From Actinomycetes bacterium (lineage in GTDB: Bacteria > Actinomycetota > Acidimicrobiia > Acidimicrobiales > RAAP-2): DNA of 64,000 nucleotides. The stretch spans positions 248,001 to 312,000 of the forward strand of contig JAJZUS010000002.1 of assembly GCA_021848365.1 (NCBI GenBank), written 5' to 3'. The notes under the pieces are model-generated. The model saw only the letters and a list, made by a program, of their open reading frames with translations, made no database searches and was not told the origin of the DNA. Positions 1-64,000 of this stretch are shown here, in pieces; the stretch's first letter is position 1, and each line of letters begins with the position of its first letter. The position numbers and the translations under genes are program-made.

Positions 1-269
1 CACTCGGCCAGCAGCTGCGCGAGACCATCCCCGTGGCGGCGGCCGCGGGACTGGCCGAGATCGTCGTCGCGTCGGGCTCGGCCCTCGACGGCGCCCCCCT
101 GAAGGGATCCCTGCCCCACGGCGTCCTCGTCGTCGCTGTGCAGCGCGGCGAGGTGACGCTGGAGCCCGACGCCGGCATCGTCTTCGAGCCGGGCGACCGC
201 ATCACCACCCTGGCTCCGGCGGCCGCCCTCGCCCACCTGCGCCGTCAGGCCGGACACGGCGACCACTAG
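1..269 (+). CDS. C-terminal part of a TrkA-C (RCK_C) domain protein, cut by the window edge
   Basis: Only the last ~89 codons lie in the window; the frame is open from base 3 and ends at TAG 267-269. The segment reads as an RCK_C/TrkA-C regulatory domain: a small hydrophobic strand (AGLAEIVVASGSAL), then the family-typical sequence VFEPGDRITTLAP near the end. Such domains bind nucleotides or small ions and gate K+ transporters, K+/H+ antiporters or ClC-type channels from the cytoplasmic side. The transport part, which would decide the substrate, is outside the window. The family is fairly clear; the specific role cannot be told. Confidence 0.7.
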   Translation, partial: LGQQLRETIPVAAAAGLAEIVVASGSALDGAPLKGSLPHGVLVVAVQRGEVTLEPDAGIVFEPGDRITTLAPAAALAHLRRQAGHGDH

Positions 270-371
270 CGGATTGTTAGTTCGCTTAGTCGCCGTCCTC
301 ACGAAATTCTCATCTTCGCGAGGCACGATGGTGGTCGTTCGCGACAGCACGCCAGAGAGCGGAGGGAACGT

Positions 372-1706
372 ATGGACGACGAGACCCGAGAGCCTATCGA
401 GAGCGAGCCCGCGGTGAGTACGACGTCGTCGTCCGAGACGGACGCCTCGACCACGGCGCCCGACCCGTTCGGGCCGACCTCGTACACCATCGACGATCGC
501 CCCGGTACGAACGAAGGGGTGACGCTGCGACGACGGACCGTGGTCGGCATCGTGGCCGCCGGTCTCGTGCTCGCCAGCGCGGCCGCCGGCAGTATCGGCT
601 TCGCTCTGGGACGCGGTCACTCGGCGGAGATCGCCATCTCCCCGAACGGCGGATCGTCGGGGTCGGGGTCGATCACGATCCCCTTCGGCAACGGCGGCAG
701 CTTCAGCTTCAACCCCAACGGCGGCTTCGGGTTCGGCTCCGGGGGCGTCGGCTCCGGCTCAGCGGGCTCGTCGACGACCGCGTCGATCCCGAGCTCCGTC
801 CGCGCCGTCGCGTCGGCCCTGGTGGACATCAACACCCAGTACAACTACCAGCAGGCGGCCGGTGCGGGCACGGGGATCGTGCTCTCGTCGAACGGACTCG
901 TCCTCACCAACAACCACGTCATCAGCGGCGCCACCGCGATCTCGGCCGTCGACCTCGGCAACGGCCACACCTACACCGCGAAGGTCCTCGGCTACGACCG
1001 GACGGCCGACGTCGCCCTCGTCCAGCTCGAGGGAGCCCACGGACTGACGACAGCGTCGCTCTCCTCGTCCGGGACCCCCGGGGTGGGGACCTCCGTCTAC
1101 GCCCTCGGCAACGCGGGTGGCGCGGGCGGCACCCCGTCGATGACGGCCGGAACGGTCGTCGCCCTCAACCAGTCGATCACCGCCAGTGAGGACAACGGGG
1201 CCTCCGAGCAGCTCTCGGGACTGATCGAGACCAACGCCAGCCTGTATCCCGGGGACTCGGGCGGTGCGCTCACCGACGCGTCGGGCACCGTGCTCGGCAT
1301 GAACACGGCCGCCTCGACGGCCGTCTCGTTCTCCGGTCACGGCCAGGGCTACGCGATCCCCATCGGGACGGCCCTGGCGATCGCCTCGTCCATCGAGGCC
1401 GGTCACGGGTCGGCCACGATCCACCTGGGCACCACCGCGTTCCTCGGCGTGGAGATCTCCACCACGGCCCCGAGCAGCGGGGCGACCGTCGCCGGCGTGA
1501 TCCCGGGTTCGCCCGCGGCAGCTGCCGGACTCGCGACCGGGGACGTCATCACCGGTCTCGGCCCCTCGACCGTCACCTCGGCCACGTCGCTCGCCACCGC
1601 GATCGCCGGCGACCACGTCGGCCAGTCGGTGACCCTGACCTGGACGGACGGCTCGGGTGCCACCCACCACGCCTCCGTCACCCTGGCCGCCGGACCGGCC
1701 CAGTAA
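372..1706 (+). CDS. HtrA/DegP-type membrane-anchored serine protease with PDZ domain
   Basis: A 444-residue trypsin-like protease. An acidic Ser/Thr-rich cytoplasmic N-terminus (1-52) is followed by one membrane helix (about 56-80) and a Gly/Ser/Asn-rich linker (about 90-135). The catalytic triad is complete: His182 in TNNHVISGA, Asp213 in TADVALVQL and Ser296 in PGDSGGAL. The last ~90 residues form a PDZ domain (FLGVEI, then GSPAAAAGLATGDVITGL). The ATG has a good Shine-Dalgarno (GGAGGG, 5 nt upstream). HtrA proteins of this layout act outside the membrane in quality control of exported proteins. It appears monocistronic and is followed by a very stable hairpin. Confidence 0.93.
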   Translation: MDDETREPIESEPAVSTTSSSETDASTTAPDPFGPTSYTIDDRPGTNEGVTLRRRTVVGIVAAGLVLASAAAGSIGFALGRGHSAEIAISPNGGSSGSGSITIPFGNGGSFSFNPNGGFGFGSGGVGSGSAGSSTTASIPSSVRAVASALVDINTQYNYQQAAGAGTGIVLSSNGLVLTNNHVISGATAISAVDLGNGHTYTAKVLGYDRTADVALVQLEGAHGLTTASLSSSGTPGVGTSVYALGNAGGAGGTPSMTAGTVVALNQSITASEDNGASEQLSGLIETNASLYPGDSGGALTDASGTVLGMNTAASTAVSFSGHGQGYAIPIGTALAIASSIEAGHGSATIHLGTTAFLGVEISTTAPSSGATVAGVIPGSPAAAAGLATGDVITGLGPSTVTSATSLATAIAGDHVGQSVTLTWTDGSGATHHASVTLAAGPAQ

Positions 1707-1715
1707 AGCCCCCCC

Positions 1716-1768
1716 GGCCCAGTCACCCGACCCGACCACTCCTCCCCGGTCGGGTCGGGTGACGGGCC
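1716..1768 (+). terminator. Long GC-rich hairpin after the HtrA gene
   Basis: A perfect 16-bp inverted repeat (1722-1737 with 1748-1763) has a 10-nt loop. Five more pairs (1716-1720 with 1764-1768) extend it beyond one bulged A. It begins 10 nt after the stop codon. No U-run follows, so this may be a factor-assisted terminator or an mRNA 3' stabilizer rather than a classic intrinsic terminator. Confidence 0.6.
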
Positions 1769-1821
1769 ACCCTGTGCCAACGAGAGCCCGTGACGACGGG
1801 GGCGGACTAGGGTTCCTACCG

Positions 1822-4212
1822 ATGGGCCCCACTCTCCTGCGTCGCACCCTCGTAGTAATATCCCTGATCATCGGGGGTATCACTCTCATCGGGGCGGGTG
1901 CCGGGGCCGCCGTCATCCCCCCCACCTCCCTCGGGTACGACGTGAGCTTCCCCCAGTGCGGCGGGACGCTCCCCGTCCAGCCGGGTTTCGCCGTCGTCGG
2001 GGTCAACGGCGGCACCCCCTTCACGACCAATCCCTGCCTGGCGACCCAGATCCAGTGGGGGGAGACGAGCCTCGCCGGATCGCCCCAGTTCTACGTGAAC
2101 ACGGCCAATCCCGGACCCGCTCAGAACACCCAGTGGCCGACGTCCCAGACGATCCCCCAGCCCTGCAGCGGGGCCGACTCGATCGCCTGCGCGTACGACT
2201 ACGGGTGGAACGCCGGCCAGAACGCCGTCCAGAGCGTCGTCGCCGCCGAGGCCCAGCTCGGGGCCGCCTCCCCCAACACCGCCGCGACGAGCGCCACCTG
2301 GTGGCTCGACGTCGAGACGACGAACCTGTGGGAGAGCCTCCGCACGGGCTCCGCGGCGACGAACGCCCAGCTGGCCAACGACGCCGCGGTCGTGGAGGGA
2401 GAGGTCGCGGCCCTCGAGGGCGCCGCGGTGACGACGGTCGGCATCTACGCGACCGGCTACCAGTGGGGACTCATCGTCGGCTCGGCCGTCGGCACGGCCC
2501 TCTCCTCGGCCCGCGTATGGATCCCGGGCGCGGGGAACCTCGCCGGCGCGCAGAGCGCCTGCGCAGACACCTCCTTCACCGGCGGGCGCGTCGCCATGAC
2601 CCAGTACCCACTGAACGGCCTCGACGGGGACTACCACTGCCCGCTGATCAGTGTCCCGGCGACCGTCACGGTGAGCGCGGGGGCGACGACCGGCTTCAGC
2701 CAGCAGTTGACGGTCACGGGAGAACCCTTACCGGTCACCTACACGCCCACCGCCGGCGCTCCGCAGGTGAACGTCTCGCCCTCGGGCCTCGTGACGACGA
2801 GTGGCCCCCTCCCCCTCGGCTCCTACGTGGCGACCGGGACCACCGCGACGAGTGACGGGCTCACCGGCACGTACTCCTTCACGCTGGTCGTCGCCCCGCT
2901 GTCCCAGACCTCGGCCACGACGCTCGCCGTCTCGGTCGCGCAGTCGGCGAGCCTCTCCGCCCAGCTGGCGATGTCGGGCGTCGTCGGCACGGCGACCTTC
3001 ACCGGAACCTCTAGCCCCTCGGGGCTCGTCGTGTCGCCCTCGGGGCTCGTCACGACGAGCGGATCCCTGGCGCGCGGCGCCTACGTCCTCTCGGGGACGG
3101 TCACCGACACGGCGGGCGACACCGGCACGTTCAGTCTGACGGTCACGGTGGGCGGGCTCACCCAGAGCTCGTCGATCCGGACCTCCGTCGCCGTGCCGTC
3201 GACCCCGGGCTTCACGACCCAACTCGCCGCGACTGGCGGATCGGGTCCGCTCACCTTCACCCAGAGTCGCGGTCAGCCCCAACTCCTCGTCTCGCCGACC
3301 GGGGTCCTCACGACGAGCGGGATCCTCCCCGCGGGATCGTACGTGGCCCGCGGGACGATGTCGGACGCCGCGGGCGACCTGGGCTCGTACTTCTTCAACC
3401 TGCTCGTCACCCCGGGCGTCCTGACCCAGGTGGCGCCCCTCACGGGCATCGCGGCCACGACCACCAGCGCGACCTTCTCCACGCAACTCGCCGTGAGCGG
3501 CGCGCTCGGGAGCCTCACCTTCACCGCGGCGCCCCCTCCGCCCAGCACCGTGGCCGGCCTGATGGTCGCGACGACCGGGGTGGTCACGACGACGGGCTCG
3601 CTCGCGGCCGGCACCTACTCCACCCAGGGAACCGTCGCCGACTCGTCGGGCGACACGGGAACCTTCTCCTTCACCCTGAGCGTCGGGGCGCCGATCCTGA
3701 CCCAGTCCTCGCCAACGCGCGCCGCGATCCTCACGACGTCCAGCGCGACGTACTCCCAGCCCATCGCGGTGTCGGGCGGCAGCGGAACGCTCACCTTCGC
3801 TCAGACCGCCGGGGCGCCCGGCCTCGTGCTCTCGCCCACCGGTCTGGTGACCACCCCCGGGCCCCTCTCCCCGGGGACCTACTCGCTCGCCGGGAACGTC
3901 CACGACGCCGTGGGCAACATCGGCACGGTCACCCTCAGCCTCGTCGTCTCGCCGCCCGGCCCCTCGATCGCTCGCGTCGTGGGTCACGCGATCGTCGGAG
4001 GGACGACCAGCATCGTCATCCGGGGGACCGGCTTCTTCGGCCGTCCGACCGTGACCGGGCCCCGGGGGATGTCAGCCCTTGTCACGAGGGACACGGGCAC
4101 CCAGCTGACCGTGCGCGTCAGCGTCGTCCGCGGGGCGCGGCGGGGAGCGTTCGTGCTCGTCGTCACCCTGCCCAACCGCCTCCGGGTCGCCACCCGGTAC
4201 ATCCAGCGCTGA
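1822..4212 (+). CDS. Large secreted protein: glycoside hydrolase-like N-terminal domain, five Ig-like repeats, IPT/TIG-like end
   Basis: The start is placed at ATG 1822 because codons upstream run through the hairpin. It gives 796 residues with a clear signal peptide (MGPTLLRRTLVV... up to an AGA/GAA site near residue 30). Residues ~33-270 resemble the glycoside-hydrolase-like (GH25/DUF1906-type) domain of actinobacterial exported proteins (GYDVSFPQCGG, AVVGVNGG, WWLDVET, GIYATGYQW). Next come five tandem Ig-like repeats of ~85-90 residues, each with the signature SP(S/T)GLVTTSG...G.Y...GT. The last ~80 residues look like an IPT/TIG domain. The Asp/Glu in WLDVET would be a candidate catalytic pair, by analogy only. 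Likely a cell-wall or surface protein; no substrate can be read. Confidence 0.78.
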   Translation: MGPTLLRRTLVVISLIIGGITLIGAGAGAAVIPPTSLGYDVSFPQCGGTLPVQPGFAVVGVNGGTPFTTNPCLATQIQWGETSLAGSPQFYVNTANPGPAQNTQWPTSQTIPQPCSGADSIACAYDYGWNAGQNAVQSVVAAEAQLGAASPNTAATSATWWLDVETTNLWESLRTGSAATNAQLANDAAVVEGEVAALEGAAVTTVGIYATGYQWGLIVGSAVGTALSSARVWIPGAGNLAGAQSACADTSFTGGRVAMTQYPLNGLDGDYHCPLISVPATVTVSAGATTGFSQQLTVTGEPLPVTYTPTAGAPQVNVSPSGLVTTSGPLPLGSYVATGTTATSDGLTGTYSFTLVVAPLSQTSATTLAVSVAQSASLSAQLAMSGVVGTATFTGTSSPSGLVVSPSGLVTTSGSLARGAYVLSGTVTDTAGDTGTFSLTVTVGGLTQSSSIRTSVAVPSTPGFTTQLAATGGSGPLTFTQSRGQPQLLVSPTGVLTTSGILPAGSYVARGTMSDAAGDLGSYFFNLLVTPGVLTQVAPLTGIAATTTSATFSTQLAVSGALGSLTFTAAPPPPSTVAGLMVATTGVVTTTGSLAAGTYSTQGTVADSSGDTGTFSFTLSVGAPILTQSSPTRAAILTTSSATYSQPIAVSGGSGTLTFAQTAGAPGLVLSPTGLVTTPGPLSPGTYSLAGNVHDAVGNIGTVTLSLVVSPPGPSIARVVGHAIVGGTTSIVIRGTGFFGRPTVTGPRGMSALVTRDTGTQLTVRVSVVRGARRGAFVLVVTLPNRLRVATRYIQR
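2647..3957 (+). repeat. Five tandem Ig-like repeats inside the secreted protein
   Basis: Five units of about 250-270 bp each encode a V(S/A)...Q L.V.G..G.LTFT core, then SPSGLVTTSG, then G.Y...GTV.D..GD.GTFSFTL.V. Several units start with LTQSS or a close variant. Units are clearly homologous at protein level but diverged at DNA level, so this is an old duplication rather than an unstable DNA repeat. Confidence 0.75.
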
Positions 4213-4302
4213 GCCACCCGGTGATCACGTCCGTCGACCTGATCACGACCCCCTCGTAGACTTCGCCGCGACACTCGCCCACCGACGGGAGACGCCGACC
4301 TC

Positions 4303-5096
4303 ATGTCTCGCGCCCTGATCAACGCGATGCCCGACGGCGGGCTGCTCGTCATCCTCGTCGTCGTGCCGGTGGCCACCGCCCTCACCGGGCTCGCCGCCCT
4401 GCGTCGGTGGTCGCCGTGGTGGCGCACGAGTTCAGCCAGAACGCCGCGGGGATCGTGACCGGCGTCGTCACCACGTTCTTCGTCCTCGTCCTCGCACTGG
4501 CCGTCGCGACCCTCTACCAGAACTACCAGGACGCCTCGAACAACACCACCGCCGAAGCGAACGCCCTCACCACCCTGGCCCAGGACTCCCTCGCGCCCGT
4601 GCCGGGCGCGGGCACCAGCGTCCGCCGCGCCATCGCCAACTACGTGGTGGCCATCGAGACGCGTGGGTTCCCGGCAGTGCGCGTCGCTCGGCTGGATCCG
4701 ACCACCGACCCGCAACTCTCGGCCGTCTTCTCGGCCGTCCAGCGGTACCGCCCGGTGACGACGACCCAGCGGGCCCTCTACGACGCGGCGGTCGGCGAGT
4801 TGAACCAGGTCGTCGTCGATCGCGAGAACCGCGTCAACAGCGCCGACGGCGCACTGCCGCTCGCCTTCCTCCTGCTAATCGTCTTCACCGGAGTCCTCCG
4901 TATCCTCACGATCCTCCTCATCACCGCGGACCGGCGCGTCGTGGAGGCTCTGCTCGTCGGAGCGGTCGCGGCCGTCGTCGGCGTGGGCTGGCTCACGGTC
5001 CTCCTGCTCGAGTACCCGTTCTCGGGATCACTGTCCGTCTCGAGTGGTGCGTACGCGCACGGTCTCCTCGCCCACCTCGTCGCGCTCTACCGCTGA
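4303..5096 (+). pseudogene. DUF4239 (bestrophin-like) membrane protein gene with an apparent frameshift
   Basis: The frame from ATG 4303 encodes a first membrane helix (LLVILVVVPVATALTGLAAL) but stops within about 50 codons. Downstream, the frame from 4407 to 5096 continues with the family-typical HEFSQNAAGIVTGV followed by a second helix. It then carries a soluble loop and two C-terminal helices (ending VALYR). DUF4239 proteins normally have the first helix just before the H(E/N)..N..G motif, so both pieces look like one gene with a single missing base near 4405-4430. The alternative is a short protein starting at GTG 4407 without helix 1. This may be a true mutation or a sequencing error. 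Function of the family is unknown. Confidence 0.6.
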
Positions 5097-5133
5097 CACC
5101 TTGGGAACGACTAGTGCGGGCATCCTCGAGTCG

Positions 5134-5844
5134 TCACGCGAAGCGCACGCGAATCGCCGAAGCCTCGAGAACTGATCCGTCCTTCGCCGAGCGGGTGTAG
5201 ACGACGAGGACCCCGTAATGCCGCGACGGGCTCGCGAAGGACAGGGTCGTCGCGTAGGGTCCCATCTCCCCCATCGATCCCCCCATCGCCGTGCCCTCCG
5301 CGAGGGCGCTCGAGGAGCCGTCCTGGTAGAGGGCGAGGTTGACGACCGCCTCGAAGGCCGTGCTGCGGCCACTCACCCGTAGCGGTGACGACACCGTGGC
5401 GAACTGCTCGGGCGCGTCGATCTGGACCGATCCGCCGATCGCACCGAGGACCCACCAACTGGCGTCGCTCGCGAGCTGGCGCACGAGGACGATCGTGGTG
5501 GGCCCGGTCCGGTCGGGCTGGATCGGGACCTCGCCGGAGCGGGTGTCGCCCTGCTGGAAGGGCTGGGCGACCGGACTCGTCATTCGCAGCACCCGGTGGG
5601 CGAAGGCGAGGGCCACCGTCGCGGGGTTGTCGTAGCGCAGCACCGTCGCGGTGTCGGGCCACAGGGACATCCACGTCGCGTCACTCGTCGACGGCGTCAC
5701 GGGAGCCGTCGTCGAGGTCACCGGGACCGTGGTGGAACTGGTGGTGGTGCTCGGAACCCGGCGCGCGGCGTACCCACCCACGAAGGCCCCCGCCACCAGA
5801 ACGATCACCAGGACCACCAGGGAGACGCGTCGCGCGCCGGTCAC
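5134..5844 (-). CDS. Membrane-anchored protein with Gmad2-type Ig-like domain
   Basis: 236 residues starting at GTG 5844. A short basic N-terminus and one hydrophobic helix (about 7-28) are followed by a Ser/Thr/Pro linker (TTTSSTTVPVTSTTAP). The C-terminal ~110 residues match the Gmad2 immunoglobulin-like layout (VSSPLRVSGRSTAFEAVVNLALYQDG ... HYGVLVVYTRS split here by the length rule). The protein should sit outside the membrane, perhaps in spore/germination-like or wall-associated complexes as other Gmad2 proteins do, but no enzyme motif is visible. It is convergent with the DUF4239 gene and divergent from the DUF4010 gene. Confidence 0.75.
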   Translation of the reverse strand: MTGARRVSLVVLVIVLVAGAFVGGYAARRVPSTTTSSTTVPVTSTTAPVTPSTSDATWMSLWPDTATVLRYDNPATVALAFAHRVLRMTSPVAQPFQQGDTRSGEVPIQPDRTGPTTIVLVRQLASDASWWVLGAIGGSVQIDAPEQFATVSSPLRVSGRSTAFEAVVNLALYQDGSSSALAEGTAMGGSMGEMGPYATTLSFASPSRHYGVLVVYTRSAKDGSVLEASAIRVRFA

Positions 5845-5970
5845 GCCCTCACCCTAGGAGGGGGGTGGCGCACCGTCCAAGGGGTTGTCCCTCTCGTGGC
5901 GATAGGGTCAGGGCATGGGCGGCACCCGCCTCGATGGCGCGGTGCACCACCGGTCGAGGGGGCGACCCGC

Positions 5971-7206
5971 GTGGCGCACCTGATCGGTTACGCGACGGCG
6001 CTCGCCATCGGGCTGGCCGTAGGCCTCGAGCGCGAGCGGAGCCAAGTCGGGGCCGCACGCCAGGCTTACGGGATCCGCACCTTCACCCTCCTCGGGCTCT
6101 TCGGAGTGCTGGCCGCCGCGGCCGGCGCCGCGGTCGTCGCGGTCGGACTCGCGTGCGTCGGCGCCCTCGTCGTCCTCGGCTACCGCCGGACGAGCGCCAC
6201 CGACCCGGGCACCACCACGGAGGTCGCCGCCCTCGCCACCTACCTCCTCGGCGTCCTCACGTGGACCACGCCCGCCGCGGCCGGCGCCCTCGCCGTCGTC
6301 GTCGTGGCGCTCCTCATGAGCAAGGCTCGCCTGCACCGCTTCGTCGCCGAGGCGGTGAGCGACGTCGAGATGGAAGACGGGCTCAAGTTCCTCGTCGGGG
6401 CGTTCGTCGTGCTGCCCCTGCTGCCGCGGCGCGACCTCGGCCCCTACGGCATCCTCAACCCAGCCCGCATCTGGCTCATCGTCGTCGCCGTGACGGGGGT
6501 CTCGTGGATCGGCTACGTCGCCGTGCGCCTTCTCGGGTCCCGACGAGGCCTCAACGTGGCCGGTCTGGCCGGCGGCTTCATCTCGGCCGTCGCGACGACT
6601 CTCGCCATGGGGCGACGGGTCGCCCGGGGTGGCGACGTCGACGGGGCCGTCGCCGGGGCCCTCAGCGCGAGCATCGCCACCTTCCTCGAGCTCGCCGTGA
6701 TCGTGACCGCGGTGAGCCCGGCCGTCGGAGCGGTCCTGGCCCCGGCCTGCGCGATCGGCGCCCTCAGCCTCGTCCTCAGCGCACGAGCGGCGGGACGGCG
6801 CGCCCCGGCGCGCCCCGGCGAGGTCGCCGAGCGGACGTCGCGCATCGTGACCCTGGGCCCGGCCCTCACGCTGGCCGCGATCCTGACCATCGCGCTGCTC
6901 GCCGCCCGATGGGCCCGCGCACTCTTCGGCCCCCGTGGCGCGGTCCTCGCCATCGCGATCGCGGGCCTGGGCGACGCGCACGGTGGTTCGATCACGGCCG
7001 CCACGCTGCAGTCCCGCGGAGCCCTCGCGATCTCGGCGACGATCCTCGCCATCGGAGCGGCCGTCACCACGAACACCGTCGTGAAGTGCGTCGCCGCCTA
7101 CGTCGCGGCCCGCGGACCGTTCTTCTGGCGCTTCACGCGAGGGGTCGGCGTCTCGCTCCTCCTCTTCGTGGGGACTCTCGGCCTCAGCGTCTGGGTCGCG
7201 TCGTGA
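5971..7206 (+). CDS. MgtC/SapB-like and DUF4010 membrane protein
   Basis: GTG 5971 is chosen because the conserved N-terminus (AHLIGYATALAIGLAVGLERER) begins there and a G-rich Shine-Dalgarno precedes it. Longer in-frame starts would run into the divergent Gmad2 gene. The 411 residues have about 10-12 hydrophobic helices. The first third has the MgtC signature (GLERER, YGIRTFTLLGL), and the rest matches DUF4010 (GGFISAVATTLAMG, GDAHGGS near the C-terminus). Family members are integral membrane proteins of unknown transport role. The call of the family is solid, the function is not known. Confidence 0.85.
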   Translation: MAHLIGYATALAIGLAVGLERERSQVGAARQAYGIRTFTLLGLFGVLAAAAGAAVVAVGLACVGALVVLGYRRTSATDPGTTTEVAALATYLLGVLTWTTPAAAGALAVVVVALLMSKARLHRFVAEAVSDVEMEDGLKFLVGAFVVLPLLPRRDLGPYGILNPARIWLIVVAVTGVSWIGYVAVRLLGSRRGLNVAGLAGGFISAVATTLAMGRRVARGGDVDGAVAGALSASIATFLELAVIVTAVSPAVGAVLAPACAIGALSLVLSARAAGRRAPARPGEVAERTSRIVTLGPALTLAAILTIALLAARWARALFGPRGAVLAIAIAGLGDAHGGSITAATLQSRGALAISATILAIGAAVTTNTVVKCVAAYVAARGPFFWRFTRGVGVSLLLFVGTLGLSVWVAS

Positions 7207-7260
7207 CGGTGGGTCGCGTCGCCGTCACCGTCCAGCCGGAGTGACGGCACCACCCCGTGA

Positions 7261-7587
7261 TCACGGGTGGAACGGTCGGAGCTCGACGCGTCGGTTGCAG
7301 GAGAGTGAGCCCTCCCGAGCCAAGCGCAGGGCCACCTCGCCGGTCTCGGCCTCGACGATCCAGAAACCGCTGACGAAGTCATCCGAGACCGTGAAGGGTC
7401 CGGGCGTGATCCGATCCGCCTCGTGCCGATGGTCGACGGTCACCGCCTCGCTCGGCGAAGTGAGGCCCGCGGCCATCACCCAGTGCCCGTCAGTCCGCAG
7501 TTGCGAGTTGAACCGAGTGACGGCGGCCATCTCGTCGTCGGTGCCCGACCCCGCCTCGTTGTCGATCACGTTCATCAGATACAGCAT
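7261..7587 (-). CDS. YCII/DGPF-domain protein
   Basis: 108 residues. ATG 7587 is preferred over an upstream in-frame start because it has a strong Shine-Dalgarno (GGGAGGGGGAGCC before ATG) and the YCII fold starts at MLYLMNV. The central part (WVMAAGLTSP, then GPFTVSDDFVSGFWIVEA) is typical of DGPF/PhnB-neighbour YCII proteins, often encoded next to ECF sigma factors; none is present here. A perfect 14-bp palindrome overlaps its stop codon (7254-7267). Likely a small cytoplasmic protein of unknown role. Confidence 0.75.
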   Translation of the reverse strand: MLYLMNVIDNEAGSGTDDEMAAVTRFNSQLRTDGHWVMAAGLTSPSEAVTVDHRHEADRITPGPFTVSDDFVSGFWIVEAETGEVALRLAREGSLSCNRRVELRPFHP

Positions 7588-7802
7588 GGCTCCCCCTCCC
7601 GTGTCCCTCCGGACCCGCCGCACTGGCTCGATCGACAGCATCCCACCAGTCCGAACACGTCCGGGAAAGAATCAGCCGTAGGAGGACGTCGCTCGGTGCC
7701 GACGAAGCGGTCCTTCCCCATAGTCCCGATACCGTCGGCCACACGGCACGGCGAATGAGCAGGAACGTCGATCATCGACTACTCGATGAATGGTGGTAGA
7801 AC

Positions 7803-8198
7803 GTGGTCGCGAAACCACATGGGCTGACCGCAACACGAGATAGATGGGTTCCCTGGCTCATTCTCGCCGGTGGATTCCTCGCGGGAGTCGGATGGATCCT
7901 TGGCATCGCGTGGTTGTGGTCAAGTCGTACGTGGACCGTGACGGAGAAGGTCCTTGCTACCTTGCTGATTCCCGGGGGTATCGTCCTCCCATTGTCGATG
8001 CTCGTGTTCTCCCTCGCCACCACGACCGGTGACTGCACGAGCCTTGGTGGTCCCGGACAGCCCACGGTGACTCGCTGTACCGGTAGGTCACACCTCATTC
8101 CATCCTTCGGTCTTCTGTTGCCCCTTGCGGTAGGCGTCATCGCTGTCGTGGTCGCCTTCCGCCTTGAGATGACGCGACGACTCCGCGCGTCCACGTGA
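7803..8198 (+). CDS. Small membrane protein, unknown
   Basis: 131 residues from GTG 7803 with a weak purine stretch upstream. It has three predicted membrane helices: about 14-42 (WVPWLILAGGFLAGVGWILG), 48-72 and 100-122. A loop with two cysteines (GDCTS, TRCTG) sits between helices 2 and 3. Codon use is less GC-biased than in the core genes of this window, as in its neighbours, which suggests acquired DNA. I do not recognise a family. The whole region 7588-7802 upstream shows no gene. Confidence 0.55.
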   Translation: MVAKPHGLTATRDRWVPWLILAGGFLAGVGWILGIAWLWSSRTWTVTEKVLATLLIPGGIVLPLSMLVFSLATTTGDCTSLGGPGQPTVTRCTGRSHLIPSFGLLLPLAVGVIAVVVAFRLEMTRRLRAST

Positions 8199-8323
8199 TG
8201 AAATGGGTCGTCCTCTATGGGCCATCCACGTCGCCGGCGTACTCACTAGTGGCTGCGCCGCCGTTCCGGACCAATGCGTGACGCAGCTCGGACGGGCAGC
8301 GATGTGAGGTCATCAGCCGGGCG

Positions 8324-8359
8324 CGCCTCCCACTGGTGGGAGAGGCGGGGATTCGCCTC
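8324..8359 (-). terminator. Competing hairpins after the 8367-8915 gene
   Basis: Just downstream of the minus-strand stop codon there are two alternative stems. One pairs 8342-8347 with 8354-8359 (6 bp, 6-nt loop). The other pairs 8324-8333 with 8336-8347 with a 2-nt bulge and a tight loop. No U-run follows. A terminator role is plausible but weakly supported. Confidence 0.35.
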
Positions 8360-8366
8360 TGGCGAG

Positions 8367-8915
8367 CTACCGAGCGAAGTCCCGGAGTGACGGCACCACG
8401 CGTGGCCCGAGCTCGACGTCAGGCTGTTCGGCGAGCGCGGACAGGAGCAGGGGCGCCCAGGGTGCCCCTGCTCGAGCGGCGTTGACGAACATACGGTGAC
8501 CGTCCGTGTCCGAGAGGACGTAGCCCTGGATCGGCGGCTTTCCTCCCCAGTCGTCCGGGGACTTGTAGAACCACCGGACGTTCGAGCGCCTCTCACCCGT
8601 CTGCGGGTCCAGGACGTTGCTGCGGCGCACCGCTCCCCCCACTCGCACCGAGGACAGGCTCCGTAGGTCGATGCTGGATCGGAACGGCCCCCGACTCAGC
8701 TTGAAGGAGTCGGGTGAGTAGCGCAGCGTTGGGTGCGTGAGTACGTAGAGCACCACCACGAGGAGCGCGACGACGGCCACATTGACAGCCCACCACAGTG
8801 TTGATCCCGCACGCGTCAGGGCCGGCCACGCGACCACGTCCAACACGGCCGGCGCCCACCAGCCCGGCGTCGTGGCGTAGGTGAACGTCTGCTCCCTTGA
8901 CGCCCCGTCGCTCAT
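8367..8915 (-). CDS. Membrane protein with PH-like C-terminal part, unknown
   Basis: 182 residues from ATG 8915 (MSDGASREQTF); an upstream in-frame extension is basic and unlikely. Two hydrophobic segments lie near 14-35 and 40-64 (WWAVNVAVVALLVVVLYVL). They are followed by a soluble beta-rich part beginning TLRYSPDSFKLSRGPFRSSIDL, reminiscent of bacterial PH-like domains that follow paired helices. No catalytic motif is visible. The 288 bases upstream (8916-9203), between this gene and the next stop, show nothing convincing. Confidence 0.55.
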   Translation of the reverse strand: MSDGASREQTFTYATTPGWWAPAVLDVVAWPALTRAGSTLWWAVNVAVVALLVVVLYVLTHPTLRYSPDSFKLSRGPFRSSIDLRSLSSVRVGGAVRRSNVLDPQTGERRSNVRWFYKSPDDWGGKPPIQGYVLSDTDGHRMFVNAARAGAPWAPLLLSALAEQPDVELGPRVVPSLRDFAR

Positions 8916-9203
8916 CCGCCAAGTATCGGCCCCGCTCGGCTGGAAGTCCAGCCATCTCCTCCCACGCCCGCAGCGATGACGGGCCAACCGCGCTGGGTTT
9001 CACGATGACTCTGACCTGCCAAGGTTGGCCGTCCACCGTGACAGCTGAACTAAGGCGGTCGGATTGGTCAGCGCCAGCTCGAACTCGACGGGTCGGCACC
9101 CACTCTTCCTGACATCTCTGTCGGTTGACGACCCGGGGAAGACCTGTTGATTGCCGTACCTTACGGAGTCTCAGGTGGTCTTACTTGAGAACCAGGAGGG
9201 GTT

Positions 9204-9797
9204 TCAACGACTGGCCGGAAGCAGAATCCACGTCCGTCCCCCATTAACCGACTGATACTGAGCACGCGAGACGACGACGCCGACTCGCGTGCCCGTTCCC
9301 GCCCTCGCGACGTCCACGACGATGGCTCTCCGGGGGAGTGAGGGGGTGACCCACCACTCGAGCAGGGGAGGTTCGACGGCCCCAATCATGCCGAGGTGGT
9401 CCGCCAAGGACCAGTGATGGCCGCCATCAGTGGTCACGTAGCGCCACTGGTTCCCGTAAGCCACGGCGGTGGAGGCGGAGTAGGCGACGATGTAGACCGC
9501 TCCCGCACCCGCGTCGGCCCAGGGACCCGACCAGTAGGGACTGTCGATGCTCCAGGTGGCACCCCCATCGAGGGTCCGAAGCGGATACTCGAAGCCGTTG
9601 AGGTTGGAAAACGCGTGGCCCGCGTCATTGGAGAACGACGCAGTCCACGAGAAGTCCTTCTTCGCCCGCGCGATCTCACTTTCGCTAACGGGCGCGCCGA
9701 AAGCTCGACCTCGCGGATTCGTTCCACCGAAGGGGATGACGAGATGTGCCGTCACTCGCGGAGCCCAACGAGCCAGTTTGTCAACGGTGTCGTACAC
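9204..9797 (-). CDS. Asp-box (BNR/sortilin-like) repeat protein, probably N-terminally truncated
   Basis: 197 residues containing three Asp-box motifs (LDGGATW, TDGGHHW, VNGGRTW) spaced as in beta-propeller BNR proteins, which are normally exported. No signal peptide is present: the ORF starts at GTG 9797 and a stop lies 9 nt further upstream. Three boxes make only part of a six- or seven-bladed propeller. The start overlaps the end of the Fic relic by 17 nt. Either a small cytosolic propeller fragment or the 3' end of a broken exported gene; I favour the second. Confidence 0.5.
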   Translation of the reverse strand: MYDTVDKLARWAPRVTAHLVIPFGGTNPRGRAFGAPVSESEIARAKKDFSWTASFSNDAGHAFSNLNGFEYPLRTLDGGATWSIDSPYWSGPWADAGAGAVYIVAYSASTAVAYGNQWRYVTTDGGHHWSLADHLGMIGAVEPPLLEWWVTPSLPRRAIVVDVARAGTGTRVGVVVSRAQYQSVNGGRTWILLPASR

Positions 9798-11027
9798 AGT
9801 CGGTCACTGCCGCCGTGGGACGCGACGACCGAGGTTCACTTGTGAGGGTGTCGCCTTCGGGGCTGGCGAGCTGGCGCTCCAGGTCGGTGAAGGCAGCGAT
9901 GATGTCCGGCGCTTCGAAGGCTCGGTTGCGGCGACCGACGGTCACCTGCTCCAGGATGCCTGCCTCGACGAGGCGTGAGATGGCCTCGTTCGTCTGGATG
10001 AAACTGCGGGAGATCATGTCGGCTGCGCTGTTGACCGTGACGACGGGAGCGCCGACAAGGACACCGAGGAGAAGGTCGGCTGCCGAGCGGGCACGGACTC
10101 GGCCGAGGCGTTCCCGCCACGATGCTTCGATGGCACGGGCGCGTTCCTCGAAGCTCGACGCATCATCAACAGCCCGCTTGCACGCAGTGGCAAAGCGTCC
10201 CATCCAGAGGTTGATGCCGTCGCTCGCTGCCTTGCCAGATGCCGGTCCCCGGTACCTGGTGGCTACGAGACCACCGATGTAGTCCTGAGCCCAGGTCGCA
10301 AGGACGAGCGACACGGGAGGAAGAACCCGGGGGGGAAACACCCCGACGTCGGAAGATGAGGTGCACGAGAACTCTTCCCGTGCGGCCGTTGCCGTCCACG
10401 AAGGGGTGGATCGTCTCGAACTGGGCATGCGCGATGGCAGCTTGGGCGACAGGGGGAAGCGAGTCGTCGTTGGCGAAGGCGACGAGGTCAGCCACGAGGT
10501 CGGCGACGTACTCCGGTGGCGGGGGGACGAAGGCGGCGCTGCAGGGGTTGTAGGCGCTCCCCCCCGATCCTGTTCTGCTGCTCCCGGAACTTCCCGGCGT
10601 ACTGCTCCAGCTGCGTCTTCACGAAGAGACGCTGGTGGACATCGAGCACCAGCTCCACCGTGATCGGGTCTCCTGCATCGACGTGCTCGATGGCGAAGAC
10701 CATGGCGTCGATGTTCCCGAGGACCTCGACGGCCGTGACATCGGACGGGTCGTCGCCAAGACCTCTGGCGGCTTCTGCGCGCAGAAGTCGTCGTGCTCCG
10801 ATCTCCAGTCCTTCGATCCGAGACGAGGCGACGGACTCCGCACGGAGCAGGATGCGGGCGAGCACCTCGGTATTGACGAGGCTCGTCGCTTTGGCGTTCA
10901 GGCGAGCGATGGCAGCTTCAGCATCCGCGATGTCGCCCGCGACGTCACCGTCGATGGTGAACGCACGTCCGACGAGGTGGGTGCGGGCGATCGGGCCAGC
11001 GTGAGCGAAGGCGATAGCTGCTACCCC
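9781..11027 (-). pseudogene. Fic/DOC-family protein gene broken by two homopolymer frameshifts
   Basis: Three frames together rebuild one Fic protein. Frame 1 (11027 to about 10560) gives the N-terminal Fic_N region with SSRIEGLEIGARRLLRAE and ends at QQNRIGG. Frame 2 (to about 10335) continues SAYNPCSAAFVPPPPEYV and has the full Fic motif HPFVDGNGRTGR. Frame 3 (to 9781) has PRVLPPVSLVLATWAQDYIGGL and a C-terminal winged-helix-like part (SRLVEAGILEQVT). Each switch falls exactly at a run of seven G (10557-10563 and 10330-10336, minus strand C7/G7), where six would restore the frame. No start codon is visible after the upstream TGA at 11028-11030. Fic enzymes AMPylate proteins. The gene is either dead, phase-variable or mis-sequenced. 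Confidence 0.75.
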
Positions 11028-11040
11028 TCAGTCGCAGAAT

Positions 11041-11085
11041 GGTACGTGTCAGGTAACGCCTGACGCTGTAAGGTACGCCTTGACG
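11041..11085 (+). promoter_or_regulatory. Two tandem operator-like inverted repeats with a candidate promoter
   Basis: Two related 19-nt units start 20 bp apart (11047 and 11067), consensus TGT.AGGTA.CGCCT.GACG. Each contains an inverted repeat: GTCAGG/CCTGAC around TAACG (11048-11064) and AAGG/CCTT around TACG (11070-11081). A candidate promoter overlaps them: GTGTCA (11046-11051), a 17-bp spacer and TAAGGT (11069-11074). The site lies between the divergent Fic relic and the zinc-finger gene, so a regulator could control either or both. Confidence 0.5.
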
Positions 11086-11108
11086 GATTGAGAAGTGGAG
11101 GAATGACC

Positions 11109-11483
11109 ATGGTCGCTTCGGATCAGGTTTCGTTGTGCTCGTTCTGCCTGAAGGCACACACCGATGTGGGAACGTTGGTGGCGGGACCCGGTGTCTACAT
11201 CTGCGATGAGTGCATCTCGCTGTCCAGTCAGCTCATCGCAAGCAAGCCCAAGGCGAACACGCCGAAGCCGATCCAGAGGATCGCTCCGTGGGATGCTGAA
11301 ACTGGACTGGATTCAGTCATTGCCAGCCTGCCACGGGTGTCGCAGGCCGGTAAGCAGGCCGAATACATCCTCAACCAGTACGTCCGAAAGGCCCGTGAAC
11401 TCGGAGGGACCTGGGCTTCGATCGGGGAAGCCCTGGGCATGACGCGCCAATCAGCCTGGGAGCGGTTCTCCGGAGAAGAGTGA
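11109..11483 (+). CDS. Small ClpX-type zinc-finger protein with C-terminal helix-turn-helix-like segment
   Basis: 124 residues from ATG 11109, chosen because GGAGG lies 7 nt upstream; ATG 11103 would be too close. Residues ~7-45 form a ClpX C4-type zinc finger ([19 protein letters not shown], then YICDECI). The rest of ClpX, the AAA+ module, is absent. The C-terminus ([22 protein letters not shown]) looks like the helix-turn-helix seen in small actinobacterial zinc-finger proteins of this type. A DNA-binding regulator or an adaptor is likely; it may bind the repeats just upstream. Confidence 0.75.
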
Positions 11484-11493
11484 TCTCTCCGCC

Positions 11494-11990
11494 GTGAGCA
11501 ACTCGGGCCGGTTGGACCTGGGGCTGAGCACCTGGCCCATGACCGTGGTCGTCCTCTTCGCCACCTCGGCGCTCACCCAACGACTCAGCTTCGGACGCGA
11601 TCCGCTCGCGCTCCAACGCCTGGGGCTCGCCGCCCTCGCCGCCGGCGTCGGGCTCCTGTGCTGGGCTGGCGTGGCGGGGTTGGTCTGGCTCCTCCTTGCC
11701 GCCAGCATCATCGCCGGGATCGGCCAAGGCACGGCCTTCCTCGGCGCCATGACCGAGATCAATGCCGTCGCCCCACCAGCGCGCCACGCCGAGGTGCTCT
11801 CGGGCTTCTACGTCGTCGCCTACCTCGGGACCGGCATCCCCGTCCTCGGTGTCGGGTCCCTCGCCACCGCCATCGGGCTCCTCTCCGCCGTCGAATGGTT
11901 CTCCGCCGGCGCGGCCGCTGCTGCCATCGCGCTGCTCGGCGCACTCCACCAACGGTCATGCCGCGCTCCTGCCGCCAATGGTCGCCCTGA
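11494..11990 (+). pseudogene. C-terminal fragment of an MFS transporter
   Basis: The frame from GTG 11494 encodes about five hydrophobic helices matching the second half of an MFS permease: FATSALTQRLSFGRDP, then AAGVGLLCW, the GIGQGTAFLGAMTEINA loop, GFYVVAYLGTGIPVLGVG and a last helix rich in Ala. The first six or seven helices are missing and there is no Shine-Dalgarno. The same frame continues without a stop into low-complexity Arg/Pro-rich sequence and then the 3' half of the next broken gene. A single 348-residue call here would be a chimera. The end coordinate is approximate. Confidence 0.6.
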
Positions 11991-12061
11991 AGCACCCCCC
12001 GGCCAACGATCGACCGCGACCGACCGCGGGGCTGCCGATCCCCCAATTCCCCGGCCAACCG

Positions 12062-12540
12062 ATGAACACCGACCGTCTCGCGGCCGCCTACGACGACCTG
12101 GTGAGCGCGGTGGCGCGCCTCGACCCGGCCCGCCTCGCTGCACCACAACGACGCGAAGCCGAATGGCTCATCGCCCACCTGATCCTCGCCGATCCAATCC
12201 TCATCGCCACCGCCGACCACCTCCTCGAAGGAGCGACACGGTCGTCGTCGACAACCATCACGCCATGGACGGCGACGCCATCACCGCCGTGCTCGCCACC
12301 CTCGCCCACCACGACCGCATCCACGCCATCAAGCACAACGCCAGCGAGCTCATCGACCGGCACCGCCGGATCCCCGACACCGCCGGCACCACGACCGTTC
12401 ACCTCCTTCTCCACGACCGACACGGCCAGCCCACCCACCAAGGCACCACCAGCTGGGCCGCGCTCCTCACCACACGAGCCGACCCGCACCTCCCCGGCCA
12501 CGCCCGCACGCTGCGACGCCTCGCCGGTCCCAGTTCGTGA
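12062..12540 (+). pseudogene. DinB/maleylpyruvate-isomerase-like small gene with one frameshift
   Basis: From ATG 12062 the frame reads MNTDRLAAAYDDLVSAVARL, then AEWLIAHLILADPILIATAD and HLLEGA. The sense then moves at about 12233-12236 to another frame that continues DTVVVDNHHAMDGDAI and ends at 12540 (LRRLAGPSS). One missing base joins both parts into a ~159-residue protein. The N-terminal helix with a His in a W(L/H)..HL context resembles the DinB/mycothiol-dependent isomerase fold, which is a loose match. True mutation or sequencing error. Confidence 0.5.
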
Positions 12541-12930
12541 CGCCGACACCGACCCAGCGGCCCCTCGGTCACTCTCAGCGCGACACCACGGGATCGACGT
12601 GGGCGCCGAAGACGGCCGGCACGTCATGGTTCACGCCCCGCACACCGTCGCGGTCCGGCCGAACGTCGAACAGCTAGTCCAAGAGCACCTCGCCGTCGTC
12701 GGCAGCGACGAGCAGACAGCCGCCGAGGCGTCAGCGGCCCAGCCTCCTGGCGGCGTGCGCCCGGCCATCGGCGAGGGGCCCTGAGCTGAGGACCTTCGCG
12801 CTCGCCGGCTGGCCCACAAGACTCGCCAAGTCCGCCACGTCGACCTCGCCGGTAGGGGGACTGGCCGACTGTCCTCACGGGATCGCGCTGTGAGCGAGTT
12901 CGTGGCCGAGCAGTGACTCGCAGGTGACGG
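12541..12930. other. Gap without a convincing gene
   Basis: About 390 bases. A plus-strand frame stays open to 12784 (DVGAEDGRHVMVHAPHT...), but it has no start, no recognised family and no Shine-Dalgarno. Probably decayed sequence between the broken genes on either side. Confidence 0.5.
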
Positions 12931-13032
12931 CTACTCGGAGCCCTCGGGCTCGGACCTCCCGGCGGCACGGAGTCCCGTGCCGCCGGCCCCGATCACGATC
13001 ACGTCGTAATGGTGCGATTCGTACCTGCTCAT
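12931..13032 (-). pseudogene. N-terminal stub of an FAD-binding flavoprotein (succinate dehydrogenase/fumarate reductase type)
   Basis: The 33-codon frame begins MSRYESHHYDVIVIGAGG and continues TGLRAAGRSEPEGSE before the stop. The first 24 residues carry the Rossmann dinucleotide motif GAGGTGLRAA, as at the start of SdhA/FrdA-like flavoproteins (YDVIVIGAGGAGLRAA is the usual form). After that the homology stops abruptly. Its ATG overlaps the MFS stop as ATGA, so it was the third gene of the TetR-MFS operon before being cut. The downstream junction marks a deletion or insertion boundary. Confidence 0.65.
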
Positions 13033-14531
13033 GGCTTCGTCGGTTCCTCTCGTTCTTGGGGGAGCTGCCGTCCTTCCCCTGAGCCGATCATCCCTGGCCT
13101 GCCCTGGCTCGGCGCGTTGACCGCGCCGGTAGTCACCTCGATCTCGGGGCCACGCTGGCGGGCAAGGACGAGGCTCGTCAGCGCGGTGAGGAACATCGCC
13201 GCGATACCGACCAGGGCGGCGGCGGTGTAGGCGCCGTCGGTCGGGAAGAGGTGGCCGGTGTCGGTGCCGGCGGCCAGCACCAGGCCACCGAGGGCGCTGC
13301 CGAGGGAGAACCCGACACTGCGGACGACCTGGTTGAAGCTCATGGCACTGGAGGTCTCGCGCTGGGGGGTGACGGCGAGGATGACGCCTGGCATGGCGGC
13401 GGAGAAGCTGCCGACACCGAAGCCGAGCACGCCCATGGCAACGAACAGCTCGGCCAGGTTCGACCGGGCCACAGCGAAAAGGTTGAACGCGCCGAGGACG
13501 ACGACGGCGCTGCCAGCCAAGAGCAAGGGGGCGCCGATCCGGGCGCGTACGCGTGGCGTGAGCTTGCCGGCGACAAAGCCTAGGGCGGAGAACGGGACGA
13601 GGACGAGACCGGCCACGAAGGTGGTCAGACCGAAGCCGTAGCCGGCGCCCTGCGGAGTCTGCGCGAATCGGGTGATGAGCGTGAGCAGGAGGTACATGCC
13701 CATCCCGCCGACGAGCATGGCGATGTTCGCCCCCGCAACCGCGGGGTGACGCACCGCCCGGACATCGACCAGCGGTGTCTTGCTGCGAAGCTCCGAGGCC
13801 GTCCAGACGCAGAGCAGGAGCACCGCGGCCACAGACAGCACCACCGCAACGCTGAGATGCCGGCTCCACAGGCTCGTCTCGCTGGCAAGGAACAGGACGA
13901 GGAACAGTCCGCCCGCGAGCAAGAGCGCACCGGTGACGTCCACGTGGGCGGAGCGCCCTCCCGGCGACGTGGGCATCGAGCGCCACGCCGCCAGGAAGGC
14001 AACGGCGGTGACGAACAGCCCGAGCCCGTAGGCAGCACGGACGCCGCCGAGTTCGGTGAGCAGCCCAGCGAGTGGGTAGCCGATGCCGATCCCGATGGTG
14101 GAGGCCACCGAGACGAGCGCGATCGTCGGGGCGCTGCGAGCCTCGGGGAGATGGTCGCGGGCGACGCCCATCATCAGCGCGGTGAGGCCGAGGCCCACCC
14201 CTTGGGCCGCCCGGCCGACCAGCAGCCACGCGAAGGGCAGTGGCAGCACGGTCAGCGCGCTGCCGGCGACCACGACCCCGAGCGTGGTGAGGATCGTCTC
14301 ACGGCGGCGTGACCCGGCGCCGAGGCGGCCGAGGACCGGCGTCGCGAGGGCCCCGCTCAACAACGTGATGGTGAGCGTCCACTGCGCGCTGTCGAGCGAC
14401 ACGCGGAACGTGGTCGCTACGCTGGTGATGAGCGGAGCCCCGAGGCTGCCGATCGCGGCGACGACCAGGGCGACGAACATCAGCGAGGGGACCAGCAGTC
14501 GCGGCTCAGCCGAGCTCGGGAAAGGGTTCAC
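13029..14531 (-). CDS. MFS drug-efflux-type transporter (DHA2-like)
   Basis: 500 residues from GTG 14531, which overlaps the TetR stop as GTGA; a longer start would run inside tetR. About 14 hydrophobic helices are visible, with the MFS features GRAAQGVGLGLTALMMGVA (motif between helices 4 and 5) and GIGIGYPLAGLL (motif-C position). Proteins of this size and layout are proton-driven exporters of drugs or metabolites. Encoded with a TetR repressor, it is probably induced by its own substrate. The third gene of the operon is reduced to a stub. Confidence 0.85.
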   Translation of the reverse strand: MNPFPSSAEPRLLVPSLMFVALVVAAIGSLGAPLITSVATTFRVSLDSAQWTLTITLLSGALATPVLGRLGAGSRRRETILTTLGVVVAGSALTVLPLPFAWLLVGRAAQGVGLGLTALMMGVARDHLPEARSAPTIALVSVASTIGIGIGYPLAGLLTELGGVRAAYGLGLFVTAVAFLAAWRSMPTSPGGRSAHVDVTGALLLAGGLFLVLFLASETSLWSRHLSVAVVLSVAAVLLLCVWTASELRSKTPLVDVRAVRHPAVAGANIAMLVGGMGMYLLLTLITRFAQTPQGAGYGFGLTTFVAGLVLVPFSALGFVAGKLTPRVRARIGAPLLLAGSAVVVLGAFNLFAVARSNLAELFVAMGVLGFGVGSFSAAMPGVILAVTPQRETSSAMSFNQVVRSVGFSLGSALGGLVLAAGTDTGHLFPTDGAYTAAALVGIAAMFLTALTSLVLARQRGPEIEVTTGAVNAPSQGRPGMIGSGEGRQLPQEREEPTKP

Positions 14532-15088
14532 CGGTTGGACTCGTTCGTGATGTGGTCGAACAGGCCAGGAAGGATGCGGGTCCGCACCCCTTCGGCCCAC
14601 TCTGCGTCGAGTTCGGCGACCCCGAGGGCGGCGCCGTTGTTGAGGAGCATCCCGAAGGCCAGGAAGGCCTTGATCGTCACCGGGTCGAGCCCGGTGATCT
14701 CGGCCACCATCGCCCACATCCGCCCGAAGCTGGCCCGCACCTCGTCACGGACCTCCGGGTCACCGCACGCAGCAAAGCCTTGGAGCTGCAAGAGCAGCGA
14801 CGTGCGGTCGGCCAGCATCTCGCTGTACTGCGCACCCATCCGCCCGAGCGCCTCGAGCCCGGTCGCCTCCCCGGCAGCGGCGCGCATCCCTTCGGTCAGG
14901 CGGTCGAAGGCGGCGACCACCACCTCCAAGAAGAGGGCCTTCTTGGTCCCGAAGATGCGGAACACGTACGCCTGGGTGATCTCGGCCCGACGGGCGATCG
15001 TCTCGGTAGAGGCTCCGTGCAAGCCACCGTCCGCGAACTCCTCCGCCGCGATGACCAAGACCTGCTGCCTGCGGTCGGGCCCGCTCAT
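14528..15088 (-). CDS. TetR-family transcriptional repressor
   Basis: 186 residues from ATG 15088. GTG 15127 is in frame but lies inside the putative operator, so the shorter start is preferred. The N-terminal helix-turn-helix is typical (EEFADGGLHGASTETIARRA, then EITQAYVFRIFGTKKALF). The C-terminal domain is all-helical and presumably binds a small molecule. It is the first gene of the TetR-MFS operon and probably represses itself and the transporter by binding the palindrome at 15117-15137. Confidence 0.9.
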   Translation of the reverse strand: MSGPDRRQQVLVIAAEEFADGGLHGASTETIARRAEITQAYVFRIFGTKKALFLEVVVAAFDRLTEGMRAAAGEATGLEALGRMGAQYSEMLADRTSLLLQLQGFAACGDPEVRDEVRASFGRMWAMVAEITGLDPVTIKAFLAFGMLLNNGAALGVAELDAEWAEGVRTRILPGLFDHITNESNR

Positions 15089-15116
15089 CCGCTCTCGGCG
15101 CCCCACGGCACCGAGC

Positions 15117-15137
15117 TTACTACTCACTAACTAGTAA
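15117..15137. promoter_or_regulatory. Likely TetR operator palindrome
   Basis: A 21-bp sequence with perfect 6-bp outer arms (TTACTA at 15117-15122, TAGTAA at 15132-15137) and two further matching positions inside, i.e. 8 of 10 half-site pairs. It is AT-rich in a GC-rich region and lies 29 bp upstream of the tetR ATG. Size and symmetry fit TetR-family operators. Confidence 0.65.
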
Positions 15138-15295
15138 TGACAGAGTGGCAAGAGGAAGAAGGGGTGAACCCACCTCGGACAGGCATCGCACAACCGAACG
15201 AGAAGGCCTGCTCAGTGCTCCGACTGGCGCCGCGCGTCCCACTGCTCCCGCTACTCGGGCCGCCGCGGTGGCATATCCGGTGATGATCGGGCTGT

Positions 15296-15611
15296 GCATA
15301 CGCAACCGCCTGGGCGCTGCACTGCGTTCACGCTAGCGGTCGCTCTACGGAAGAGCAGTCAACTTCGGCCAGACGTGATCTCCCGGTGACACTTTGATCA
15401 GGGCAACTGCATAGCCCGGCACAGGGCACGGCCATGCAACGCTTCGCCCGACCCGCGCCTCGGTCGCGAAACCGCTGCGTACGGGCCGCTCGCGCTCGCG
15501 CCACCCTGCACATGCTGCATACGCAAGAGCTGAGTAGGTCCCCACAGACTGTCCCCATAAACACAGAAGCCGCCGACCAAACATGCTGGTCAGCGGCCTA
15601 TGCATACGCAA
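15296..15611 (+). repeat. Three copies of GCATACGCAA
   Basis: The 10-mer occurs at 15296-15305, 15517-15526 and 15602-15611, each preceded by T; copies 1 and 3 are also followed by C. It is a near-palindrome (TGCATACGCA against TGCGTATGCA, 8 of 10). I did not notice it elsewhere in the window by eye. Spacing is irregular (221 and 85 bp). Confidence 0.5.
15569..15597. other. Imperfect hairpin in the non-coding segment
   Basis: Arms GCCGCCGACCA (15569-15579) and TGGTCAGCGGC (15587-15597) pair over 11 bp with one mismatch and a 7-nt loop. The third GCATACGCAA copy starts 5 nt after it. It could be a terminator, a recombination site or chance. Confidence 0.4.
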
Positions 15612-16146
15612 CAAGGCGCGAAAAACGCCGGTACTTGGTGGCGGGGTTACCAGTGAATGTGGGCGCCGGTGCGACGTCGACCACCTAAATTACCTGGTAG
15701 GCAGCCTTGCCCACCCCATCTGCATACCCTCCAGCCCCACCGCCATGTTGATGGGGCACGATCAAGTCTTCGAGGACCGACTCTTCGCCAACGGTTGCAG
15801 CGGATGATTCCGCTCGAAATACCTTCTCATCTCGAACATGCCCGCGCGACATTCAGGTGTTCTCTCGCACGTGCTTGGTGAAGGCCACGCATAACGTGGC
15901 CACCTGGTCCGGATCGACAGCCAGGTGCAGGGCCCGCTGTGCCATTTCCACACCCTCACCGACCCTGCGACCGAAAAGCTCATCCATGAAGTCCAGCGCC
16001 TCGGCGACTCCTTCGGGCTCCGCGTCGGGGCCGCCGAACGCCACGGGCACACGGCCACCGAACCGGGCGCCGTCGACCCAGCCTGAACGCAAAGGACCTC
16101 GTTGGTCAATGCCTGAAACCAGTCCCGCCAATGCCAGAATTGCTCC

Positions 16147-16599
16147 GTGACCACCTGGAAGGACTTCGCAACCGCCGAGCCCGACCTGGCCCAACGGGTC
16201 CGGGAGCTCTGCAGTGCACACCAGCACCACACCATGGCCACGCTGCGCAACGACGGGTCGCCGAGAATCAGCGGAACCGAAGTCACCTTCACCGACGACG
16301 ACCTGGCGGTCGGGATGATGGGCGGCGCTCTCCGAGCTGTCGACCTTCGACGCGACAACCGAGTAGCGCTGCATAGCAGCACCGTCGACCCCGACGAGGA
16401 CCCCACGCTTTGGCCAGGCGACGCCAAAATCTCCGGGACCGCCAGCGAAGTCGAAGGCCACGACGGCCCTTCCGGGTCCCACCGTTTCCTCGTCGACCTC
16501 ACCGAAGTGGTGATCACCAAAGTCGGTACGCCAGCCGATCACCTCGTCATCGAGACCTGGCATCCCGATAGAGGACTTCACCGGATCGGACGACGCTGA
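16147..16599 (+). CDS. Pyridoxamine 5'-phosphate oxidase-fold protein
   Basis: 150 residues from GTG 16147. The split-barrel signature of the PNPOx/F420 family is visible: HHTMATLRNDGSPRISGTEV near the N-terminus, then LRRDNRVALHS and the end (TKVGTPADHLVIETWHPDRG). Proteins of this type bind FMN or F420 and act as small oxidoreductases or sequester the cofactor. The neighbourhood gives no substrate hint. It is the last protein gene of the accessory pocket before the tRNA. Confidence 0.8.
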   Translation: MTTWKDFATAEPDLAQRVRELCSAHQHHTMATLRNDGSPRISGTEVTFTDDDLAVGMMGGALRAVDLRRDNRVALHSSTVDPDEDPTLWPGDAKISGTASEVEGHDGPSGSHRFLVDLTEVVITKVGTPADHLVIETWHPDRGLHRIGRR

Positions 16600-16714
16600 C
16601 CGGCTGACCACGTCCGCGCGTCACCACAGGTTCGACCACCCAAGGATCCGTCACTGGTCATCTGGACGGAGAGTTCCTCGGATTCGTGTTGGGATGTTTA
16701 GCCGGGCAGCAGAA

Positions 16715-16738
16715 GGGCCGGTGCTTGCGCACCGGCCC
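16715..16738 (-). terminator. Perfect hairpin downstream of tRNA-fMet
   Basis: GGGCCGGTGC (16715-16724) pairs perfectly with GCACCGGCCC (16729-16738) around a TTGC loop. It lies 17 bp beyond the tRNA 3' end in the direction of transcription. No U-tract follows. It could also serve the convergent PNPOx-like gene. Confidence 0.6.
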
Positions 16739-16754
16739 CGACCTGCACTTTCTC

Positions 16755-16831
<77 letters not shown>

Positions 16832-16910
16832 TTGGGAAATCCAGTCTAGCAGATGGTCGGGACCGTCAGCCCGAGGGGGCGGCGATCCCGACGTCTGGCC
16901 GTCGCGACGG

Positions 16911-17150
16911 TTAGCCGCGACGCGACGACTCGAGTTCGCGACGCTCGTTCGTCACCGGGTGGTGACGAGTCGCCGCGATTCGCTCACGGCGCACGGCGGG
17001 AACTGGGGCCACTTCCGACACCGGAGCGGGCTCGGGGCCCCTCTCCAGAGTCTCGGTGACCTTGCGGGCACGGGTGCGGCGGCGGGGCGTCGCCGCCGGG
17101 TCGAGGAGCCATCGCGCAGTGATCGCGAGGGCGGAAACGGGGGCTGACAT
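16911..17150 (-). CDS. Small basic hypothetical protein
   Basis: 79 residues from ATG 17150 to TAA 16911. The N-terminus MSAPVSALAITARWLLDPAA is followed by an Arg-rich stretch (TPRRRTRARKVTETLERG), a Pro/Val segment and a basic C-terminus. No family is recognised. A weak GGA lies 8 nt before the start. It sits 83 nt downstream of the UPF0182 gene in the same direction. Third-position GC is high, which supports coding but is not decisive in this genome. Confidence 0.4.
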   Translation of the reverse strand: MSAPVSALAITARWLLDPAATPRRRTRARKVTETLERGPEPAPVSEVAPVPAVRRERIAATRHHPVTNERRELESSRRG

Positions 17151-17233
17151 GTGATCGTCCAGTGAATTAGGTTCTCGCGAGCCCCCCACTCGCCCTTCCA
17201 GTGTACCGGAAGACGGCTCTGACGTGCCCGATG

Positions 17234-20224
17234 TCAGCCGCGGGGCGTCGTCGTCGTGGTCGTCGTCGTGGTCGTCGCCTTGGTCGTCGCCTTGGTCGAC
17301 GTCGCGGTCGACGTCGCGGGAGCACTCGTTCCGAGGGCCCGCTGAGCGTTGAGTAGCGCCCGGTGCATGGCGTTCACGAGGCTCTGGTACTGGCCGAGAT
17401 TGCCCGCGGCGAGGGCCGCCTGGGCCGCGGTGTAGTCGGCCGCCGCCTGAGCCAGGTACGTCGCCGCCGACTGAGTGGTGGGGCCCGTCGAGCTCCCGCC
17501 CGAGCCTCCGGATCCGCCCGAGCCTCCGGTCGAGGCGGGAACGCCCGCGCCGAGGACGTCCGTCAGCGCGCCGGCGAGGGTCGGTTCGATCCCCACCTGC
17601 TGGTTGAAGACGGCGATCACGTACTTCAGCTGCGGCATCGGGTTCGACGTGCTCTCGACGTAGAGCGGCCGGATGTAGAGGACGCTCTGGTCGAGGGGGA
17701 CCATCAGGTTGTTCCCGAGCAGGACCTGAGAGCCGTGCTGGTCGAGCGGGGTGATGATCGAGCTCACCTTGGCGTTCTGCTGGATCTCCGAGTCGGCCTG
17801 CGCCGGCCCCGTCACGAGCGAGCCGCGAGGCGTCTCGTAGACGTAGAGCTGTCCGTAGTCGCTCGGGTCGCTCGTCGCCACCATGAAGGCCGTGAGGCCC
17901 TGGACGTTGGTGGAGTTGCCCGCGGGGACGAAGGCCACGGACTCCAGCAACTGCTGGTGCTGCGTGCCGGGCAGCGAACCCACCTGGAGCAGCGGGCTCA
18001 TCGGGGAGAAGGACGAGGAGACGACGTTGCCGGCCGAGTCGGTGACCGCCGTCTGGGCGAGCGCCGTGTTGGGGCTGCCCGCCCCGGTCGTCGGCGAGAT
18101 CTCCCACCGGTCCGACGCGTTGTAGAAGGCCAGCGCGTTGGTGATGTGGTACCGGGCGAGGGTCGCCGCCTGGACGCTCATCAGGTCCGGCGGGTAGTGC
18201 AGGTGACTCGCGATCTCCGAGGGCATCGACGACATCGGCAGGAACATCGAGGGGAAGGCCGCGCGGTAGGCCTTGAGGATCGGGTCATTGGGGTCGGCCG
18301 CGTAGAACTTCATCGAGCCGGTGTAGGCGTTGATGACCACCTTCACCGAGTTGCGCACGTAGTTGAAGCTGTAGGGCAGTCCGCCCTCGTTGACGCTCAG
18401 GCCGCTGGCGTTCTGGCTGTAGGGGTACTGGTCAGTCGTCGTGTAGCCGTCGAGCACGTACTGGACCGAGCCGTCGGCGATGACCGCGTAGGGCTGCGAG
18501 TCGAAGGAGAGGAACGGGGCCGCCTTGCGGGCCATGGCCTGGACGTCGCGCACGAAGAGCACACGGCTCTGCGACGTGATCTGGTTGGAGATGAGGAAGT
18601 TGAAGTCGTTGAGCCGTAGGGCGAAGGCCATGCGGCGCAGCAGCCCGCCGACCGCGACGCCGCCGGACGCGGCGTAGTGGCTCTCGACCGGCTGCCCCGC
18701 GTTCGTGCCCGAGTTGACCTGGTAGTCGAGCTCGGGCTGCTTGGAGTTGGCGACGACCCAGCCGGGGTCGTTGATGCCGAAGTAGATGTCCGGATGAGTG
18801 AGGACCGGCAGGCCCGCGCTCGACGCCGGCGGGATGTTGTCCACCGACATGATCGGGTTACCGGTCGCGTAGTCGACCGTATTGGCGTCGACCACGACGG
18901 CCCCGATGCCGTGCGTGTACTGGAGGTGCGAGTTGACCCAGCTCGGCGAGGGCAGGTTCGACATGTTGAGCTGGCGCGCCCCGATGAGCACCGGCGTCAA
19001 CTTGCCGTTCACGTAGTAGCGGTCGACGCCGAGCGACGTGAAGGTGTAGTACGAGCGGATCGACTGGCGCTTGTTGACCGTCGCCAGCCCGATGTTGGAC
19101 GACGGATCCCAGAGCCGGATGTTCGACAGCGTCGGGGCGGCCGCGGTCACCTGGCGGGGCGTGATCGTCGTCGCCCCCGCGAAGGCGTGGTACGAGACCT
19201 TGTCGAGGCCGAAGGCCTGGCGGGTCGCCACGATGTTGCGCTGGATGTAGGGGGCCTCGAGGGAGGCCTGGGCCGGCGCGACCTTGAGGCCCTGCAGGAG
19301 GGCCGGGTAGACGACGCCGATCACCAGGGCGACGAACATCCACAGTCCGACCGCGACGACCGGCAGGGACCACCCCCGCGAGCGGACGTTGGCGAGCAGG
19401 ATCGCGGCCGAGGCGAGCGACAGCACGACGAGGATGGTGAGGGCCGGGAGCCGGGCGTGGACGTCGGTGTAACCGGCCCCCTGCACGAAGCCGTTGGTCG
19501 AGTTGACCAGTTCCCACCGCGCGATCACGTAGCCCGCGGCCTTCATCACCGCGATGCCGGCACCGATCACCGATAGGTGGGCCTTCACCCGCGGAGCGAC
19601 CCGGGGCGTGACCCGGGCGGCCCGGATGCCGCCGTTCAGGTAGTGGAAGATCGCGGTGATCGCGAAGATGACGACCAGCGCGACGAGCAGCCACGTCACC
19701 ACGTACGAGAGGAACGGCAGGGTGAAGACGTAGAACCCGATGTCGTTGTGGAAGAGCGGGTCGCGCACGTGGAACGACTGACGGTGGGCGAAGAGTAAGT
19801 AGTTCTGCCACTGTCCGGCCGCGTTCGCGCCGGCGACGGCCGCCACCAGCAGGGCGACCAGGGCGTAGACGCGTCCGGCGCGGGGTCGCACCAGGTTCTG
19901 GAACCGCCGGACCACGTCGTCCTCGGGCTCGAAGGTGAGGTCCCGGGCGCCGAATCGGTCGGTGAGGAGCAGGTTGCCCCAGAGCAGAGCGAAGAAGACG
20001 ACGCCGAAGGTCACCCCCAGTCCGACCTTCACCGCGAACAGGGTCGTGAAGACGTTGCCCAGGCCGACCGACGAGAACCACAACTGGTCCGTCCATAGCA
20101 CCGCGATGCTGCGCAGCGAGAGGAAGAGGATCGCTAGGACGACGATCGCGAGGCCGAGCCAGAAGCGGCGCGACAGTCGCCCCATGCGACGGGGCCGTGA
20201 CGGGACATCGGCCGGGCTACGCAC
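17234..20224 (-). CDS. UPF0182 family membrane protein with poly-Thr tail
   Basis: 996 residues. About seven membrane helices occupy the first third (first helix FWLGLAIVVLAILFLSL, then IAVLWTDQLWF, the family's conserved start). A large extracellular domain follows (YTDVHARLPALTIL, then RSYYTFTSLGVDRYYVNGK and YVRNSVKVVINAYTGSMKFY). The last ~100 residues add a Gly/Ser linker, a helical segment (YLAQAAADYTAAQAALAAGN) and a tail with ten Thr in a row. The family (COG1615) is widespread in actinobacteria and cyanobacteria with no known function. GTG 20224 is used as start; ATG 20185 is an alternative. Confidence 0.92.
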   Translation of the reverse strand: MRSPADVPSRPRRMGRLSRRFWLGLAIVVLAILFLSLRSIAVLWTDQLWFSSVGLGNVFTTLFAVKVGLGVTFGVVFFALLWGNLLLTDRFGARDLTFEPEDDVVRRFQNLVRPRAGRVYALVALLVAAVAGANAAGQWQNYLLFAHRQSFHVRDPLFHNDIGFYVFTLPFLSYVVTWLLVALVVIFAITAIFHYLNGGIRAARVTPRVAPRVKAHLSVIGAGIAVMKAAGYVIARWELVNSTNGFVQGAGYTDVHARLPALTILVVLSLASAAILLANVRSRGWSLPVVAVGLWMFVALVIGVVYPALLQGLKVAPAQASLEAPYIQRNIVATRQAFGLDKVSYHAFAGATTITPRQVTAAAPTLSNIRLWDPSSNIGLATVNKRQSIRSYYTFTSLGVDRYYVNGKLTPVLIGARQLNMSNLPSPSWVNSHLQYTHGIGAVVVDANTVDYATGNPIMSVDNIPPASSAGLPVLTHPDIYFGINDPGWVVANSKQPELDYQVNSGTNAGQPVESHYAASGGVAVGGLLRRMAFALRLNDFNFLISNQITSQSRVLFVRDVQAMARKAAPFLSFDSQPYAVIADGSVQYVLDGYTTTDQYPYSQNASGLSVNEGGLPYSFNYVRNSVKVVINAYTGSMKFYAADPNDPILKAYRAAFPSMFLPMSSMPSEIASHLHYPPDLMSVQAATLARYHITNALAFYNASDRWEISPTTGAGSPNTALAQTAVTDSAGNVVSSSFSPMSPLLQVGSLPGTQHQQLLESVAFVPAGNSTNVQGLTAFMVATSDPSDYGQLYVYETPRGSLVTGPAQADSEIQQNAKVSSIITPLDQHGSQVLLGNNLMVPLDQSVLYIRPLYVESTSNPMPQLKYVIAVFNQQVGIEPTLAGALTDVLGAGVPASTGGSGGSGGSGGSSTGPTTQSAATYLAQAAADYTAAQAALAAGNLGQYQSLVNAMHRALLNAQRALGTSAPATSTATSTKATTKATTTTTTTTTTPRG

Positions 20225-20244
20225 CCCTGCAGCCTACGCCGAAC

Positions 20245-21966
20245 CTAGAGGGGAACGACCGTGCACCCACACCCCGCGTGCAGGGGTGGGTGCGCCGCGC
20301 CGCTCGGGAAGGCCGCGCCGCTCGGGCGCTCGCCGGCCGCCGCGTCCAGCGCGCAGACGTCGCACGGCGCGTCGTAGGGTGCGGCGAGGAAGCGGACCGA
20401 CCGCCCCGCGGCGGCCGCGACGACGCCGACGTGGAAGGCTCGGCGCGCCGCGTCGAGGCACAGTCGCTCGACCCGGGGTCCGCGCCACTCCTTGTAGGCG
20501 GTGTTCACCCGATCCTGACCGTCACCGCTCCCGTCGGCGAGGATGCGCTTGCGCAGCGCCAGCACGATCGTCACCGCGAGGTCGGCCGTGCACTCGTCGA
20601 GTGCGGCCCGATCGACCGGCCCCGTGCTGGCCCCGGCCTCGTCGTAGGCGAACTGGACCCCCGCGGCGGCGGCGTCGGCGAGGGCGTCGAAGGCCGCGTC
20701 GGCGTAGCGCGCGCGCTGCGCGTGCTCGTCCTCGAGCTCGGTGGTGATCATGCCCCGCACCGAGCGCAGTCGGTCCAGCATGACGTTCTGGTCATCTTGC
20801 AGCGCCCGCTTCACTCGCCGAGTGAGGACGGCCAGCGACTCGGCGATCGCCGCGTCGCGCCGACGGAAGAGTTCGGCGGTGGGCGCCGACGGGGCCTCTC
20901 CCTTGCCCGGAGCCCGACGAGGGGCCGGGGGTGGGGTCGGGACGGCACCGCGCTCCTCGAGGGTCGCCTTGCGCAGGCGCGCGAAGATCTCGTTCACGAC
21001 GTCGGTGCCCGACCCGTCGGGCTCCTCTCCCGTCGCCGCCTCGGCGGGCGGGGCCGGTGCCCCCGACGCCGCGGTCGCCCGGGTACGGGGGCGGGGCGGC
21101 GCGGGAGCCTCGGTCGGCCCGTCGGTCACGACGGTCTCGGGCGTCACCGGCACCACGTCGGGCACCTCGCGCAGCGGCGTCCCGGCGAGGAGCTCGTCGT
21201 CGCTCGGGTCGGGCGAGGCCGGACGCAGTCGGAGCGCCTCCACGGCGGCGGCGCGCGCCGCCTCGTCGGAGCCGTGCAGTCCGCCCAGTACGCCCTCGAC
21301 CTGTTCGCGCACGGCCTGGACGGCCCCCACGAGACTGTCGCGAGCGGTGCGCAGCTGCTCGATCTGCACGTGCAACGACTTGCGCTTGACGACGAGGTCG
21401 TTGAGGACGGTCTTGCGCGCCTGGGTGGCCTGCTCGAGCAAGGCCCGGCCCTGCTCGCGGGCCCGCTCCACGAGCGCCTCGCCGTTGAGCTTGGCCGACT
21501 CGATGAGGCGTTCGGCCGCGAGCCGAGCGTCGCGCTCGGTCGTGGCGGCGCCCGCCTCCGCCTCCGTGGCGATGGCGGCCGCCCGCTCCTGGGCCTCGAT
21601 GAGGTGAGCGGCCGCTCGCTGCTGGGACTCGGCGTAGAGCTGGGCGCTGCGCTCCTGGGCCTCGGCCGTGACCCGGCCGGCCTCCTCGTGGGCCGACCGC
21701 AGGATCGCCGCGCTCTGGGCGCCGAGCGCGCTCGCCAGGGTCGCCTCGTCGAAGGTCGGATTGGCCGCTCGACGCAGAGCCTCGGAGAGCTGCTCTTGGA
21801 GCTCGCGCACCTTGTGCTCCAGGTGGCCCATCTCGCGCGCCACGGCCTCCAGGTGGCTGCGCACCTCCTGCGGGTCGTAGCCACCCTTGCGAACGGTCGC
21901 GAAGGTGACCCGGGCGACTTCGGCCGCGGACTGGCGGGTCGTCGAGAGGATGCGCCGTTCGTCCAT
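20245..21966 (-). CDS. DivIVA-type coiled-coil protein with phage MuF-like Cys/His C-terminus
   Basis: 573 residues from ATG 21966. Residues ~15-60 match the DivIVA lipid-binding start (FATVRKGGYDPQEVRSHLEAV). They are followed by ~180 residues of continuous Ala/Glu/Gln/Arg coiled coil and a Pro/Ala/Thr-rich linker (about 265-345). A second helical domain ends in a compact motif CDVCALDA ... HPPLHAGCGCTVVPL. That CxxC plus HP.H..C.C pattern is like the C-terminus of phage Mu gpF-type head morphogenesis proteins. DivIVA proteins mark curved membrane at poles and septa. The combination is unusual; nothing else of a phage is nearby. Confidence 0.7.
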   Translation of the reverse strand: MDERRILSTTRQSAAEVARVTFATVRKGGYDPQEVRSHLEAVAREMGHLEHKVRELQEQLSEALRRAANPTFDEATLASALGAQSAAILRSAHEEAGRVTAEAQERSAQLYAESQQRAAAHLIEAQERAAAIATEAEAGAATTERDARLAAERLIESAKLNGEALVERAREQGRALLEQATQARKTVLNDLVVKRKSLHVQIEQLRTARDSLVGAVQAVREQVEGVLGGLHGSDEAARAAAVEALRLRPASPDPSDDELLAGTPLREVPDVVPVTPETVVTDGPTEAPAPPRPRTRATAASGAPAPPAEAATGEEPDGSGTDVVNEIFARLRKATLEERGAVPTPPPAPRRAPGKGEAPSAPTAELFRRRDAAIAESLAVLTRRVKRALQDDQNVMLDRLRSVRGMITTELEDEHAQRARYADAAFDALADAAAAGVQFAYDEAGASTGPVDRAALDECTADLAVTIVLALRKRILADGSGDGQDRVNTAYKEWRGPRVERLCLDAARRAFHVGVVAAAAGRSVRFLAAPYDAPCDVCALDAAAGERPSGAAFPSGAAHPPLHAGCGCTVVPL

Positions 21967-21976
21967 TCCCCAAAGA

Positions 21977-23086
21977 CTACGACGAACGGGTCCCCGTTCC
22001 GGTGCTCCCGAGCGGGTGGGGGACGCTCAACGGGACGGGTCGAGCCCCGCCGAGGCGATGCAGGGCGTCGAGGGCCTGGCGCAAGGAGGTCACGCCGATC
22101 ACGCGCAGGCTCGGCGAGGCCACCGACCGCGCCGTGGCGACCTCGACCTGGGGAACGAGGAAGACCGTCGCGCCGGCGCGCTCCACGGCGATGGTCTTCT
22201 CGGCGACGCCCCCGACGTCGCCGACCTGTCCGGCGGTGTCGATGGTCCCGGTCGCCGCGACCACGTGGCCCCCCGTGATGGAGGTCCGGCTCAGCTGGTC
22301 GATGAGGGCGAGGGTCATCGCGAGGCCGGCCGACGGGCCGCCGATGTAGTTGGTGTCCACGTTGACCGTCGCCGGAAGTCGGAAGGCGACGCCGTCCTCG
22401 AGGGCGACGCCCAGCCACGCGTGGTCGGGACCGCTCACCCCCGGGCAGCCCGACGGGAGCGATCCCGCCGGGGGCGTGCCCGCCCGCAGCGACACGGTGC
22501 GCTCGCTCCCGTAGGTGATGCGCCCCTGGGCGTCGATCCGCGCCGGGTCGACACCGAGACGCACGATCGACCCGGGACGCACGTCGTGAACCGCGGCCAC
22601 CAGGCCGCAGGCGCTCACGACCGGCCGCCCGTCGACCGCCACGACGCGGTCGGCGACGTGCAGGTGATGGCGGGCGGGCGACGGGGCGATCACACCGGTC
22701 ACGACGGCGCCGGTCGGCGTCGCGACGGGCCGCCACCCGAGGGCGCGCAGGGCCGCCACCGCGGCCGCCTCCTTCGAGTCGGACATCTGGAGGAAGCCCT
22801 GCGGGCCGATCTCGTCGGATGGGATGCCGGGCTCGAGGAGCTGGTTCGCGCTCACGAACTCCACCGGATGCTGGAAGTGCAGGATGAGCCACTGCCACGC
22901 CGTCAGCGACGAGAGGTAGACGTCGGTGAGGAGGATCCGGTCGTGGTGGTCCCGGCTCGGCAGTCCGCTCACCGAGACGAGGGGGCCGACCGCGCTGGCC
23001 TGGCCCGGCGTGAGCGCGTAGTAGGGGACGGTCCAACTCTGCAGTCCCACGACGGCGAGGATGACCACGGCCAGGGCCGCCAGCAC
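21977..23086 (-). CDS. YlbL-type membrane protease (PDZ plus Lon/S16 domain)
   Basis: 369 residues. The N-terminal helix (LAALAVVILAVVGL) is followed by the family segment VPYYALTPGQA, then a PDZ domain (GAVVTGVIAPSPA, VADRVVAVDG). A C-terminal Lon-type proteolytic domain has Ser in GGPSAGLAMTLALID and Lys in GGVAEKTIAVERAGA, an intact Ser-Lys dyad. Proteins of this kind cleave membrane or exported substrates, e.g. in division checkpoints. GTG 23086 is the only usual start in the open frame, though it leaves few basic residues before the helix. It is divergent from the HEAT gene and 10 nt upstream of the DivIVA-like gene, probably in one operon. Confidence 0.9.
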   Translation of the reverse strand: MLAALAVVILAVVGLQSWTVPYYALTPGQASAVGPLVSVSGLPSRDHHDRILLTDVYLSSLTAWQWLILHFQHPVEFVSANQLLEPGIPSDEIGPQGFLQMSDSKEAAAVAALRALGWRPVATPTGAVVTGVIAPSPARHHLHVADRVVAVDGRPVVSACGLVAAVHDVRPGSIVRLGVDPARIDAQGRITYGSERTVSLRAGTPPAGSLPSGCPGVSGPDHAWLGVALEDGVAFRLPATVNVDTNYIGGPSAGLAMTLALIDQLSRTSITGGHVVAATGTIDTAGQVGDVGGVAEKTIAVERAGATVFLVPQVEVATARSVASPSLRVIGVTSLRQALDALHRLGGARPVPLSVPHPLGSTGTGTRSS

Positions 23087-23131
23087 GACGGTCAGGCGAC
23101 GACGCGACGGGCGAGATGGTGGAATGGGCTC

Positions 23132-23788
23132 GTGGATCGCGATGCCGACACGCTACCGGAGTGGATCGAGTCGTTGATCCTCGCCACGACGGCCGACGAT
23201 GAGCCGTCGGCCGAGCTGGTTCGGCGGGGGCTCGGGCACGGCCACGAGCGGGTCCGGGTGATCGCGCTGCGGGCCGCGGCGCGACGGGGGCTCCTCGAGG
23301 ACGCCGACCTCGACGCCGCGCGACGCGACGAGTCCCCGAGCGTGCGCCGCGAGGCCCTGACCCAGATCGCGCGCGGCGCCGGAGGACGACCCGACGCGGT
23401 GGTGTCGAGTCTGGCCGACCCCGACGCGCTGGTGGCCGAGGCGGCCGCCTTCGCGCTGGGCGAGCGAGCGGTGACGTCGGCCGTCGGGGAGCTGGCGCGA
23501 GCGGCCGGGACACACGCCGACGCGCGCGTGCGCGAGGCCGCCGTGGCCGCCCTCGGCGCTCTCGGGGATCCGGCCGGGCTCCCCGCGATCGTCGCCGCCC
23601 TCGACGACCGGCCCCCCGTGCGTCGTCGGGCCACCGTCGCCCTCGCCGCCTTCGACGACCCTCGAGCCGCCTCGGCGCTCGAACGGGCCCGCGCCGATCG
23701 CGACTGGCAGGTCCGCGACGTCGCCCGGCGCCTGAGCGACGAGGACGGGGACGAGGACGGGGACGACATTCCCTTCGGCGGCCACTGA
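23132..23788 (+). CDS. HEAT-repeat protein
   Basis: 218 residues from GTG 23132 with GGTGGA about 8 nt upstream. It is built of five or six HEAT/PBS-lyase-like helical pairs (ERVRVIALRAAARRGLL, SVRREALTQIARG, ALVAEAAAFALGERA, ARVREAAVAALGALGDP, VRRRATVALAAFDDP). The acidic tail is DEDGDEDGDDIPFGGH. Such proteins are protein-binding scaffolds. It is divergent from the YlbL-type protease gene with 45 bp between starts and convergent with the MreB-like gene. Confidence 0.8.
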   Translation: MDRDADTLPEWIESLILATTADDEPSAELVRRGLGHGHERVRVIALRAAARRGLLEDADLDAARRDESPSVRREALTQIARGAGGRPDAVVSSLADPDALVAEAAAFALGERAVTSAVGELARAAGTHADARVREAAVAALGALGDPAGLPAIVAALDDRPPVRRRATVALAAFDDPRAASALERARADRDWQVRDVARRLSDEDGDEDGDDIPFGGH

Positions 23789-23797
23789 GCCGCCTCG

Positions 23798-24802
23798 TTA
23801 CCGGTCGGCGTCGCGAAAGAGCGCGTGCAACGAGGACATCTCCTCGAGGCACAGCTGGAGGCCCTTGATGATCACGAGATCGGGCTGGTCGGCGACCATC
23901 ACGGTGACGCCGGTGCGCTCGGCGACGAGCTCGGCGAGATCGGCCATCCGCGCCTGCCCGCCCACGAGCGTCAGTCCCCGGGCGCTCACGTCCTGCGAGA
24001 GGTCGGGCGGGGCCCCCGAGAGGGAGTCCTCGATCATGGCGACCGCGGCGTGGACGACGTCGTGGAGCGCCACGTTCACGAGGTCCGCGCCGATGTCGAC
24101 CTCGATGACGTCGCCGGTGTCGACGGTCCGGCACCGCACGACCTCGGAGAGGCCCCGCGTCGCGCCCTTCGCCGACCCCAGGGCGATCTTCAGCGACTCG
24201 ATGACCGTCGGGGCGATCACCACGCCGAAGCGGTGCCGCGCGAGCGACGCGATCGCGAGGTCGATGTCGGAGCCCCCCTGGCGACGCGTCGCGCTCGTGA
24301 CGATGCCGCCGAGCGAGAGCAGGGTCGCCTCGGAGGCGCCCCCGCCCAGCACGGCGACGGCCGAGCCGACGGGATCCTGGACCGGTAGGCCGAGGCCGAT
24401 CCCCGCGGCGAGCGGCGCCTCGATCAGGCTCACCTCGCGAGCGCCGGCCTGGATGGCCGCCTGACGGAGCGCCCGGCGCTCGATCGCGGTGGCGAGGGAC
24501 GGGACGCTCATGACGACGCGGGCCCGGCTGAGCCGCGACAGACCCACCCGCTCGAAGAGGCCCGACACCAGTCGGGCCGTCACGTCGAAGTCGACGGTGG
24601 CCCCCTGGGCCAGCGGGCGGAACACGACCACGTGGCGGCTGGTGCGTGCGACGAGGTCGAGCGCGCCGTAACCGACCTCGACCACCGCCCCCGACCGGGT
24701 GTCGATCGCGACGCTGGTCGGCTCGTTGAAGACGACCCCGTCCGAGGCCAGGGCCACCCTCGTCATGGAGGTCCCGATATCCATCGCGACGTCCGTGGCC
24801 AC
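23798..24802 (-). CDS. MreB-like actin-family protein, divergent in the nucleotide site
   Basis: 334 residues, close to the usual MreB length. The fold can be followed: phosphate-1 region DIGTSMTRVAL, SVPSLATAIERRALRQAA, the SLIEAPLAAGIGLGLP segment, GGSDIDLAIASLARHRFG, IESLKIALGSAKG and GLTLVGGQARM. In MreB the phosphate-2 loop is usually DIGGGT; here it is VLGGGASEA, without the Asp. The adenosine-loop GGGA is GGQA. No mreC or mreD is adjacent. It may bind nucleotide without hydrolysing it, or act as a regulator of filaments. It is divergent from the PDZ pseudoprotease gene. Confidence 0.8.
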   Translation of the reverse strand: MATDVAMDIGTSMTRVALASDGVVFNEPTSVAIDTRSGAVVEVGYGALDLVARTSRHVVVFRPLAQGATVDFDVTARLVSGLFERVGLSRLSRARVVMSVPSLATAIERRALRQAAIQAGAREVSLIEAPLAAGIGLGLPVQDPVGSAVAVLGGGASEATLLSLGGIVTSATRRQGGSDIDLAIASLARHRFGVVIAPTVIESLKIALGSAKGATRGLSEVVRCRTVDTGDVIEVDIGADLVNVALHDVVHAAVAMIEDSLSGAPPDLSQDVSARGLTLVGGQARMADLAELVAERTGVTVMVADQPDLVIIKGLQLCLEEMSSLHALFRDADR

Positions 24803-24859
24803 GCAGCGATGTTAGAGCGACCTACCACCACCCCCGTTCGGTCGGTAGCCTGAACGGCC

Positions 24860-25927
24860 GTGGCGTGGCGATGGAGGCTCGGTCGCGGGCGGGCGACGCC
24901 GCCTCCGGAGGACCGGGGCTGGCTCCACCCCAGCGAGCTGCCCTCCTTCACCCGCCTCCCGACCCACCACGTCCCACCGGTCGCGGAGCGCACGCTGCGC
25001 ATCGCGGCGTCACTCCTGGTCCTCGGCCTGGTCGGCGCGGCCGCGGGCTTCGCCTCGTCGCGGGACCACTCCCCGCCCAACCAGCCGATGTCCCAGAACG
25101 TCGCGATGCGCCTCGCGGACCTGCCCCCCGTCCTCCAGCGGGTCGCGCCGCACGTGGTCGACCTCACGATCACGACGCCCTCCCACGTCACGACGGTGGC
25201 GGCCATGGTGCTGCCCGGGTCGCTCGCGGTGACGACGGCCGCGATCCCCCACGGGGCCCTGCTCACCGCCTGGGTCACCGGGCGAGCCCCCTTCATGGCG
25301 AGCTGGGTGGGGCGCGACCGGGTCATGGGCTTCTCGATCGTGCACCTGAGCCAACCCGTCGCTCCGGCCGCTCTCGCGCCGATGCCGGCGAGCGCGTCGG
25401 TCACGGCGCTCGCTCCCGTCACGACCGGACCGACGGTGGCCCCACGGTTCACGTGGTCGACGACGACGATCGGCGACCCCGTCCTGCGGGCGAACGGCGT
25501 CGTGAGCTACCTCGCGGCCGTGCCCGAGTCGAACCTCGACGGGCTCGACGACGCCGTCGCGGTGAACGGTGCCGGGCGGGTCGTGGCGGTCCTCGCCGGG
25601 GGCAGCGCCTGGTACTCGGCCCAGTTCGTCGCCCGCGTCGCCCAGATCGTGGCGACGGGCGACGGCTGCCACGCCGGCCTCGGGATCGCGGGCACGACGG
25701 CCCAGGGCGGCGGCGTTCTGGTCACCCACATCCCCACCTCCAGCCCGGCCCACGGCCGACTGCGCACGGGCGACGTCCTCGTGCGCCTGAACGGCCACTC
25801 GATCTCCACCTGGAGCGGCCTGCTGACCCAGCTCTACCTAACCCCGGCTCGCACCCTCGCGACCATCGACCTCGTCCGCGGATCCCAACAGACCCACACC
25901 GAGGTCTGGCTGACCTGCGCGCTCTAG
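24860..25927 (+). CDS. Membrane-anchored trypsin-fold/PDZ protein lacking the catalytic triad
   Basis: 355 residues from GTG 24860. After a basic start (RGWLHPSELPSF), one membrane helix lies near 48-68. A trypsin-like domain follows in which the usual positions are replaced: LAVTTAAIPHGA where TN(A)HV is expected, DRVMGFSIVHL where D(L/V)A(L/V) is expected, and GGSAWYSAQ in place of GDSGGP. The C-terminal PDZ (GLGIAG, ARTLATIDLV) looks intact. Probably a pseudoprotease that binds peptides or partner proteases. It may be paired with the YlbL protease nearby; this is inference. Confidence 0.75.
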   Translation: MAWRWRLGRGRATPPPEDRGWLHPSELPSFTRLPTHHVPPVAERTLRIAASLLVLGLVGAAAGFASSRDHSPPNQPMSQNVAMRLADLPPVLQRVAPHVVDLTITTPSHVTTVAAMVLPGSLAVTTAAIPHGALLTAWVTGRAPFMASWVGRDRVMGFSIVHLSQPVAPAALAPMPASASVTALAPVTTGPTVAPRFTWSTTTIGDPVLRANGVVSYLAAVPESNLDGLDDAVAVNGAGRVVAVLAGGSAWYSAQFVARVAQIVATGDGCHAGLGIAGTTAQGGGVLVTHIPTSSPAHGRLRTGDVLVRLNGHSISTWSGLLTQLYLTPARTLATIDLVRGSQQTHTEVWLTCAL

Positions 25928-25936
25928 GTTGGTGGC

Positions 25937-27043
25937 GTGAGCGACAATCCCTTCGGCCCCCTCTTCGGCGACCTGGCGCGGCTCCTCGGTAACCAGGGGC
26001 CGGGCGCGTGGTTCGACACGGCCACCCAGCTGGCGACCTCCATCGCTCGAGGCGAGGACGGCGACCCGAATCCCGAGCCCCTCGAACGCCAGCGCCTCGA
26101 GGAGCTGACGCCCCTCGTGGCCCGTCACGTCGACGACCTCTTCGGAGTCGCCCGCGAGCCCGAGCTCATCGTCACCACTCGGGTCGGGCTCGCGACGGCC
26201 GCCCTCGCTCAGTGGCGTCCCCTCATCGAGCCGGCCCTCAACGCCGCCGTCCCCGAGATGGGGGGCGACCCGGCGTTCGCGCAGATGGCCCGTATCATGG
26301 GCCCGCTCTTCGCCGGGTTCCAGCTCGGATCGGCCGCCGGACACCTCACCGAGCGCGCGTGGTCCCTCGCCGTCATCCCGCTGCCCCGCCTCGACGACTC
26401 GTCGTGGCTCTGCGCCAACAACGCGGCGGCCTTCGCCGAGTCGTGGTCACTCACCCGTGACGAGGTCTACGTCTTCGCGCTCGCCCAGGAGTTCGCGGCC
26501 GCGACCATCCTCACGCGCCCCGGCACCGGCGACGCGCTGCGCGCCCTGCTCCTCGACACCGTGCGCGAAGCCCAGGCCGTCCAGGGAGACCTCCTCGGAC
26601 GGATCCAGGGGCTGTTCGCCGAGGGTGACCCGAGCCAGATGCTGTCCGATCCGGCGGCCCTGCTCGAGGGGATCGACCTCCCCGACGACAGCCCCGCGAC
26701 GCGGGCGATCAACGCGGCCACCGCGGCGCTGGGCGCCGTCTTCGAGCTGGCCGCACTCGAGGTCGCGACGCGACTCCTCGGACCACGCTCGGCACTCGCC
26801 GAAGCCGTCCGCCGTCACCGTCTCTCCGACGCCCGGGGCGAGGAGGCGGCCAGCGCCCTGTTCGGCATCGCGGCGCGGGGCGAGCACCTCGAGCGCGCGA
26901 GCGACTTCGCGAACCGGCTGGTCGCCACGCACGGTTTCGGGGCCTTCAGCGCGCTCCTGCGCGTGGACGGTCTGCCGAGCGACGACGAACTCGACGCGCC
27001 CGAACGCTGGTGGGAGCGGGTCTCGACGTCCCCGCTGGCCTGA
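25937..27043 (+). CDS. DUF2342-like (zinc metalloprotease family) protein without the metal-binding motif
   Basis: 368 residues starting 10 nt after the PDZ gene, so in one operon. The N-terminus NPFGPLFGDLARLLGNQGPG, the segment VARHVDDLFGV and the repeated helical organisation fit the actinobacterial DUF2342 proteins annotated as zinc-dependent metalloproteases. In that family a conserved E..H stretch follows the 'N-aaF' segment. Here that place reads NNAAAFAESWSLTRDEVYV then FALAQEFAAATIL, with no His. Enzyme activity is doubtful. Confidence 0.6.
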   Translation: MSDNPFGPLFGDLARLLGNQGPGAWFDTATQLATSIARGEDGDPNPEPLERQRLEELTPLVARHVDDLFGVAREPELIVTTRVGLATAALAQWRPLIEPALNAAVPEMGGDPAFAQMARIMGPLFAGFQLGSAAGHLTERAWSLAVIPLPRLDDSSWLCANNAAAFAESWSLTRDEVYVFALAQEFAAATILTRPGTGDALRALLLDTVREAQAVQGDLLGRIQGLFAEGDPSQMLSDPAALLEGIDLPDDSPATRAINAATAALGAVFELAALEVATRLLGPRSALAEAVRRHRLSDARGEEAASALFGIAARGEHLERASDFANRLVATHGFGAFSALLRVDGLPSDDELDAPERWWERVSTSPLA

Positions 27044-27328
27044 TCAGGCCGTCGTCTCGTCCTCGTAGTCGAGCACCCAGTCGACCTGCAGGTTCTCGCG
27101 CTCGGCGTCGCGACGGACGCGCTCCTGGTTACGGCGGAACTGGGGGTCGTGGGGCGGCAGGAAGCGCAGGCGGGCGTCGATGCGGTCCACGAAGGCCTGG
27201 ATCTGCTCCTCGTCGCCGAAGATCATCCGGCACTCCCAGTGGGGCGCGACGGGGCCGAGGTAGACCACCTGGACGTGGCCGACCGGGTCGACCACGATCG
27301 TTTCGTCACTCGTCGGGACCTGGGTCAC
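27044..27328 (-). CDS. Small hypothetical protein
   Basis: 94 residues from GTG 27328. It ends directly against the stop of the convergent DUF2342-like gene. The sequence is acidic and soluble (HVQVVYLGPVAPHWECRMIF, then EEQIQAFVDRIDARLRFLP) with a charged C-terminus. No family is recognised. It has the codon bias of the core genes. Confidence 0.6.
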   Translation of the reverse strand: MTQVPTSDETIVVDPVGHVQVVYLGPVAPHWECRMIFGDEEQIQAFVDRIDARLRFLPPHDPQFRRNQERVRRDAERENLQVDWVLDYEDETTA

Positions 27329-27458
27329 GGCGCTCCTCTCGTCCGAGACAGTCTACCGGGGCGCCGTCGGAGGACACCCATGAGATTCTCACCCTCCATT
27401 TACCGTTCCGTTAGGTTCCAGTCGCTACGCTGAGCCCTAGTTGGTGGGGAGGTAGCCC

Positions 27459-27704
27459 ATGGGAACCGAATGGATGGCCGACGGCAAGTGCCGCGAGTAC
27501 CCCGCGGCGGTCTTCTTCCCCCGCGACGGTTTGGGGGTCATCAAGGCCCAGCGGATCTGCGCGACCTGCCCCGTCGCGGACCAGTGCCTGGAGTACGCGC
27601 TCGACAACCACGTGGACCACGGGGTGTGGGGCGGCAAGAGCGAGCGGGAGCGTCGCCGCCTCCAGCGGGTGCGCCGCCGCTCACTGACGCGCGATCCCTC
27701 GTGA
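27459..27704 (+). CDS. WhiB-family iron-sulfur transcription factor (first copy)
   Basis: 81 residues from ATG 27459 with GGGGAGG 6 nt upstream. Four cysteines bind the [4Fe-4S] cluster: one in GKC near residue 11, two in CATCPV, one in DQCLEYAL. The G(V/I)WGG turn and the basic C-terminus (SERERRRLQRVRRRS) complete the family. WhiB proteins work with the sigma factor to control development, redox or antibiotic response. The gene is 1 nt from the formimidoyltransferase gene, so both may be cotranscribed. Confidence 0.93.
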   Translation: MGTEWMADGKCREYPAAVFFPRDGLGVIKAQRICATCPVADQCLEYALDNHVDHGVWGGKSERERRRLQRVRRRSLTRDPS

Positions 27705-27705
27705 C

Positions 27706-28524
27706 GTGTTCGAATGCGTCGTCAACATCGCCGAGGGGCGTGACCAGGACGTCCTCGATCACCTGAGCGCGGCCGCGGGAGCGTCCCTCCGGGACCGCCA
27801 CGCCGATCCCTGGCACCACCGCAGCGTGTTCACCCTCATCGACGAACCCCCGGCCCTCGCCACCGCGGTGCGCGAGCTCGCGAGCGCCGCCTACGAGCGC
27901 ATTGACCTCCGTCGCCACCACGGCGTCCACCCCCGCATCGGCGTCGTCGACGTGGTGCCCTTCGTCGCCCTCGATCCCGCGCGCGCGAGCGAGGCCTGCG
28001 CGCTGCGCGACGAGATGGCCGAGTGGCTCGCCACTCGGTTCGACGTCCCCGTCTTCCTCTACGGACCGGTGGGGGACGGCGAGCGTACGCTGCCCGACAT
28101 CCGCCGTGACGCCTTCGCGCGTCGGGGGCCCGACGTCGGGCCCCCGCAACCCCGTCCGGAGCGCGGGGCGTCGGCCGTGGGATGCCGCGGGCTGCTCGTC
28201 GCGTGGAACGTGTGGCTCGGCGAGGTCACCCTGGCCGAGGCGCGGGCCATCGCCCACGCCGTGCGAGGGCCGGCGGTGCGATCCCTCGCCTTCCCGGTCG
28301 GCGAGTCGGTCCAGGTCAGCTGCAACCTCATCGACCCCCTGCGCGTGGGTCCCTCGACCGTCTACGACGCGGTGGCCGCGGCCCTGCCCCGATCGGGCGT
28401 GATCGAGCGGTCCGAACTCGTGGGTCTCGCCCCGAGGGCCCTCCTAGAGCGCGAGCCCCGCGAGCGCTGGGACGAACTCGACCTCTCCCCGGAGCGGACG
28501 ATCGAGGCCCGGACCGGCCTCTAG
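27706..28524 (+). CDS. ftcD: Glutamate formimidoyltransferase (formiminotransferase domain)
   Basis: 272 residues from GTG 27706. Family motifs are present: ECVVNIAEGRD at the start, then HHRSVFTLIDEP, HHGVHPRIGVVDVVPF and YGPVGDGERTLPDIRRDAF. The enzyme moves the formimino group of N-formimino-L-glutamate to tetrahydrofolate. The cyclodeaminase half of the bifunctional enzyme is absent. It fits as an alternative last step of histidine breakdown, whose other genes lie at 32-37 kb. It ends overlapping the stop of the convergent whiB gene. Confidence 0.85.
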   Translation: MFECVVNIAEGRDQDVLDHLSAAAGASLRDRHADPWHHRSVFTLIDEPPALATAVRELASAAYERIDLRRHHGVHPRIGVVDVVPFVALDPARASEACALRDEMAEWLATRFDVPVFLYGPVGDGERTLPDIRRDAFARRGPDVGPPQPRPERGASAVGCRGLLVAWNVWLGEVTLAEARAIAHAVRGPAVRSLAFPVGESVQVSCNLIDPLRVGPSTVYDAVAAALPRSGVIERSELVGLAPRALLEREPRERWDELDLSPERTIEARTGL

Positions 28525-28796
28525 CTCGCCTGGGCCCGGCGCTCGATGGCGCGGGCCCGGCGCAGCCGGCGCCGCTCGCGTTCGCTCATCCCACCCCAGA
28601 TCCCGAACTTCTCGCCGTTCTCGAGCGCGTACTCCAGGCACTCCTCGCGCACCACGCAGCCGCGGCACACTTCCTTCGCCTCGCGAGTCGAGGCCCCGCG
28701 CTCGGGGAAAAACAGGTCGGGGTCGACGCCCATGCAGTTCGACCGGGCCTGCCAGCCGCGATCTTCCTGGCCGCTCAGCAGCTCGATGATCTCCAC
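28521..28796 (-). CDS. WhiB-family transcription factor (second copy, WhiB2-like)
   Basis: 91 residues from ATG 28796. The cluster cysteines are in ARSNCMG, CRGCVVREECLEYAL; dPDLFFPERG and FGIWGGMSERERRRLRR are very close to the WhiB2/WhmD group that controls septation. It differs clearly from the copy at 27.5 kb, so they are paralogues and not a recent duplication. A palindrome lies in its upstream region. Confidence 0.93.
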   Translation of the reverse strand: MEIIELLSGQEDRGWQARSNCMGVDPDLFFPERGASTREAKEVCRGCVVREECLEYALENGEKFGIWGGMSERERRRLRRARAIERRAQAS

Positions 28797-28825
28797 GTCG
28801 CTCCCCTCGACCGGTACCGCACCGG

Positions 28826-28835
28826 TGTAATTACA
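28826..28835. promoter_or_regulatory. AT-rich palindrome upstream of the second whiB
   Basis: TGTAATTACA is a perfect 10-bp palindrome 30 bp upstream of the whiB ATG, in otherwise GC-rich DNA. It could be an operator or contain a -10 element (TAATTA). No good -35 is seen at the right distance. Confidence 0.4.
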
Positions 28836-28878
28836 ACGGTGTCATTGTGCCGGGTCGGCGCGAAAAAAGCAAATGGAA

Positions 28879-30867
28879 TCAACCGGCGCGGCGCCAGCGC
28901 ACGAAGTCGTCGAGCACGTAGCGGCCGAGGTCGTCGACGTCCACGTAGAAGGTCCTCCCGGAGTTGACCCGGGCGATCTGCTCGACGAAGGGGAACTGAC
29001 TGCGCTCGATGTCGAGGGCGAAGGTGTTGATGACGATGCCGGCCCGCGTGCAGCGCAGCACCTCGGCCATCGTGCGCTCGAGCGTCTCGCGTACCGGGGG
29101 CCACGAGAAGAAGGGCGTCCCGTCGGCCTCGAGGTGCGCGGTGGGCTCCCCGTCGGTCACCACCACGATCTGACGCTCCCCGCGCTGGTGGCGCAGGAGG
29201 TGACGCGACAGGGCGAGCGCGTGCTGGAGGTTGGTGCCGTAGTTGTAGTCGATGGTGAGGGCGGGCACGTCCTCGACGCGCAGCTCGCGCGCCGTCTCGC
29301 CGAAGCCCACGACCGCGATGAAGTCCCGCGGGTAGCTCGTGCGGATCAGCTGGGTGAGGGCGAGCAGGACCTTCTTCGCCGGCACCAGGTTGCCGCGCAT
29401 CGCCATGGAGAGGGAGAGGTCGATCGCGAGCACGGTGGACGCTCGCCGGGTCGACTCGTACTCCTCGACCTCGAAGTCCTCGGGCGCCAGCCGCAGCGGC
29501 GTCCCGGGGCCCTGGCGCGAGAGGGCGTTGCGCAGGGTGCGGCCCAGGTGCAGCCGCAGCGGCTCTCCGGGCTCCCAGGGACGCGCCGTCTCCTCGCGGT
29601 CGCCGCCCGAGCCCCGGGAGTCCTCGCGGTGCCCGCCGGGCAGGGGGTTCTCACGCAGTCGCGTGAAGAGGTCCGCGAGGGCGCGCGACCCGATGGCCCG
29701 CACCCCCTTCGCCGAGAGGGTCAGCTGCCCTCCCTCGCGCTCGACGAACCCCTGGTCGCGCAGGGCCCGCAACGCGCGCTGCAGCCGATCGACCTGGAGG
29801 GCCGCGTCGGGCCCGAGGTGGCGGCGCACCGACTCGAGGTCGACCTCGGGCAGGGCGGCCGCCCCGCCGCGACCGAGGACGTCCTCCAGTCGCGCGAGCT
29901 CGGCGAGGTCGGCCGCGGCGCGTGTCGCGTCGGCGAAGCCGCCCGACCCGTCGCCGCGCAGCCGGGCCGCCCCGTGCCAGTCGAGGTCGGGCGTCGCCTG
30001 GCGCAGGTTCGCGCTGAGGCGGTGCATGGAGAAGGCGAGGTCCATGTCGCCGAGCAGACGCTCCATGAGGTCGCGCAGCTCCCCCTGCTGGGAGCCGGAC
30101 AGGGACTGGAACATCGCCTCGGCGGCGGCCGCGCGCTGGGCCAGCTGCGCGACCACGTCCTCCAGGCTCCGCGCCCCGGGGAAGTGCGCACCGAAGCGCT
30201 CCATGAACTGGTCGAAGCTCGGATCGAGCGGCTCACCGCGGCGCTGCTGCTCGAGCATCGTCGAGAGGGCGTCCATCATCTCGCGCATCTCGGCGAGGGC
30301 CGCCGGGTCGGGGTTCGCCAGGGACTCCCGACTCGACTCGAAGAAGGTGGCCAGGGTCTCCGCCCGCAGCTCCTCGACGAGGGTCGCGAACTCCTCCGCC
30401 GCCTCACTGGAGACGAAGTCGTAGTTCGCGAGGCCCTCGATCCGGGGTCCCAGCCGATCGTCGAGCAGGTCGCGTTGGAGCCGCTGGTGGTCCACGAACT
30501 CCCGGGTCACCTCGTCGCGTCGCTCGTCGCCCGACGAGTGCGCCTCCTCGAGGAGATCGTCGAGGGCGGACTCCTCGCGCTCCTCGATCGCGGCCAGCCG
30601 CTCCCGGTAGCGCTCGAGGGTCGCGTCGGGATTGGCCGATCGCTCGATCTCCTCCCGACGACGACGCACGCGCTCGCGCAGGCCGCCCAGCCCCTCGACG
30701 CGCGTTCCCTCGCGGGTGGTGAAGCCCTGGCGCAGCAGACGCTCGAGAGCCGCCTCGAGGTCGCCACTCTCGAGCAGGTCGTCGCTCAGGGCCGCGAGGA
30801 CCTCGGTCGCGTCGAGGTCGTCGAAGTCGTCGTCCCCCGGGCGCCGGAACCCGTAGCGGACCGGCAC
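28879..30867 (-). CDS. VWA-domain protein, partner of the upstream AAA+ ATPase
   Basis: 662 residues from GTG 30867, which overlaps the ATPase stop by one base (TAGTG). Residues ~1-470 are acidic and helical with many Glu/Arg coiled segments. The C-terminal ~200 residues form a von Willebrand A domain with a full MIDAS: DLSLS near residue 480, then VVGFGETARE and VVTDGEPTAH near 570. MoxR-type AAA+ ATPases and VWA proteins act together to insert metals or remodel complexes. Its substrate is not known. Confidence 0.88.
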   Translation of the reverse strand: MPVRYGFRRPGDDDFDDLDATEVLAALSDDLLESGDLEAALERLLRQGFTTREGTRVEGLGGLRERVRRRREEIERSANPDATLERYRERLAAIEEREESALDDLLEEAHSSGDERRDEVTREFVDHQRLQRDLLDDRLGPRIEGLANYDFVSSEAAEEFATLVEELRAETLATFFESSRESLANPDPAALAEMREMMDALSTMLEQQRRGEPLDPSFDQFMERFGAHFPGARSLEDVVAQLAQRAAAAEAMFQSLSGSQQGELRDLMERLLGDMDLAFSMHRLSANLRQATPDLDWHGAARLRGDGSGGFADATRAAADLAELARLEDVLGRGGAAALPEVDLESVRRHLGPDAALQVDRLQRALRALRDQGFVEREGGQLTLSAKGVRAIGSRALADLFTRLRENPLPGGHREDSRGSGGDREETARPWEPGEPLRLHLGRTLRNALSRQGPGTPLRLAPEDFEVEEYESTRRASTVLAIDLSLSMAMRGNLVPAKKVLLALTQLIRTSYPRDFIAVVGFGETARELRVEDVPALTIDYNYGTNLQHALALSRHLLRHQRGERQIVVVTDGEPTAHLEADGTPFFSWPPVRETLERTMAEVLRCTRAGIVINTFALDIERSQFPFVEQIARVNSGRTFYVDVDDLGRYVLDDFVRWRRAG

Positions 30868-32291
30868 TACCGACCCCGGGAGCGGTAGAGGGCGCGCGGC
30901 CCGGCCGCGTCCTTCGCCAGGCGCTTGGTGAGGTAGAGGCCCTCGAGGACGAACTCGAGCGCGCTGGCGCGCTCCCCCGGCCCGGCGTCGGGACCGACGA
31001 CGCGCTCGACCGCGTGGGCGAGCGCCGGCATCGCGGCGAGGGTCGCCGCGTAGTCGGCGTCGGGGAGGTCGTCACCGGTGTGGACGACCACCTCGTCCGC
31101 GAAGGCCGCGACGATCTGACCGGCCTCCTCGAGCACGACGTGCTCGGTGAAGGACTGTCGCACGGCGAGGGCCACCAGCGCCGAGATCACCTCGGCGACG
31201 TCGTGGTCCTCGATCGCCTCGAGCTCGATCTTGCCCTGCGTCGAGGGGACGACGGCGGCCAGGTCGCTCACGCGCGGCACCACGGTCTCGTCGCCCGCCC
31301 GCAGGGACCGGCGCGTCGCACTCGCGACGACCGTCTCGTAGTTGGCGATCGAGAGACGCACCGAGACCCCCGAGCGCTGGCTGATGGCGTGGCTCGAGCG
31401 CGCCACGTGACTCACGCGGGCGATCACGTCCTCGATGAACCACGGCACGACGACCGGCCGGTCCAGCGGCATCGGTCGCGCCTCGCGACGCACGATGGCG
31501 ATCTCGGTGGAGACCTCGTAGGGGTAGTGGGTGCGGATCTGGGAGCCGAAGCGGTCCTTCAGGGGCGTGATCAGCCGTCCCCGGTTCGTGTAGTCCTCGG
31601 GGTTCGCCGTCGCCACGACGACGAGGTCCAGGTCCAGGCGCACCAGGTGACCCCGGATCTGGACGTCACGCTCCTCCAGCACGTTGAGCAGGCCCACCTG
31701 GATCCGCTCGGAGAGGTCGGGCAGCTCGTTGATCGCGAAGAGCCCACGGTTCGACTTGGGCACGAGGCCGTAGGAGAGGGCGCGCGGGTCGTCGAGGTAG
31801 AGGCCACCGGCGACCTTGATCGGGTCGACCTCACCGATCAGGTCGGCCATCGAGGTGTCGGGGGTCGCGAGCTTCTCGGCGAAGCGCTCCGAGCGGTGCA
31901 CCCAGGCGATCGGGGTCTCGTCGCCCCGTTCGGCGACGAGGTCGCGCCCGTAGGGCGAGATCGGGGCGAACGGGTCGTCGCGCACCTCGCTGCCGGCGAC
32001 CACCGGCAACCACTCGTCGAGCAGTTCCACGAGCGCGCGGATCAGGCGCGTCTTCGCCTGCCCCCGCTCACCCAGCAGGATGACGTCGTGGCCGGCGAGC
32101 AGGGCCGTCTCCAGCTGCGGCAGGACCGTGTCCTCGTAGCCGAGGACCTCGGCGGTGAGGGGCTGACCGGCGGCGAGGCGGGCCTCCAGGTTCTCGCGCA
32201 ACTCGTCGCGCACCGAGCGCGACCGGTACCCGGCGGCGCGCAGCTCGCCGAGCGTGGTGGGCCGGGGTGTCCCGGCGGCGTGTTCGCTCAT
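30867..32291 (-). CDS. MoxR/magnesium chelatase-like AAA+ ATPase
   Basis: 474 residues from ATG 32291, overlapping the hutI stop as ATGA. Walker A is GERGQAKT (74-81). The Walker B region is GLFAINELPDL, where the usual second Asp is Asn. Sensor-1 (VVVATANPEDYTNRG) and the arginine-finger region (LKDRFGSQIRTHYP) are present. The C-terminal half adds the lid and a helical tail. The family pairs with VWA proteins, as here, to assemble or activate enzymes. Confidence 0.88.
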   Translation of the reverse strand: MSEHAAGTPRPTTLGELRAAGYRSRSVRDELRENLEARLAAGQPLTAEVLGYEDTVLPQLETALLAGHDVILLGERGQAKTRLIRALVELLDEWLPVVAGSEVRDDPFAPISPYGRDLVAERGDETPIAWVHRSERFAEKLATPDTSMADLIGEVDPIKVAGGLYLDDPRALSYGLVPKSNRGLFAINELPDLSERIQVGLLNVLEERDVQIRGHLVRLDLDLVVVATANPEDYTNRGRLITPLKDRFGSQIRTHYPYEVSTEIAIVRREARPMPLDRPVVVPWFIEDVIARVSHVARSSHAISQRSGVSVRLSIANYETVVASATRRSLRAGDETVVPRVSDLAAVVPSTQGKIELEAIEDHDVAEVISALVALAVRQSFTEHVVLEEAGQIVAAFADEVVVHTGDDLPDADYAATLAAMPALAHAVERVVGPDAGPGERASALEFVLEGLYLTKRLAKDAAGPRALYRSRGR

Positions 32292-33484
32292 AGGGGCACT
32301 GTACGGGCCGCGGCGGCGCCGTCAGCCGCCACCCCGCCCCGCAGGGAGCGGGCCACCAGGGCCTCCCCCGGTCGGTAGGCGAGGTGCGCCACGCGCGGAG
32401 CGTCGAGAACCGAGAGGTCGGCCCGCGCCCCGGGCGCCAGGTGCCCGACGTCGCGGCGCGCGAGGGCCCGCGCGCCGCCGAGCGTCGCCGCGAGCACCGC
32501 CTCGTCGACGCTGAGGCCCATCTCGCGCACCGCGAGCGCGATGACGAAGGGCATGCTCGTCACGTAGCTGGTTCCGGGGTTGCAGTCGGTCGCCAGGGCG
32601 ATGGTGGCCCCGGCGTCGAGGAGTCGTCGAGCCGGCGCGTACGCACTGCGCGTCGAGAACTCCGCCCCCGGCACGAGCGTGGCGACGGTCGAGGACCCCG
32701 CGAGGGCCGCCACGTCCTCGTCGTCGAGGTGCGTGCAGTGGTCGACGCTCTGCGCCCCCAGCTCGACGGCGAGCCGCACCCCGGGCCCCGGGGCGATCTG
32801 ATTGCCGTGCAGCCGAAGACCGAGTCCCGCCGCGCGGGCGGCGAGCAGGATCACTCGGGCCTCGTCGGCGTCGAAGGCACCGCGGTCGCAGAAGACGTCG
32901 GCCCACTGGACGTGGGGGGCGCAGGCCGCGAGCATCGGCCCGCGCACGAGGTCGACGTAGGCCGCGCGGTCCGCCGCGAACTCGGCCGGCACGACGTGGG
33001 CGCCGAGGAAGGTCGCCGCGTCGGCGACCTCGGCCGAGATCTCGCAGAGCCGGATCTCGCCCACGAGGTCGAGGGCGTAGCCGGACTTCGCCTCGACGGT
33101 CGTCGTGCCGTTCGCGCGCATCGCCGCGCGGCGTCGGTGAGCGTCGCGGCGCAGGTCGGAGGACGTGGCGGAGCGCGTCGCGCGCACCGTGCGCATGATG
33201 CCGCCGCCGTCGTAGCGCTCCCCCGCGAGACGCGCCTCGAACTCGTCGCTGCGCTCGCCGGCGAAGACGAGGTGGGTATGGCTGTCGACGAAGCCGGGCA
33301 CGACCGCCGCCCCCGCCACGTCGACCGACTCGTCCGCCGCGGGACAGTCGGCGTCGTCACCCACCCAGGCGACGAGTCCCTCGTCGACGACCAGGGCTGC
33401 GCGGCGGCGCCGCCCGACCGGCCCGTCGCCCCACGCGGGGTCGTTGGTCAGCAGTTCACCGATGCCACGCAGTGCGAGGCTCAC
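32288..33484 (-). CDS. hutI: Imidazolonepropionase
   Basis: 398 residues. The start is GTG 33484, overlapping the hutU stop as GTGA; longer forms only add sequence from hutU. The amidohydrolase metal site is visible: [12 protein letters not shown], the GAHVVPAEF segment, RLHGNQ and [10 protein letters not shown]. The enzyme hydrolyses 4-imidazolone-5-propanoate to N-formimino-L-glutamate, the third step of histidine degradation. It lies between hutU and the AAA+/VWA pair. Confidence 0.95.
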
Positions 33485-35139
33485 GCGCCCTCGCGCATCG
33501 GGATGCGCACCCCTCGCTCGGCCGCGGTCTGCTCGGCGATCTCGTAGCCCGCGTCGACGTGACGGATCACCCCCATGCCGGGGTCGTTCGTGAGCACCCG
33601 GGCCAGCTTCTCCGCCGCGAGGGGCGTGCCGTCGGCCACGCAGACCTGCCCCGCGTGGATCGAGCGCCCGATGCCGACGCCGCCGCCGTGGTGGATCGAG
33701 ACCCACGAGGCCCCCGAGGCCGTGTTGACGAGGGCGTTGAGGAGCGGCCAGTCGGCGATCGCGTCCGATCCGTCGAGCATCGCCTCGGTCTCCCGGTAGG
33801 GGGAGGCGACCGAGCCGCTGTCGAGGTGGTCACGACCGATCACGATGGGCGCCGCGACCTCTCCGCGGGCCACCAGGTCGTTGAAGGCGGTCCCGGCCTG
33901 GTCGCGCTCGCCGTAGCCGAGCCAGCAGATGCGCGCGGGTAGCCCCTGGAAGGCGACCTTCTCCTCGGCCTTCCGGATCCAGCGCGCCAGCGGCTCGTTG
34001 TCCGGGAAGAGCTCCAGGACCGCGCGATCGGTGCGGGCGATGTCCGCGGGATCGCCCGAGAGGGCCGCCCAGCGGAACGGGCCCTTGCCCTCGCAGAAGA
34101 GGGGGCGGATGTAGGCGGGCACGAAGCCGGGGAACTCGAAGGCGCGCCCGTAGCCGCCGAGGGCCGCCTCCCCGCGGATCGAGTTGCCGTAGTCGAAGAC
34201 CTCGGCGCCGGCGTCCATGAAGCCGACCATGGCCTCGACGTGGCGCGCCATGGCCTGGCGGGCCCGGTCGGTGAACTCCTCGGGCTTCTTCTCCGCGTAG
34301 TCGTGCCAGTCCCCGAGATCGATGCCTTCGGGCAGGTAGGAGAGCGGGTCGTGGGCCGAGGTCTGGTCGGTCACGATGTCGACCTCCACCCCCCGGCGCA
34401 GGATCTCGGGCACCAGCGTCGCGGCGTTGCCCACGAGGCCCACCGAGAGGGGCGTCCGGGCGGCCTTCGCCGCGAGGACCCGCGCGAGGGCACCGTCGAG
34501 GTCGCTCGTCCACTCGTCGAGGTAGCGCTGCTCGACGCGGCGCGCCAGGCGCGACGGGTCGACGTCGATGCAGAGGCAGACCCCGTCGTTCATCGTCACC
34601 GCGAGGGGCTGGGCCCCGCCCATGCCCCCGGCGCCGGCCGTCAGCGTGAGCGTGCCGGCGAGGGTTCCCCCGAAGCGCTTCTCCGCGACGGCGGCGAAGG
34701 TCTCGTAGGTCCCCTGCAGGATGCCCTGGGTGCCGATGTAGATCCACGACCCGGCCGTCATCTGTCCGTACATCGTGAGCCCCAGGGCCTCGAGGCGACG
34801 GAATTCGGGCCACGTCGCCCAGTCCCCCACCAGGTTCGAGTTCGCGATGAGCACACGCGGAGCCCACTCGTGGGTCCGAAAGACCCCCACGGGTCGACCG
34901 GACTGGACGAGCATCGTCTCGTCGGGCCCGAGGGTCGTGAGCGTGCGCACCAGGGCGTCGAAGCTGCGCCAGTCGCGCGCCGCCCGTCCCGTGCCGCCGT
35001 AGACGACGAGGTCGTCGGGCCGCTCCGCGACCTCGGGGTCGAGGTTGTTCTGGAGCATGCGCAGCGCGGCCTCCTGGGGCCAGCCCCGCGCGCTCAGCTG
35101 GGTCCCGCGCGGCGAGCGCACCGGTCGAGCTCCCTCCAT
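33481..35139 (-). CDS. hutU: Urocanate hydratase
   Basis: 552 residues, the usual length. ATG 35139 has an excellent Shine-Dalgarno (AAGGAGG); the in-frame extension upstream is not used. Family motifs: [25 protein letters not shown], the NAD-binding [12 protein letters not shown] and [13 protein letters not shown] with the conserved Cys. It converts urocanate to imidazolonepropionate using tightly bound NAD. It follows hutH by 10 nt. Confidence 0.97.
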
Positions 35140-35149
35140 GGATTCCTCC

Positions 35150-36676
35150 TTACCCGACGAGGTGCTCGCGCACCGTCGCCCGCAACGAGCCATTCCGCAC
35201 CAGGTCGGCGACGGCGGCGATCTCGGGCCCGAGCCAGCGGTCGGCCCCCGGTCCCCCGGTCGCCGCGTTGACTGCGTCGACGACCGTGGCGGTCGCCGGC
35301 GAGGCGGCGAGTGGCGCCCGCAGGGCCATCGCCCGCGCCGCCGCCAGGATCTCGACGGCCAGCACGTCGGCGAGGGCCTCGACCGAACGGCGCAGCTTGC
35401 GCGCCGCGTGCCAGCCCATCGAGACGTGGTCCTCCTGCATGCCCGACGACGGGATCGAGTCGACGCTCGCCGGCACCGCCAGGCGCTTCATCTCGCTGAC
35501 GAGACCGGCCTGCGCGTACTGGGCGATCATGAGGCCCGAGTCCACCCCCGCCTGGTGGGCGAGGAACGGCGGCAGCCCGTAGCTGCGGTCGGGGTCGAGG
35601 AGCCGGTCGGTGCGCCGCTCGGCGATCGAGGCGAGGTCGGCGAGCGCGATGGCGAGGAAGTCGAGCACGTAGGCGACCGGCGCGCCGTGGAAGTTCCCGT
35701 TGGAGGCGAGCGTCCCGTCGGCGAGCACCGACGGGTTGTCGATCGCCGAGGCCAGCTCGATCTCGGCCACCCGTGCCGCGTGGCTCCACGTGTCGCGCGC
35801 CGCACCGTGGACCTGGGGTGAACAGCGCAGCGAGTAGGCGTCCTGCACCTGGGTCGGGTCGTCGAGGTGGGAGGCGACGATGGGCGAGTCCGCGAGCAGC
35901 GAAGCCAGGTGGGCGGCGCTGCGAATCTGGCCGGGGTGGGGGCGCAGGGCGTGGAGCTCGGGCACGAAGACGCGGTCGGTCCCCCGCAGGGCCTGGATCG
36001 AGAGCGCGGCCGCCAGGTCGGCCACGTCGAGGAGGTTGTCGAGGTCCTCGAGGGCCAGCACCAGCTGACCGAGCATGCCGTCGGTCCCGTTGATGAGGGC
36101 GAGGCCCTCCTTCTCCGCGAGCTCCACCGGCACCAGCCCTGCCGCGTCGAGCGCCACCGCCGCCGTGCGGAGGTTCCCCGTCGCATCGCGGACCTCGCCC
36201 TCGCCCGTGAGGGCGAGCGCGACCGCCGCGAGGGGCGCCAGGTCGCCCGAGGCCCCGAGGGATCCGAACTCGTGGACGACGGGCGTGATCCCGGCGTTGA
36301 GCAGGGCGGCGTAGGCCAGGGCGGTCGACGGGCGAACGCCGGCGACGCCGCTGCAGAGGTTGGTGAGCCGCGACGTCATCATCGCTCGCACGACCTCGCG
36401 CTCGACCTCCGGGCCGACCCCGGCCGCGTGCGAGCGGATGAGCGAGCGCTGCAGGTCACGACGGCGCTCGGGCGAGATGAACGTCGTCGCCAACGCGCCG
36501 AAGCCGGTCGAGAGTCCGTAGACCGGCGTCCCGCTCTCGACGAGGGCGTCGATGGCCCGACGCTGGTGCTCGAGGCGGGCGAGGACGGCCTCGTCGATCT
36601 CGACGAGCGCCCCGTCGCGCGCGACGGCGACCAGCTCGGCGCGCGTCAGCGCCTCGAGGGTGATGCGAACGGTCAT
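35150..36676 (-). CDS. hutH: Histidine ammonia-lyase
   Basis: 508 residues. The Ala142-Ser143-Gly144 triplet in [14 protein letters not shown] makes the MIO cofactor at the canonical position. YGLSTGFG, the NLCSG..GVRP stretch and [12 protein letters not shown] are also typical. The enzyme removes ammonia from L-histidine to give urocanate. Its ATG overlaps the stop of hutG (ATGA). Confidence 0.97.
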
Positions 36677-37569
36677 CGGGCTCTCCTCGCCAGGCCCGCC
36701 AGGGCCTCGAGCACCGCGAGCGCCACCAGGCGAACGGTGCGTTGGTCGTCACTGTCGCGCTCGACGTCGACCTCGGTGAAGTCGATCGCGCGCACCCGCG
36801 GGTCGCGGCCCGCGATCCGCGCGGCCTCGCGCAGCTCGCGCGCCGAGAGGCCGCCGGGGAGGGCGGCCGGGCATCCCGGGACGCTGGCGCGATCCACCAC
36901 GTCGACGTCGAGGTCGACGTAGACGTGGCGGCCACCCTCGGCGGCCCGATCGAGCGCCTCGCGCATCACGACCCCGATGCCGCGCTCGGCTACCTCGTCG
37001 CGGGTCCGAGCGCTCAGACCGGCGTCGCGGGCGCGGCGAGCGTACTCCGGCGAGTTCGCGAAGTCGCTGAGGCCCACCTGCACCACGTGAGTGCCGTCGA
37101 GGCCGGCCTCGAGGAGCTGGCGGACCGGCGAGCCGTTGGAGACGCCCTCGCGCAGGTCGAGGTGGGCGTCGAGGGTCACGAGGCCCCACTCGGCCCACGA
37201 CCCGGCCGCGAGACCGTGCAGCGCGTGGAAGGTGGCCGCGTTGTCCCCACCCAGCACCAGGTGGAGCTCGACCTCGCTCGCGCGCGCGAGGGCCTGCGCG
37301 ACGCGATCGGTCCCCCCGACGCCGTCGGGGTCGAACACGTCGCCTAGGTCGAGGGCGTCGACCTCGTCGGCGAGGTCCAGGGCGTCGCGGTACGACCAGG
37401 TAGAGAAGCGGGCCAGCGCCTCGCGTACGGCGGACGGCGTCGAGTGCCACGAGCGCGGCGTCACCGACGTCGTGTACGTGGACACGCCGAGGAGGCTGGC
37501 GTGGCGCCGACCCTCGAGCGGCGTCGAGCGCAGGAGCGTCGCGGCCGCGGGCCAGAGTGGGTCGGTCAC
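36673..37569 (-). CDS. hutG: Arginase-family amidinohydrolase, probably formimidoylglutamase
   Basis: 298 residues from ATG 37569. Metal-site motifs of the ureohydrolase fold are present as GGDN, DAHLDLR, DLDVDVVD and FTEVD. The first is usually GGDH. Position as first gene of the hut operon argues for formimidoylglutamase, hydrolysing N-formimino-L-glutamate to glutamate and formamide, rather than agmatinase. A formimidoyltransferase at 27.7 kb could compete for the same substrate. Confidence 0.8.
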   Translation of the reverse strand: MTDPLWPAAATLLRSTPLEGRRHASLLGVSTYTTSVTPRSWHSTPSAVREALARFSTWSYRDALDLADEVDALDLGDVFDPDGVGGTDRVAQALARASEVELHLVLGGDNAATFHALHGLAAGSWAEWGLVTLDAHLDLREGVSNGSPVRQLLEAGLDGTHVVQVGLSDFANSPEYARRARDAGLSARTRDEVAERGIGVVMREALDRAAEGGRHVYVDLDVDVVDRASVPGCPAALPGGLSARELREAARIAGRDPRVRAIDFTEVDVERDSDDQRTVRLVALAVLEALAGLARRAR

Positions 37570-37609
37570 GCGCCCATGCTACGCAGCCGCCCGTCGGCCG
37601 GGGTCCGCG

Positions 37610-38674
37610 TCAGCCGCAGGCGCCGGTGAGGTGCAGCGGCTGAGGACGGGCCCGGTTCCCGACGCCGAGCCCCGGCGCCGTCCAGTTGCAGCCCCACGCC
37701 CCGGGCTCGGCCAGCGCGACGAAGAAGTCCCGCTCCCACCCGGTGAAGTAGATGGTGGGGATGTGCTCCTGACCGGGCACCTGGACGGGCAGGGCCCCGG
37801 CTCCGTGGAGCGGGGCGTCGGGGCTGAGCGGCGCGCCGAGGATCGGCCAGTAGGGATTGATGTCGAGCTCCATGCCCATCCAGGCGCCGGCGCGGGCCAG
37901 GGCGATCGCGAGGGGTCCGGGCAGGATCGGCGTCATCGTGGCGACGTAGACGAGGTTGCCCTGACGGTCGACGCCGAGGGCGCTGCGGGCGACCGCGGGC
38001 ACGCCGCCGAGGGTGTCGCCCCAGGCGCGCCAGTTCGCCCCGAGCGCCGCGGCGGTAGGTCGCCCGTTCCACACCAGGGGGCCGAGGTTCTGACGCCAGC
38101 TGATCGGGCGAAAGCCCGCCGGCGGGAAGTTCGGTGAGCCCCAGCGACCCATCGCCCAGTGGCCCTGCGCGTCGAGGGCGAGCGTCATGTAGCCGGGCGT
38201 CGGGGGGACGAGGACCATGCCGTCGGCCATCGAGCCCCCGGAGTGGGCCGCCTGCTTGAAGCCCCCGTTGAAGACGGCGACGATGCCGGCCGGCCCTTCG
38301 ACGGGCCAGTCGATCGAGGGGCCCGCGTCGACGGGAACTCGCGGCGCCAGGGTCGGGTCGGTCGTCCCCACGTGCCAGCGCAGGAAGGTCGAGCGCGCCC
38401 GCAGGCGCACCGCCCGGAACGTGACGCCGCCCACGGTGATCGACGTGTAGTCGACCATGACGCCCCGTGCGGAGCGCGACGCCACCGTCCAACCGGGCTG
38501 GGGCCGCTCCGGCGGCACGGTCGTCGTCGTCACCACCGAGGCGGTCGTGCTCGATGTCGAGGAGGTGGTCGAGGAGGTGGTCGAGGTCGAGCCGAGGGCC
38601 CGCGTGCTCGCCACCACCGCGATGAGCGCCACGGCCGTCAGGGCGACCGCACTGGCGGCCCGACGGCCGCGCAC
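37610..38674 (-). CDS. Exported phosphodiester glycosidase (NAGPA/DUF2233) family protein
   Basis: 354 residues from GTG 38674, 3 nt after the qcrB stop. A signal peptide or anchor (ASAVALTAVALIAVVAS) is followed by a Ser/Thr linker (STTSSTTSSTSSTT). The catalytic domain has GVMVDYTSITVGGV, FRAVRLRAR, GIVAVFNGGFK and a distal WMGMELDINPYWP. The family removes sugar-phosphodiester caps, e.g. mannose-6-phosphate uncovering in animals. In bacteria the role is mostly unknown, possibly in cell-wall glycan. Confidence 0.8.
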   Translation of the reverse strand: MRGRRAASAVALTAVALIAVVASTRALGSTSTTSSTTSSTSSTTASVVTTTTVPPERPQPGWTVASRSARGVMVDYTSITVGGVTFRAVRLRARSTFLRWHVGTTDPTLAPRVPVDAGPSIDWPVEGPAGIVAVFNGGFKQAAHSGGSMADGMVLVPPTPGYMTLALDAQGHWAMGRWGSPNFPPAGFRPISWRQNLGPLVWNGRPTAAALGANWRAWGDTLGGVPAVARSALGVDRQGNLVYVATMTPILPGPLAIALARAGAWMGMELDINPYWPILGAPLSPDAPLHGAGALPVQVPGQEHIPTIYFTGWERDFFVALAEPGAWGCNWTAPGLGVGNRARPQPLHLTGACG

Positions 38675-38677
38675 TCG

Positions 38678-40222
38678 CTAGTCGCGCTCGACGACGCGGA
38701 CCCCGCCGCTCGCGTCGTCCTCGCCCGTCGGCTCCGTCTCCTCGATGAAGACGGGCACTGGCGTCGGCTCGAGCTCCTCGCGCACGTCGTCCACGTAGGC
38801 CGGTGCGGGAACCGCGACGTACTCTCCGCTCTCGGTGCGCGTCACCACGTTGGTCACCTTACGGCGACCAGCTCCCTTCGTCTCGTGCAGCTCCTTGGCG
38901 ATCTTGTAGGCGATCGGGTACGCCACGAAGGGCGAGATGAGCACCAGGATGCGCATCGTCCACAGGACCGTGTTCAGGGAGACCTTGAAGTAGTTGGCAA
39001 TGACGTCGGTCGAGCTCGCGATGAACAGCATCGAGACGAGGGCCAGCACCGCGACGCCGGCCGCGGTGCGCTTGGGACGGTCGCTCGGCCGGTCGAGGAG
39101 GTTGTGCATCGCGTGGTCGCCCGTCACCCGCCGCTCCAGGGCCGGCCAGGCGTAGGCGAGGCCGAAGACGAGGCCCGGGAAGATGACCGCGGGGATCGTG
39201 ACCTCGAGTGGGATCGTGTGCCCGAACCCGTGGAACTGCCAGGCCGGGAAGATGCGTAGCGCCCCGTCGAGGAACCCCATGTACCAGTCCGGCTGGACGG
39301 CGTAGGAGATGCGCGCGGCGTCGTAGGGGCCGAACTGCCAGATCGGGTTGATCTGGAAGAAGGCGCCCATGGCGGCCGTCACCCCCGCCACGATGAACAA
39401 GAAGCCGGTCGTCTTCGCCATGAACACCGGGAACATGGGCGAGCCCACGACGTTGTCCTCGGTTCGGCCCTCCCCCGGGAACTGAGTGTGCTTCTGGCGC
39501 ACCAGCAACACCAGGTGGAGGGTCACCAGCGCCAGCATGATCCCCGGGACCACGAGTACGTGCAGGATGAAGAAGCGCTCCAGGATCACCGTGCCCGGGT
39601 AGTTGCCCCCGAAGACCCAGAAGGCCAGGTAGGTGCCCACGAGCGGGACGGAGAGGATGATCGAGTAGGCGATGCGGATGCCCGTGCCCGAGACCAGGTC
39701 GTCGGGCAGGGAGTAGCCGAGGAACCCGTTCACGATCGCCAGCGTCAGCAGCGTGACGCCGATCGTCCAGTTCAGCTCACGCGGCTTGCGGAAGGCGCCC
39801 GTGAAGAAGACGCGCGCCATGTGCACGACCATCGAGCCGATGAAGATGTCGGCCGCCCAGTGGTGCATCTGGCGCATGAGCAGACCGGCCCGCACGGCGA
39901 AGGACAGGTTGACCGAGGACTGGTACGCCTGGGTCATCTGCATGCCGTCGAGGGGCAGGTAGCTGCCGTGGTACGTCACGATCGTCGAGCTCGGAACGTA
40001 GTAGAGCGCCAGGAAGACACCGGTCGCGAGCAGGATCACGAACGAGTAGAGGGCGATCTCCCCCAGCATGAACGACCAGTGGTCGGGGAAGATCTTGTCC
40101 AGGAAGGTCCGTCCGCCCCGGGCGACGCCCAGTCGGTCGTCGAGCTCGCCGAGGGCCCGCCCGACGGCGCCGTAGCGTCCGCCCGCGCGCTGGCGCTGGC
40201 GCTTGGTGATGGTGTCGCTCAT
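38678..40222 (-). CDS. qcrB: Cytochrome bc1 complex cytochrome b subunit
   Basis: 514 residues from ATG 40222, overlapping the qcrA stop as ATGA. The N-terminal four-helix b-heme domain has paired His in QMHHWAADIFIGSMVVHM and FILHVLVVPGIMLALVTLH. The quinol-site stretch is present and the C-terminal helices and a charged cytoplasmic tail (about 90 residues) match actinobacterial QcrB. It oxidises menaquinol and passes electrons to the Rieske centre. Confidence 0.95.
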   Translation of the reverse strand: MSDTITKRQRQRAGGRYGAVGRALGELDDRLGVARGGRTFLDKIFPDHWSFMLGEIALYSFVILLATGVFLALYYVPSSTIVTYHGSYLPLDGMQMTQAYQSSVNLSFAVRAGLLMRQMHHWAADIFIGSMVVHMARVFFTGAFRKPRELNWTIGVTLLTLAIVNGFLGYSLPDDLVSGTGIRIAYSIILSVPLVGTYLAFWVFGGNYPGTVILERFFILHVLVVPGIMLALVTLHLVLLVRQKHTQFPGEGRTEDNVVGSPMFPVFMAKTTGFLFIVAGVTAAMGAFFQINPIWQFGPYDAARISYAVQPDWYMGFLDGALRIFPAWQFHGFGHTIPLEVTIPAVIFPGLVFGLAYAWPALERRVTGDHAMHNLLDRPSDRPKRTAAGVAVLALVSMLFIASSTDVIANYFKVSLNTVLWTMRILVLISPFVAYPIAYKIAKELHETKGAGRRKVTNVVTRTESGEYVAVPAPAYVDDVREELEPTPVPVFIEETEPTGEDDASGGVRVVERD

Positions 40223-41154
40223 GAGCGCTCCCAGAATCCGGGGCCGACCGGCTCGTGGTAGTCGCTCTGGGATCGGATGTAACCCATCGCGTCGACGTAG
40301 AGCGGCAGCTGGGGCAGCGGGCGGGGCGCGGGACCGAAGTTCGGGATCGCGCCGTTGGTGACGTTGAACATCGACTGGTGGCACGGGCACACGAGCAGTT
40401 GCAGCTGCTGCTCGTAGAGTCCGACCGGACACCCCAGGTGGGTGCAGAGCTTCGAGTAGGCGATGTAGCCCATCGGCCCCCAGGACTCGCGTCCCTTCTG
40501 GGTCACGTAGTTCTGGTTCGAGATGCGGATGAGGACCGTCTGGTCGACCGCCTGGCCCCGGTCGGTGTTCTCGGTGCCCTCCGGGAAGACGGTCACGATC
40601 GAGCCCACGGCGAGGTCGTCGACGTGGACCCGTCGCCCGGTCTGGTCCACGGCGTAGGAGCCCGCCCGCCAGTCGGTGTGGAAAAGGGTGCCCTTGGGCA
40701 GCGGACCGAGACTGCGCAATAGGGGGAAGAGCGCGACGACGCCGAAGGCGCCGAGGCCCCCACCGAGGAGTCCACCGAGCACCTTGCGGCGCTTCACGAC
40801 CGACCCGCCGCGCTCCACGATCGCGGCCGCGAAGGCGTCCCGGTCGGCCTCGGAGTTGGCCAGGCGGTGTCGCTCCTCGACGAACGGCCCCTTCGGCATG
40901 AGGTACTTGCCCCAGGCGACGAGCCCGGTGCCCAGGAAGAACAGCCCGCCACCCATGGTCGCGCCGAGGGTCCACGGAGCGGCGTTCATCCAGTAGGCGA
41001 CGCCGAAGCCCACCACGAGGACGAGGCCCAGCAGGAGCGATAGCGCGATGACCCGCTCGACGAGCAGGGGGTTGCGCGCCGCCGGCGCGAGGTGCGGATC
41101 GTCGGCCGCGAGCCCCGAGAGGCTGACGGGCGTGCGGTGCTCGTGGTCGCTCAC
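40219..41154 (-). CDS. qcrA: Rieske iron-sulfur subunit of the bc1 complex
   Basis: 311 residues from GTG 41154. Three membrane helices (about 32-56, 62-84 and 125-147) mark the actinobacterial form. The [2Fe-2S] ligands are in CTHLGC (237-242) and CPCH (256-259). It overlaps qcrC by GTGA and qcrB by ATGA, so the three subunits are translated together. Confidence 0.96.
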   Translation of the reverse strand: MSDHEHRTPVSLSGLAADDPHLAPAARNPLLVERVIALSLLLGLVLVVGFGVAYWMNAAPWTLGATMGGGLFFLGTGLVAWGKYLMPKGPFVEERHRLANSEADRDAFAAAIVERGGSVVKRRKVLGGLLGGGLGAFGVVALFPLLRSLGPLPKGTLFHTDWRAGSYAVDQTGRRVHVDDLAVGSIVTVFPEGTENTDRGQAVDQTVLIRISNQNYVTQKGRESWGPMGYIAYSKLCTHLGCPVGLYEQQLQLLVCPCHQSMFNVTNGAIPNFGPAPRPLPQLPLYVDAMGYIRSQSDYHEPVGPGFWERS

Positions 41155-42038
41155 TGGCGCTCTCCTACCCAGAATCCGACCAGGGCGAGCACGGCCACGC
41201 CGACGAGCAGCGCGACGAAGCCCTCCGCCACCGGTCCCAATCCGCCGAGCCCCAGGCCACCCGGATTGCGCGGGTGCTGGATCTCGGTGGTGACGTACTT
41301 GACGATGTCGGCGACCTGGTAGTCACTCAGGTTGCCGGTGAAGCGCGGCATGTTGCCCGGGCCGGTGCGAATCGCCTCGGCCACCTGGGTCGCCGGGATG
41401 TTGCGCAGCGACGGGGCGAAGGTCGAGCGCGCCAGCGCGTCGCCGTCGCCCTCGATGGTGTGGCAGGCCGCGCAGTTGAGCGCGAACAGGGCCGCACCCT
41501 GCGCCACGTTCGCGCTCTTCACGTTCACCGTCGGGATCGCGGGGTAGCTCGGGCTGAGCGAGTTGATCCACGCCGCGATCGCCAGGGCCTGGTCGTGGGT
41601 GAGGCGCGGCAGGCGACGGGGTGCCTGCACCGCGCGCGGGTCGGCGGCGGGCATCCGGCCCGACTCGATCCAGAAGTCGATCGTGGCCGGTCCCAGGCCG
41701 ACGAGGTTCGGGAAGGCCCCGGTCGTGCCGGCGGCCGGGACGCCGTTCGCCTCCGTGCCGTGGCACGAGGCGCAGTTCTGCAGGTAGAGGGCCTGACCCA
41801 GGGCGGCCAGGGCCGGCGACGGCACGTTGTAGGTGATGGCGCTGTCACCGTAGGAGGTGATCTGGCCGTTCTTCTTCGTGACGACGTCCGAGTTGGGCGT
41901 GCCGGCGTTGTGGCGGGAGGTCTGGTACACGGGGCCGTTGGCGGCGTGGGCCGGCAGGGCCCAGGCGAGGGGTGCGCCGATCGCGGCGACGGCCAGCGCG
42001 TAGCGCGCGAGGTGGCGGAGGGTGTTCACCGGTCGCAT
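41151..42038 (-). CDS. qcrC: Diheme cytochrome c subunit of the bc1 complex
   Basis: 295 residues. A signal peptide (ALAVAAIGAPLAWALPAHA) is followed by two c-type heme sites, CASCH (89-93) and CAACH (189-193). A C-terminal membrane helix anchors it (FVALLVGVAVLALVGFWVG). A fused diheme cytochrome c replaces soluble cytochrome c in actinobacterial bc1-aa3 supercomplexes. It starts 3 nt after ctaE. Confidence 0.96.
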   Translation of the reverse strand: MRPVNTLRHLARYALAVAAIGAPLAWALPAHAANGPVYQTSRHNAGTPNSDVVTKKNGQITSYGDSAITYNVPSPALAALGQALYLQNCASCHGTEANGVPAAGTTGAFPNLVGLGPATIDFWIESGRMPAADPRAVQAPRRLPRLTHDQALAIAAWINSLSPSYPAIPTVNVKSANVAQGAALFALNCAACHTIEGDGDALARSTFAPSLRNIPATQVAEAIRTGPGNMPRFTGNLSDYQVADIVKYVTTEIQHPRNPGGLGLGGLGPVAEGFVALLVGVAVLALVGFWVGERQ

Positions 42039-42041
42039 CGA

Positions 42042-42638
42042 CTACTTCAGCAAGAAGAGGGACGAGTACAGACCGATCCAGACCACGTCGACGAAGTGCC
42101 AGTAGTAGCTCACGCCCTGGAAGGCGGCGAGCTCTCCGGCGTCGCCCTCCTTGCCCCGCATGCGGAACAGGAGGAGGGCCATCGCGACCAGGCCGAGGAA
42201 GACGTGGAGCCCGTGCAGGCCGGTCGTGATGTAGAAGACCGAGCCGTAGGCGTTCGTGTACCAGCGCGTCTGGAGGTGCGTCCACTCGTAGACCTGGTTG
42301 CCGAGGAAGAGCGCCCCCATCACGATGGTCGTGATGACCCAGCGACGCGCCGACACGCGCCGACGGTGCTCGATCAACCAGACGCCCCACTGCATGGTGC
42401 CCGACGACGCGACCAGGATGATCGTGAAGATGCCGGCCTGCAGGGTGTCGACGTGGGTGCCCTGGGGCGGCCACGCGGCCAGGTGGGCGCGGATGGTGAA
42501 GAGGGCGGCGAACAGCCCCGAGAAGAACATCAGCTCTGAACCGAGCCAGATCATGACGCCGATGGCCAGCATCGGCGGACGATCGTGGACGATCTTCTCC
42601 GGCTTCGCCAGGCTATCGAGGGGGAGCGCCTGACTCAC
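42042..42638 (-). CDS. ctaE: Cytochrome c oxidase subunit III
   Basis: 198 residues from GTG 42638, five membrane helices. Signature parts: MIWLGSELMFFSGLFAALF, a TTGLHGLHVFLGL stretch and YYWHFVDVVWIGLYSSLF at the end. It is the first gene of the ctaE-qcrCAB operon, the standard actinobacterial order. Subunits I and II of the oxidase are not in the window. Confidence 0.96.
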   Translation of the reverse strand: MSQALPLDSLAKPEKIVHDRPPMLAIGVMIWLGSELMFFSGLFAALFTIRAHLAAWPPQGTHVDTLQAGIFTIILVASSGTMQWGVWLIEHRRRVSARRWVITTIVMGALFLGNQVYEWTHLQTRWYTNAYGSVFYITTGLHGLHVFLGLVAMALLLFRMRGKEGDAGELAAFQGVSYYWHFVDVVWIGLYSSLFLLK

Positions 42639-42693
42639 GGCGACATTTCTAGTGGACCGGTCGAGATGACCGCTATTTCGCCCCTAAGACCCC

Positions 42694-44997
42694 TCACAGC
42701 AACGAGTCCGGCAGCGCCCCAACCCCGAGGACGGTGAGCCGACGGGTCGGTCGCGTCATCGCCACGTAGAGGGTTCGCAGCCCGCGCGGCGTGGCCTCGC
42801 CGGACGCCGAGCCGCGCGCGGCGATCGCCGCAGGGTCCACCACGACCACGGCGTCGAACTCGAGCCCGTGCGCCCCCTCGGCCGCCACGACGACGAGGTC
42901 GGCGGCCAGGCCCGCCGACTCCTCGACCGTGGGGTCGACGGCGGCCAACCCGGCCGCGACGAGGCGACGGCAGATCTCCGGAACCCGGCCCTCCGGGGCG
43001 ATGACGGCGACGCGTCCCGGCGCGACGGCGGCCAGCTCTCGCCCCACGACGGCCGACAGCTCGGTGGCGAGGGCCACTTCGTCGGCGAGGCGGCGGATCT
43101 CCGGGCTCGTCCCCGCGCGGCGGACCGGTCGCGGCGGCTCGAGGTCGCTCCCCGAGGCGGCGAGGGTCGGCGCGGCGGCGTCGAGGACCTCCTCGGGCGT
43201 GCGGTAGCTGACGGTCAGGTCGACGCGCGTGACGGGGCGCCGGGGTTCGAGGGCGTCGAGCACGGTGTCCCACGACGAGACGGCGGCCGTCGCCGTCGAC
43301 TGACCCATGTCACCGACGATCGTCATCGAGCCCGCGAGGTCGCGCCGGCGCAGCACGCGCAGCTGCATGACCGACAGGTCCTGCGCCTCGTCGACCACGA
43401 TGTGGCCGTAGGTGACGAACTCCGCCTCGTCGCGCTCCTCGGGCACGGCGGCGGCCAGGCGCGCCGCCTCGCGCAGGGCGGCGGCGCGCACGTCGCCGCT
43501 GTAGCTGTCGAGGTCGACGCCCTCGAGGAAGGCCTCCGGGCTCTTGGTCGCGGGACGGGGTCGGCGGCGGGGCCCGAGCAGGACGCGGGCCTCGTCGACG
43601 AGGGCCGTATCGGCGATCGTCCAGGGGATCTCGTCGAGCGAGCTCGAGCGCGGCCGCACGAGCATCTCGCACTCCTCGTCACCGAGCACGCCCCGTCCCG
43701 CGGCCCGGATCAGGGCCGGAGCCCCGAAGAGGTCGTGGAGGAGGTCCTGGCCCGAGAGGCGCGGCCACATCCGCTGGAGGGCCTCCTTGAAGGCCGGCGT
43801 CGCCCGAATCTGGTCGGCGAGCTCGACGACGCCCGTCACGCCCTCACCCTCGTCGCGCACGAAGCGCTCGTAGTAGCGCTGCGCGAGGCGCTGGGCGATC
43901 TCGCGCCCCACCGCCGAGCGTCGCTGGTTGTGGTTGCCGGGCCGGCGGCGGGCCCGCTCCACCACGTCGACGGTGTCGGCGGCGCGCAGCACGAGGACGG
44001 CCCGCCCGAGCGGGATCTCCACGTCGCGCCGCAGGGGCCGCTCGCGAGTCCGCACCGCCTGGGCGATGACCGTGACCATGCGAGGATCGCCCTTCAGGCG
44101 GGCCACCGCCTCGGCGTCGCGCCCGCGGACCGGCACGTTCGGTACGAGCCCGGCGATCGTCGACAGAGTGACGCCCGACTCGCCGAGCGAGGGCAGAACG
44201 TTCTCGATGTAGTTGAGGAAGAGTGGGTTCGGACCCACCACGAGGACGCCCTGGCGCTCCAGGGTCGCCCGGTGGGTGTAGAGGAGGTAGGCGGCCCGGT
44301 GCAGGGCGACCGCGGTCTTACCCGTTCCCGGCCCCCCCTGGACGAGCAGGATCCCGGGCAGGGGCGTGCGGATGACGCGGTCCTGCTCCCCCTGGATCGT
44401 CGCCACGATGTCGCCCATGCGACCCGTGCGAGCCCGCCCGAGCGCCGCGAGGAGAGCCGCCGGTCCGCCGAGGGCGAAGCCCCCGTCGACGAGGCCCTCG
44501 TCGGTCACGGCGCGCAGCTCGTCGTCGGGGAGGGCCAGGTCGCCGTCGGAGCCGGCGAAGAACTCGTCCTCGACGCCGATCACCTCCCGAGCGCGGATCG
44601 CCACGTGACGTCGCCGCGCGAGGCGCAACGGCTCGACGCCGGTCGCCCGGTAGAAGGGCTCGGCCACGGGCGCGCGCCAGTCGACGACCAGCGGGTTCAG
44701 GTTCTCGTCGGAGACGGCGAGGCGCCCCACGTGGAACGCGTCGCCGGGGCCGTCGCCGTCGGGCGCGTAGTCGATGCGACCGAAGAACAGGGGCTGATCG
44801 CCGATGGCCAGCTGGTCCAGGCGCTGGAGCGCCGTGCCCATCACGACGTCGCGCTCCACGAGATCGCCCGCGCCGCGCATCGAGGCCACCGCGACGCTGT
44901 CGCGGAGGGCCCGAGCCTCGGCCCGCATGTGATCCAGGGCCACGAGGGCACGGTCGAGGAAGGCCTGCTCCTCGGAGATCTCGCGCTGGTGGGCCAT
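42694..44997 (-). CDS. HelD-like superfamily I helicase/RNA polymerase motor
   Basis: 767 residues from ATG 44997 with GGGAG 7 nt upstream. The N-terminal coiled coil (EQAFLDRALVALDHMRAEAR) leads into the HelD segment FFGRIDYA, then VDWRAPVAEPFYRATG. Walker A is GGPGTGKT (221-228), Walker B HIVVDEAQDLS, and the last motifs GDMGQST and LTVSYRT are present. HelD proteins free stalled RNA polymerase from DNA and can confer rifampicin tolerance. It is divergent from hemE (95 bp). Confidence 0.88.
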   Translation of the reverse strand: MAHQREISEEQAFLDRALVALDHMRAEARALRDSVAVASMRGAGDLVERDVVMGTALQRLDQLAIGDQPLFFGRIDYAPDGDGPGDAFHVGRLAVSDENLNPLVVDWRAPVAEPFYRATGVEPLRLARRRHVAIRAREVIGVEDEFFAGSDGDLALPDDELRAVTDEGLVDGGFALGGPAALLAALGRARTGRMGDIVATIQGEQDRVIRTPLPGILLVQGGPGTGKTAVALHRAAYLLYTHRATLERQGVLVVGPNPLFLNYIENVLPSLGESGVTLSTIAGLVPNVPVRGRDAEAVARLKGDPRMVTVIAQAVRTRERPLRRDVEIPLGRAVLVLRAADTVDVVERARRRPGNHNQRRSAVGREIAQRLAQRYYERFVRDEGEGVTGVVELADQIRATPAFKEALQRMWPRLSGQDLLHDLFGAPALIRAAGRGVLGDEECEMLVRPRSSSLDEIPWTIADTALVDEARVLLGPRRRPRPATKSPEAFLEGVDLDSYSGDVRAAALREAARLAAAVPEERDEAEFVTYGHIVVDEAQDLSVMQLRVLRRRDLAGSMTIVGDMGQSTATAAVSSWDTVLDALEPRRPVTRVDLTVSYRTPEEVLDAAAPTLAASGSDLEPPRPVRRAGTSPEIRRLADEVALATELSAVVGRELAAVAPGRVAVIAPEGRVPEICRRLVAAGLAAVDPTVEESAGLAADLVVVAAEGAHGLEFDAVVVVDPAAIAARGSASGEATPRGLRTLYVAMTRPTRRLTVLGVGALPDSLL

Positions 44998-45091
44998 CAA
45001 CGACTCCCTCGAAACGGGTCTGACGATTCTAGTGGCCTTCGCGGGGCTGCTCTCCCGCCCGCTCCCCGTAGGCTGGACGACGGAGGAGATC

Positions 45092-46120
45092 GTGGAGCCA
45101 GTCCTGTTGCGAGCGTGCCGGGGGGAACGCGTCGACCACGTCCCGGTGTGGTTCATGCGCCAAGCCGGTCGGTCACTGCCGGAGTACCGGGCCCTGCGGG
45201 GGACGGGCTCGATCCTCGAGGCGATCGCCGACCCGGCCGTCGCGGCCGAGGTGACCCTCCAGCCCGTGCGGCGCTACGGCGTCGACGCGGCGATCCTCTT
45301 CTCGGACATCGTCGTCCCCTACCACGCCATCGGCGTCGGCGTCGACGTCGTCCCGGGCCGCGGACCGGTCGTGGAGCGCCCCCTGCGCTCGCGCGCCGAC
45401 CTCGATCGACTCCGCGACCTCGCAGCGAGCGACGTCGCCCACGTCACCGCGACGGTCGATCGCGTCGTCGCCGAGCTCTCCCCCGACACGCCGCTCATCG
45501 GCTTCGCCGGCGCCCCGTTCACCGTCGCGAGCTACCTCGTCGAGGGAGCGCCGAGCCGGGACTTCGTGAACGTGAAGGGCCTGATGCATCGCGACCCGGC
45601 GCTCTTCGCCGCGATGAGCGATCGCCTGGTCGAGATCACCATCGCCTTCCTGCGCCTCCAGGTGGCTCACGGAGCACGGGCCCTCCAGCTCTTCGACTCC
45701 TGGGCCGGGTCGCTCTCGCGCGACGAGTACCGTCGCTTCGCCCTCGAGCCCACCCAGCGCGTCCTCGAGGGCGTGGCCGACCTCGGGGTCCCGACGATCC
45801 TCTTCGGGGTCGGCACCGGGGAGCTCCTCGACCTCATGGCGAGCGCCGGCAGCGACGTCGTCGGCGTCGACTGGCGCGTCGACCTCGACACCGCCCGCGG
45901 CCGGGTCGGCGACCACGCCGTCCAGGGCAACCTCGATCCCGCCCGGTGCGTCAGCGACGTCGACCTCGGCGTCGCCGCCGCGCGCGAGGTCCTCGCGCGG
46001 GCGGGGACGGCCCCGGGGCACGTCTTCAACCTCGGCCACGGCGTCCTACCGTCGACGGACCCCGCCGTGCTCGAGGCCATCGTCCGCGTGGTCCACGACG
46101 AGGGGAGGGCCGGGGTATGA
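45092..46120 (+). CDS. hemE: Uroporphyrinogen decarboxylase
   Basis: 342 residues. GTG 45092 follows GGAGGAG; the longer ATG form lacks a site and adds no conserved sequence. Motifs: PVWFMRQAGRSLPEYR, ILFSDIVVPYHAIG, GFAGAPFTVASYLVEG and FNLGHGVLP. It turns uroporphyrinogen III into coproporphyrinogen III. First gene of hemE-hemH-hemG. Confidence 0.97.
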   Translation: MEPVLLRACRGERVDHVPVWFMRQAGRSLPEYRALRGTGSILEAIADPAVAAEVTLQPVRRYGVDAAILFSDIVVPYHAIGVGVDVVPGRGPVVERPLRSRADLDRLRDLAASDVAHVTATVDRVVAELSPDTPLIGFAGAPFTVASYLVEGAPSRDFVNVKGLMHRDPALFAAMSDRLVEITIAFLRLQVAHGARALQLFDSWAGSLSRDEYRRFALEPTQRVLEGVADLGVPTILFGVGTGELLDLMASAGSDVVGVDWRVDLDTARGRVGDHAVQGNLDPARCVSDVDLGVAAAREVLARAGTAPGHVFNLGHGVLPSTDPAVLEAIVRVVHDEGRAGV

Positions 46121-47022
46121 CGACCGGAGTCCTCGTGATGGCCTACGGCACGCCGTCGAGCCGCGAGGCCGTAGAGCCCTACTACACCCGCATCCGCCAC
46201 GGACGACCGCCGACCCCCGAGCTCCTGGCCGACCTCGTGCGGCGCTACGACGCGATCGGGGGCACCTCGCCCCTCGCGGGGCGCACCCGCGAGCAGGTCG
46301 ACGCGCTCTCGGCGACGCTGGCGCGCCGCTACCCCCTCCACTACGACGTGCGCTTCGGGGCGAAGTACGAGCCACCGCTCATCGAGGAGACGGCGGCGAG
46401 CTTCGCCGCGGACGGCGTGACCGACGTCGTCGGCCTGGCGCTCGCTCCCCACTCGTCGTCGATGTCGACCGACGAGTACATGGCCCGCGCGCGCGAGGCC
46501 CTGGGGCCGACCGTCGCCTTCCGCCCGATCGGGGCCTGGTGGGACACCCCCGGATTCCTCGAGTTGATCGCCCGACGGGTGCGGGCGGCCCTCGCCACCC
46601 TCGACCCGGCGCGGCGCGCGACGACCGAGGTCATCTTCTCCGCCCACTCGTTGCCCCAGCGGATCCTCGAGCGCGGCGACACCTACCCCGACCAGCTGGC
46701 CGAGAGCGCGCGCCGCGCGGCGGAGCTCGCCGACGTCGAGCGCTACGACGTCGCCTGGCAGTCGGCCGGACGCACCGCCGACCCGTGGATCGGGCCGGAC
46801 ATCCTCGAGGTCCTGCGCACCAAGGCCCGCGAGGGCGTCACCGACGTCGTGTCGTGCCCGATCGGCTTCGTGGCCGACCACCTCGAGGTCCTCTACGACA
46901 TCGACGTGGACGCCCAGGCCGTCGCCCGCGAGGTGGGGATCACCCTGGTGCGGACGGCCTCGCTCAACTCCGACCCCGCCTTCATCGACGTCCTCGCCGA
47001 CGTCGTCGTCGCCCACTCGTGA
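46117..47022 (+). CDS. hemH: Ferrochelatase
   Basis: 301 residues from ATG 46117, overlapping the hemE stop (ATGA). Typical sequences: VLVMAYGTPSSREAVEPYYTRI split by the length rule as VLVMAYGTP and YYTRIRHG; the active-site His is in SAHSLPQRI; then DPWIGPDILEVL and FVADHLEVLYDIDVDA. Together with the next gene it fits the coproporphyrin route of actinobacteria, where iron is inserted into coproporphyrin III. The last enzyme, HemQ, is not next to it. Confidence 0.95.
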   Translation: MTTGVLVMAYGTPSSREAVEPYYTRIRHGRPPTPELLADLVRRYDAIGGTSPLAGRTREQVDALSATLARRYPLHYDVRFGAKYEPPLIEETAASFAADGVTDVVGLALAPHSSSMSTDEYMARAREALGPTVAFRPIGAWWDTPGFLELIARRVRAALATLDPARRATTEVIFSAHSLPQRILERGDTYPDQLAESARRAAELADVERYDVAWQSAGRTADPWIGPDILEVLRTKAREGVTDVVSCPIGFVADHLEVLYDIDVDAQAVAREVGITLVRTASLNSDPAFIDVLADVVVAHS

Positions 47023-48434
47023 CGCTCTCGGTCGTCGTCGTGGGCGGCGGCCTCGCCGGCCTGGCGGCCGCCTGGGAGCTGAGCGGCGGGCCGAAGGGCC
47101 CCGGACCGGACGCGCCCCGCGTCGAAGTCATCGAGGCCGCCGAACGTGTCGGAGGTCCCCTCCTCGCCGGGACCTTCGCGGGCCGCACCGTCGACCTCGG
47201 GCCCGACGGCTACCTGGCCCGGCGACCCGAGGCGACCCAGCTGATCACCGAGCTCGGCCGGGCCGACGACCTCGTCCCGATCGCCGCGAGCGGGGCGTCC
47301 CTCTACGTGGGCGCGCGACTGGTGCCCATCCCCCGCTCCCTCTCGCTCGGAGTGCCCACCACGGTCGACGCCGTGCGCGAGGCGGGCCTCTCCTGGCGGG
47401 CCCGCTGGGCCGCCCGCCGCGACTGGTGGTGGCCGGCCCCCCTCGAGGTCGGTGAGGATGCCTCGATCGGGCGCATCGTGCGCACGAAGCTCGGCGACGA
47501 GATCGCCGCGAAGATCGTCGAGCCCATGATCGGGGGCATCCAGGCCGGGCGCATCGACGACCTCTCCGCCGCGACCGTCTTCCCCCCGCTGCTCGCCGCG
47601 GCGCGCCGCGGCGGATCGCTCATGAAGGCGCTAACGCCCCCGGCGACGGCGGGCGCGTCGCCCGCACCGGCGGGTCCCGCCTTCTACTCCCTGCGCGACG
47701 GCCTCGGCTCCCTGCCCCCCACCCTGCGAGGGGCCCTCGAGGAGCGGGGGGTCCTCGTGCGCACGGGCGTCGCCGTGAGCGCGGTGCGACGAGCCGCCAC
47801 GGGGCCGCGCTGGCTCGTCGAGACCGAGGCGACGGTCACCCCGGCCGACGTCGTGATCCTGGCGACCCCGGCGGTCGCCACCGCCCAGCTGGTCGGTGCG
47901 CTCGACGACGACCTCGCGGCCCTCGCCCGGGTCGACCGGGCCGGAGCGGCGATGGTGGCGTTGCGCTTTCGCGACGACGACCTGCGGCTGCCCCCGGCCG
48001 GCACCGGCGTGCTTGTCCCGCTCGGCACGCCGTGGCGAGGCGGGGGGACGATGATGACGACGGCCCTCACCTTCCTCGATCGCAAGTGGCCCCACCTCGC
48101 CCGCGAGGGCGAGACGCTGCTGCGGGCCCACGTCGGACGGATCGACGACCGGCGCTGGAGCGAGATGGACGACGCCACGCTCGTCGCTCGCGTCGTCGAG
48201 GAGCTGGGCGTCCTCGTGGGCGCCGGGGAGCCGCGCGAGACCGCGGTGTCGCGCTGGGCCGAGGGGCTCGCGCAGTACCGGGTGGGCCACGCCGCCCTCG
48301 TCGAGCGAGCCCGCACCGGCGCCGCGCGGGTGGGCCTGCACCTCGCCGGCAGCTCCTACGACGGCGTCGGGGTCCCGGCCTCGATCGCGTCGGGCCGAGA
48401 CATCGCCCGCGAGGTGCTCGCCGCCCGGGACTAG
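47019..48434 (+). CDS. hemG: Protoporphyrinogen/coproporphyrinogen oxidase (HemY type)
   Basis: 471 residues from GTG 47019, overlapping hemH (GTGA). The FAD Rossmann motif is GGGLAGLAAAWEL; DLGPDGYLARRP, EPMIGGIQAGRIDDLS and a C-terminal GVGVPASIASGR are family marks. It oxidises the porphyrinogen to porphyrin. It completes the hemE-H-G operon, and its stop overlaps that of the convergent HAD gene. Confidence 0.95.
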   Translation: MTLSVVVVGGGLAGLAAAWELSGGPKGPGPDAPRVEVIEAAERVGGPLLAGTFAGRTVDLGPDGYLARRPEATQLITELGRADDLVPIAASGASLYVGARLVPIPRSLSLGVPTTVDAVREAGLSWRARWAARRDWWWPAPLEVGEDASIGRIVRTKLGDEIAAKIVEPMIGGIQAGRIDDLSAATVFPPLLAAARRGGSLMKALTPPATAGASPAPAGPAFYSLRDGLGSLPPTLRGALEERGVLVRTGVAVSAVRRAATGPRWLVETEATVTPADVVILATPAVATAQLVGALDDDLAALARVDRAGAAMVALRFRDDDLRLPPAGTGVLVPLGTPWRGGGTMMTTALTFLDRKWPHLAREGETLLRAHVGRIDDRRWSEMDDATLVARVVEELGVLVGAGEPRETAVSRWAEGLAQYRVGHAALVERARTGAARVGLHLAGSSYDGVGVPASIASGRDIAREVLAARD

Positions 48435-48913
48435 GGGTAGTAGCCGGAGTGGATGTAGATGCACGGGACGCCCTCGTCCACGTACATCGCGTGGTTCTTC
48501 GGGTCGTCGTCGAGGGCGAGGCGCACGTCGAAGCCGTGCTCGCGTAGCCCGGCGAGGGCGGCCCGCTTGAAGTGGTCGACGTCCCGGCTGTCGCCGTAGG
48601 GGCGCATGACGAGCAGGTCCCAGCGCACCTGGTAGCGCTCGAGCCAGCCGAGCGTGTGGGGCTGGACCCGTAGCGGGCGACCCGTGAGGAGCACGATCGA
48701 GAGGTCGTCGTCGAGCAGGTCGAGCAGGCGATCGATCTCCTCGACCACCGGGTCGTCCCCGCAGGCGTCGAAGAAGGCGCGCCAGTCGCCCCACTCCAGG
48801 TAGTGCTGGCGGCCCGCGGCGTCGGCCAGGACACCGTCGATGTCGAAGATCACGGCCGGCCCCCCGGGCACGGGGTCGACCCGCCATCGCCAGTTCAGGG
48901 GTGCCTCGTCCAT
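48431..48913 (-). CDS. HAD-family phosphatase, polynucleotide-kinase 3'-phosphatase type
   Basis: 160 residues from ATG 48913 (GTG 48922 is also possible). HAD motif I is DIDGVLAD, motif II is VLLTGRPLR, and motif III/IV is LALDDDPKNHAMY. The short cap and the order resemble PNKP-type or small-molecule HAD phosphatases. No neighbour hints at substrate. It is convergent with hemG. Confidence 0.78.
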   Translation of the reverse strand: MDEAPLNWRWRVDPVPGGPAVIFDIDGVLADAAGRQHYLEWGDWRAFFDACGDDPVVEEIDRLLDLLDDDLSIVLLTGRPLRVQPHTLGWLERYQVRWDLLVMRPYGDSRDVDHFKRAALAGLREHGFDVRLALDDDPKNHAMYVDEGVPCIYIHSGYYP

Positions 48914-48955
48914 GGTCCTCACCGGTCGTCCCGCCGACTCTGCGAGACTGGGATC

Positions 48956-51900
48956 GTGGGAGCGACCGACCGTCTCACGCTACCAATTCCCTACGGGCAT
49001 CACGTCTACGTCCTGAGCGACCTGGCCCTCTCGGCGGCCGTCGATCCGGCGGGACGCCCCCTGCGCGAGTTCCTCGACCTCCTCGCCACCATCGACGACG
49101 CGGCCGTCGTCGTCCTCGCCGGGAACCTCCTGCGCGCGGAGCCCGGCGAGGACCTCGCCGAGGTCGCCCGCACGACCCTCGCGGCCCGGCCGGAACTCGC
49201 CCGGGCCCTCGCCGAGTTCAGCCGACTGCCCGGGCATCGCTGCGTCGTTCTCCCGGGGCGACTCGACGCGGACTTCGCGACGAGCGACGCGGCCCGGGGC
49301 CCCTTCGAGGCGCTCGGGGTCGAGTTCGCCGGCGAGGTCCTCTGCCAGGTCGCCGCCTCGGGCGGGGTACGCGACCTCGTGATCGCGGCCGGCCACTGCG
49401 CCGCCGACCTCGACCGGGTGCCAGGATCGGAGCGCGTGGACGCCGACCGCCTCGAGGACCCCGACGCGCTCGCTCGCTTCGCCGCCTCGCGCGTCCTCTA
49501 CCGACGCCTCGGGCCCTGGGTGTGGGCGCCGGTCCTGCTCATCCTCCTCGCCGACCTCTACAGCACCCTCGCCTCGGTCCTCAACCACCTCACCCACCAC
49601 GAGTTGCACCTGAAGGTCCACGTCGGGCTGCACGCGCTCCACCCCGTCGGGTTCTGGGGACACCTGCTCGTCACCCTCGCCCTCGTCGCCCTGATCGAGG
49701 GGGCGGTGGCGGCCGTCGCCGGACTGGCGGTGCGGCGCCGCTTCGACCACACCGCCCGCACCGCCACCCCGGCCCTCGCCGAGCCGCTGGCCCAGACCAC
49801 CGTCGCCGGAGTGGCCGCCCTCGAGTACGCCCGGCGCGTCGCCGAGCGCGGCGGCGCCGGGGCCGTCATCGGTGGGGCCCCGCGCCCCGCCCTCGCCTTC
49901 CTCGACCGCGGCGTCTGCGCCGCCCCCGGACCGTCGCGGGTGGTCGCGGTCGAGCGCCACGGGCGCTTCGGGCTGCCCCCGGTGTTCACCACCGTGGAGC
50001 GACTGGGCATCGTCGAGGTGGAGGCGGCGAGCGCCGTGCAGGTCCGCCTCTACGCCGGCGAGTCGCCCCGCCGGCGGCGCGGGCGTCTGCTGGAGCGCGT
50101 CGTCGCCGACGCCCCGGTCCAGCCGGCCCTCCCGGCGACCACCGGCCTCGCCGGCTCGTGGCCCATGGGGGACCCCTACCCGGTCTCCGCGGGATCCCTC
50201 GACGCCCAGCGACGCGAGCGGACCATCCGGCGCGTGGCGAGCGGCCTGATCCTCCTCGACGGGCTGATCGACGTCGCCGTCACCACCCTGCCACCGCTGC
50301 GGGGCCGACTGCGCGCCGTCGAGACCCTCCTCCCCCTCGGCGTCGCCCAGTCGGCCGCCGCCCTCACCGCCCTCGCCGGCGTCGCGATGATCATGCTGGC
50401 GCGCGGGCTGCGCCGCGGCCAGCGCCGCGCCTGGACCGTCGCGGTGATCGCCCTCGGCGCCACCGCGGTCGCCCACCTGGTGCGCGCGGGCAGCCTGCTG
50501 TCGCCCCTGCTCGCCGTCGCCATCCTCGCCTTCCTCGTCCTCACCCGCTCGCACTTCAGCGCCGCGACCGACCGCTCGAGCGCCCGCGAGACCCTGCCCC
50601 GGGTCGGGCTGCTGGCCCTCTTCGCCGTCGTGGTCGCGACCCTCGGCATCGAGGCGACCGGCCGGCACCTCCACCTGCCGAGCTGGCCGACGGTGCTCGC
50701 GGCCGTCGTCGAGCGCCTCGTCGGCGTCACGGCGATCCCCCTGCCCGATCGGGTGGGCGACTTCGCGACCGCCTCGCTCACGGCGGTCGGGTTCACCCTC
50801 ATCGTGACGGCCCTCTACCTCGTGACGCGCCCGGTGGTCGACCGGCGGATCTCGACCCACGCCGGCTCGACCGAGCGCCGGCTCGCCGAGCTGCGGGCCC
50901 GCGAGATCGTCCGACGTCACGGGCGGGGCACGCTCGACTACTTCGCCCTGCGCGACGACAAGCAGTTCTTCTTCTTCCGCGACACCCTGGTCGCCTACGC
51001 CGTCTACGGCGGGGTCGCGCTCGTCTCACCGGACCCGGTCGGCCCGGAGGCCGAGCGGGTGGCCGCCTTCTCCTCCTTCCGTGCCTACGCCGAGTCGCGG
51101 GGCTGGACGATCGCCGTGATGGGCGCCGGGGCCGAGTGGCTCCCCATCTACCACGCGGCCGGACTGCACTCGATCTACCTCGGCGACGAGGCCATCGTCG
51201 ACTGCCCGACCTTCTCCCTCGAGGGCGGCAAGATGAAGGGGCTGCGCCAGGCCTGCTCGCGCCTGGCCCGCCACGGCTACACGGTCGAGTTCGCCGATCC
51301 CGCCACCATCGACCCGGCGCGGGTGCCGGCGCTGCTCGACCTCATCGCCATGCTGCGCCGGGGAGACGGGGAGCGGGGCTTCTCGATGATGCTCGGGCGC
51401 CTCTTCGATCCCAAGGACGAGGGACTCCTCCTCACGATCGTCCTCGGACCCGACCAGCGGCCGGCGGCCGTCTTGCAGTTCGTGCCCTCGCCGGCCCTCA
51501 ACGGCTACTCGCTCGACCTGATGCGTCGCGACCCCGGCGAGCACCCGAACGGCCTCATCGACTACGCCCTGTGCTCGACCATCGAGTACCTGCGCGAGCA
51601 CGGCGGCCGCGGCCTGAGCCTCAACTTCGCGGCCTTCCGCTCGGTCCTCGACGGGGAGCGCGGCGAGGGCACCTTCACCCGCATCGAGCGCTGGGCCCTC
51701 AAGCGCCTCTCGGGGATCCTGCCGATCGAGACCCTGTGGTCCTTCAACGCGAAGTACCAGCCGACCTGGCTGCCCCGCTACCTCGTCTACCCCGCCGCCG
51801 AGTCCTTCGTCCCGGTCGTCGCGGCGACCCTCCGGGCCGAGTCGATCACCGAGATCCCGGTCATCGGCCGCTTCCTCGCGAACGACCCGGCCAACCGACC

Positions 51901-51958
51901 GGGGACGGTGGTGCCCGAGGAGGTCCTCGCGGCCGCCGAACGCGCCACGCGTCGCTAG
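48956..51958 (+). CDS. MprF-like lipid aminoacyltransferase fused to a degenerate metallophosphoesterase
   Basis: 1000 residues from GTG 48956. Residues ~10-190 and ~300-420 follow a calcineurin-like phosphoesterase (VYVLSDLAL, VVVLAGNLLR, CVVLPGRLDAD, AVIGGAPRPALAFLD). The usual metal ligands in D.H, GD, GNHD and GH.H are mostly lost, and two membrane helices are inserted at about 185-265. Six further helices lie near 430-640. The C-terminal ~340 residues are a DUF2156/LPG synthase domain (FALRDDKQFFFFRD, FSLEGGKMKGLRQA, FNAKYQPTWLPRYLVYP). That domain moves an amino acid from tRNA to phosphatidylglycerol, changing surface charge. Confidence 0.82.
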   Translation: MGATDRLTLPIPYGHHVYVLSDLALSAAVDPAGRPLREFLDLLATIDDAAVVVLAGNLLRAEPGEDLAEVARTTLAARPELARALAEFSRLPGHRCVVLPGRLDADFATSDAARGPFEALGVEFAGEVLCQVAASGGVRDLVIAAGHCAADLDRVPGSERVDADRLEDPDALARFAASRVLYRRLGPWVWAPVLLILLADLYSTLASVLNHLTHHELHLKVHVGLHALHPVGFWGHLLVTLALVALIEGAVAAVAGLAVRRRFDHTARTATPALAEPLAQTTVAGVAALEYARRVAERGGAGAVIGGAPRPALAFLDRGVCAAPGPSRVVAVERHGRFGLPPVFTTVERLGIVEVEAASAVQVRLYAGESPRRRRGRLLERVVADAPVQPALPATTGLAGSWPMGDPYPVSAGSLDAQRRERTIRRVASGLILLDGLIDVAVTTLPPLRGRLRAVETLLPLGVAQSAAALTALAGVAMIMLARGLRRGQRRAWTVAVIALGATAVAHLVRAGSLLSPLLAVAILAFLVLTRSHFSAATDRSSARETLPRVGLLALFAVVVATLGIEATGRHLHLPSWPTVLAAVVERLVGVTAIPLPDRVGDFATASLTAVGFTLIVTALYLVTRPVVDRRISTHAGSTERRLAELRAREIVRRHGRGTLDYFALRDDKQFFFFRDTLVAYAVYGGVALVSPDPVGPEAERVAAFSSFRAYAESRGWTIAVMGAGAEWLPIYHAAGLHSIYLGDEAIVDCPTFSLEGGKMKGLRQACSRLARHGYTVEFADPATIDPARVPALLDLIAMLRRGDGERGFSMMLGRLFDPKDEGLLLTIVLGPDQRPAAVLQFVPSPALNGYSLDLMRRDPGEHPNGLIDYALCSTIEYLREHGGRGLSLNFAAFRSVLDGERGEGTFTRIERWALKRLSGILPIETLWSFNAKYQPTWLPRYLVYPAAESFVPVVAATLRAESITEIPVIGRFLANDPANRPGTVVPEEVLAAAERATRR

Positions 51959-52416
51959 GGCGCGAGGAGTCGCAGGCCGACCCGCTGGGCGACCGGTCCA
52001 CGCTGCGGGGCGATCGGCCGCGACGACGAGCCGCTCGTGAGGAAGACGGCGATCCGCAGACCCGCCGCGTCGGACGCGCCGAGCCGCTCGACGAGCCGCG
52101 CGAGGCGACCCGGAGCGGCGCAGGCCTGGTTGAGACCGGCGACCGTGCGCGTCGCGACCGAGATCCCGACGCAGGCCCGCCGGGTCCCGGCGACGCGCAT
52201 CTCGACGATCAGCGCGTAGGCGCCGCGGTGCGCGGTGATCGGTGGCGTGGCGGCGCAGGTGAGCCCGGAGCGCTGGAGCGGCGCCGGGCAGCGCACGCTC
52301 GGCCCGAGCACCGCCGTCGCCGCCCACCCGGCGGCGCCGGCGAGCGGAGGGACGGCGACGGCGAGGACGAGGGCGGCCCCCAGCGCGCCAGCGAGTCGGC
52401 GCGCGACGGGCCTCAC
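51955..52416 (-). CDS. Small secreted hypothetical protein
   Basis: 153 residues from GTG 52416, overlapping the ATP-grasp stop (GTGA). A signal peptide (GALGAALVLAVAVPPLAGAAGWA) is followed by a domain with four Cys (VRCPAPLQRSGLTCA, RRACVGISVA, LNQACAAPGR). Two disulfides outside the cell are likely. No family is recognised. Confidence 0.6.
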   Translation of the reverse strand: MRPVARRLAGALGAALVLAVAVPPLAGAAGWAATAVLGPSVRCPAPLQRSGLTCAATPPITAHRGAYALIVEMRVAGTRRACVGISVATRTVAGLNQACAAPGRLARLVERLGASDAAGLRIAVFLTSGSSSRPIAPQRGPVAQRVGLRLLAP

Positions 52417-53255
52417 GCCTCGAGGGTAGACCGAACGGCGCGGGCCAGGCGACGGGCGGCGTCCGGGACGTGCGTGAGGAAGAGCGACGGCTCGGCGAGC
52501 TCCAGCTCGAGGATAAGCCACCCCTCGTCGGAGGCGAGCAGGTCGACGCGGGCGTAGAGGAGGTCGTCGAAGCGGGGGTCCGCGAGGACGCGCTCGGCGA
52601 CGGCCCGCGCGTCGGGATCGGGCGTCGTGACGCTCATCCGCTCGCGCCGGAAGAGGGCCGTGCGGGCTCCGCCGTCGACGTTGAGCATGGCGCCCTTGGT
52701 CATCGCGTGGCTGAAGGCGCCGCCGATGAAGACGAGGGCGTGCTCGCCGCGCGTGTCGACGCTCTCGAGGTAGGGCTGGATCAGCGCGTCACGGCCCGCG
52801 GCGTGGAGCCGGGCGACGTGGGCGCGGGCCGCGGTGACCTCGTCGGACCGGTAGCGCGTGACGTCGATCGAGCCGGCCCCCACCGTCGGCTTCACCACGA
52901 AGGGCCCGTCGGGGACGTCCGGCCGCTCACCGCGGTCGCAGAAGTGGCTCGGGACGACCGGGTGTCCGCGCGCCGCGAGGTCGGCCAGGTAGTGCTTGTC
53001 GGTCGAGTACTCGAGGATCTCGGCCCGGTTGGCGATCCGCCGGCGCGCCCGGGCCCAGGCGAGGAACTCGTCGCGGCGCGGCGCGTAGTCCCACGTCGAG
53101 CGCACCAGCGTCAGGTCGACGCGGTCCCACTCGACGGACGGGTCGTCCCAGACCGCGAGCTCGGCGGTGATCCCGACGCCCGCGAGGGCGTCGAGGAGCA
53201 GGGGGCTGTCGACGTCGACGTCGTCACCGGCGCAGGTGGCGACCGCGACCCTCAC
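52413..53255 (-). CDS. ATP-grasp family protein
   Basis: 280 residues from GTG 53255, overlapping the nuoN stop (GTGA). The N-terminus (LVRSTWDYAPRRDEFLAWAR) and STDKHYLADLAARGHPVVPS belong to the RimK-like ATP-grasp family. Nucleotide-binding FVVKPTVGAGS and C-terminal ILELELAEPSLFL are present. Such enzymes ligate a carboxylate to an amine or thiol; substrate unknown. Being coupled to nuoN may be just transcription economy. Confidence 0.78.
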   Translation of the reverse strand: MRVAVATCAGDDVDVDSPLLLDALAGVGITAELAVWDDPSVEWDRVDLTLVRSTWDYAPRRDEFLAWARARRRIANRAEILEYSTDKHYLADLAARGHPVVPSHFCDRGERPDVPDGPFVVKPTVGAGSIDVTRYRSDEVTAARAHVARLHAAGRDALIQPYLESVDTRGEHALVFIGGAFSHAMTKGAMLNVDGGARTALFRRERMSVTTPDPDARAVAERVLADPRFDDLLYARVDLLASDEGWLILELELAEPSLFLTHVPDAARRLARAVRSTLEA

Positions 53256-54724
53256 GGAGTGAAGAGCAGCGTCGCGTGCTGGGTGAGGGCGGCGATGGGC
53301 CCCGGCCAGAGGCCGAAGACCACCGTCACCGCGACCCCGAGGCCGATGGCGATCGCCGTCGCCGGCGGCACCGGCACGCGGTCGACGTCGCCCTCGTCCT
53401 CGGCGAAGAGCGTCAGCGTCCAGCGCAGGTAGAAGACCGTGGCGATGGCCGCGCCGAGCAGGGCGACGACCGCGAGGGCCCCGCCCCCGGCGTCGACCGC
53501 CGCCGCCAAGACGGAGAACTTCGCGTAGAAGCCGGTGGTGAGCGGCACGCCCAGCTGGCTGAGGAGCAGGATGGCGAGGGCCGCGCCGAGCCAGGGCTGG
53601 CGTCGGGCGAGGCCGCGGTAGTGGGCGACGTCGTGACGGTCCTCGCCCTCTCCCCCGACCAGGGTCAGCACGGCGAAGGAGGCCACCACCACCGGTGCGT
53701 ACGTCGCCAGGTAGAAGAGGGCGGCCGAGGCGCCGGGCACCGTCCCGGACCACACGCCGAGCAGGATGAAGCCGGCGTGGTTGATCGAGGAGTAGGCCAG
53801 CATGCGCTTCACGTTGCGCTGGACGATCGCGAGCGAGGCGCCGATCACGGTCGTCAGCGCCACGAGGACCCACAGGATGGGTCGCCAGGTGGTCATCTGG
53901 GTGCCGAGGGCGCTCACGAGGACTCGCAGCAGGGCCGCGAAGGCGCCGACCTTCACGATGGCCGCCATGAAGCCGGTCACCGGCGTCGGGGCCCCCTCGT
54001 AGACGTCGGGCGACCAGAGGTGGAACGGCACGGCCGCCACCTTGAAGGCGAAGCCGACGAGCAGGAGCGCCCCTCCGGCGTAGAGGAGGCCGGGCCGCAG
54101 CAGGACGTTCGAGCCGAGGAAGTAGGCCACGCTCGACAGGTTCGTCGTACCGGTCGCCCCGTAGACGAGGGCCGCGCCGTAGACGAAGATCGCCGACGCG
54201 AAGCTCCCGAGCAGGAAGTACTTCAGCGCGGCCTCGGCCGAGCGGGTCCGCTCACGGTCGAAGGCGACGAGCACGTAGAGGCCGATCGACATGATCTCCA
54301 GCCCGAGGAAGATGACGATCAGGTCGTTGGCCTGGGTCATCAGGACGGCTCCGGCCGCCGAGGCGAGGGCCAGCACGTGGTACTCGGACCCGACGACGCG
54401 CGCCCGGTTCATCCAGTCGTGGGAGACGAGCGCCGCGAGCCCCAGGCTGACCGCGATGACCGCGGTCGCCACGACGGAGAACCCGTCGAGGGCGAGGGCG
54501 TGGGCCACGGTCGTGGAGGCCCCGTGGCGGTCGATGTCGCGCCACTGGGCGACGGTGACGACCAGGGTGGCGACGCTCGCGAGGACCGTCACGGCCGTCC
54601 CGGCCGCCGGCCGCAGGGGCCGGCGCACGAGGGCCGAGACGACGAGCAGGAGCAGCGACGCGCCGAAGAGGATCAGCGTCGGCAGCAGCACCAGGTAGTG
54701 GATCGACGGAATGGTCAGGCTCAC
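53252..54724 (-). CDS. nuoN: NADH-quinone oxidoreductase subunit N
   Basis: 490 residues from GTG 54724, overlapping the nuoM stop (GTGA). About 14 helices. Antiporter-like motifs LIVIFLGLEIMSIGLYVLVA with the Glu in helix 5, FKVAAVPFHLWSPDVYEGAP and RMLAYSSINHAGF. One of three proton-pumping antiporter-like subunits of complex I. Confidence 0.96.
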   Translation of the reverse strand: MSLTIPSIHYLVLLPTLILFGASLLLLVVSALVRRPLRPAAGTAVTVLASVATLVVTVAQWRDIDRHGASTTVAHALALDGFSVVATAVIAVSLGLAALVSHDWMNRARVVGSEYHVLALASAAGAVLMTQANDLIVIFLGLEIMSIGLYVLVAFDRERTRSAEAALKYFLLGSFASAIFVYGAALVYGATGTTNLSSVAYFLGSNVLLRPGLLYAGGALLLVGFAFKVAAVPFHLWSPDVYEGAPTPVTGFMAAIVKVGAFAALLRVLVSALGTQMTTWRPILWVLVALTTVIGASLAIVQRNVKRMLAYSSINHAGFILLGVWSGTVPGASAALFYLATYAPVVVASFAVLTLVGGEGEDRHDVAHYRGLARRQPWLGAALAILLLSQLGVPLTTGFYAKFSVLAAAVDAGGGALAVVALLGAAIATVFYLRWTLTLFAEDEGDVDRVPVPPATAIAIGLGVAVTVVFGLWPGPIAALTQHATLLFTP

Positions 54725-56220
54725 TTGGATACCCCCGCCGGCGCGACGTGGACGATCAACTGCTGGACCGAGGGCGTGATCCGATCGATCACGGGCTTCG
54801 GGAAGACGCCGAGCACGACCACCAGGACCACGATGGGCGCGAGGACCCAGCGCTCCGCGTGGGTCGCGTCGGCCACGGACTCATTGGGCCCGGTGGCCCG
54901 CCCGTGGAAGACCCGCTGGTAGGCCCAGAGGAGGTACAGCGCGGCGAGCACCACCCCGAGGGTCGCCACCAGCGCCCACCACGGATGGGTGGCGAAGGCG
55001 CCGAGCAGGACGAGGAACTCGCTCACGAACCCCGAGAGCCCGGGCAGGCCGATCGAGGCCAGCATCACGACCGTGAAGAGGGCCGCGAGCACGGGTGCCG
55101 GGCCCTGCAGGCCGCGCAGGTCCGCGATGGTCGCGGTGCCCCGACGACGCTCGATGAAGCCGATCACGAGGAAGAGTCCGGCCGTGATGACGCCGTGGTT
55201 GAACATCAAGAGCACGGCGCCCACCATGGCGATCTTCGACCCGGTGACGACACCCAGGGTCACGAAGCCCATCTGGGCGAGTGACGAGTAGGCGACGACG
55301 CGCTTGAGGTCCGGGGTGACGGCGGCGAGGGCCGAGCCGTAGAGGATGCCGATCACCGCGAGCGTCGCGAGCCAGGGTCGCAGGTCCGCGAGCCCGAGCG
55401 GGAAGAGCCCGACCGCGAAGCGGAGCAGCCCGTAGGAGCCGAGCTTCGCGAGGAGCGCCGAGAGCTCCATGGACCCCGCGGTCGGCGCCTCGGCGTAGGT
55501 CACCGGCGACCAGGTGTGGAAGGGCCAGATCGGCGACTTCACCGCGAAGGCCGCGGCGAAGGCCAGGAAGAGCCACACCTGGGTCGATCGCGGGAGCACC
55601 GTTCCCTGCAGGACCGCGTAGGAGAAGCTCAGCGCCCCACCGGTCGCGTGCTGGTGCGCGAAGGCGACGTACAGCATCCCGACGAAGAGGAAGGCCGAGC
55701 CGGCGAAGGTGTACACGAAGAACTTGAGCGCCGCCCGAGCCCGCTGGGGCCCTCCCCACTGGGCGACGAGGAAGTAGCTCGGCACCAGCGTCAGCTCGAA
55801 GGCCAGGAAGAACATCAGGAGGTCGCGCGCGACGAAGCTCGCGACGGTCGCCGACGTCAGCAGCAGCAGCCAGCCGACGAAGGCCGGCTCGCGTCGACGG
55901 TCCCGGGCCCCGAGCAGAGCCAGCGGGAGGACGATCGCACTGAGCAGGACGAGGAACACGGAGATCCCGTCGATGCCGACGTCGTAGGCGAGCCCGAAGG
56001 GGGCGGCGAGGACCCAGCGCCCGACGAAGTCGAAGGTGCCGGCGTTCGCCACGTGCGGGTTGTAGAGGACGGTCACCACGATCGCGAGCACGAGCTCGAC
56101 GACCGCGGTGGTCACCCCGACCGCGAAGGCCGCACCCTCCCGACGGCGCGCGGCCGCCGCGAGGAGCGCCCCGATCGCGGGCACGAGGATGAGCAGGGTC
56201 AACCAGACTGAAGAGTGCAT
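54721..56220 (-). CDS. nuoM: NADH-quinone oxidoreductase subunit M
   Basis: 499 residues; ATG 56220 is the true start, since upstream in-frame sequence is antisense of nuoL. FFLAFELTLVPSYFLVAQWGG, FAVKSPIWPFHTWSPVTYAE and VVAYSSLAQMGFVTLG carry the pumping Glu and Lys residues. It lies 2 nt after nuoL. Confidence 0.96.
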   Translation of the reverse strand: MHSSVWLTLLILVPAIGALLAAAARRREGAAFAVGVTTAVVELVLAIVVTVLYNPHVANAGTFDFVGRWVLAAPFGLAYDVGIDGISVFLVLLSAIVLPLALLGARDRRREPAFVGWLLLLTSATVASFVARDLLMFFLAFELTLVPSYFLVAQWGGPQRARAALKFFVYTFAGSAFLFVGMLYVAFAHQHATGGALSFSYAVLQGTVLPRSTQVWLFLAFAAAFAVKSPIWPFHTWSPVTYAEAPTAGSMELSALLAKLGSYGLLRFAVGLFPLGLADLRPWLATLAVIGILYGSALAAVTPDLKRVVAYSSLAQMGFVTLGVVTGSKIAMVGAVLLMFNHGVITAGLFLVIGFIERRRGTATIADLRGLQGPAPVLAALFTVVMLASIGLPGLSGFVSEFLVLLGAFATHPWWALVATLGVVLAALYLLWAYQRVFHGRATGPNESVADATHAERWVLAPIVVLVVVLGVFPKPVIDRITPSVQQLIVHVAPAGVSK

Positions 56221-56222
56221 AC

Positions 56223-58094
56223 CTACCCGACCCTCGCGACGAGATAGACGACGACGACCGCGAGCCCGAGGACCGTCGCGAGTGCGTAGTGACGAACGAA
56301 GCCCGACTGGACCTTGCGCAGGCCCTCGGCGCTGCGGCGCACGCCGCCGGCGACGGCCACGACCGCCCCGTCGACGATTCGGGGCTCGACCACGCGCTCG
56401 CCGACCACGGCGAGCGCCGTCAGCGGACGGCCGAGGACCGCGTCGTACGCGTCGTCCCAGCGCCAGACCCGCTCGAAGAACGGCTTCTCCCAGGTGTCCG
56501 AGGAGACTCGGCTCCGCCAGATCGAGAAGGCGGCGAGCAGCCCGAGGACGGCCGCCACGATGTCGACCCCGGCGAGCGTGTACTGCGCGGCCGTGCTGGT
56601 CACGCCGTGGCTCGGCAGGTAGCCGAGCGTCGGGTCGAGGAAGCCGGCTAGGGAGTTGTGGTGGATCCAGGGGAGGTCGATGACCCCGCCGAGCACCGAG
56701 AGGGTCGCCAGCACGACGAGCGGCAGGGTCATCACCCAGGGCGACTCGTGCGGGTCGTGGCCGTGGGTCACCTCGCGGAATCGCTCGGTGCCCCGGAAGG
56801 TGAGCACGAAGAGTCGGCTCATGTAGTAGCCGGTGAGAATGGCCGTGATCACGCCGAGCAGCCACAGTGGCTTCGAGTAGGCGTAGGCGTTGGTGAGGAC
56901 GTCACCCTTCGCCCAGAAGCCCGCGAAGGGGGGGATGCCCGAGATCGCCAGCCAACCGATGAGGAAGGTCGGGAAGGTGAGCGGCAGGAAGCGTGCCAAA
57001 CCGCCCATCTTGCGCATGTCCTGCTCGCCCGAGAGCGCGTGGATCACCGATCCCGAGCCGAGGAAGAGGAGGGCCTTGAAGAAGGCGTGGGCGACCATCA
57101 GGAAGATGGCGGCCGAGTACGCGCCCGAGCCCACCGCGAGGACCATGTAGCCGATCTGGGAGACCGTGGAGAAGGCCAGGACCTTCTTGATGTCCTTCTG
57201 CGCGGTCGCGATGGTGGCGGCGACGAAGGCCGTCACTCCGCCGACGACGGCGATGGTCGCCCGACCGCTCGAGGAGAGCGCCAGGATCGGGCCCATGCGC
57301 ACCAACAGGTAGACGCCCGCCGTGACCATGGTCGCCGCGTGGATGAGCGCCGACACCGGGGTCGGACCCTCCATGGCGTCGGGCAGCCAGTTGAACAGCG
57401 GGATCTGGGCGCTCTTGCCCGTGGCGGCGAGCAGCAGCGCGAGGACGGTCAACGTGGCGACCGTCGGGCTGAGCGTGCCGGCCCGGTTGAACACGGTGAG
57501 GTAGGTCAGCGTGTGCAGGTGGGTGAAGAGCAGGAACATCGCCGTCATCAGGCCCACGTCACCGACGCGGTTGTAGATGAAGGCCTTCTTGCCCGCGGTC
57601 GCGGCGCTGTCGCGGTCGAAGTAGTAGCTCACCAGCCAGTAGGAGCAGACCCCCACGCCCTCCCAGCCGACGAAGGTCATCAGCAGGTTGTCCGCGAGGA
57701 CCAGGGTCAGCATCGAGAACACGAAGAGGTTCAGGTAGAGGAAGAACTTGCGGAAGTCGCGCTCGCCGTGCATGTAGCCGATCGAGTACAGGTGGATGAG
57801 CGTCGAGATGCCGGTGACGAAGAGCGCCATCGTGATCGCCAGCGGGTCGACCAGCAGGGCGGCCGGCACTCGCAGCGTCCCGGTGGAGATCCACGTGAAC
57901 AGGTGCACGGTGACTTCGCGCTCGCGGTGGTGCAGCAGTGACACGAAGGTCGCCACCGTCGCCACGAAGCTGAGCCCGACGGCCGAGGTGCCGACGGCGC
58001 CGATCGCGCGCTCGCTCATGCGCCCGCCGTTCAGCAGGACGATGAGGAATCCGGCGAGCGGGAGGAGGAGGATCAGGGTCGCGAGGTGTGCCAT
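56223..58094 (-). CDS. nuoL: NADH-quinone oxidoreductase subunit L
   Basis: 623 residues from ATG 58094. Motifs: LVGWEGVGVCSYWLV (as FVGWEGVGVCSYWL), GKSAQIPLFNWLPDAMEGPT, AFSTVSQIGYMVLAVG. The long C-terminal amphipathic helix that runs along the membrane arm is present. Starts 1 nt after nuoK. Confidence 0.96.
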   Translation of the reverse strand: MAHLATLILLLPLAGFLIVLLNGGRMSERAIGAVGTSAVGLSFVATVATFVSLLHHREREVTVHLFTWISTGTLRVPAALLVDPLAITMALFVTGISTLIHLYSIGYMHGERDFRKFFLYLNLFVFSMLTLVLADNLLMTFVGWEGVGVCSYWLVSYYFDRDSAATAGKKAFIYNRVGDVGLMTAMFLLFTHLHTLTYLTVFNRAGTLSPTVATLTVLALLLAATGKSAQIPLFNWLPDAMEGPTPVSALIHAATMVTAGVYLLVRMGPILALSSSGRATIAVVGGVTAFVAATIATAQKDIKKVLAFSTVSQIGYMVLAVGSGAYSAAIFLMVAHAFFKALLFLGSGSVIHALSGEQDMRKMGGLARFLPLTFPTFLIGWLAISGIPPFAGFWAKGDVLTNAYAYSKPLWLLGVITAILTGYYMSRLFVLTFRGTERFREVTHGHDPHESPWVMTLPLVVLATLSVLGGVIDLPWIHHNSLAGFLDPTLGYLPSHGVTSTAAQYTLAGVDIVAAVLGLLAAFSIWRSRVSSDTWEKPFFERVWRWDDAYDAVLGRPLTALAVVGERVVEPRIVDGAVVAVAGGVRRSAEGLRKVQSGFVRHYALATVLGLAVVVVYLVARVG

Positions 58095-58095
58095 G

Positions 58096-58401
58096 TCAGC
58101 CCTTCATCTCCGCGAGCTCGTCGACCGAGGTGGAGTTGCGACGACGGAAGACCGAGACCACGATCCCCAGACCGACCGTCACCTCGGCGGCGGCCACCAC
58201 CATGACGAAGAACACGGCGGCCTGGCCGCCGATGTCCCGTAGGGTCCGCGAGAAGGTGACGAAGGTGAGGTTGACGGCGTTGAGCATCAGCTCGACGCAC
58301 ATGAACATGATCAGGGCGCTGCGTCGCGTGAGCAGTCCGAGCGCGCCGATCCCGAAGAGGATCGCCGCCAGGACCAGGTACCACGCCGCCGGGACGGTCA
58401 T
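58096..58401 (-). CDS. nuoK: NADH-quinone oxidoreductase subunit K
   Basis: 101 residues, three helices. Conserved Glu in [14 protein letters not shown] and in [14 protein letters not shown] 58401 overlaps the nuoJ stop (ATGA). Confidence 0.96.
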
Positions 58402-59000
58402 CGATCGCTCCCCTCGGTCACGGGCGCCGCCGACGCGGTCGCCTCGTCGATCTCGTCGCGACGCCGTTCACGCCGCGCGAGCAGCACGGCGCCGACCACC
58501 GCGATGATGAGCAGCGCGGCCGTGGCCTCGAACGCGAACAGGTAGGTCGTGAAGACGGCCGTGCCGACCTCGCGCACGTTCGCCGAGCCCGGCACGATGG
58601 GCGTTCCCTGGCCCGAGACCGCGACGGCCCCGGTGACCCAGTGGCTCTTCGCCATCAGGGTCACGATGCCGGCCACGGTGACGACGACGCCAATGCCCGC
58701 GAAGGCGCGCTGGCCCACGAGGGGCTCCACCTCCACGTGCTCGCGCCGGTCGACGCCGAGGAACATGATCACGAACAAGAACAGGACCACGATGGCGCCG
58801 GCGTAGACGATCACCTGGACCGCGGCGAGGAAGTCCGCCGACTGGGCCACGAAGGCGATGGCCACGCCGAAGAGCGTCATGATGAGGCTGAGCGCCGCGT
58901 GGACGGGGTTCTTCACGGCGAGCACCCCGAGGGCGCCCACCACGATCAGCAGCGCGGCCGTCACGAAGACGAGCACGTCGGGCACGGTGGCGGCGATCAT
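58398..59000 (-). CDS. nuoJ: NADH-quinone oxidoreductase subunit J
   Basis: 200 residues from ATG 59000, which overlaps the nuoI stop (ATGA); longer in-frame forms are not real. Five helices with [17 protein letters not shown] and [17 protein letters not shown] typical of the family. Confidence 0.95.
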
Positions 59001-59737
59001 TTGCTCCCCCTCTGGCGGCGCGGTGCGGCGACCCGACGGGCCCGGCGTCCGCGCAGCTCCGCGGGGACGTCGGCCGGGTTCAGGTGGTTCACGAAGGCGT
59101 AGCGCAGCGGCTTCGAGCCGGTGGCGGCGTCGTCGCGCTGGCCCGACTGACCGCCCTCGGCGGCCCGCAGGCCCGCGCCGAGGTCGCTGGTCCACTGGAC
59201 GACGCCCTCGAAGTCGGCGTCGCCGGCCGGGGATGTGGCGCGCATCCAGCCGCCGGTCATCGCCGACTCCCCGTCGCGCCAGTCCTCCCACGGCAGACGC
59301 TGGGGCTCACCGTGGTCGTCGACGAGCAGCTCGGCCTTGGTGTAGATGGCGTCGGCGCGGTTCGTGAAGGAGAACTCGAAGAGCTTCGACTCCGTGATCG
59401 CCTGGGTCGGGCACGCCTCGACGCACATGTCGCAGTGGATGCACCGCAGGTAGTTGATCTCGTAGACGTACCCGTAGCGCTCGCCCGGGCTCACCGGGTG
59501 GTCGGGCGGGTTGTCGAGGCCGCGGACGTAGATGCAGTTCACGGGGCAGACGCCCGCGCAGAGCTCGCACCCGATGCACTTCTCCATCCCGTCCTCGTAG
59601 CGGTTGAGGACGTGACGGCCGTGCTGGCGCGGCTGCTTCGGCCGCTTGGCCTCGGGATAGCTGACCGTGACCCGGGGACGGGTCAGGTGCTGGAAGGTGA
59701 GCTTGAAGCCCCCGAAGAAGTCGAGCGCACGCGCCAT
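58997..59737 (-). CDS. nuoI: NADH-quinone oxidoreductase subunit I with long C-terminal extension
   Basis: 246 residues from ATG 59737. Two [4Fe-4S] sites: CIGCELCAGVCP (54-65) and CIHCDMCVEACP (99-110), clusters N6a and N6b. The domain ends near 165; the last ~80 residues (Gly/Arg-rich, ending [13 protein letters not shown]) are extra compared with a usual length of about 165-180. The start overlaps nuoH by one base (TAATG). Confidence 0.95.
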   Translation of the reverse strand: MARALDFFGGFKLTFQHLTRPRVTVSYPEAKRPKQPRQHGRHVLNRYEDGMEKCIGCELCAGVCPVNCIYVRGLDNPPDHPVSPGERYGYVYEINYLRCIHCDMCVEACPTQAITESKLFEFSFTNRADAIYTKAELLVDDHGEPQRLPWEDWRDGESAMTGGWMRATSPAGDADFEGVVQWTSDLGAGLRAAEGGQSGQRDDAATGSKPLRYAFVNHLNPADVPAELRGRRARRVAAPRRQRGSK

Positions 59738-60972
59738 TACTCCTCCTCCTCGCGCGAGTCGCGGTCCGTCCAGGCGCGCAGCACGGCACCCGGCAGTGGT
59801 CGTTCGCCGACCGTTGGCAGCACGTCGCCACGGCGCCCGTCACCGAGCTCGAAGGCTCGGGTGAGGACGATGTAGGCGACGAGCACCAGGGCGGCCATGA
59901 GGAAGCCCCAGGACCGGTTGACGAGGAACCCGGCCACGATGAGCATCCAGCCGAGGCTGAGCGGGATGAGCCGCTTCCACCCGAGGTCCATCAGCTGGTC
60001 GTAGCGGAACCGCGGCAGGGCCCCGCGGAACCACACGTAGACGAAGGCGAAGCCGGTCGTCTTGGCGAGGAACCACAGGATCGGGAAGACCCAGCGCAGG
60101 TGCGGGATGTTGGGCACCCAGCCCGCCGGGCCGCCCAAGAAGAGCGTCACGATCATCGCCGACATCGTGATGACGTTCATGAACTCGGCGAGGAAGAAGA
60201 GGGCGAAGCGCAGGCTGGAGTACTCGGTGTGGAAGCCCCCCACCAGCTCGCTCTCCGCCTCGACCACGTCGAAGGGGGGGCGGTTGAGCTCGGCGGTGAT
60301 CGCCATCACGAAGACGACGAAGGGAACGATGCCGAGTCGGATCACGTTCCAGTGCCAGATCCCGTGGGCCTGGGCGTTCACGATGTCGTGGGTCGAGAGC
60401 GAGCCGGTCGCGAGGACGACCGTCACGATCGTCATGCCGAGGGCCGCCTCGTAGCTGATCATCTGGGCGCTCGCGCGGACCGAGGACATCAGCGGATACT
60501 TGGAGCCCGACGACCACCCCGCGAGGATCACGCCGTAGACCGAGATGCCCGACATGGCGAGCATCACGAGGATGCCGATGGGCGGGTTGGCGACCTGCAG
60601 GTCGATCACGTGACCGGCCACCGTGACGGTCCCGCCGATCGGGATGATCGAGAAGGTGATGAGCGCGGGCACCAGGACCAGGTAGGGGGCCAGTTTGAAG
60701 ACGAAGCGATCCGCCTCGGCCGGCATCAGGTCCTCCTTGAAGAAGAGCTTGATGCCGTCGGCGAGGGTCTGCAGGAGCCCGAACGGTCCCCAGCGCTGGG
60801 GTCCGATACGACTCTGCATGTCCGAGATCGCCTTGCGCTCGAACCAGATCATGAGGGTGACCGAGCCCATCAGCGCGGCGAAGCCGACCACGGCCTTGAT
60901 GATGACGATGAGCAGCACGGCCCACGTCACGCCGTGGTTGAAGAGCGGGTCGACCGTGGCGAACGTCGTCAT
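59737..60972 (-). CDS. nuoH: NADH-quinone oxidoreductase subunit H
   Basis: 411 residues from ATG 60972, overlapping nuoG (ATGA). Eight helices. WFERKAISDMQSRIGPQRWG, ADGIKLFFKEDLMPAEADRF, LNRPPFDVVEAESELVGGFHTEY split here as LNRPPFDVVEAESEL and GGFHTEYSS, and RFRYDQLMDLGWKRLIPLSL. It joins the quinone site to the membrane arm. Confidence 0.97.
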   Translation of the reverse strand: MTTFATVDPLFNHGVTWAVLLIVIIKAVVGFAALMGSVTLMIWFERKAISDMQSRIGPQRWGPFGLLQTLADGIKLFFKEDLMPAEADRFVFKLAPYLVLVPALITFSIIPIGGTVTVAGHVIDLQVANPPIGILVMLAMSGISVYGVILAGWSSGSKYPLMSSVRASAQMISYEAALGMTIVTVVLATGSLSTHDIVNAQAHGIWHWNVIRLGIVPFVVFVMAITAELNRPPFDVVEAESELVGGFHTEYSSLRFALFFLAEFMNVITMSAMIVTLFLGGPAGWVPNIPHLRWVFPILWFLAKTTGFAFVYVWFRGALPRFRYDQLMDLGWKRLIPLSLGWMLIVAGFLVNRSWGFLMAALVLVAYIVLTRAFELGDGRRGDVLPTVGERPLPGAVLRAWTDRDSREEEE

Positions 60973-63554
60973 CGGGTCTCCAGTCGGATCGGGGTGATCG
61001 TGGCGTCGGAGTCGACCAGGGCTCGCACGACGTCGACGCCCGCGGCGTCCCGCGAGTTCGCCGCGAGGCGCGCGACGCCCCGGATGAGCCCGGCGTCGAG
61101 CGCCACCGTCAGGTCGACGGTCCCCCGCGCGGAGCGCACGCTGACCGTGTCCCCCTCGGCGAGGCCCAGTCGGTCGAGCTCCACTCGACCCAGTCCGAGG
61201 GTCGCTGGGGCGACCTGCTCGACGAGGGCCGGCGAGCCGGTCACGGCGATGCCGCGGTCGTAGAGACGGTGGTCGACGACGAGTCCGAGTGCGTAGGCGT
61301 CGGGAGGCGGCACGCTGACCGAGCGGGTCGTCACGTCCGTGAGGCTCGGCTCACCCAGTCGCCCGGCCGCGGGGACCTCGGACAGGGCGACGGCCCCGAC
61401 GAAGCTCGCCAGGCCCACCGTGTCGGTCGAACGGATTCCGGGGAAGGCCATGGGGTCGAGCGGTCGGCGCTCGACGCGGTCGCCCCGTCCGGCGAGGACG
61501 CCCTCGACGTTCGGATCGGTCAGCACCGAGAGAACCGGGTAGCCCGTCGTGCGCTCGATCTCGCTCGCCGTCGCCTCGATCGAGTCGAGGTCGAGCGGGT
61601 GTCCGAGGGCGTGAGCCAGCTCGGCGGCGATGGCCACGTCGTTCCAGGCGCTCCCGGGAGCCACCAGCTTCGGCGCCAGCGCGGTGACGCGACCCTCGAG
61701 GTTGGTCACCGTGCCGTAGCGCTCGTAGGAGACGGTCGCGGGCAGCACCACGTCGGCGTGCTGCAGGGTCGCTCCGCCGTGACCGGTCACGACGACGACG
61801 TCGGCCCGCTCGAGGGCCTCGCGAGCGCCCTCGGCGTCCATCACGTTGCCGAGGAGGCACCCACCGAGGACGAGAACCGCGCGCTGGCGTCCCTCGCGCA
61901 GGGCGGCGAGCTGGGCCAGCGTGTCACGGCCGCCGTCGCGCCGGCGACGTCCCGGGGCGAGACGCGGGGCGAGGCCCATGTCGAGCGCTCCGCGGACGTT
62001 GGAGCGACGAAGGCCCACGAGGAATCGCGCGGCCGGGTACCGTCGGGCGAGTCGCAGGGCGGCGGCCTCGACGACGGCCGGGTCCTCGGCGAGGTTCGAG
62101 CGGCCGAGCACCACGACGACGCCCTCGCCCTCGCCGAGCAGCGAGCGCGCCTCGGCGAGGTCGAACTCGCCCAGGGTCAGGGTGTGGTCGACCGCGTCAC
62201 CGCAGAGCGCGGCCGCGACGCGGTCCGCCTCGCCGGGGCGGGTCGGCAGGTTCACGCGGGCGAGCGGGGCGAGCGAGCTCGTCCCGGCGCCCATCTCGAT
62301 GAGGGCGCTGCGTCCGGACGCGAGCGGGGCGCGCAGGCGCAGGAAGAGGACCGGCAACGTCTCGCGCAGGTCCCCGGCGAGGTTGACGATCACGCGCGCC
62401 GCCGCCGTCTCGTCGATCGTCGCACTGGGCAGCGCCTGGACCAGGACGGGGTCGAGCCCGTCCCCGTACTGGGCGTCGAGGTGGTCGCTGCCGAGCGCCT
62501 CGCGGACCAGTCGGCCCCAGGCGTAAGCGCCCTCGTTCGTCAGCGCGGCGCCACCGATGGCGCCCACGCCCCCCTCCGTCGCGGCGGCAGCGCCCAGCAG
62601 GCGCGCGGCCTCGGCCAGGGCCTCGCCCCAGGTCGCGGGTTCGAGGGAACCGTCGCGGCGCACGAGTGGCGTGGTGATGCGGGTCGCCGGTGAGAGCGGG
62701 TCGGTCGACTCGTCGTTGCCGTCGACGCTGTCGAGGGTGAAGCGGCCCTTGTCGCACAGCCAGCCGTGGTTCACCGGGTCAGAGTCGACGCCGAGCACGC
62801 GCGTCAGGCGATTCCCCGACGACTGGACCGCGACGCGGCACCCCACGGCGCAGGTCGTGCAGGTGCTCTCCACCTGCTCGAGGTCCCACGGACGCGCGGT
62901 GAAGCGGTAGGGCTTCGCCGTGAGCGCCCCGACCGGACAGATCTGGACGGTGTTGCCCGAGAAGACGGAGTCGAAGGGGTGCTGGGGGGAAGGGGCGACC
63001 TCGATCAGGTCGCCGCGCCCGGCGAAGTCGATCTGGGCGTCGCCCGCGACCTCGGCGGCGAAGCGGGTGCAGCGCGAGCACTGGATGCAGCGCTCGCGGT
63101 CGAGCAGGACGAGTGGCCCGATGCTGATCGGCTTCTCGAAGTGGCGCTTCTCCTCGATGAAGCGGGTCTCGCCCGAGCCGTGGGCCAGCGCCTGGTCCTG
63201 GAGTGGGCACTCGCCGCCCTTGTCGCAGACCGGGCAGTCGAGGGGGTGGTTGGCGAGGAGGAACTCGAGGACACCGTCCTGGGCCTTCTTCACCCGGTCG
63301 CTACCGGTGTCGACGACCATGCCGTCGTTCACCCGGATGTAGCAGGCCGGCTGCAGGGTCGCCCCGCGGGGTCCCTCCACCTCGACCAGGCACATGCGGC
63401 AGACGCCGACGGGCTCCATGCGCGGGTGGTAGCAGAAGCGGGGGATGTAGTCCCCGGCCCGGGCCGCGGCCTCGATGAGGAGCTCGCCCGGCTGGGCCGC
63501 GACGGGTCGCCCGTTGAGGGTGATCGTGACGGAGGTCGTGGTCTGGTCAGTCAT
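60969..63554 (-). CDS. nuoG: NADH-quinone oxidoreductase subunit G
   Basis: 861 residues from ATG 63554, which lies inside the end of nuoF (8-nt overlap). The N-terminus binds one [2Fe-2S] (RFCYHPRMEPVGVCRMC) and two [4Fe-4S] clusters (CPVCDKGGECPLQ; CIQCSRCTRF). An additional CTTCAVGC site belongs to the N7-type cluster. A molybdopterin-oxidoreductase-like domain follows, without the cofactor in complex I. Confidence 0.95.
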   Translation of the reverse strand: MTDQTTTSVTITLNGRPVAAQPGELLIEAAARAGDYIPRFCYHPRMEPVGVCRMCLVEVEGPRGATLQPACYIRVNDGMVVDTGSDRVKKAQDGVLEFLLANHPLDCPVCDKGGECPLQDQALAHGSGETRFIEEKRHFEKPISIGPLVLLDRERCIQCSRCTRFAAEVAGDAQIDFAGRGDLIEVAPSPQHPFDSVFSGNTVQICPVGALTAKPYRFTARPWDLEQVESTCTTCAVGCRVAVQSSGNRLTRVLGVDSDPVNHGWLCDKGRFTLDSVDGNDESTDPLSPATRITTPLVRRDGSLEPATWGEALAEAARLLGAAAATEGGVGAIGGAALTNEGAYAWGRLVREALGSDHLDAQYGDGLDPVLVQALPSATIDETAAARVIVNLAGDLRETLPVLFLRLRAPLASGRSALIEMGAGTSSLAPLARVNLPTRPGEADRVAAALCGDAVDHTLTLGEFDLAEARSLLGEGEGVVVVLGRSNLAEDPAVVEAAALRLARRYPAARFLVGLRRSNVRGALDMGLAPRLAPGRRRRDGGRDTLAQLAALREGRQRAVLVLGGCLLGNVMDAEGAREALERADVVVVTGHGGATLQHADVVLPATVSYERYGTVTNLEGRVTALAPKLVAPGSAWNDVAIAAELAHALGHPLDLDSIEATASEIERTTGYPVLSVLTDPNVEGVLAGRGDRVERRPLDPMAFPGIRSTDTVGLASFVGAVALSEVPAAGRLGEPSLTDVTTRSVSVPPPDAYALGLVVDHRLYDRGIAVTGSPALVEQVAPATLGLGRVELDRLGLAEGDTVSVRSARGTVDLTVALDAGLIRGVARLAANSRDAAGVDVVRALVDSDATITPIRLETR

Positions 63555-64000
63555 GCGGGCAGCCCCCGTGGTGCGCGTGCGCGAGGAAGTCGTCGCGGAA
63601 CATGGTGATGGCCGACTTGATCGACGAGGGGATCGAGGGGCCGAGAACGCAGATCGTCGTCTGCGCGGGCGGCCACGTGAGCCCGGGGGCGATGTTGTCG
63701 CAGAGGTCGAGGAGGAGGTCGACGTCCTCGACGCGACCGCCACCGTGCTCGAGGCGGTACATGATCCGCTCGAGCCAGCCCGACCCCTCCCGACAGGGCG
63801 TGCACTGGCCGCACGACTCGCGGGAGAAGAACTTGGTGATGCGCCACGCCGCCCGCACCGGGCAGGTGGTGTCGTCCATGACGACGACCGACCCCGAGCC
63901 GAGCATCGAGCCCTGGGCTCCCACCTCGTCCTGACCGAGCGGCAGGTCGAGCAGTTCCGGGCCGAACCAGGGCGCCGAGACGCCTCCGGGAATGAAGGCC
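63547..64000 (-). CDS. nuoF: NADH-quinone oxidoreductase subunit F, C-terminal part, cut by the window edge
   Basis: The last ~150 codons are visible; the frame stays open to the window end. AFIPGGVSAPW, then GSVVVMDD, the N3 cluster ligands in ESCGQCTPCREG and LCDNIAPG. The NADH and FMN site lies outside. The stop at 63547 overlaps the nuoG start by 8 nt. Confidence 0.95.
   Translation of the reverse strand, partial: AFIPGGVSAPWFGPELLDLPLGQDEVGAQGSMLGSGSVVVMDDTTCPVRAAWRITKFFSRESCGQCTPCREGSGWLERIMYRLEHGGGRVEDVDLLLDLCDNIAPGLTWPPAQTTICVLGPSIPSSIKSAITMFRDDFLAHAHHGGCPHD

Follow-up and report, generated by a model that had tools for sequence, protein, structure and literature searches.

A gene in the window (the whole stretch of DNA that was analysed, 64,000 nucleotides long) encodes a protein in which a DivIVA start and a long helix are joined, through a mostly disordered linker, to a C-terminal domain that profile searches and structural models identify almost certainly as MuF, of the portal-associated minor head protein type. 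It is probable, in our view, that an exapted phage MuF domain was fused here to a DivIVA membrane and coiled-coil scaffold, on which it would act as a docking head. The positions given in the original prediction were correct, with the gene encoded on the minus strand. The plus-strand frame over the same positions is open too, but there was no support for a gene in it. The protein is laid out as follows.

20245..21966, minus strand, read 21966 to 20245: the DivIVA-MuF fusion gene, 573 aa (full-length AlphaFold model, mean pLDDT 81.4, pTM 0.47)
21763..21927, minus strand: DivIVA N-terminal region, residues 14-68, within the Pfam DivIVA match
21235..21747, minus strand: a single continuous helix of about 170 residues (74-244), presumed to form a coiled coil, as judged by the secondary structure of the full-length model and its pLDDT
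20881..21234, minus strand: Pro/Ala-rich linker, residues 245-362, mostly disordered (pLDDT below 50 at 243-275, 277-320, 340-343 and 345-357)
20956..21006, minus strand: short linker helix with the IFARLR motif, residues 321-337, in the full-length model
20248..20880, minus strand: MuF domain, residues 363-573, from PHROG and Pfam profiles, BFVD fold matches, hhalign and the domain model
20785..20811, minus strand: KRALQDDQN in the first MuF helix, with K386, R387 and Q393 invariant in 29 copies
20353..20364, minus strand: C535-x2-C538 of the Cys/His set, each Cys kept in 26 of 29 copies
20263..20280, minus strand: H563-x2-C566-x-C568 of the Cys/His set, kept in 28, 29 and 29 of 29 copies, respectively

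The DivIVA start that had been read from the letters was borne out by Pfam, in which PF05103 matched residues 14-119 (E=5.1e-9, 36.6 bits, above the curated cut-off of 28); the NCBIfam DivI1A domain model matched residues 13-46 (E=1.7e-6). The N-terminus and the long helix are common to the fusion and to DivIVA/Wag31 of Actinomycetota. In contrast to Wag31, the fusion carries an extra domain of 210 residues and scored 42.4 bits against the cut-off of 260 of the Wag31 equivalog NF050102, and another DivIVA-domain protein (L091, G000:C2 near 39480) is encoded in the same genome, close downstream of sepF. DivIVA was detected at E 0.01 in 55 of the 59 full-length fusion members, with no match in the other four; L162 and L163 had no evident DivIVA domain, and L079 begins at a contig end. 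At L162 (4849-5868) the MuF-UPF0182 pair contained a MuF open reading frame of 340 aa. Another locus, L168 (5222-9649), held a frame of 1476 residues, more than twice the usual length, which ends in MuF and has a DivIVA-like stretch far upstream of it. Conversely, a DivIVA-like frame of 333 aa with no MuF lay between the YlbL-like and UPF0182 genes of G047 (L087). In the disordered linker, a helix with the motif L/I-F-A-R-L/I-R recurred in many copies; the regular expression for it matched 45 of 61, but also caught a motif in a MuF helix. The IFARLR-type helix may be a candidate binding peptide.

The tail had been described as a phage MuF-type metal motif. Its relation to MuF stood, on profiles, fold and hhalign; the description as a motif did not, since it is the whole domain of about 210 residues (363-573) that is related, opening with a long helix in which KR.....Q is unchanged throughout 29 copies. 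From these copies, 27-73% identical to the window copy, the C-terminal 240 residues were aligned and scanned singly at a limit of E=1. The phage portal family phrog_2662 was matched by 28 of the 29 (best 4.7e-15) and Phage_Mu_F (PF04233) by 13 (best 3.4e-5), while further head families were matched too, among them phrog_2841 by 20 and phrog_4728 by 17; on the match to MuF-like profiles the original prediction was upheld. The last 240 residues of the window protein matched phrog_2662 with E=2.5e-6, in the C-terminal part of the model (538-707 of 717), and had no PF04233 match, though 13 of the set of 29 did. With whole proteins the signal was weaker. Up to a limit of E=1, Pfam gave no Phage_Mu_F match for the whole window protein, and against PHROGs, at a limit of 5, the sole head family was the minor head protein family phrog_2841 (E=0.13), with no phrog_2662. 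At stricter limits, whole proteins matched Phage_Mu_F in 6 of 59 cases (E=0.01) and phrog_2662 in 10 of 59 (E=0.001). A phmmer search of the PDB with the C-terminus alone gave no match, nor did tblastn with the C-terminus of one relative against phage records. Such single-protein searches are uninformative here, and family profiles are needed.

The structure prediction that had been suggested produced a confident model of the last 240 residues (pLDDT 90.7, pTM 0.85), which resembles models of phage head-morphogenesis and minor-capsid proteins. In BFVD it matched 38 viral models with E of at most 0.001. Names were attached to 22 of these: 21 were proteins of head morphogenesis, capsid or portal, and the other was a CDI toxin-like phage protein. 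TM-scores by query length were 0.30-0.65 at 10-18% identity, and several of the superpositions were poor (TM 0.30, rmsd over 20). Foldseek found no PDB chain with this fold at E 0.001, and a profile search of the PDB gave weak matches, mostly to ribosomal proteins (best E=0.038). VIA-align returned helical bundles together with other, unrelated helical chains, the best being a designed bundle with Z 8.1; the lack of a solved MuF fold among them proves nothing.

Profile-profile comparison by hhalign with eight phage MuF proteins gave 98.9% (E=3.6e-17), with 92 columns of the C-terminal end aligned, against 0.1% or less for one reversed and ten column-shuffled controls; this test is not independent, because the phage loci had been found with patterns from the fusion family. 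The Pfam, PHROG and fold tests, unlike hhalign, are independent. The three of these phage proteins that were scanned (L126, L134 and L138) all matched Phage_Mu_F on their own. The phage-side relatives were head-module genes: terminase, portal and MuF stood in order in L134, and portal and MuF in L138. A six-frame search of 100 genomes of the class with phrog_2662 found the fusion gene in 19 and phage portals in 6 others. A phage portal gene from a genome of the same class (L142, 1504-3495) was a 664 aa frame with a Pfam portal domain; it matched phrog_2662 over 57-712 of 717, and its end had no match to the profile of the cellular domain. We consider it very likely that the transfer was from phage to host.

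Both CDVCALDA and HPPLHAGCGCTVVPL are present at the C-terminus of the 573-aa protein, so that the window copy carries the Cys/His motif as had been described. The residues of the set were conserved among homologues, each in 26-29 of 29. In 63 loci, the pattern was strict in 42 and partial in 13, and 8 copies stopped before the motif; in the partial copies the second Cys was often replaced, and a longer loop defeated the pattern in L179. The motif is thus a real conserved feature but not a universal one, and the putative metal binding would not be universal either. The hairpin most likely stabilises the domain, through a metal or a disulphide, rather than catalysing a reaction. A simple metalloenzyme was considered and rejected: there was no evidence for one, and the hairpin is absent from 8 of 63 copies. 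Outside the Cys/His set, P554 was invariant in the 29 copies, as were the three residues of the first MuF helix.

The survey of the architecture in actinobacteria that had been called for was carried out with the domain profile in 148 sampled genomes of the class, which we take to be Acidimicrobiia. The domain was present in 102 of these, and in 91 of the 110 of high quality. Of the 46 misses, 34 fell in family f33, whose genomes are 0.6-1.1 Mb; outside f33, 102 of 114 genomes therefore carry the domain. Two further misses (G144 and G155) in fact hold a truncated MuF domain. A single match was found in 101 of the 102 carriers. The exception, G072, has two MuF places (C19 and C23) and two UPF0182 genes, each MuF followed directly by UPF0182, and the pair seems to have been duplicated as a unit. 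In a sample of the phylum, with up to 9 candidates scored per genome, at least 42 of 296 genomes had the domain, at least 27 inside the class and at least 15 outside it, where the carriers belonged to families f88, f91, f93, f112 and f64. Among 33 related public records, 11 were labelled Acidimicrobiaceae or Acidimicrobiales, including the closest (97% identity), 21 bore broader actinobacterial labels and one was labelled Acidobacteriota. The source genome of the window is near complete (1.96 Mb, 3 contigs, 96.7% estimated), and the fusion gene is present there in single copy. The fusion is an ordinary single-copy gene in many Acidimicrobiia and is stably inherited.

The fusion gene is the middle of a tight same-strand run, with a YlbL-like protease gene before it and a UPF0182 gene after it. 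The neighbouring genes in the window are the following.

17234..20224, minus strand: UPF0182 membrane-protein gene, 996 aa (PF03699, E=9.8e-242), 20 nt downstream of the fusion gene
21977..23086, minus strand: YlbL-like PDZ/Lon-type (S16) protease gene, 369 aa (Lon_C 3.6e-10, PDZ_2 4.2e-6), 10 nt upstream of the fusion gene
23798-24802, minus strand: MreB-like gene, further upstream, with a homologue in 28 of 66 fetched loci

On the plus strand, the stretch at about 23200-23788, between the protease and MreB-like genes, has the look of HEAT repeats by eye. No portal or terminase gene stood beside the fusion gene. The neighbours that it has, together with the conserved synteny, ruled out a prophage remnant, and an assembly chimera was ruled out by the occurrence of the same fusion in many genomes.

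The gene had been said to sit in a pair with a membrane protease. The adjoining Lon_C/PDZ gene upheld this for the window; across genomes, however, the most constant partner was UPF0182. Among 61 loci, a YlbL-like gene stood no more than 400 nt upstream in 39 and about 4 kb off in 5, and the fetched stretch contained none in 17. UPF0182, by contrast, was downstream on the same strand in 60 of the 61 fetched domain loci, within about 1.1 kb by open-frame bounds, and the sole exception (L166) was a contig end. In the class survey the same arrangement was seen at 98 of 103 domain places in the 102 genomes, with 72-323 nt between the domain and UPF0182 profile matches. Two of the other five places (G095 and G117) run up against the end of a contig. 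In the remaining three (G069, G184 and G113) UPF0182 is on another contig, and these are possible true exceptions.

UPF0182 was carried by 138 of the 148 genomes of the class and by 198 of the 296 of the phylum sample. It is thus far commoner than the fusion and does not need it. Twenty UPF0182 loci without an adjoining domain match were inspected, 19 from domain-negative genomes and one (L200) from G069. Two of them (L201 and L202) held a MuF that stops before its Cys/His end, and the other 18 had no MuF. A YlbL-like gene was seen in 11 of these 18 and lay within about 140 nt of UPF0182 in 6, which suggests that the fusion gene was inserted into an older YlbL-like/UPF0182 pair. Distances between MuF domains and between UPF0182 proteins were correlated (Spearman 0.47 over 54 loci; p=0.005, the lowest value that 199 permutations allow), as joint vertical descent would predict. 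Neither the synteny nor the correlation is proof of contact.

We take Rv3193c to be the UPF0182 protein of Mycobacterium tuberculosis. According to the accessible text of PMC8093794, Rv3193c is among 14 membrane proteins of that species with transposon mutants that are depleted in the absence of the divisome gene rv0954, a thin link between UPF0182 and division. For the other neighbour, B. subtilis YlbL is described as a protease that aids recovery from a division-blocking DNA-damage checkpoint (PMC6051672, in the part accessible).

A docking module, a membrane-bound self-associating scaffold and a near-constant membrane-protein gene are most simply read together as a recruiter. Proteins of the DivIVA family are brought to curved membrane. 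In the mechanism that we propose, the DivIVA end would bind the inner membrane face at the septum or poles and oligomerise, and the disordered linker would project an array of MuF domains. Each MuF would serve as a docking module, in the manner of phage gp7 on the portal ring, and would dock on the membrane protein UPF0182 at its cytoplasmic face, so concentrating UPF0182 where the envelope is built. As docking partner, UPF0182 is the likeliest candidate but a tentative one. The best studied MuF protein, SPP1 gp7, is described in the accessible part of PMC6316719 as binding strongly to the portal and present in few copies; it is dispensable for assembly, yet of the virions that lack it only about 25% are infectious.

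Were MuF to bind DNA, the fusion could instead be a chromosome anchor, with its DivIVA end tying the nucleoid to the membrane at the pole or septum. The title of a 2003 paper by Stiege reportedly describes SPP1 gp7 as a protein that binds DNA. An interaction of mycobacterial DivIVA with ParA, described in the accessible text of PMC10714820, would also fit. We nevertheless regard an anchor as unlikely. The synteny points to a membrane protein, and the MuF domain is acidic (median net charge -11, range -24 to 3, in 63 copies), although this is weak evidence against DNA binding, as most of the phage relatives are mildly acidic themselves. It is also quite improbable that MuF is purely structural, merely ending, oligomerising or stabilising the DivIVA coil with no partner at all. 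Copies that lack the Cys/His hairpin, or the whole of MuF, do exist, as they would for a dispensable cap; the long disordered linker between coil and MuF speaks against a cap, however, and the invariance of K386, R387, Q393 and P554 among copies only 27-73% identical suggests a specific surface.

Homology to a portal-binding assembly component also brings to mind an anti-phage decoy, a membrane-tethered MuF that binds the portal rings of infecting phages and spoils head assembly. The behaviour of the gene makes this very unlikely: it is mostly single copy, it keeps a constant context throughout the class and its distances track those of UPF0182, whereas defence genes are patchy and mobile. The domain has, moreover, diverged far from the phage copies (10-18% identity in the fold matches). 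Finally, the tail might be an unrelated zinc hairpin that arrived at its Cys/His motif by convergence, and the weak score of the entire window protein with a minor head family (only E=0.13) would agree with that; family profiles, profile-profile comparison and a fold that spans the whole domain leave this explanation next to no credibility. A MuF docking head on a DivIVA scaffold is the reading that we retain.

With the phage MuF/SPP1 gp7 minor head proteins (PF04233, phrog_2841 and phrog_4728) and the C-terminal part of the portal family phrog_2662, the fusion shares the same domain, a helical core with a C..C and H..C.C end. It differs from the phage proteins in that MuF sits C-terminal to DivIVA, in a chromosomal gene with UPF0182, YlbL-like and MreB-like neighbours. 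The MuF polymorphic toxins described in the accessible text of PMC5576092 are likewise multidomain proteins built on MuF. In these, however, the toxins follow MuF and are found on temperate phages, whereas MuF is the C-terminal end of the fusion, and there was no toxin domain among the Pfam matches of the fusion protein. In the same survey, from 2017, 35% of 1753 tailed phages carried muf genes, and the function of the MuF domain was called unknown. The recruitment of mobile-element genes by their hosts to roles in the cell cycle (PMC8987985, accessible text) offers a further likeness, a mobile-element protein being reused by the cell as it would be here. MuF, portal and head morphogenesis are absent from the main text of that review, as is DivIVA in its accessible part, and DivIVA has no mention in the accessible parts of the MuF survey (PMC5576092) and of a polyvalent-protein survey. 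A literature search that covered few subscription papers and preprints found no paper with both whole words MuF and DivIVA, and the fusion may be in print. Exaptation from mobile elements is known; a phage head part on a DivIVA scaffold is, as far as we searched, undescribed.

In the Acidimicrobiia, MuF has become part of the cell and is inherited stably, carried by a scaffold whose gene partner is nearly constant, and its binding function is thereby open to study without a phage. For UPF0182, which annotation leaves as an uncharacterised membrane family, the fusion offers a partner that can be tested; phage head proteins would also join the mobile-element parts that the cell has reused. A bolder and rather doubtful version is that an ancestral actinobacterium acquired a phage portal-docking module a single time, and that this became the receptor end of a cytoskeletal scaffold on which a membrane complex forms around UPF0182, with UPF0182 as the cellular counterpart of the portal ring. 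If true, this would give an orphan membrane family a partner, and MuF a cellular function.
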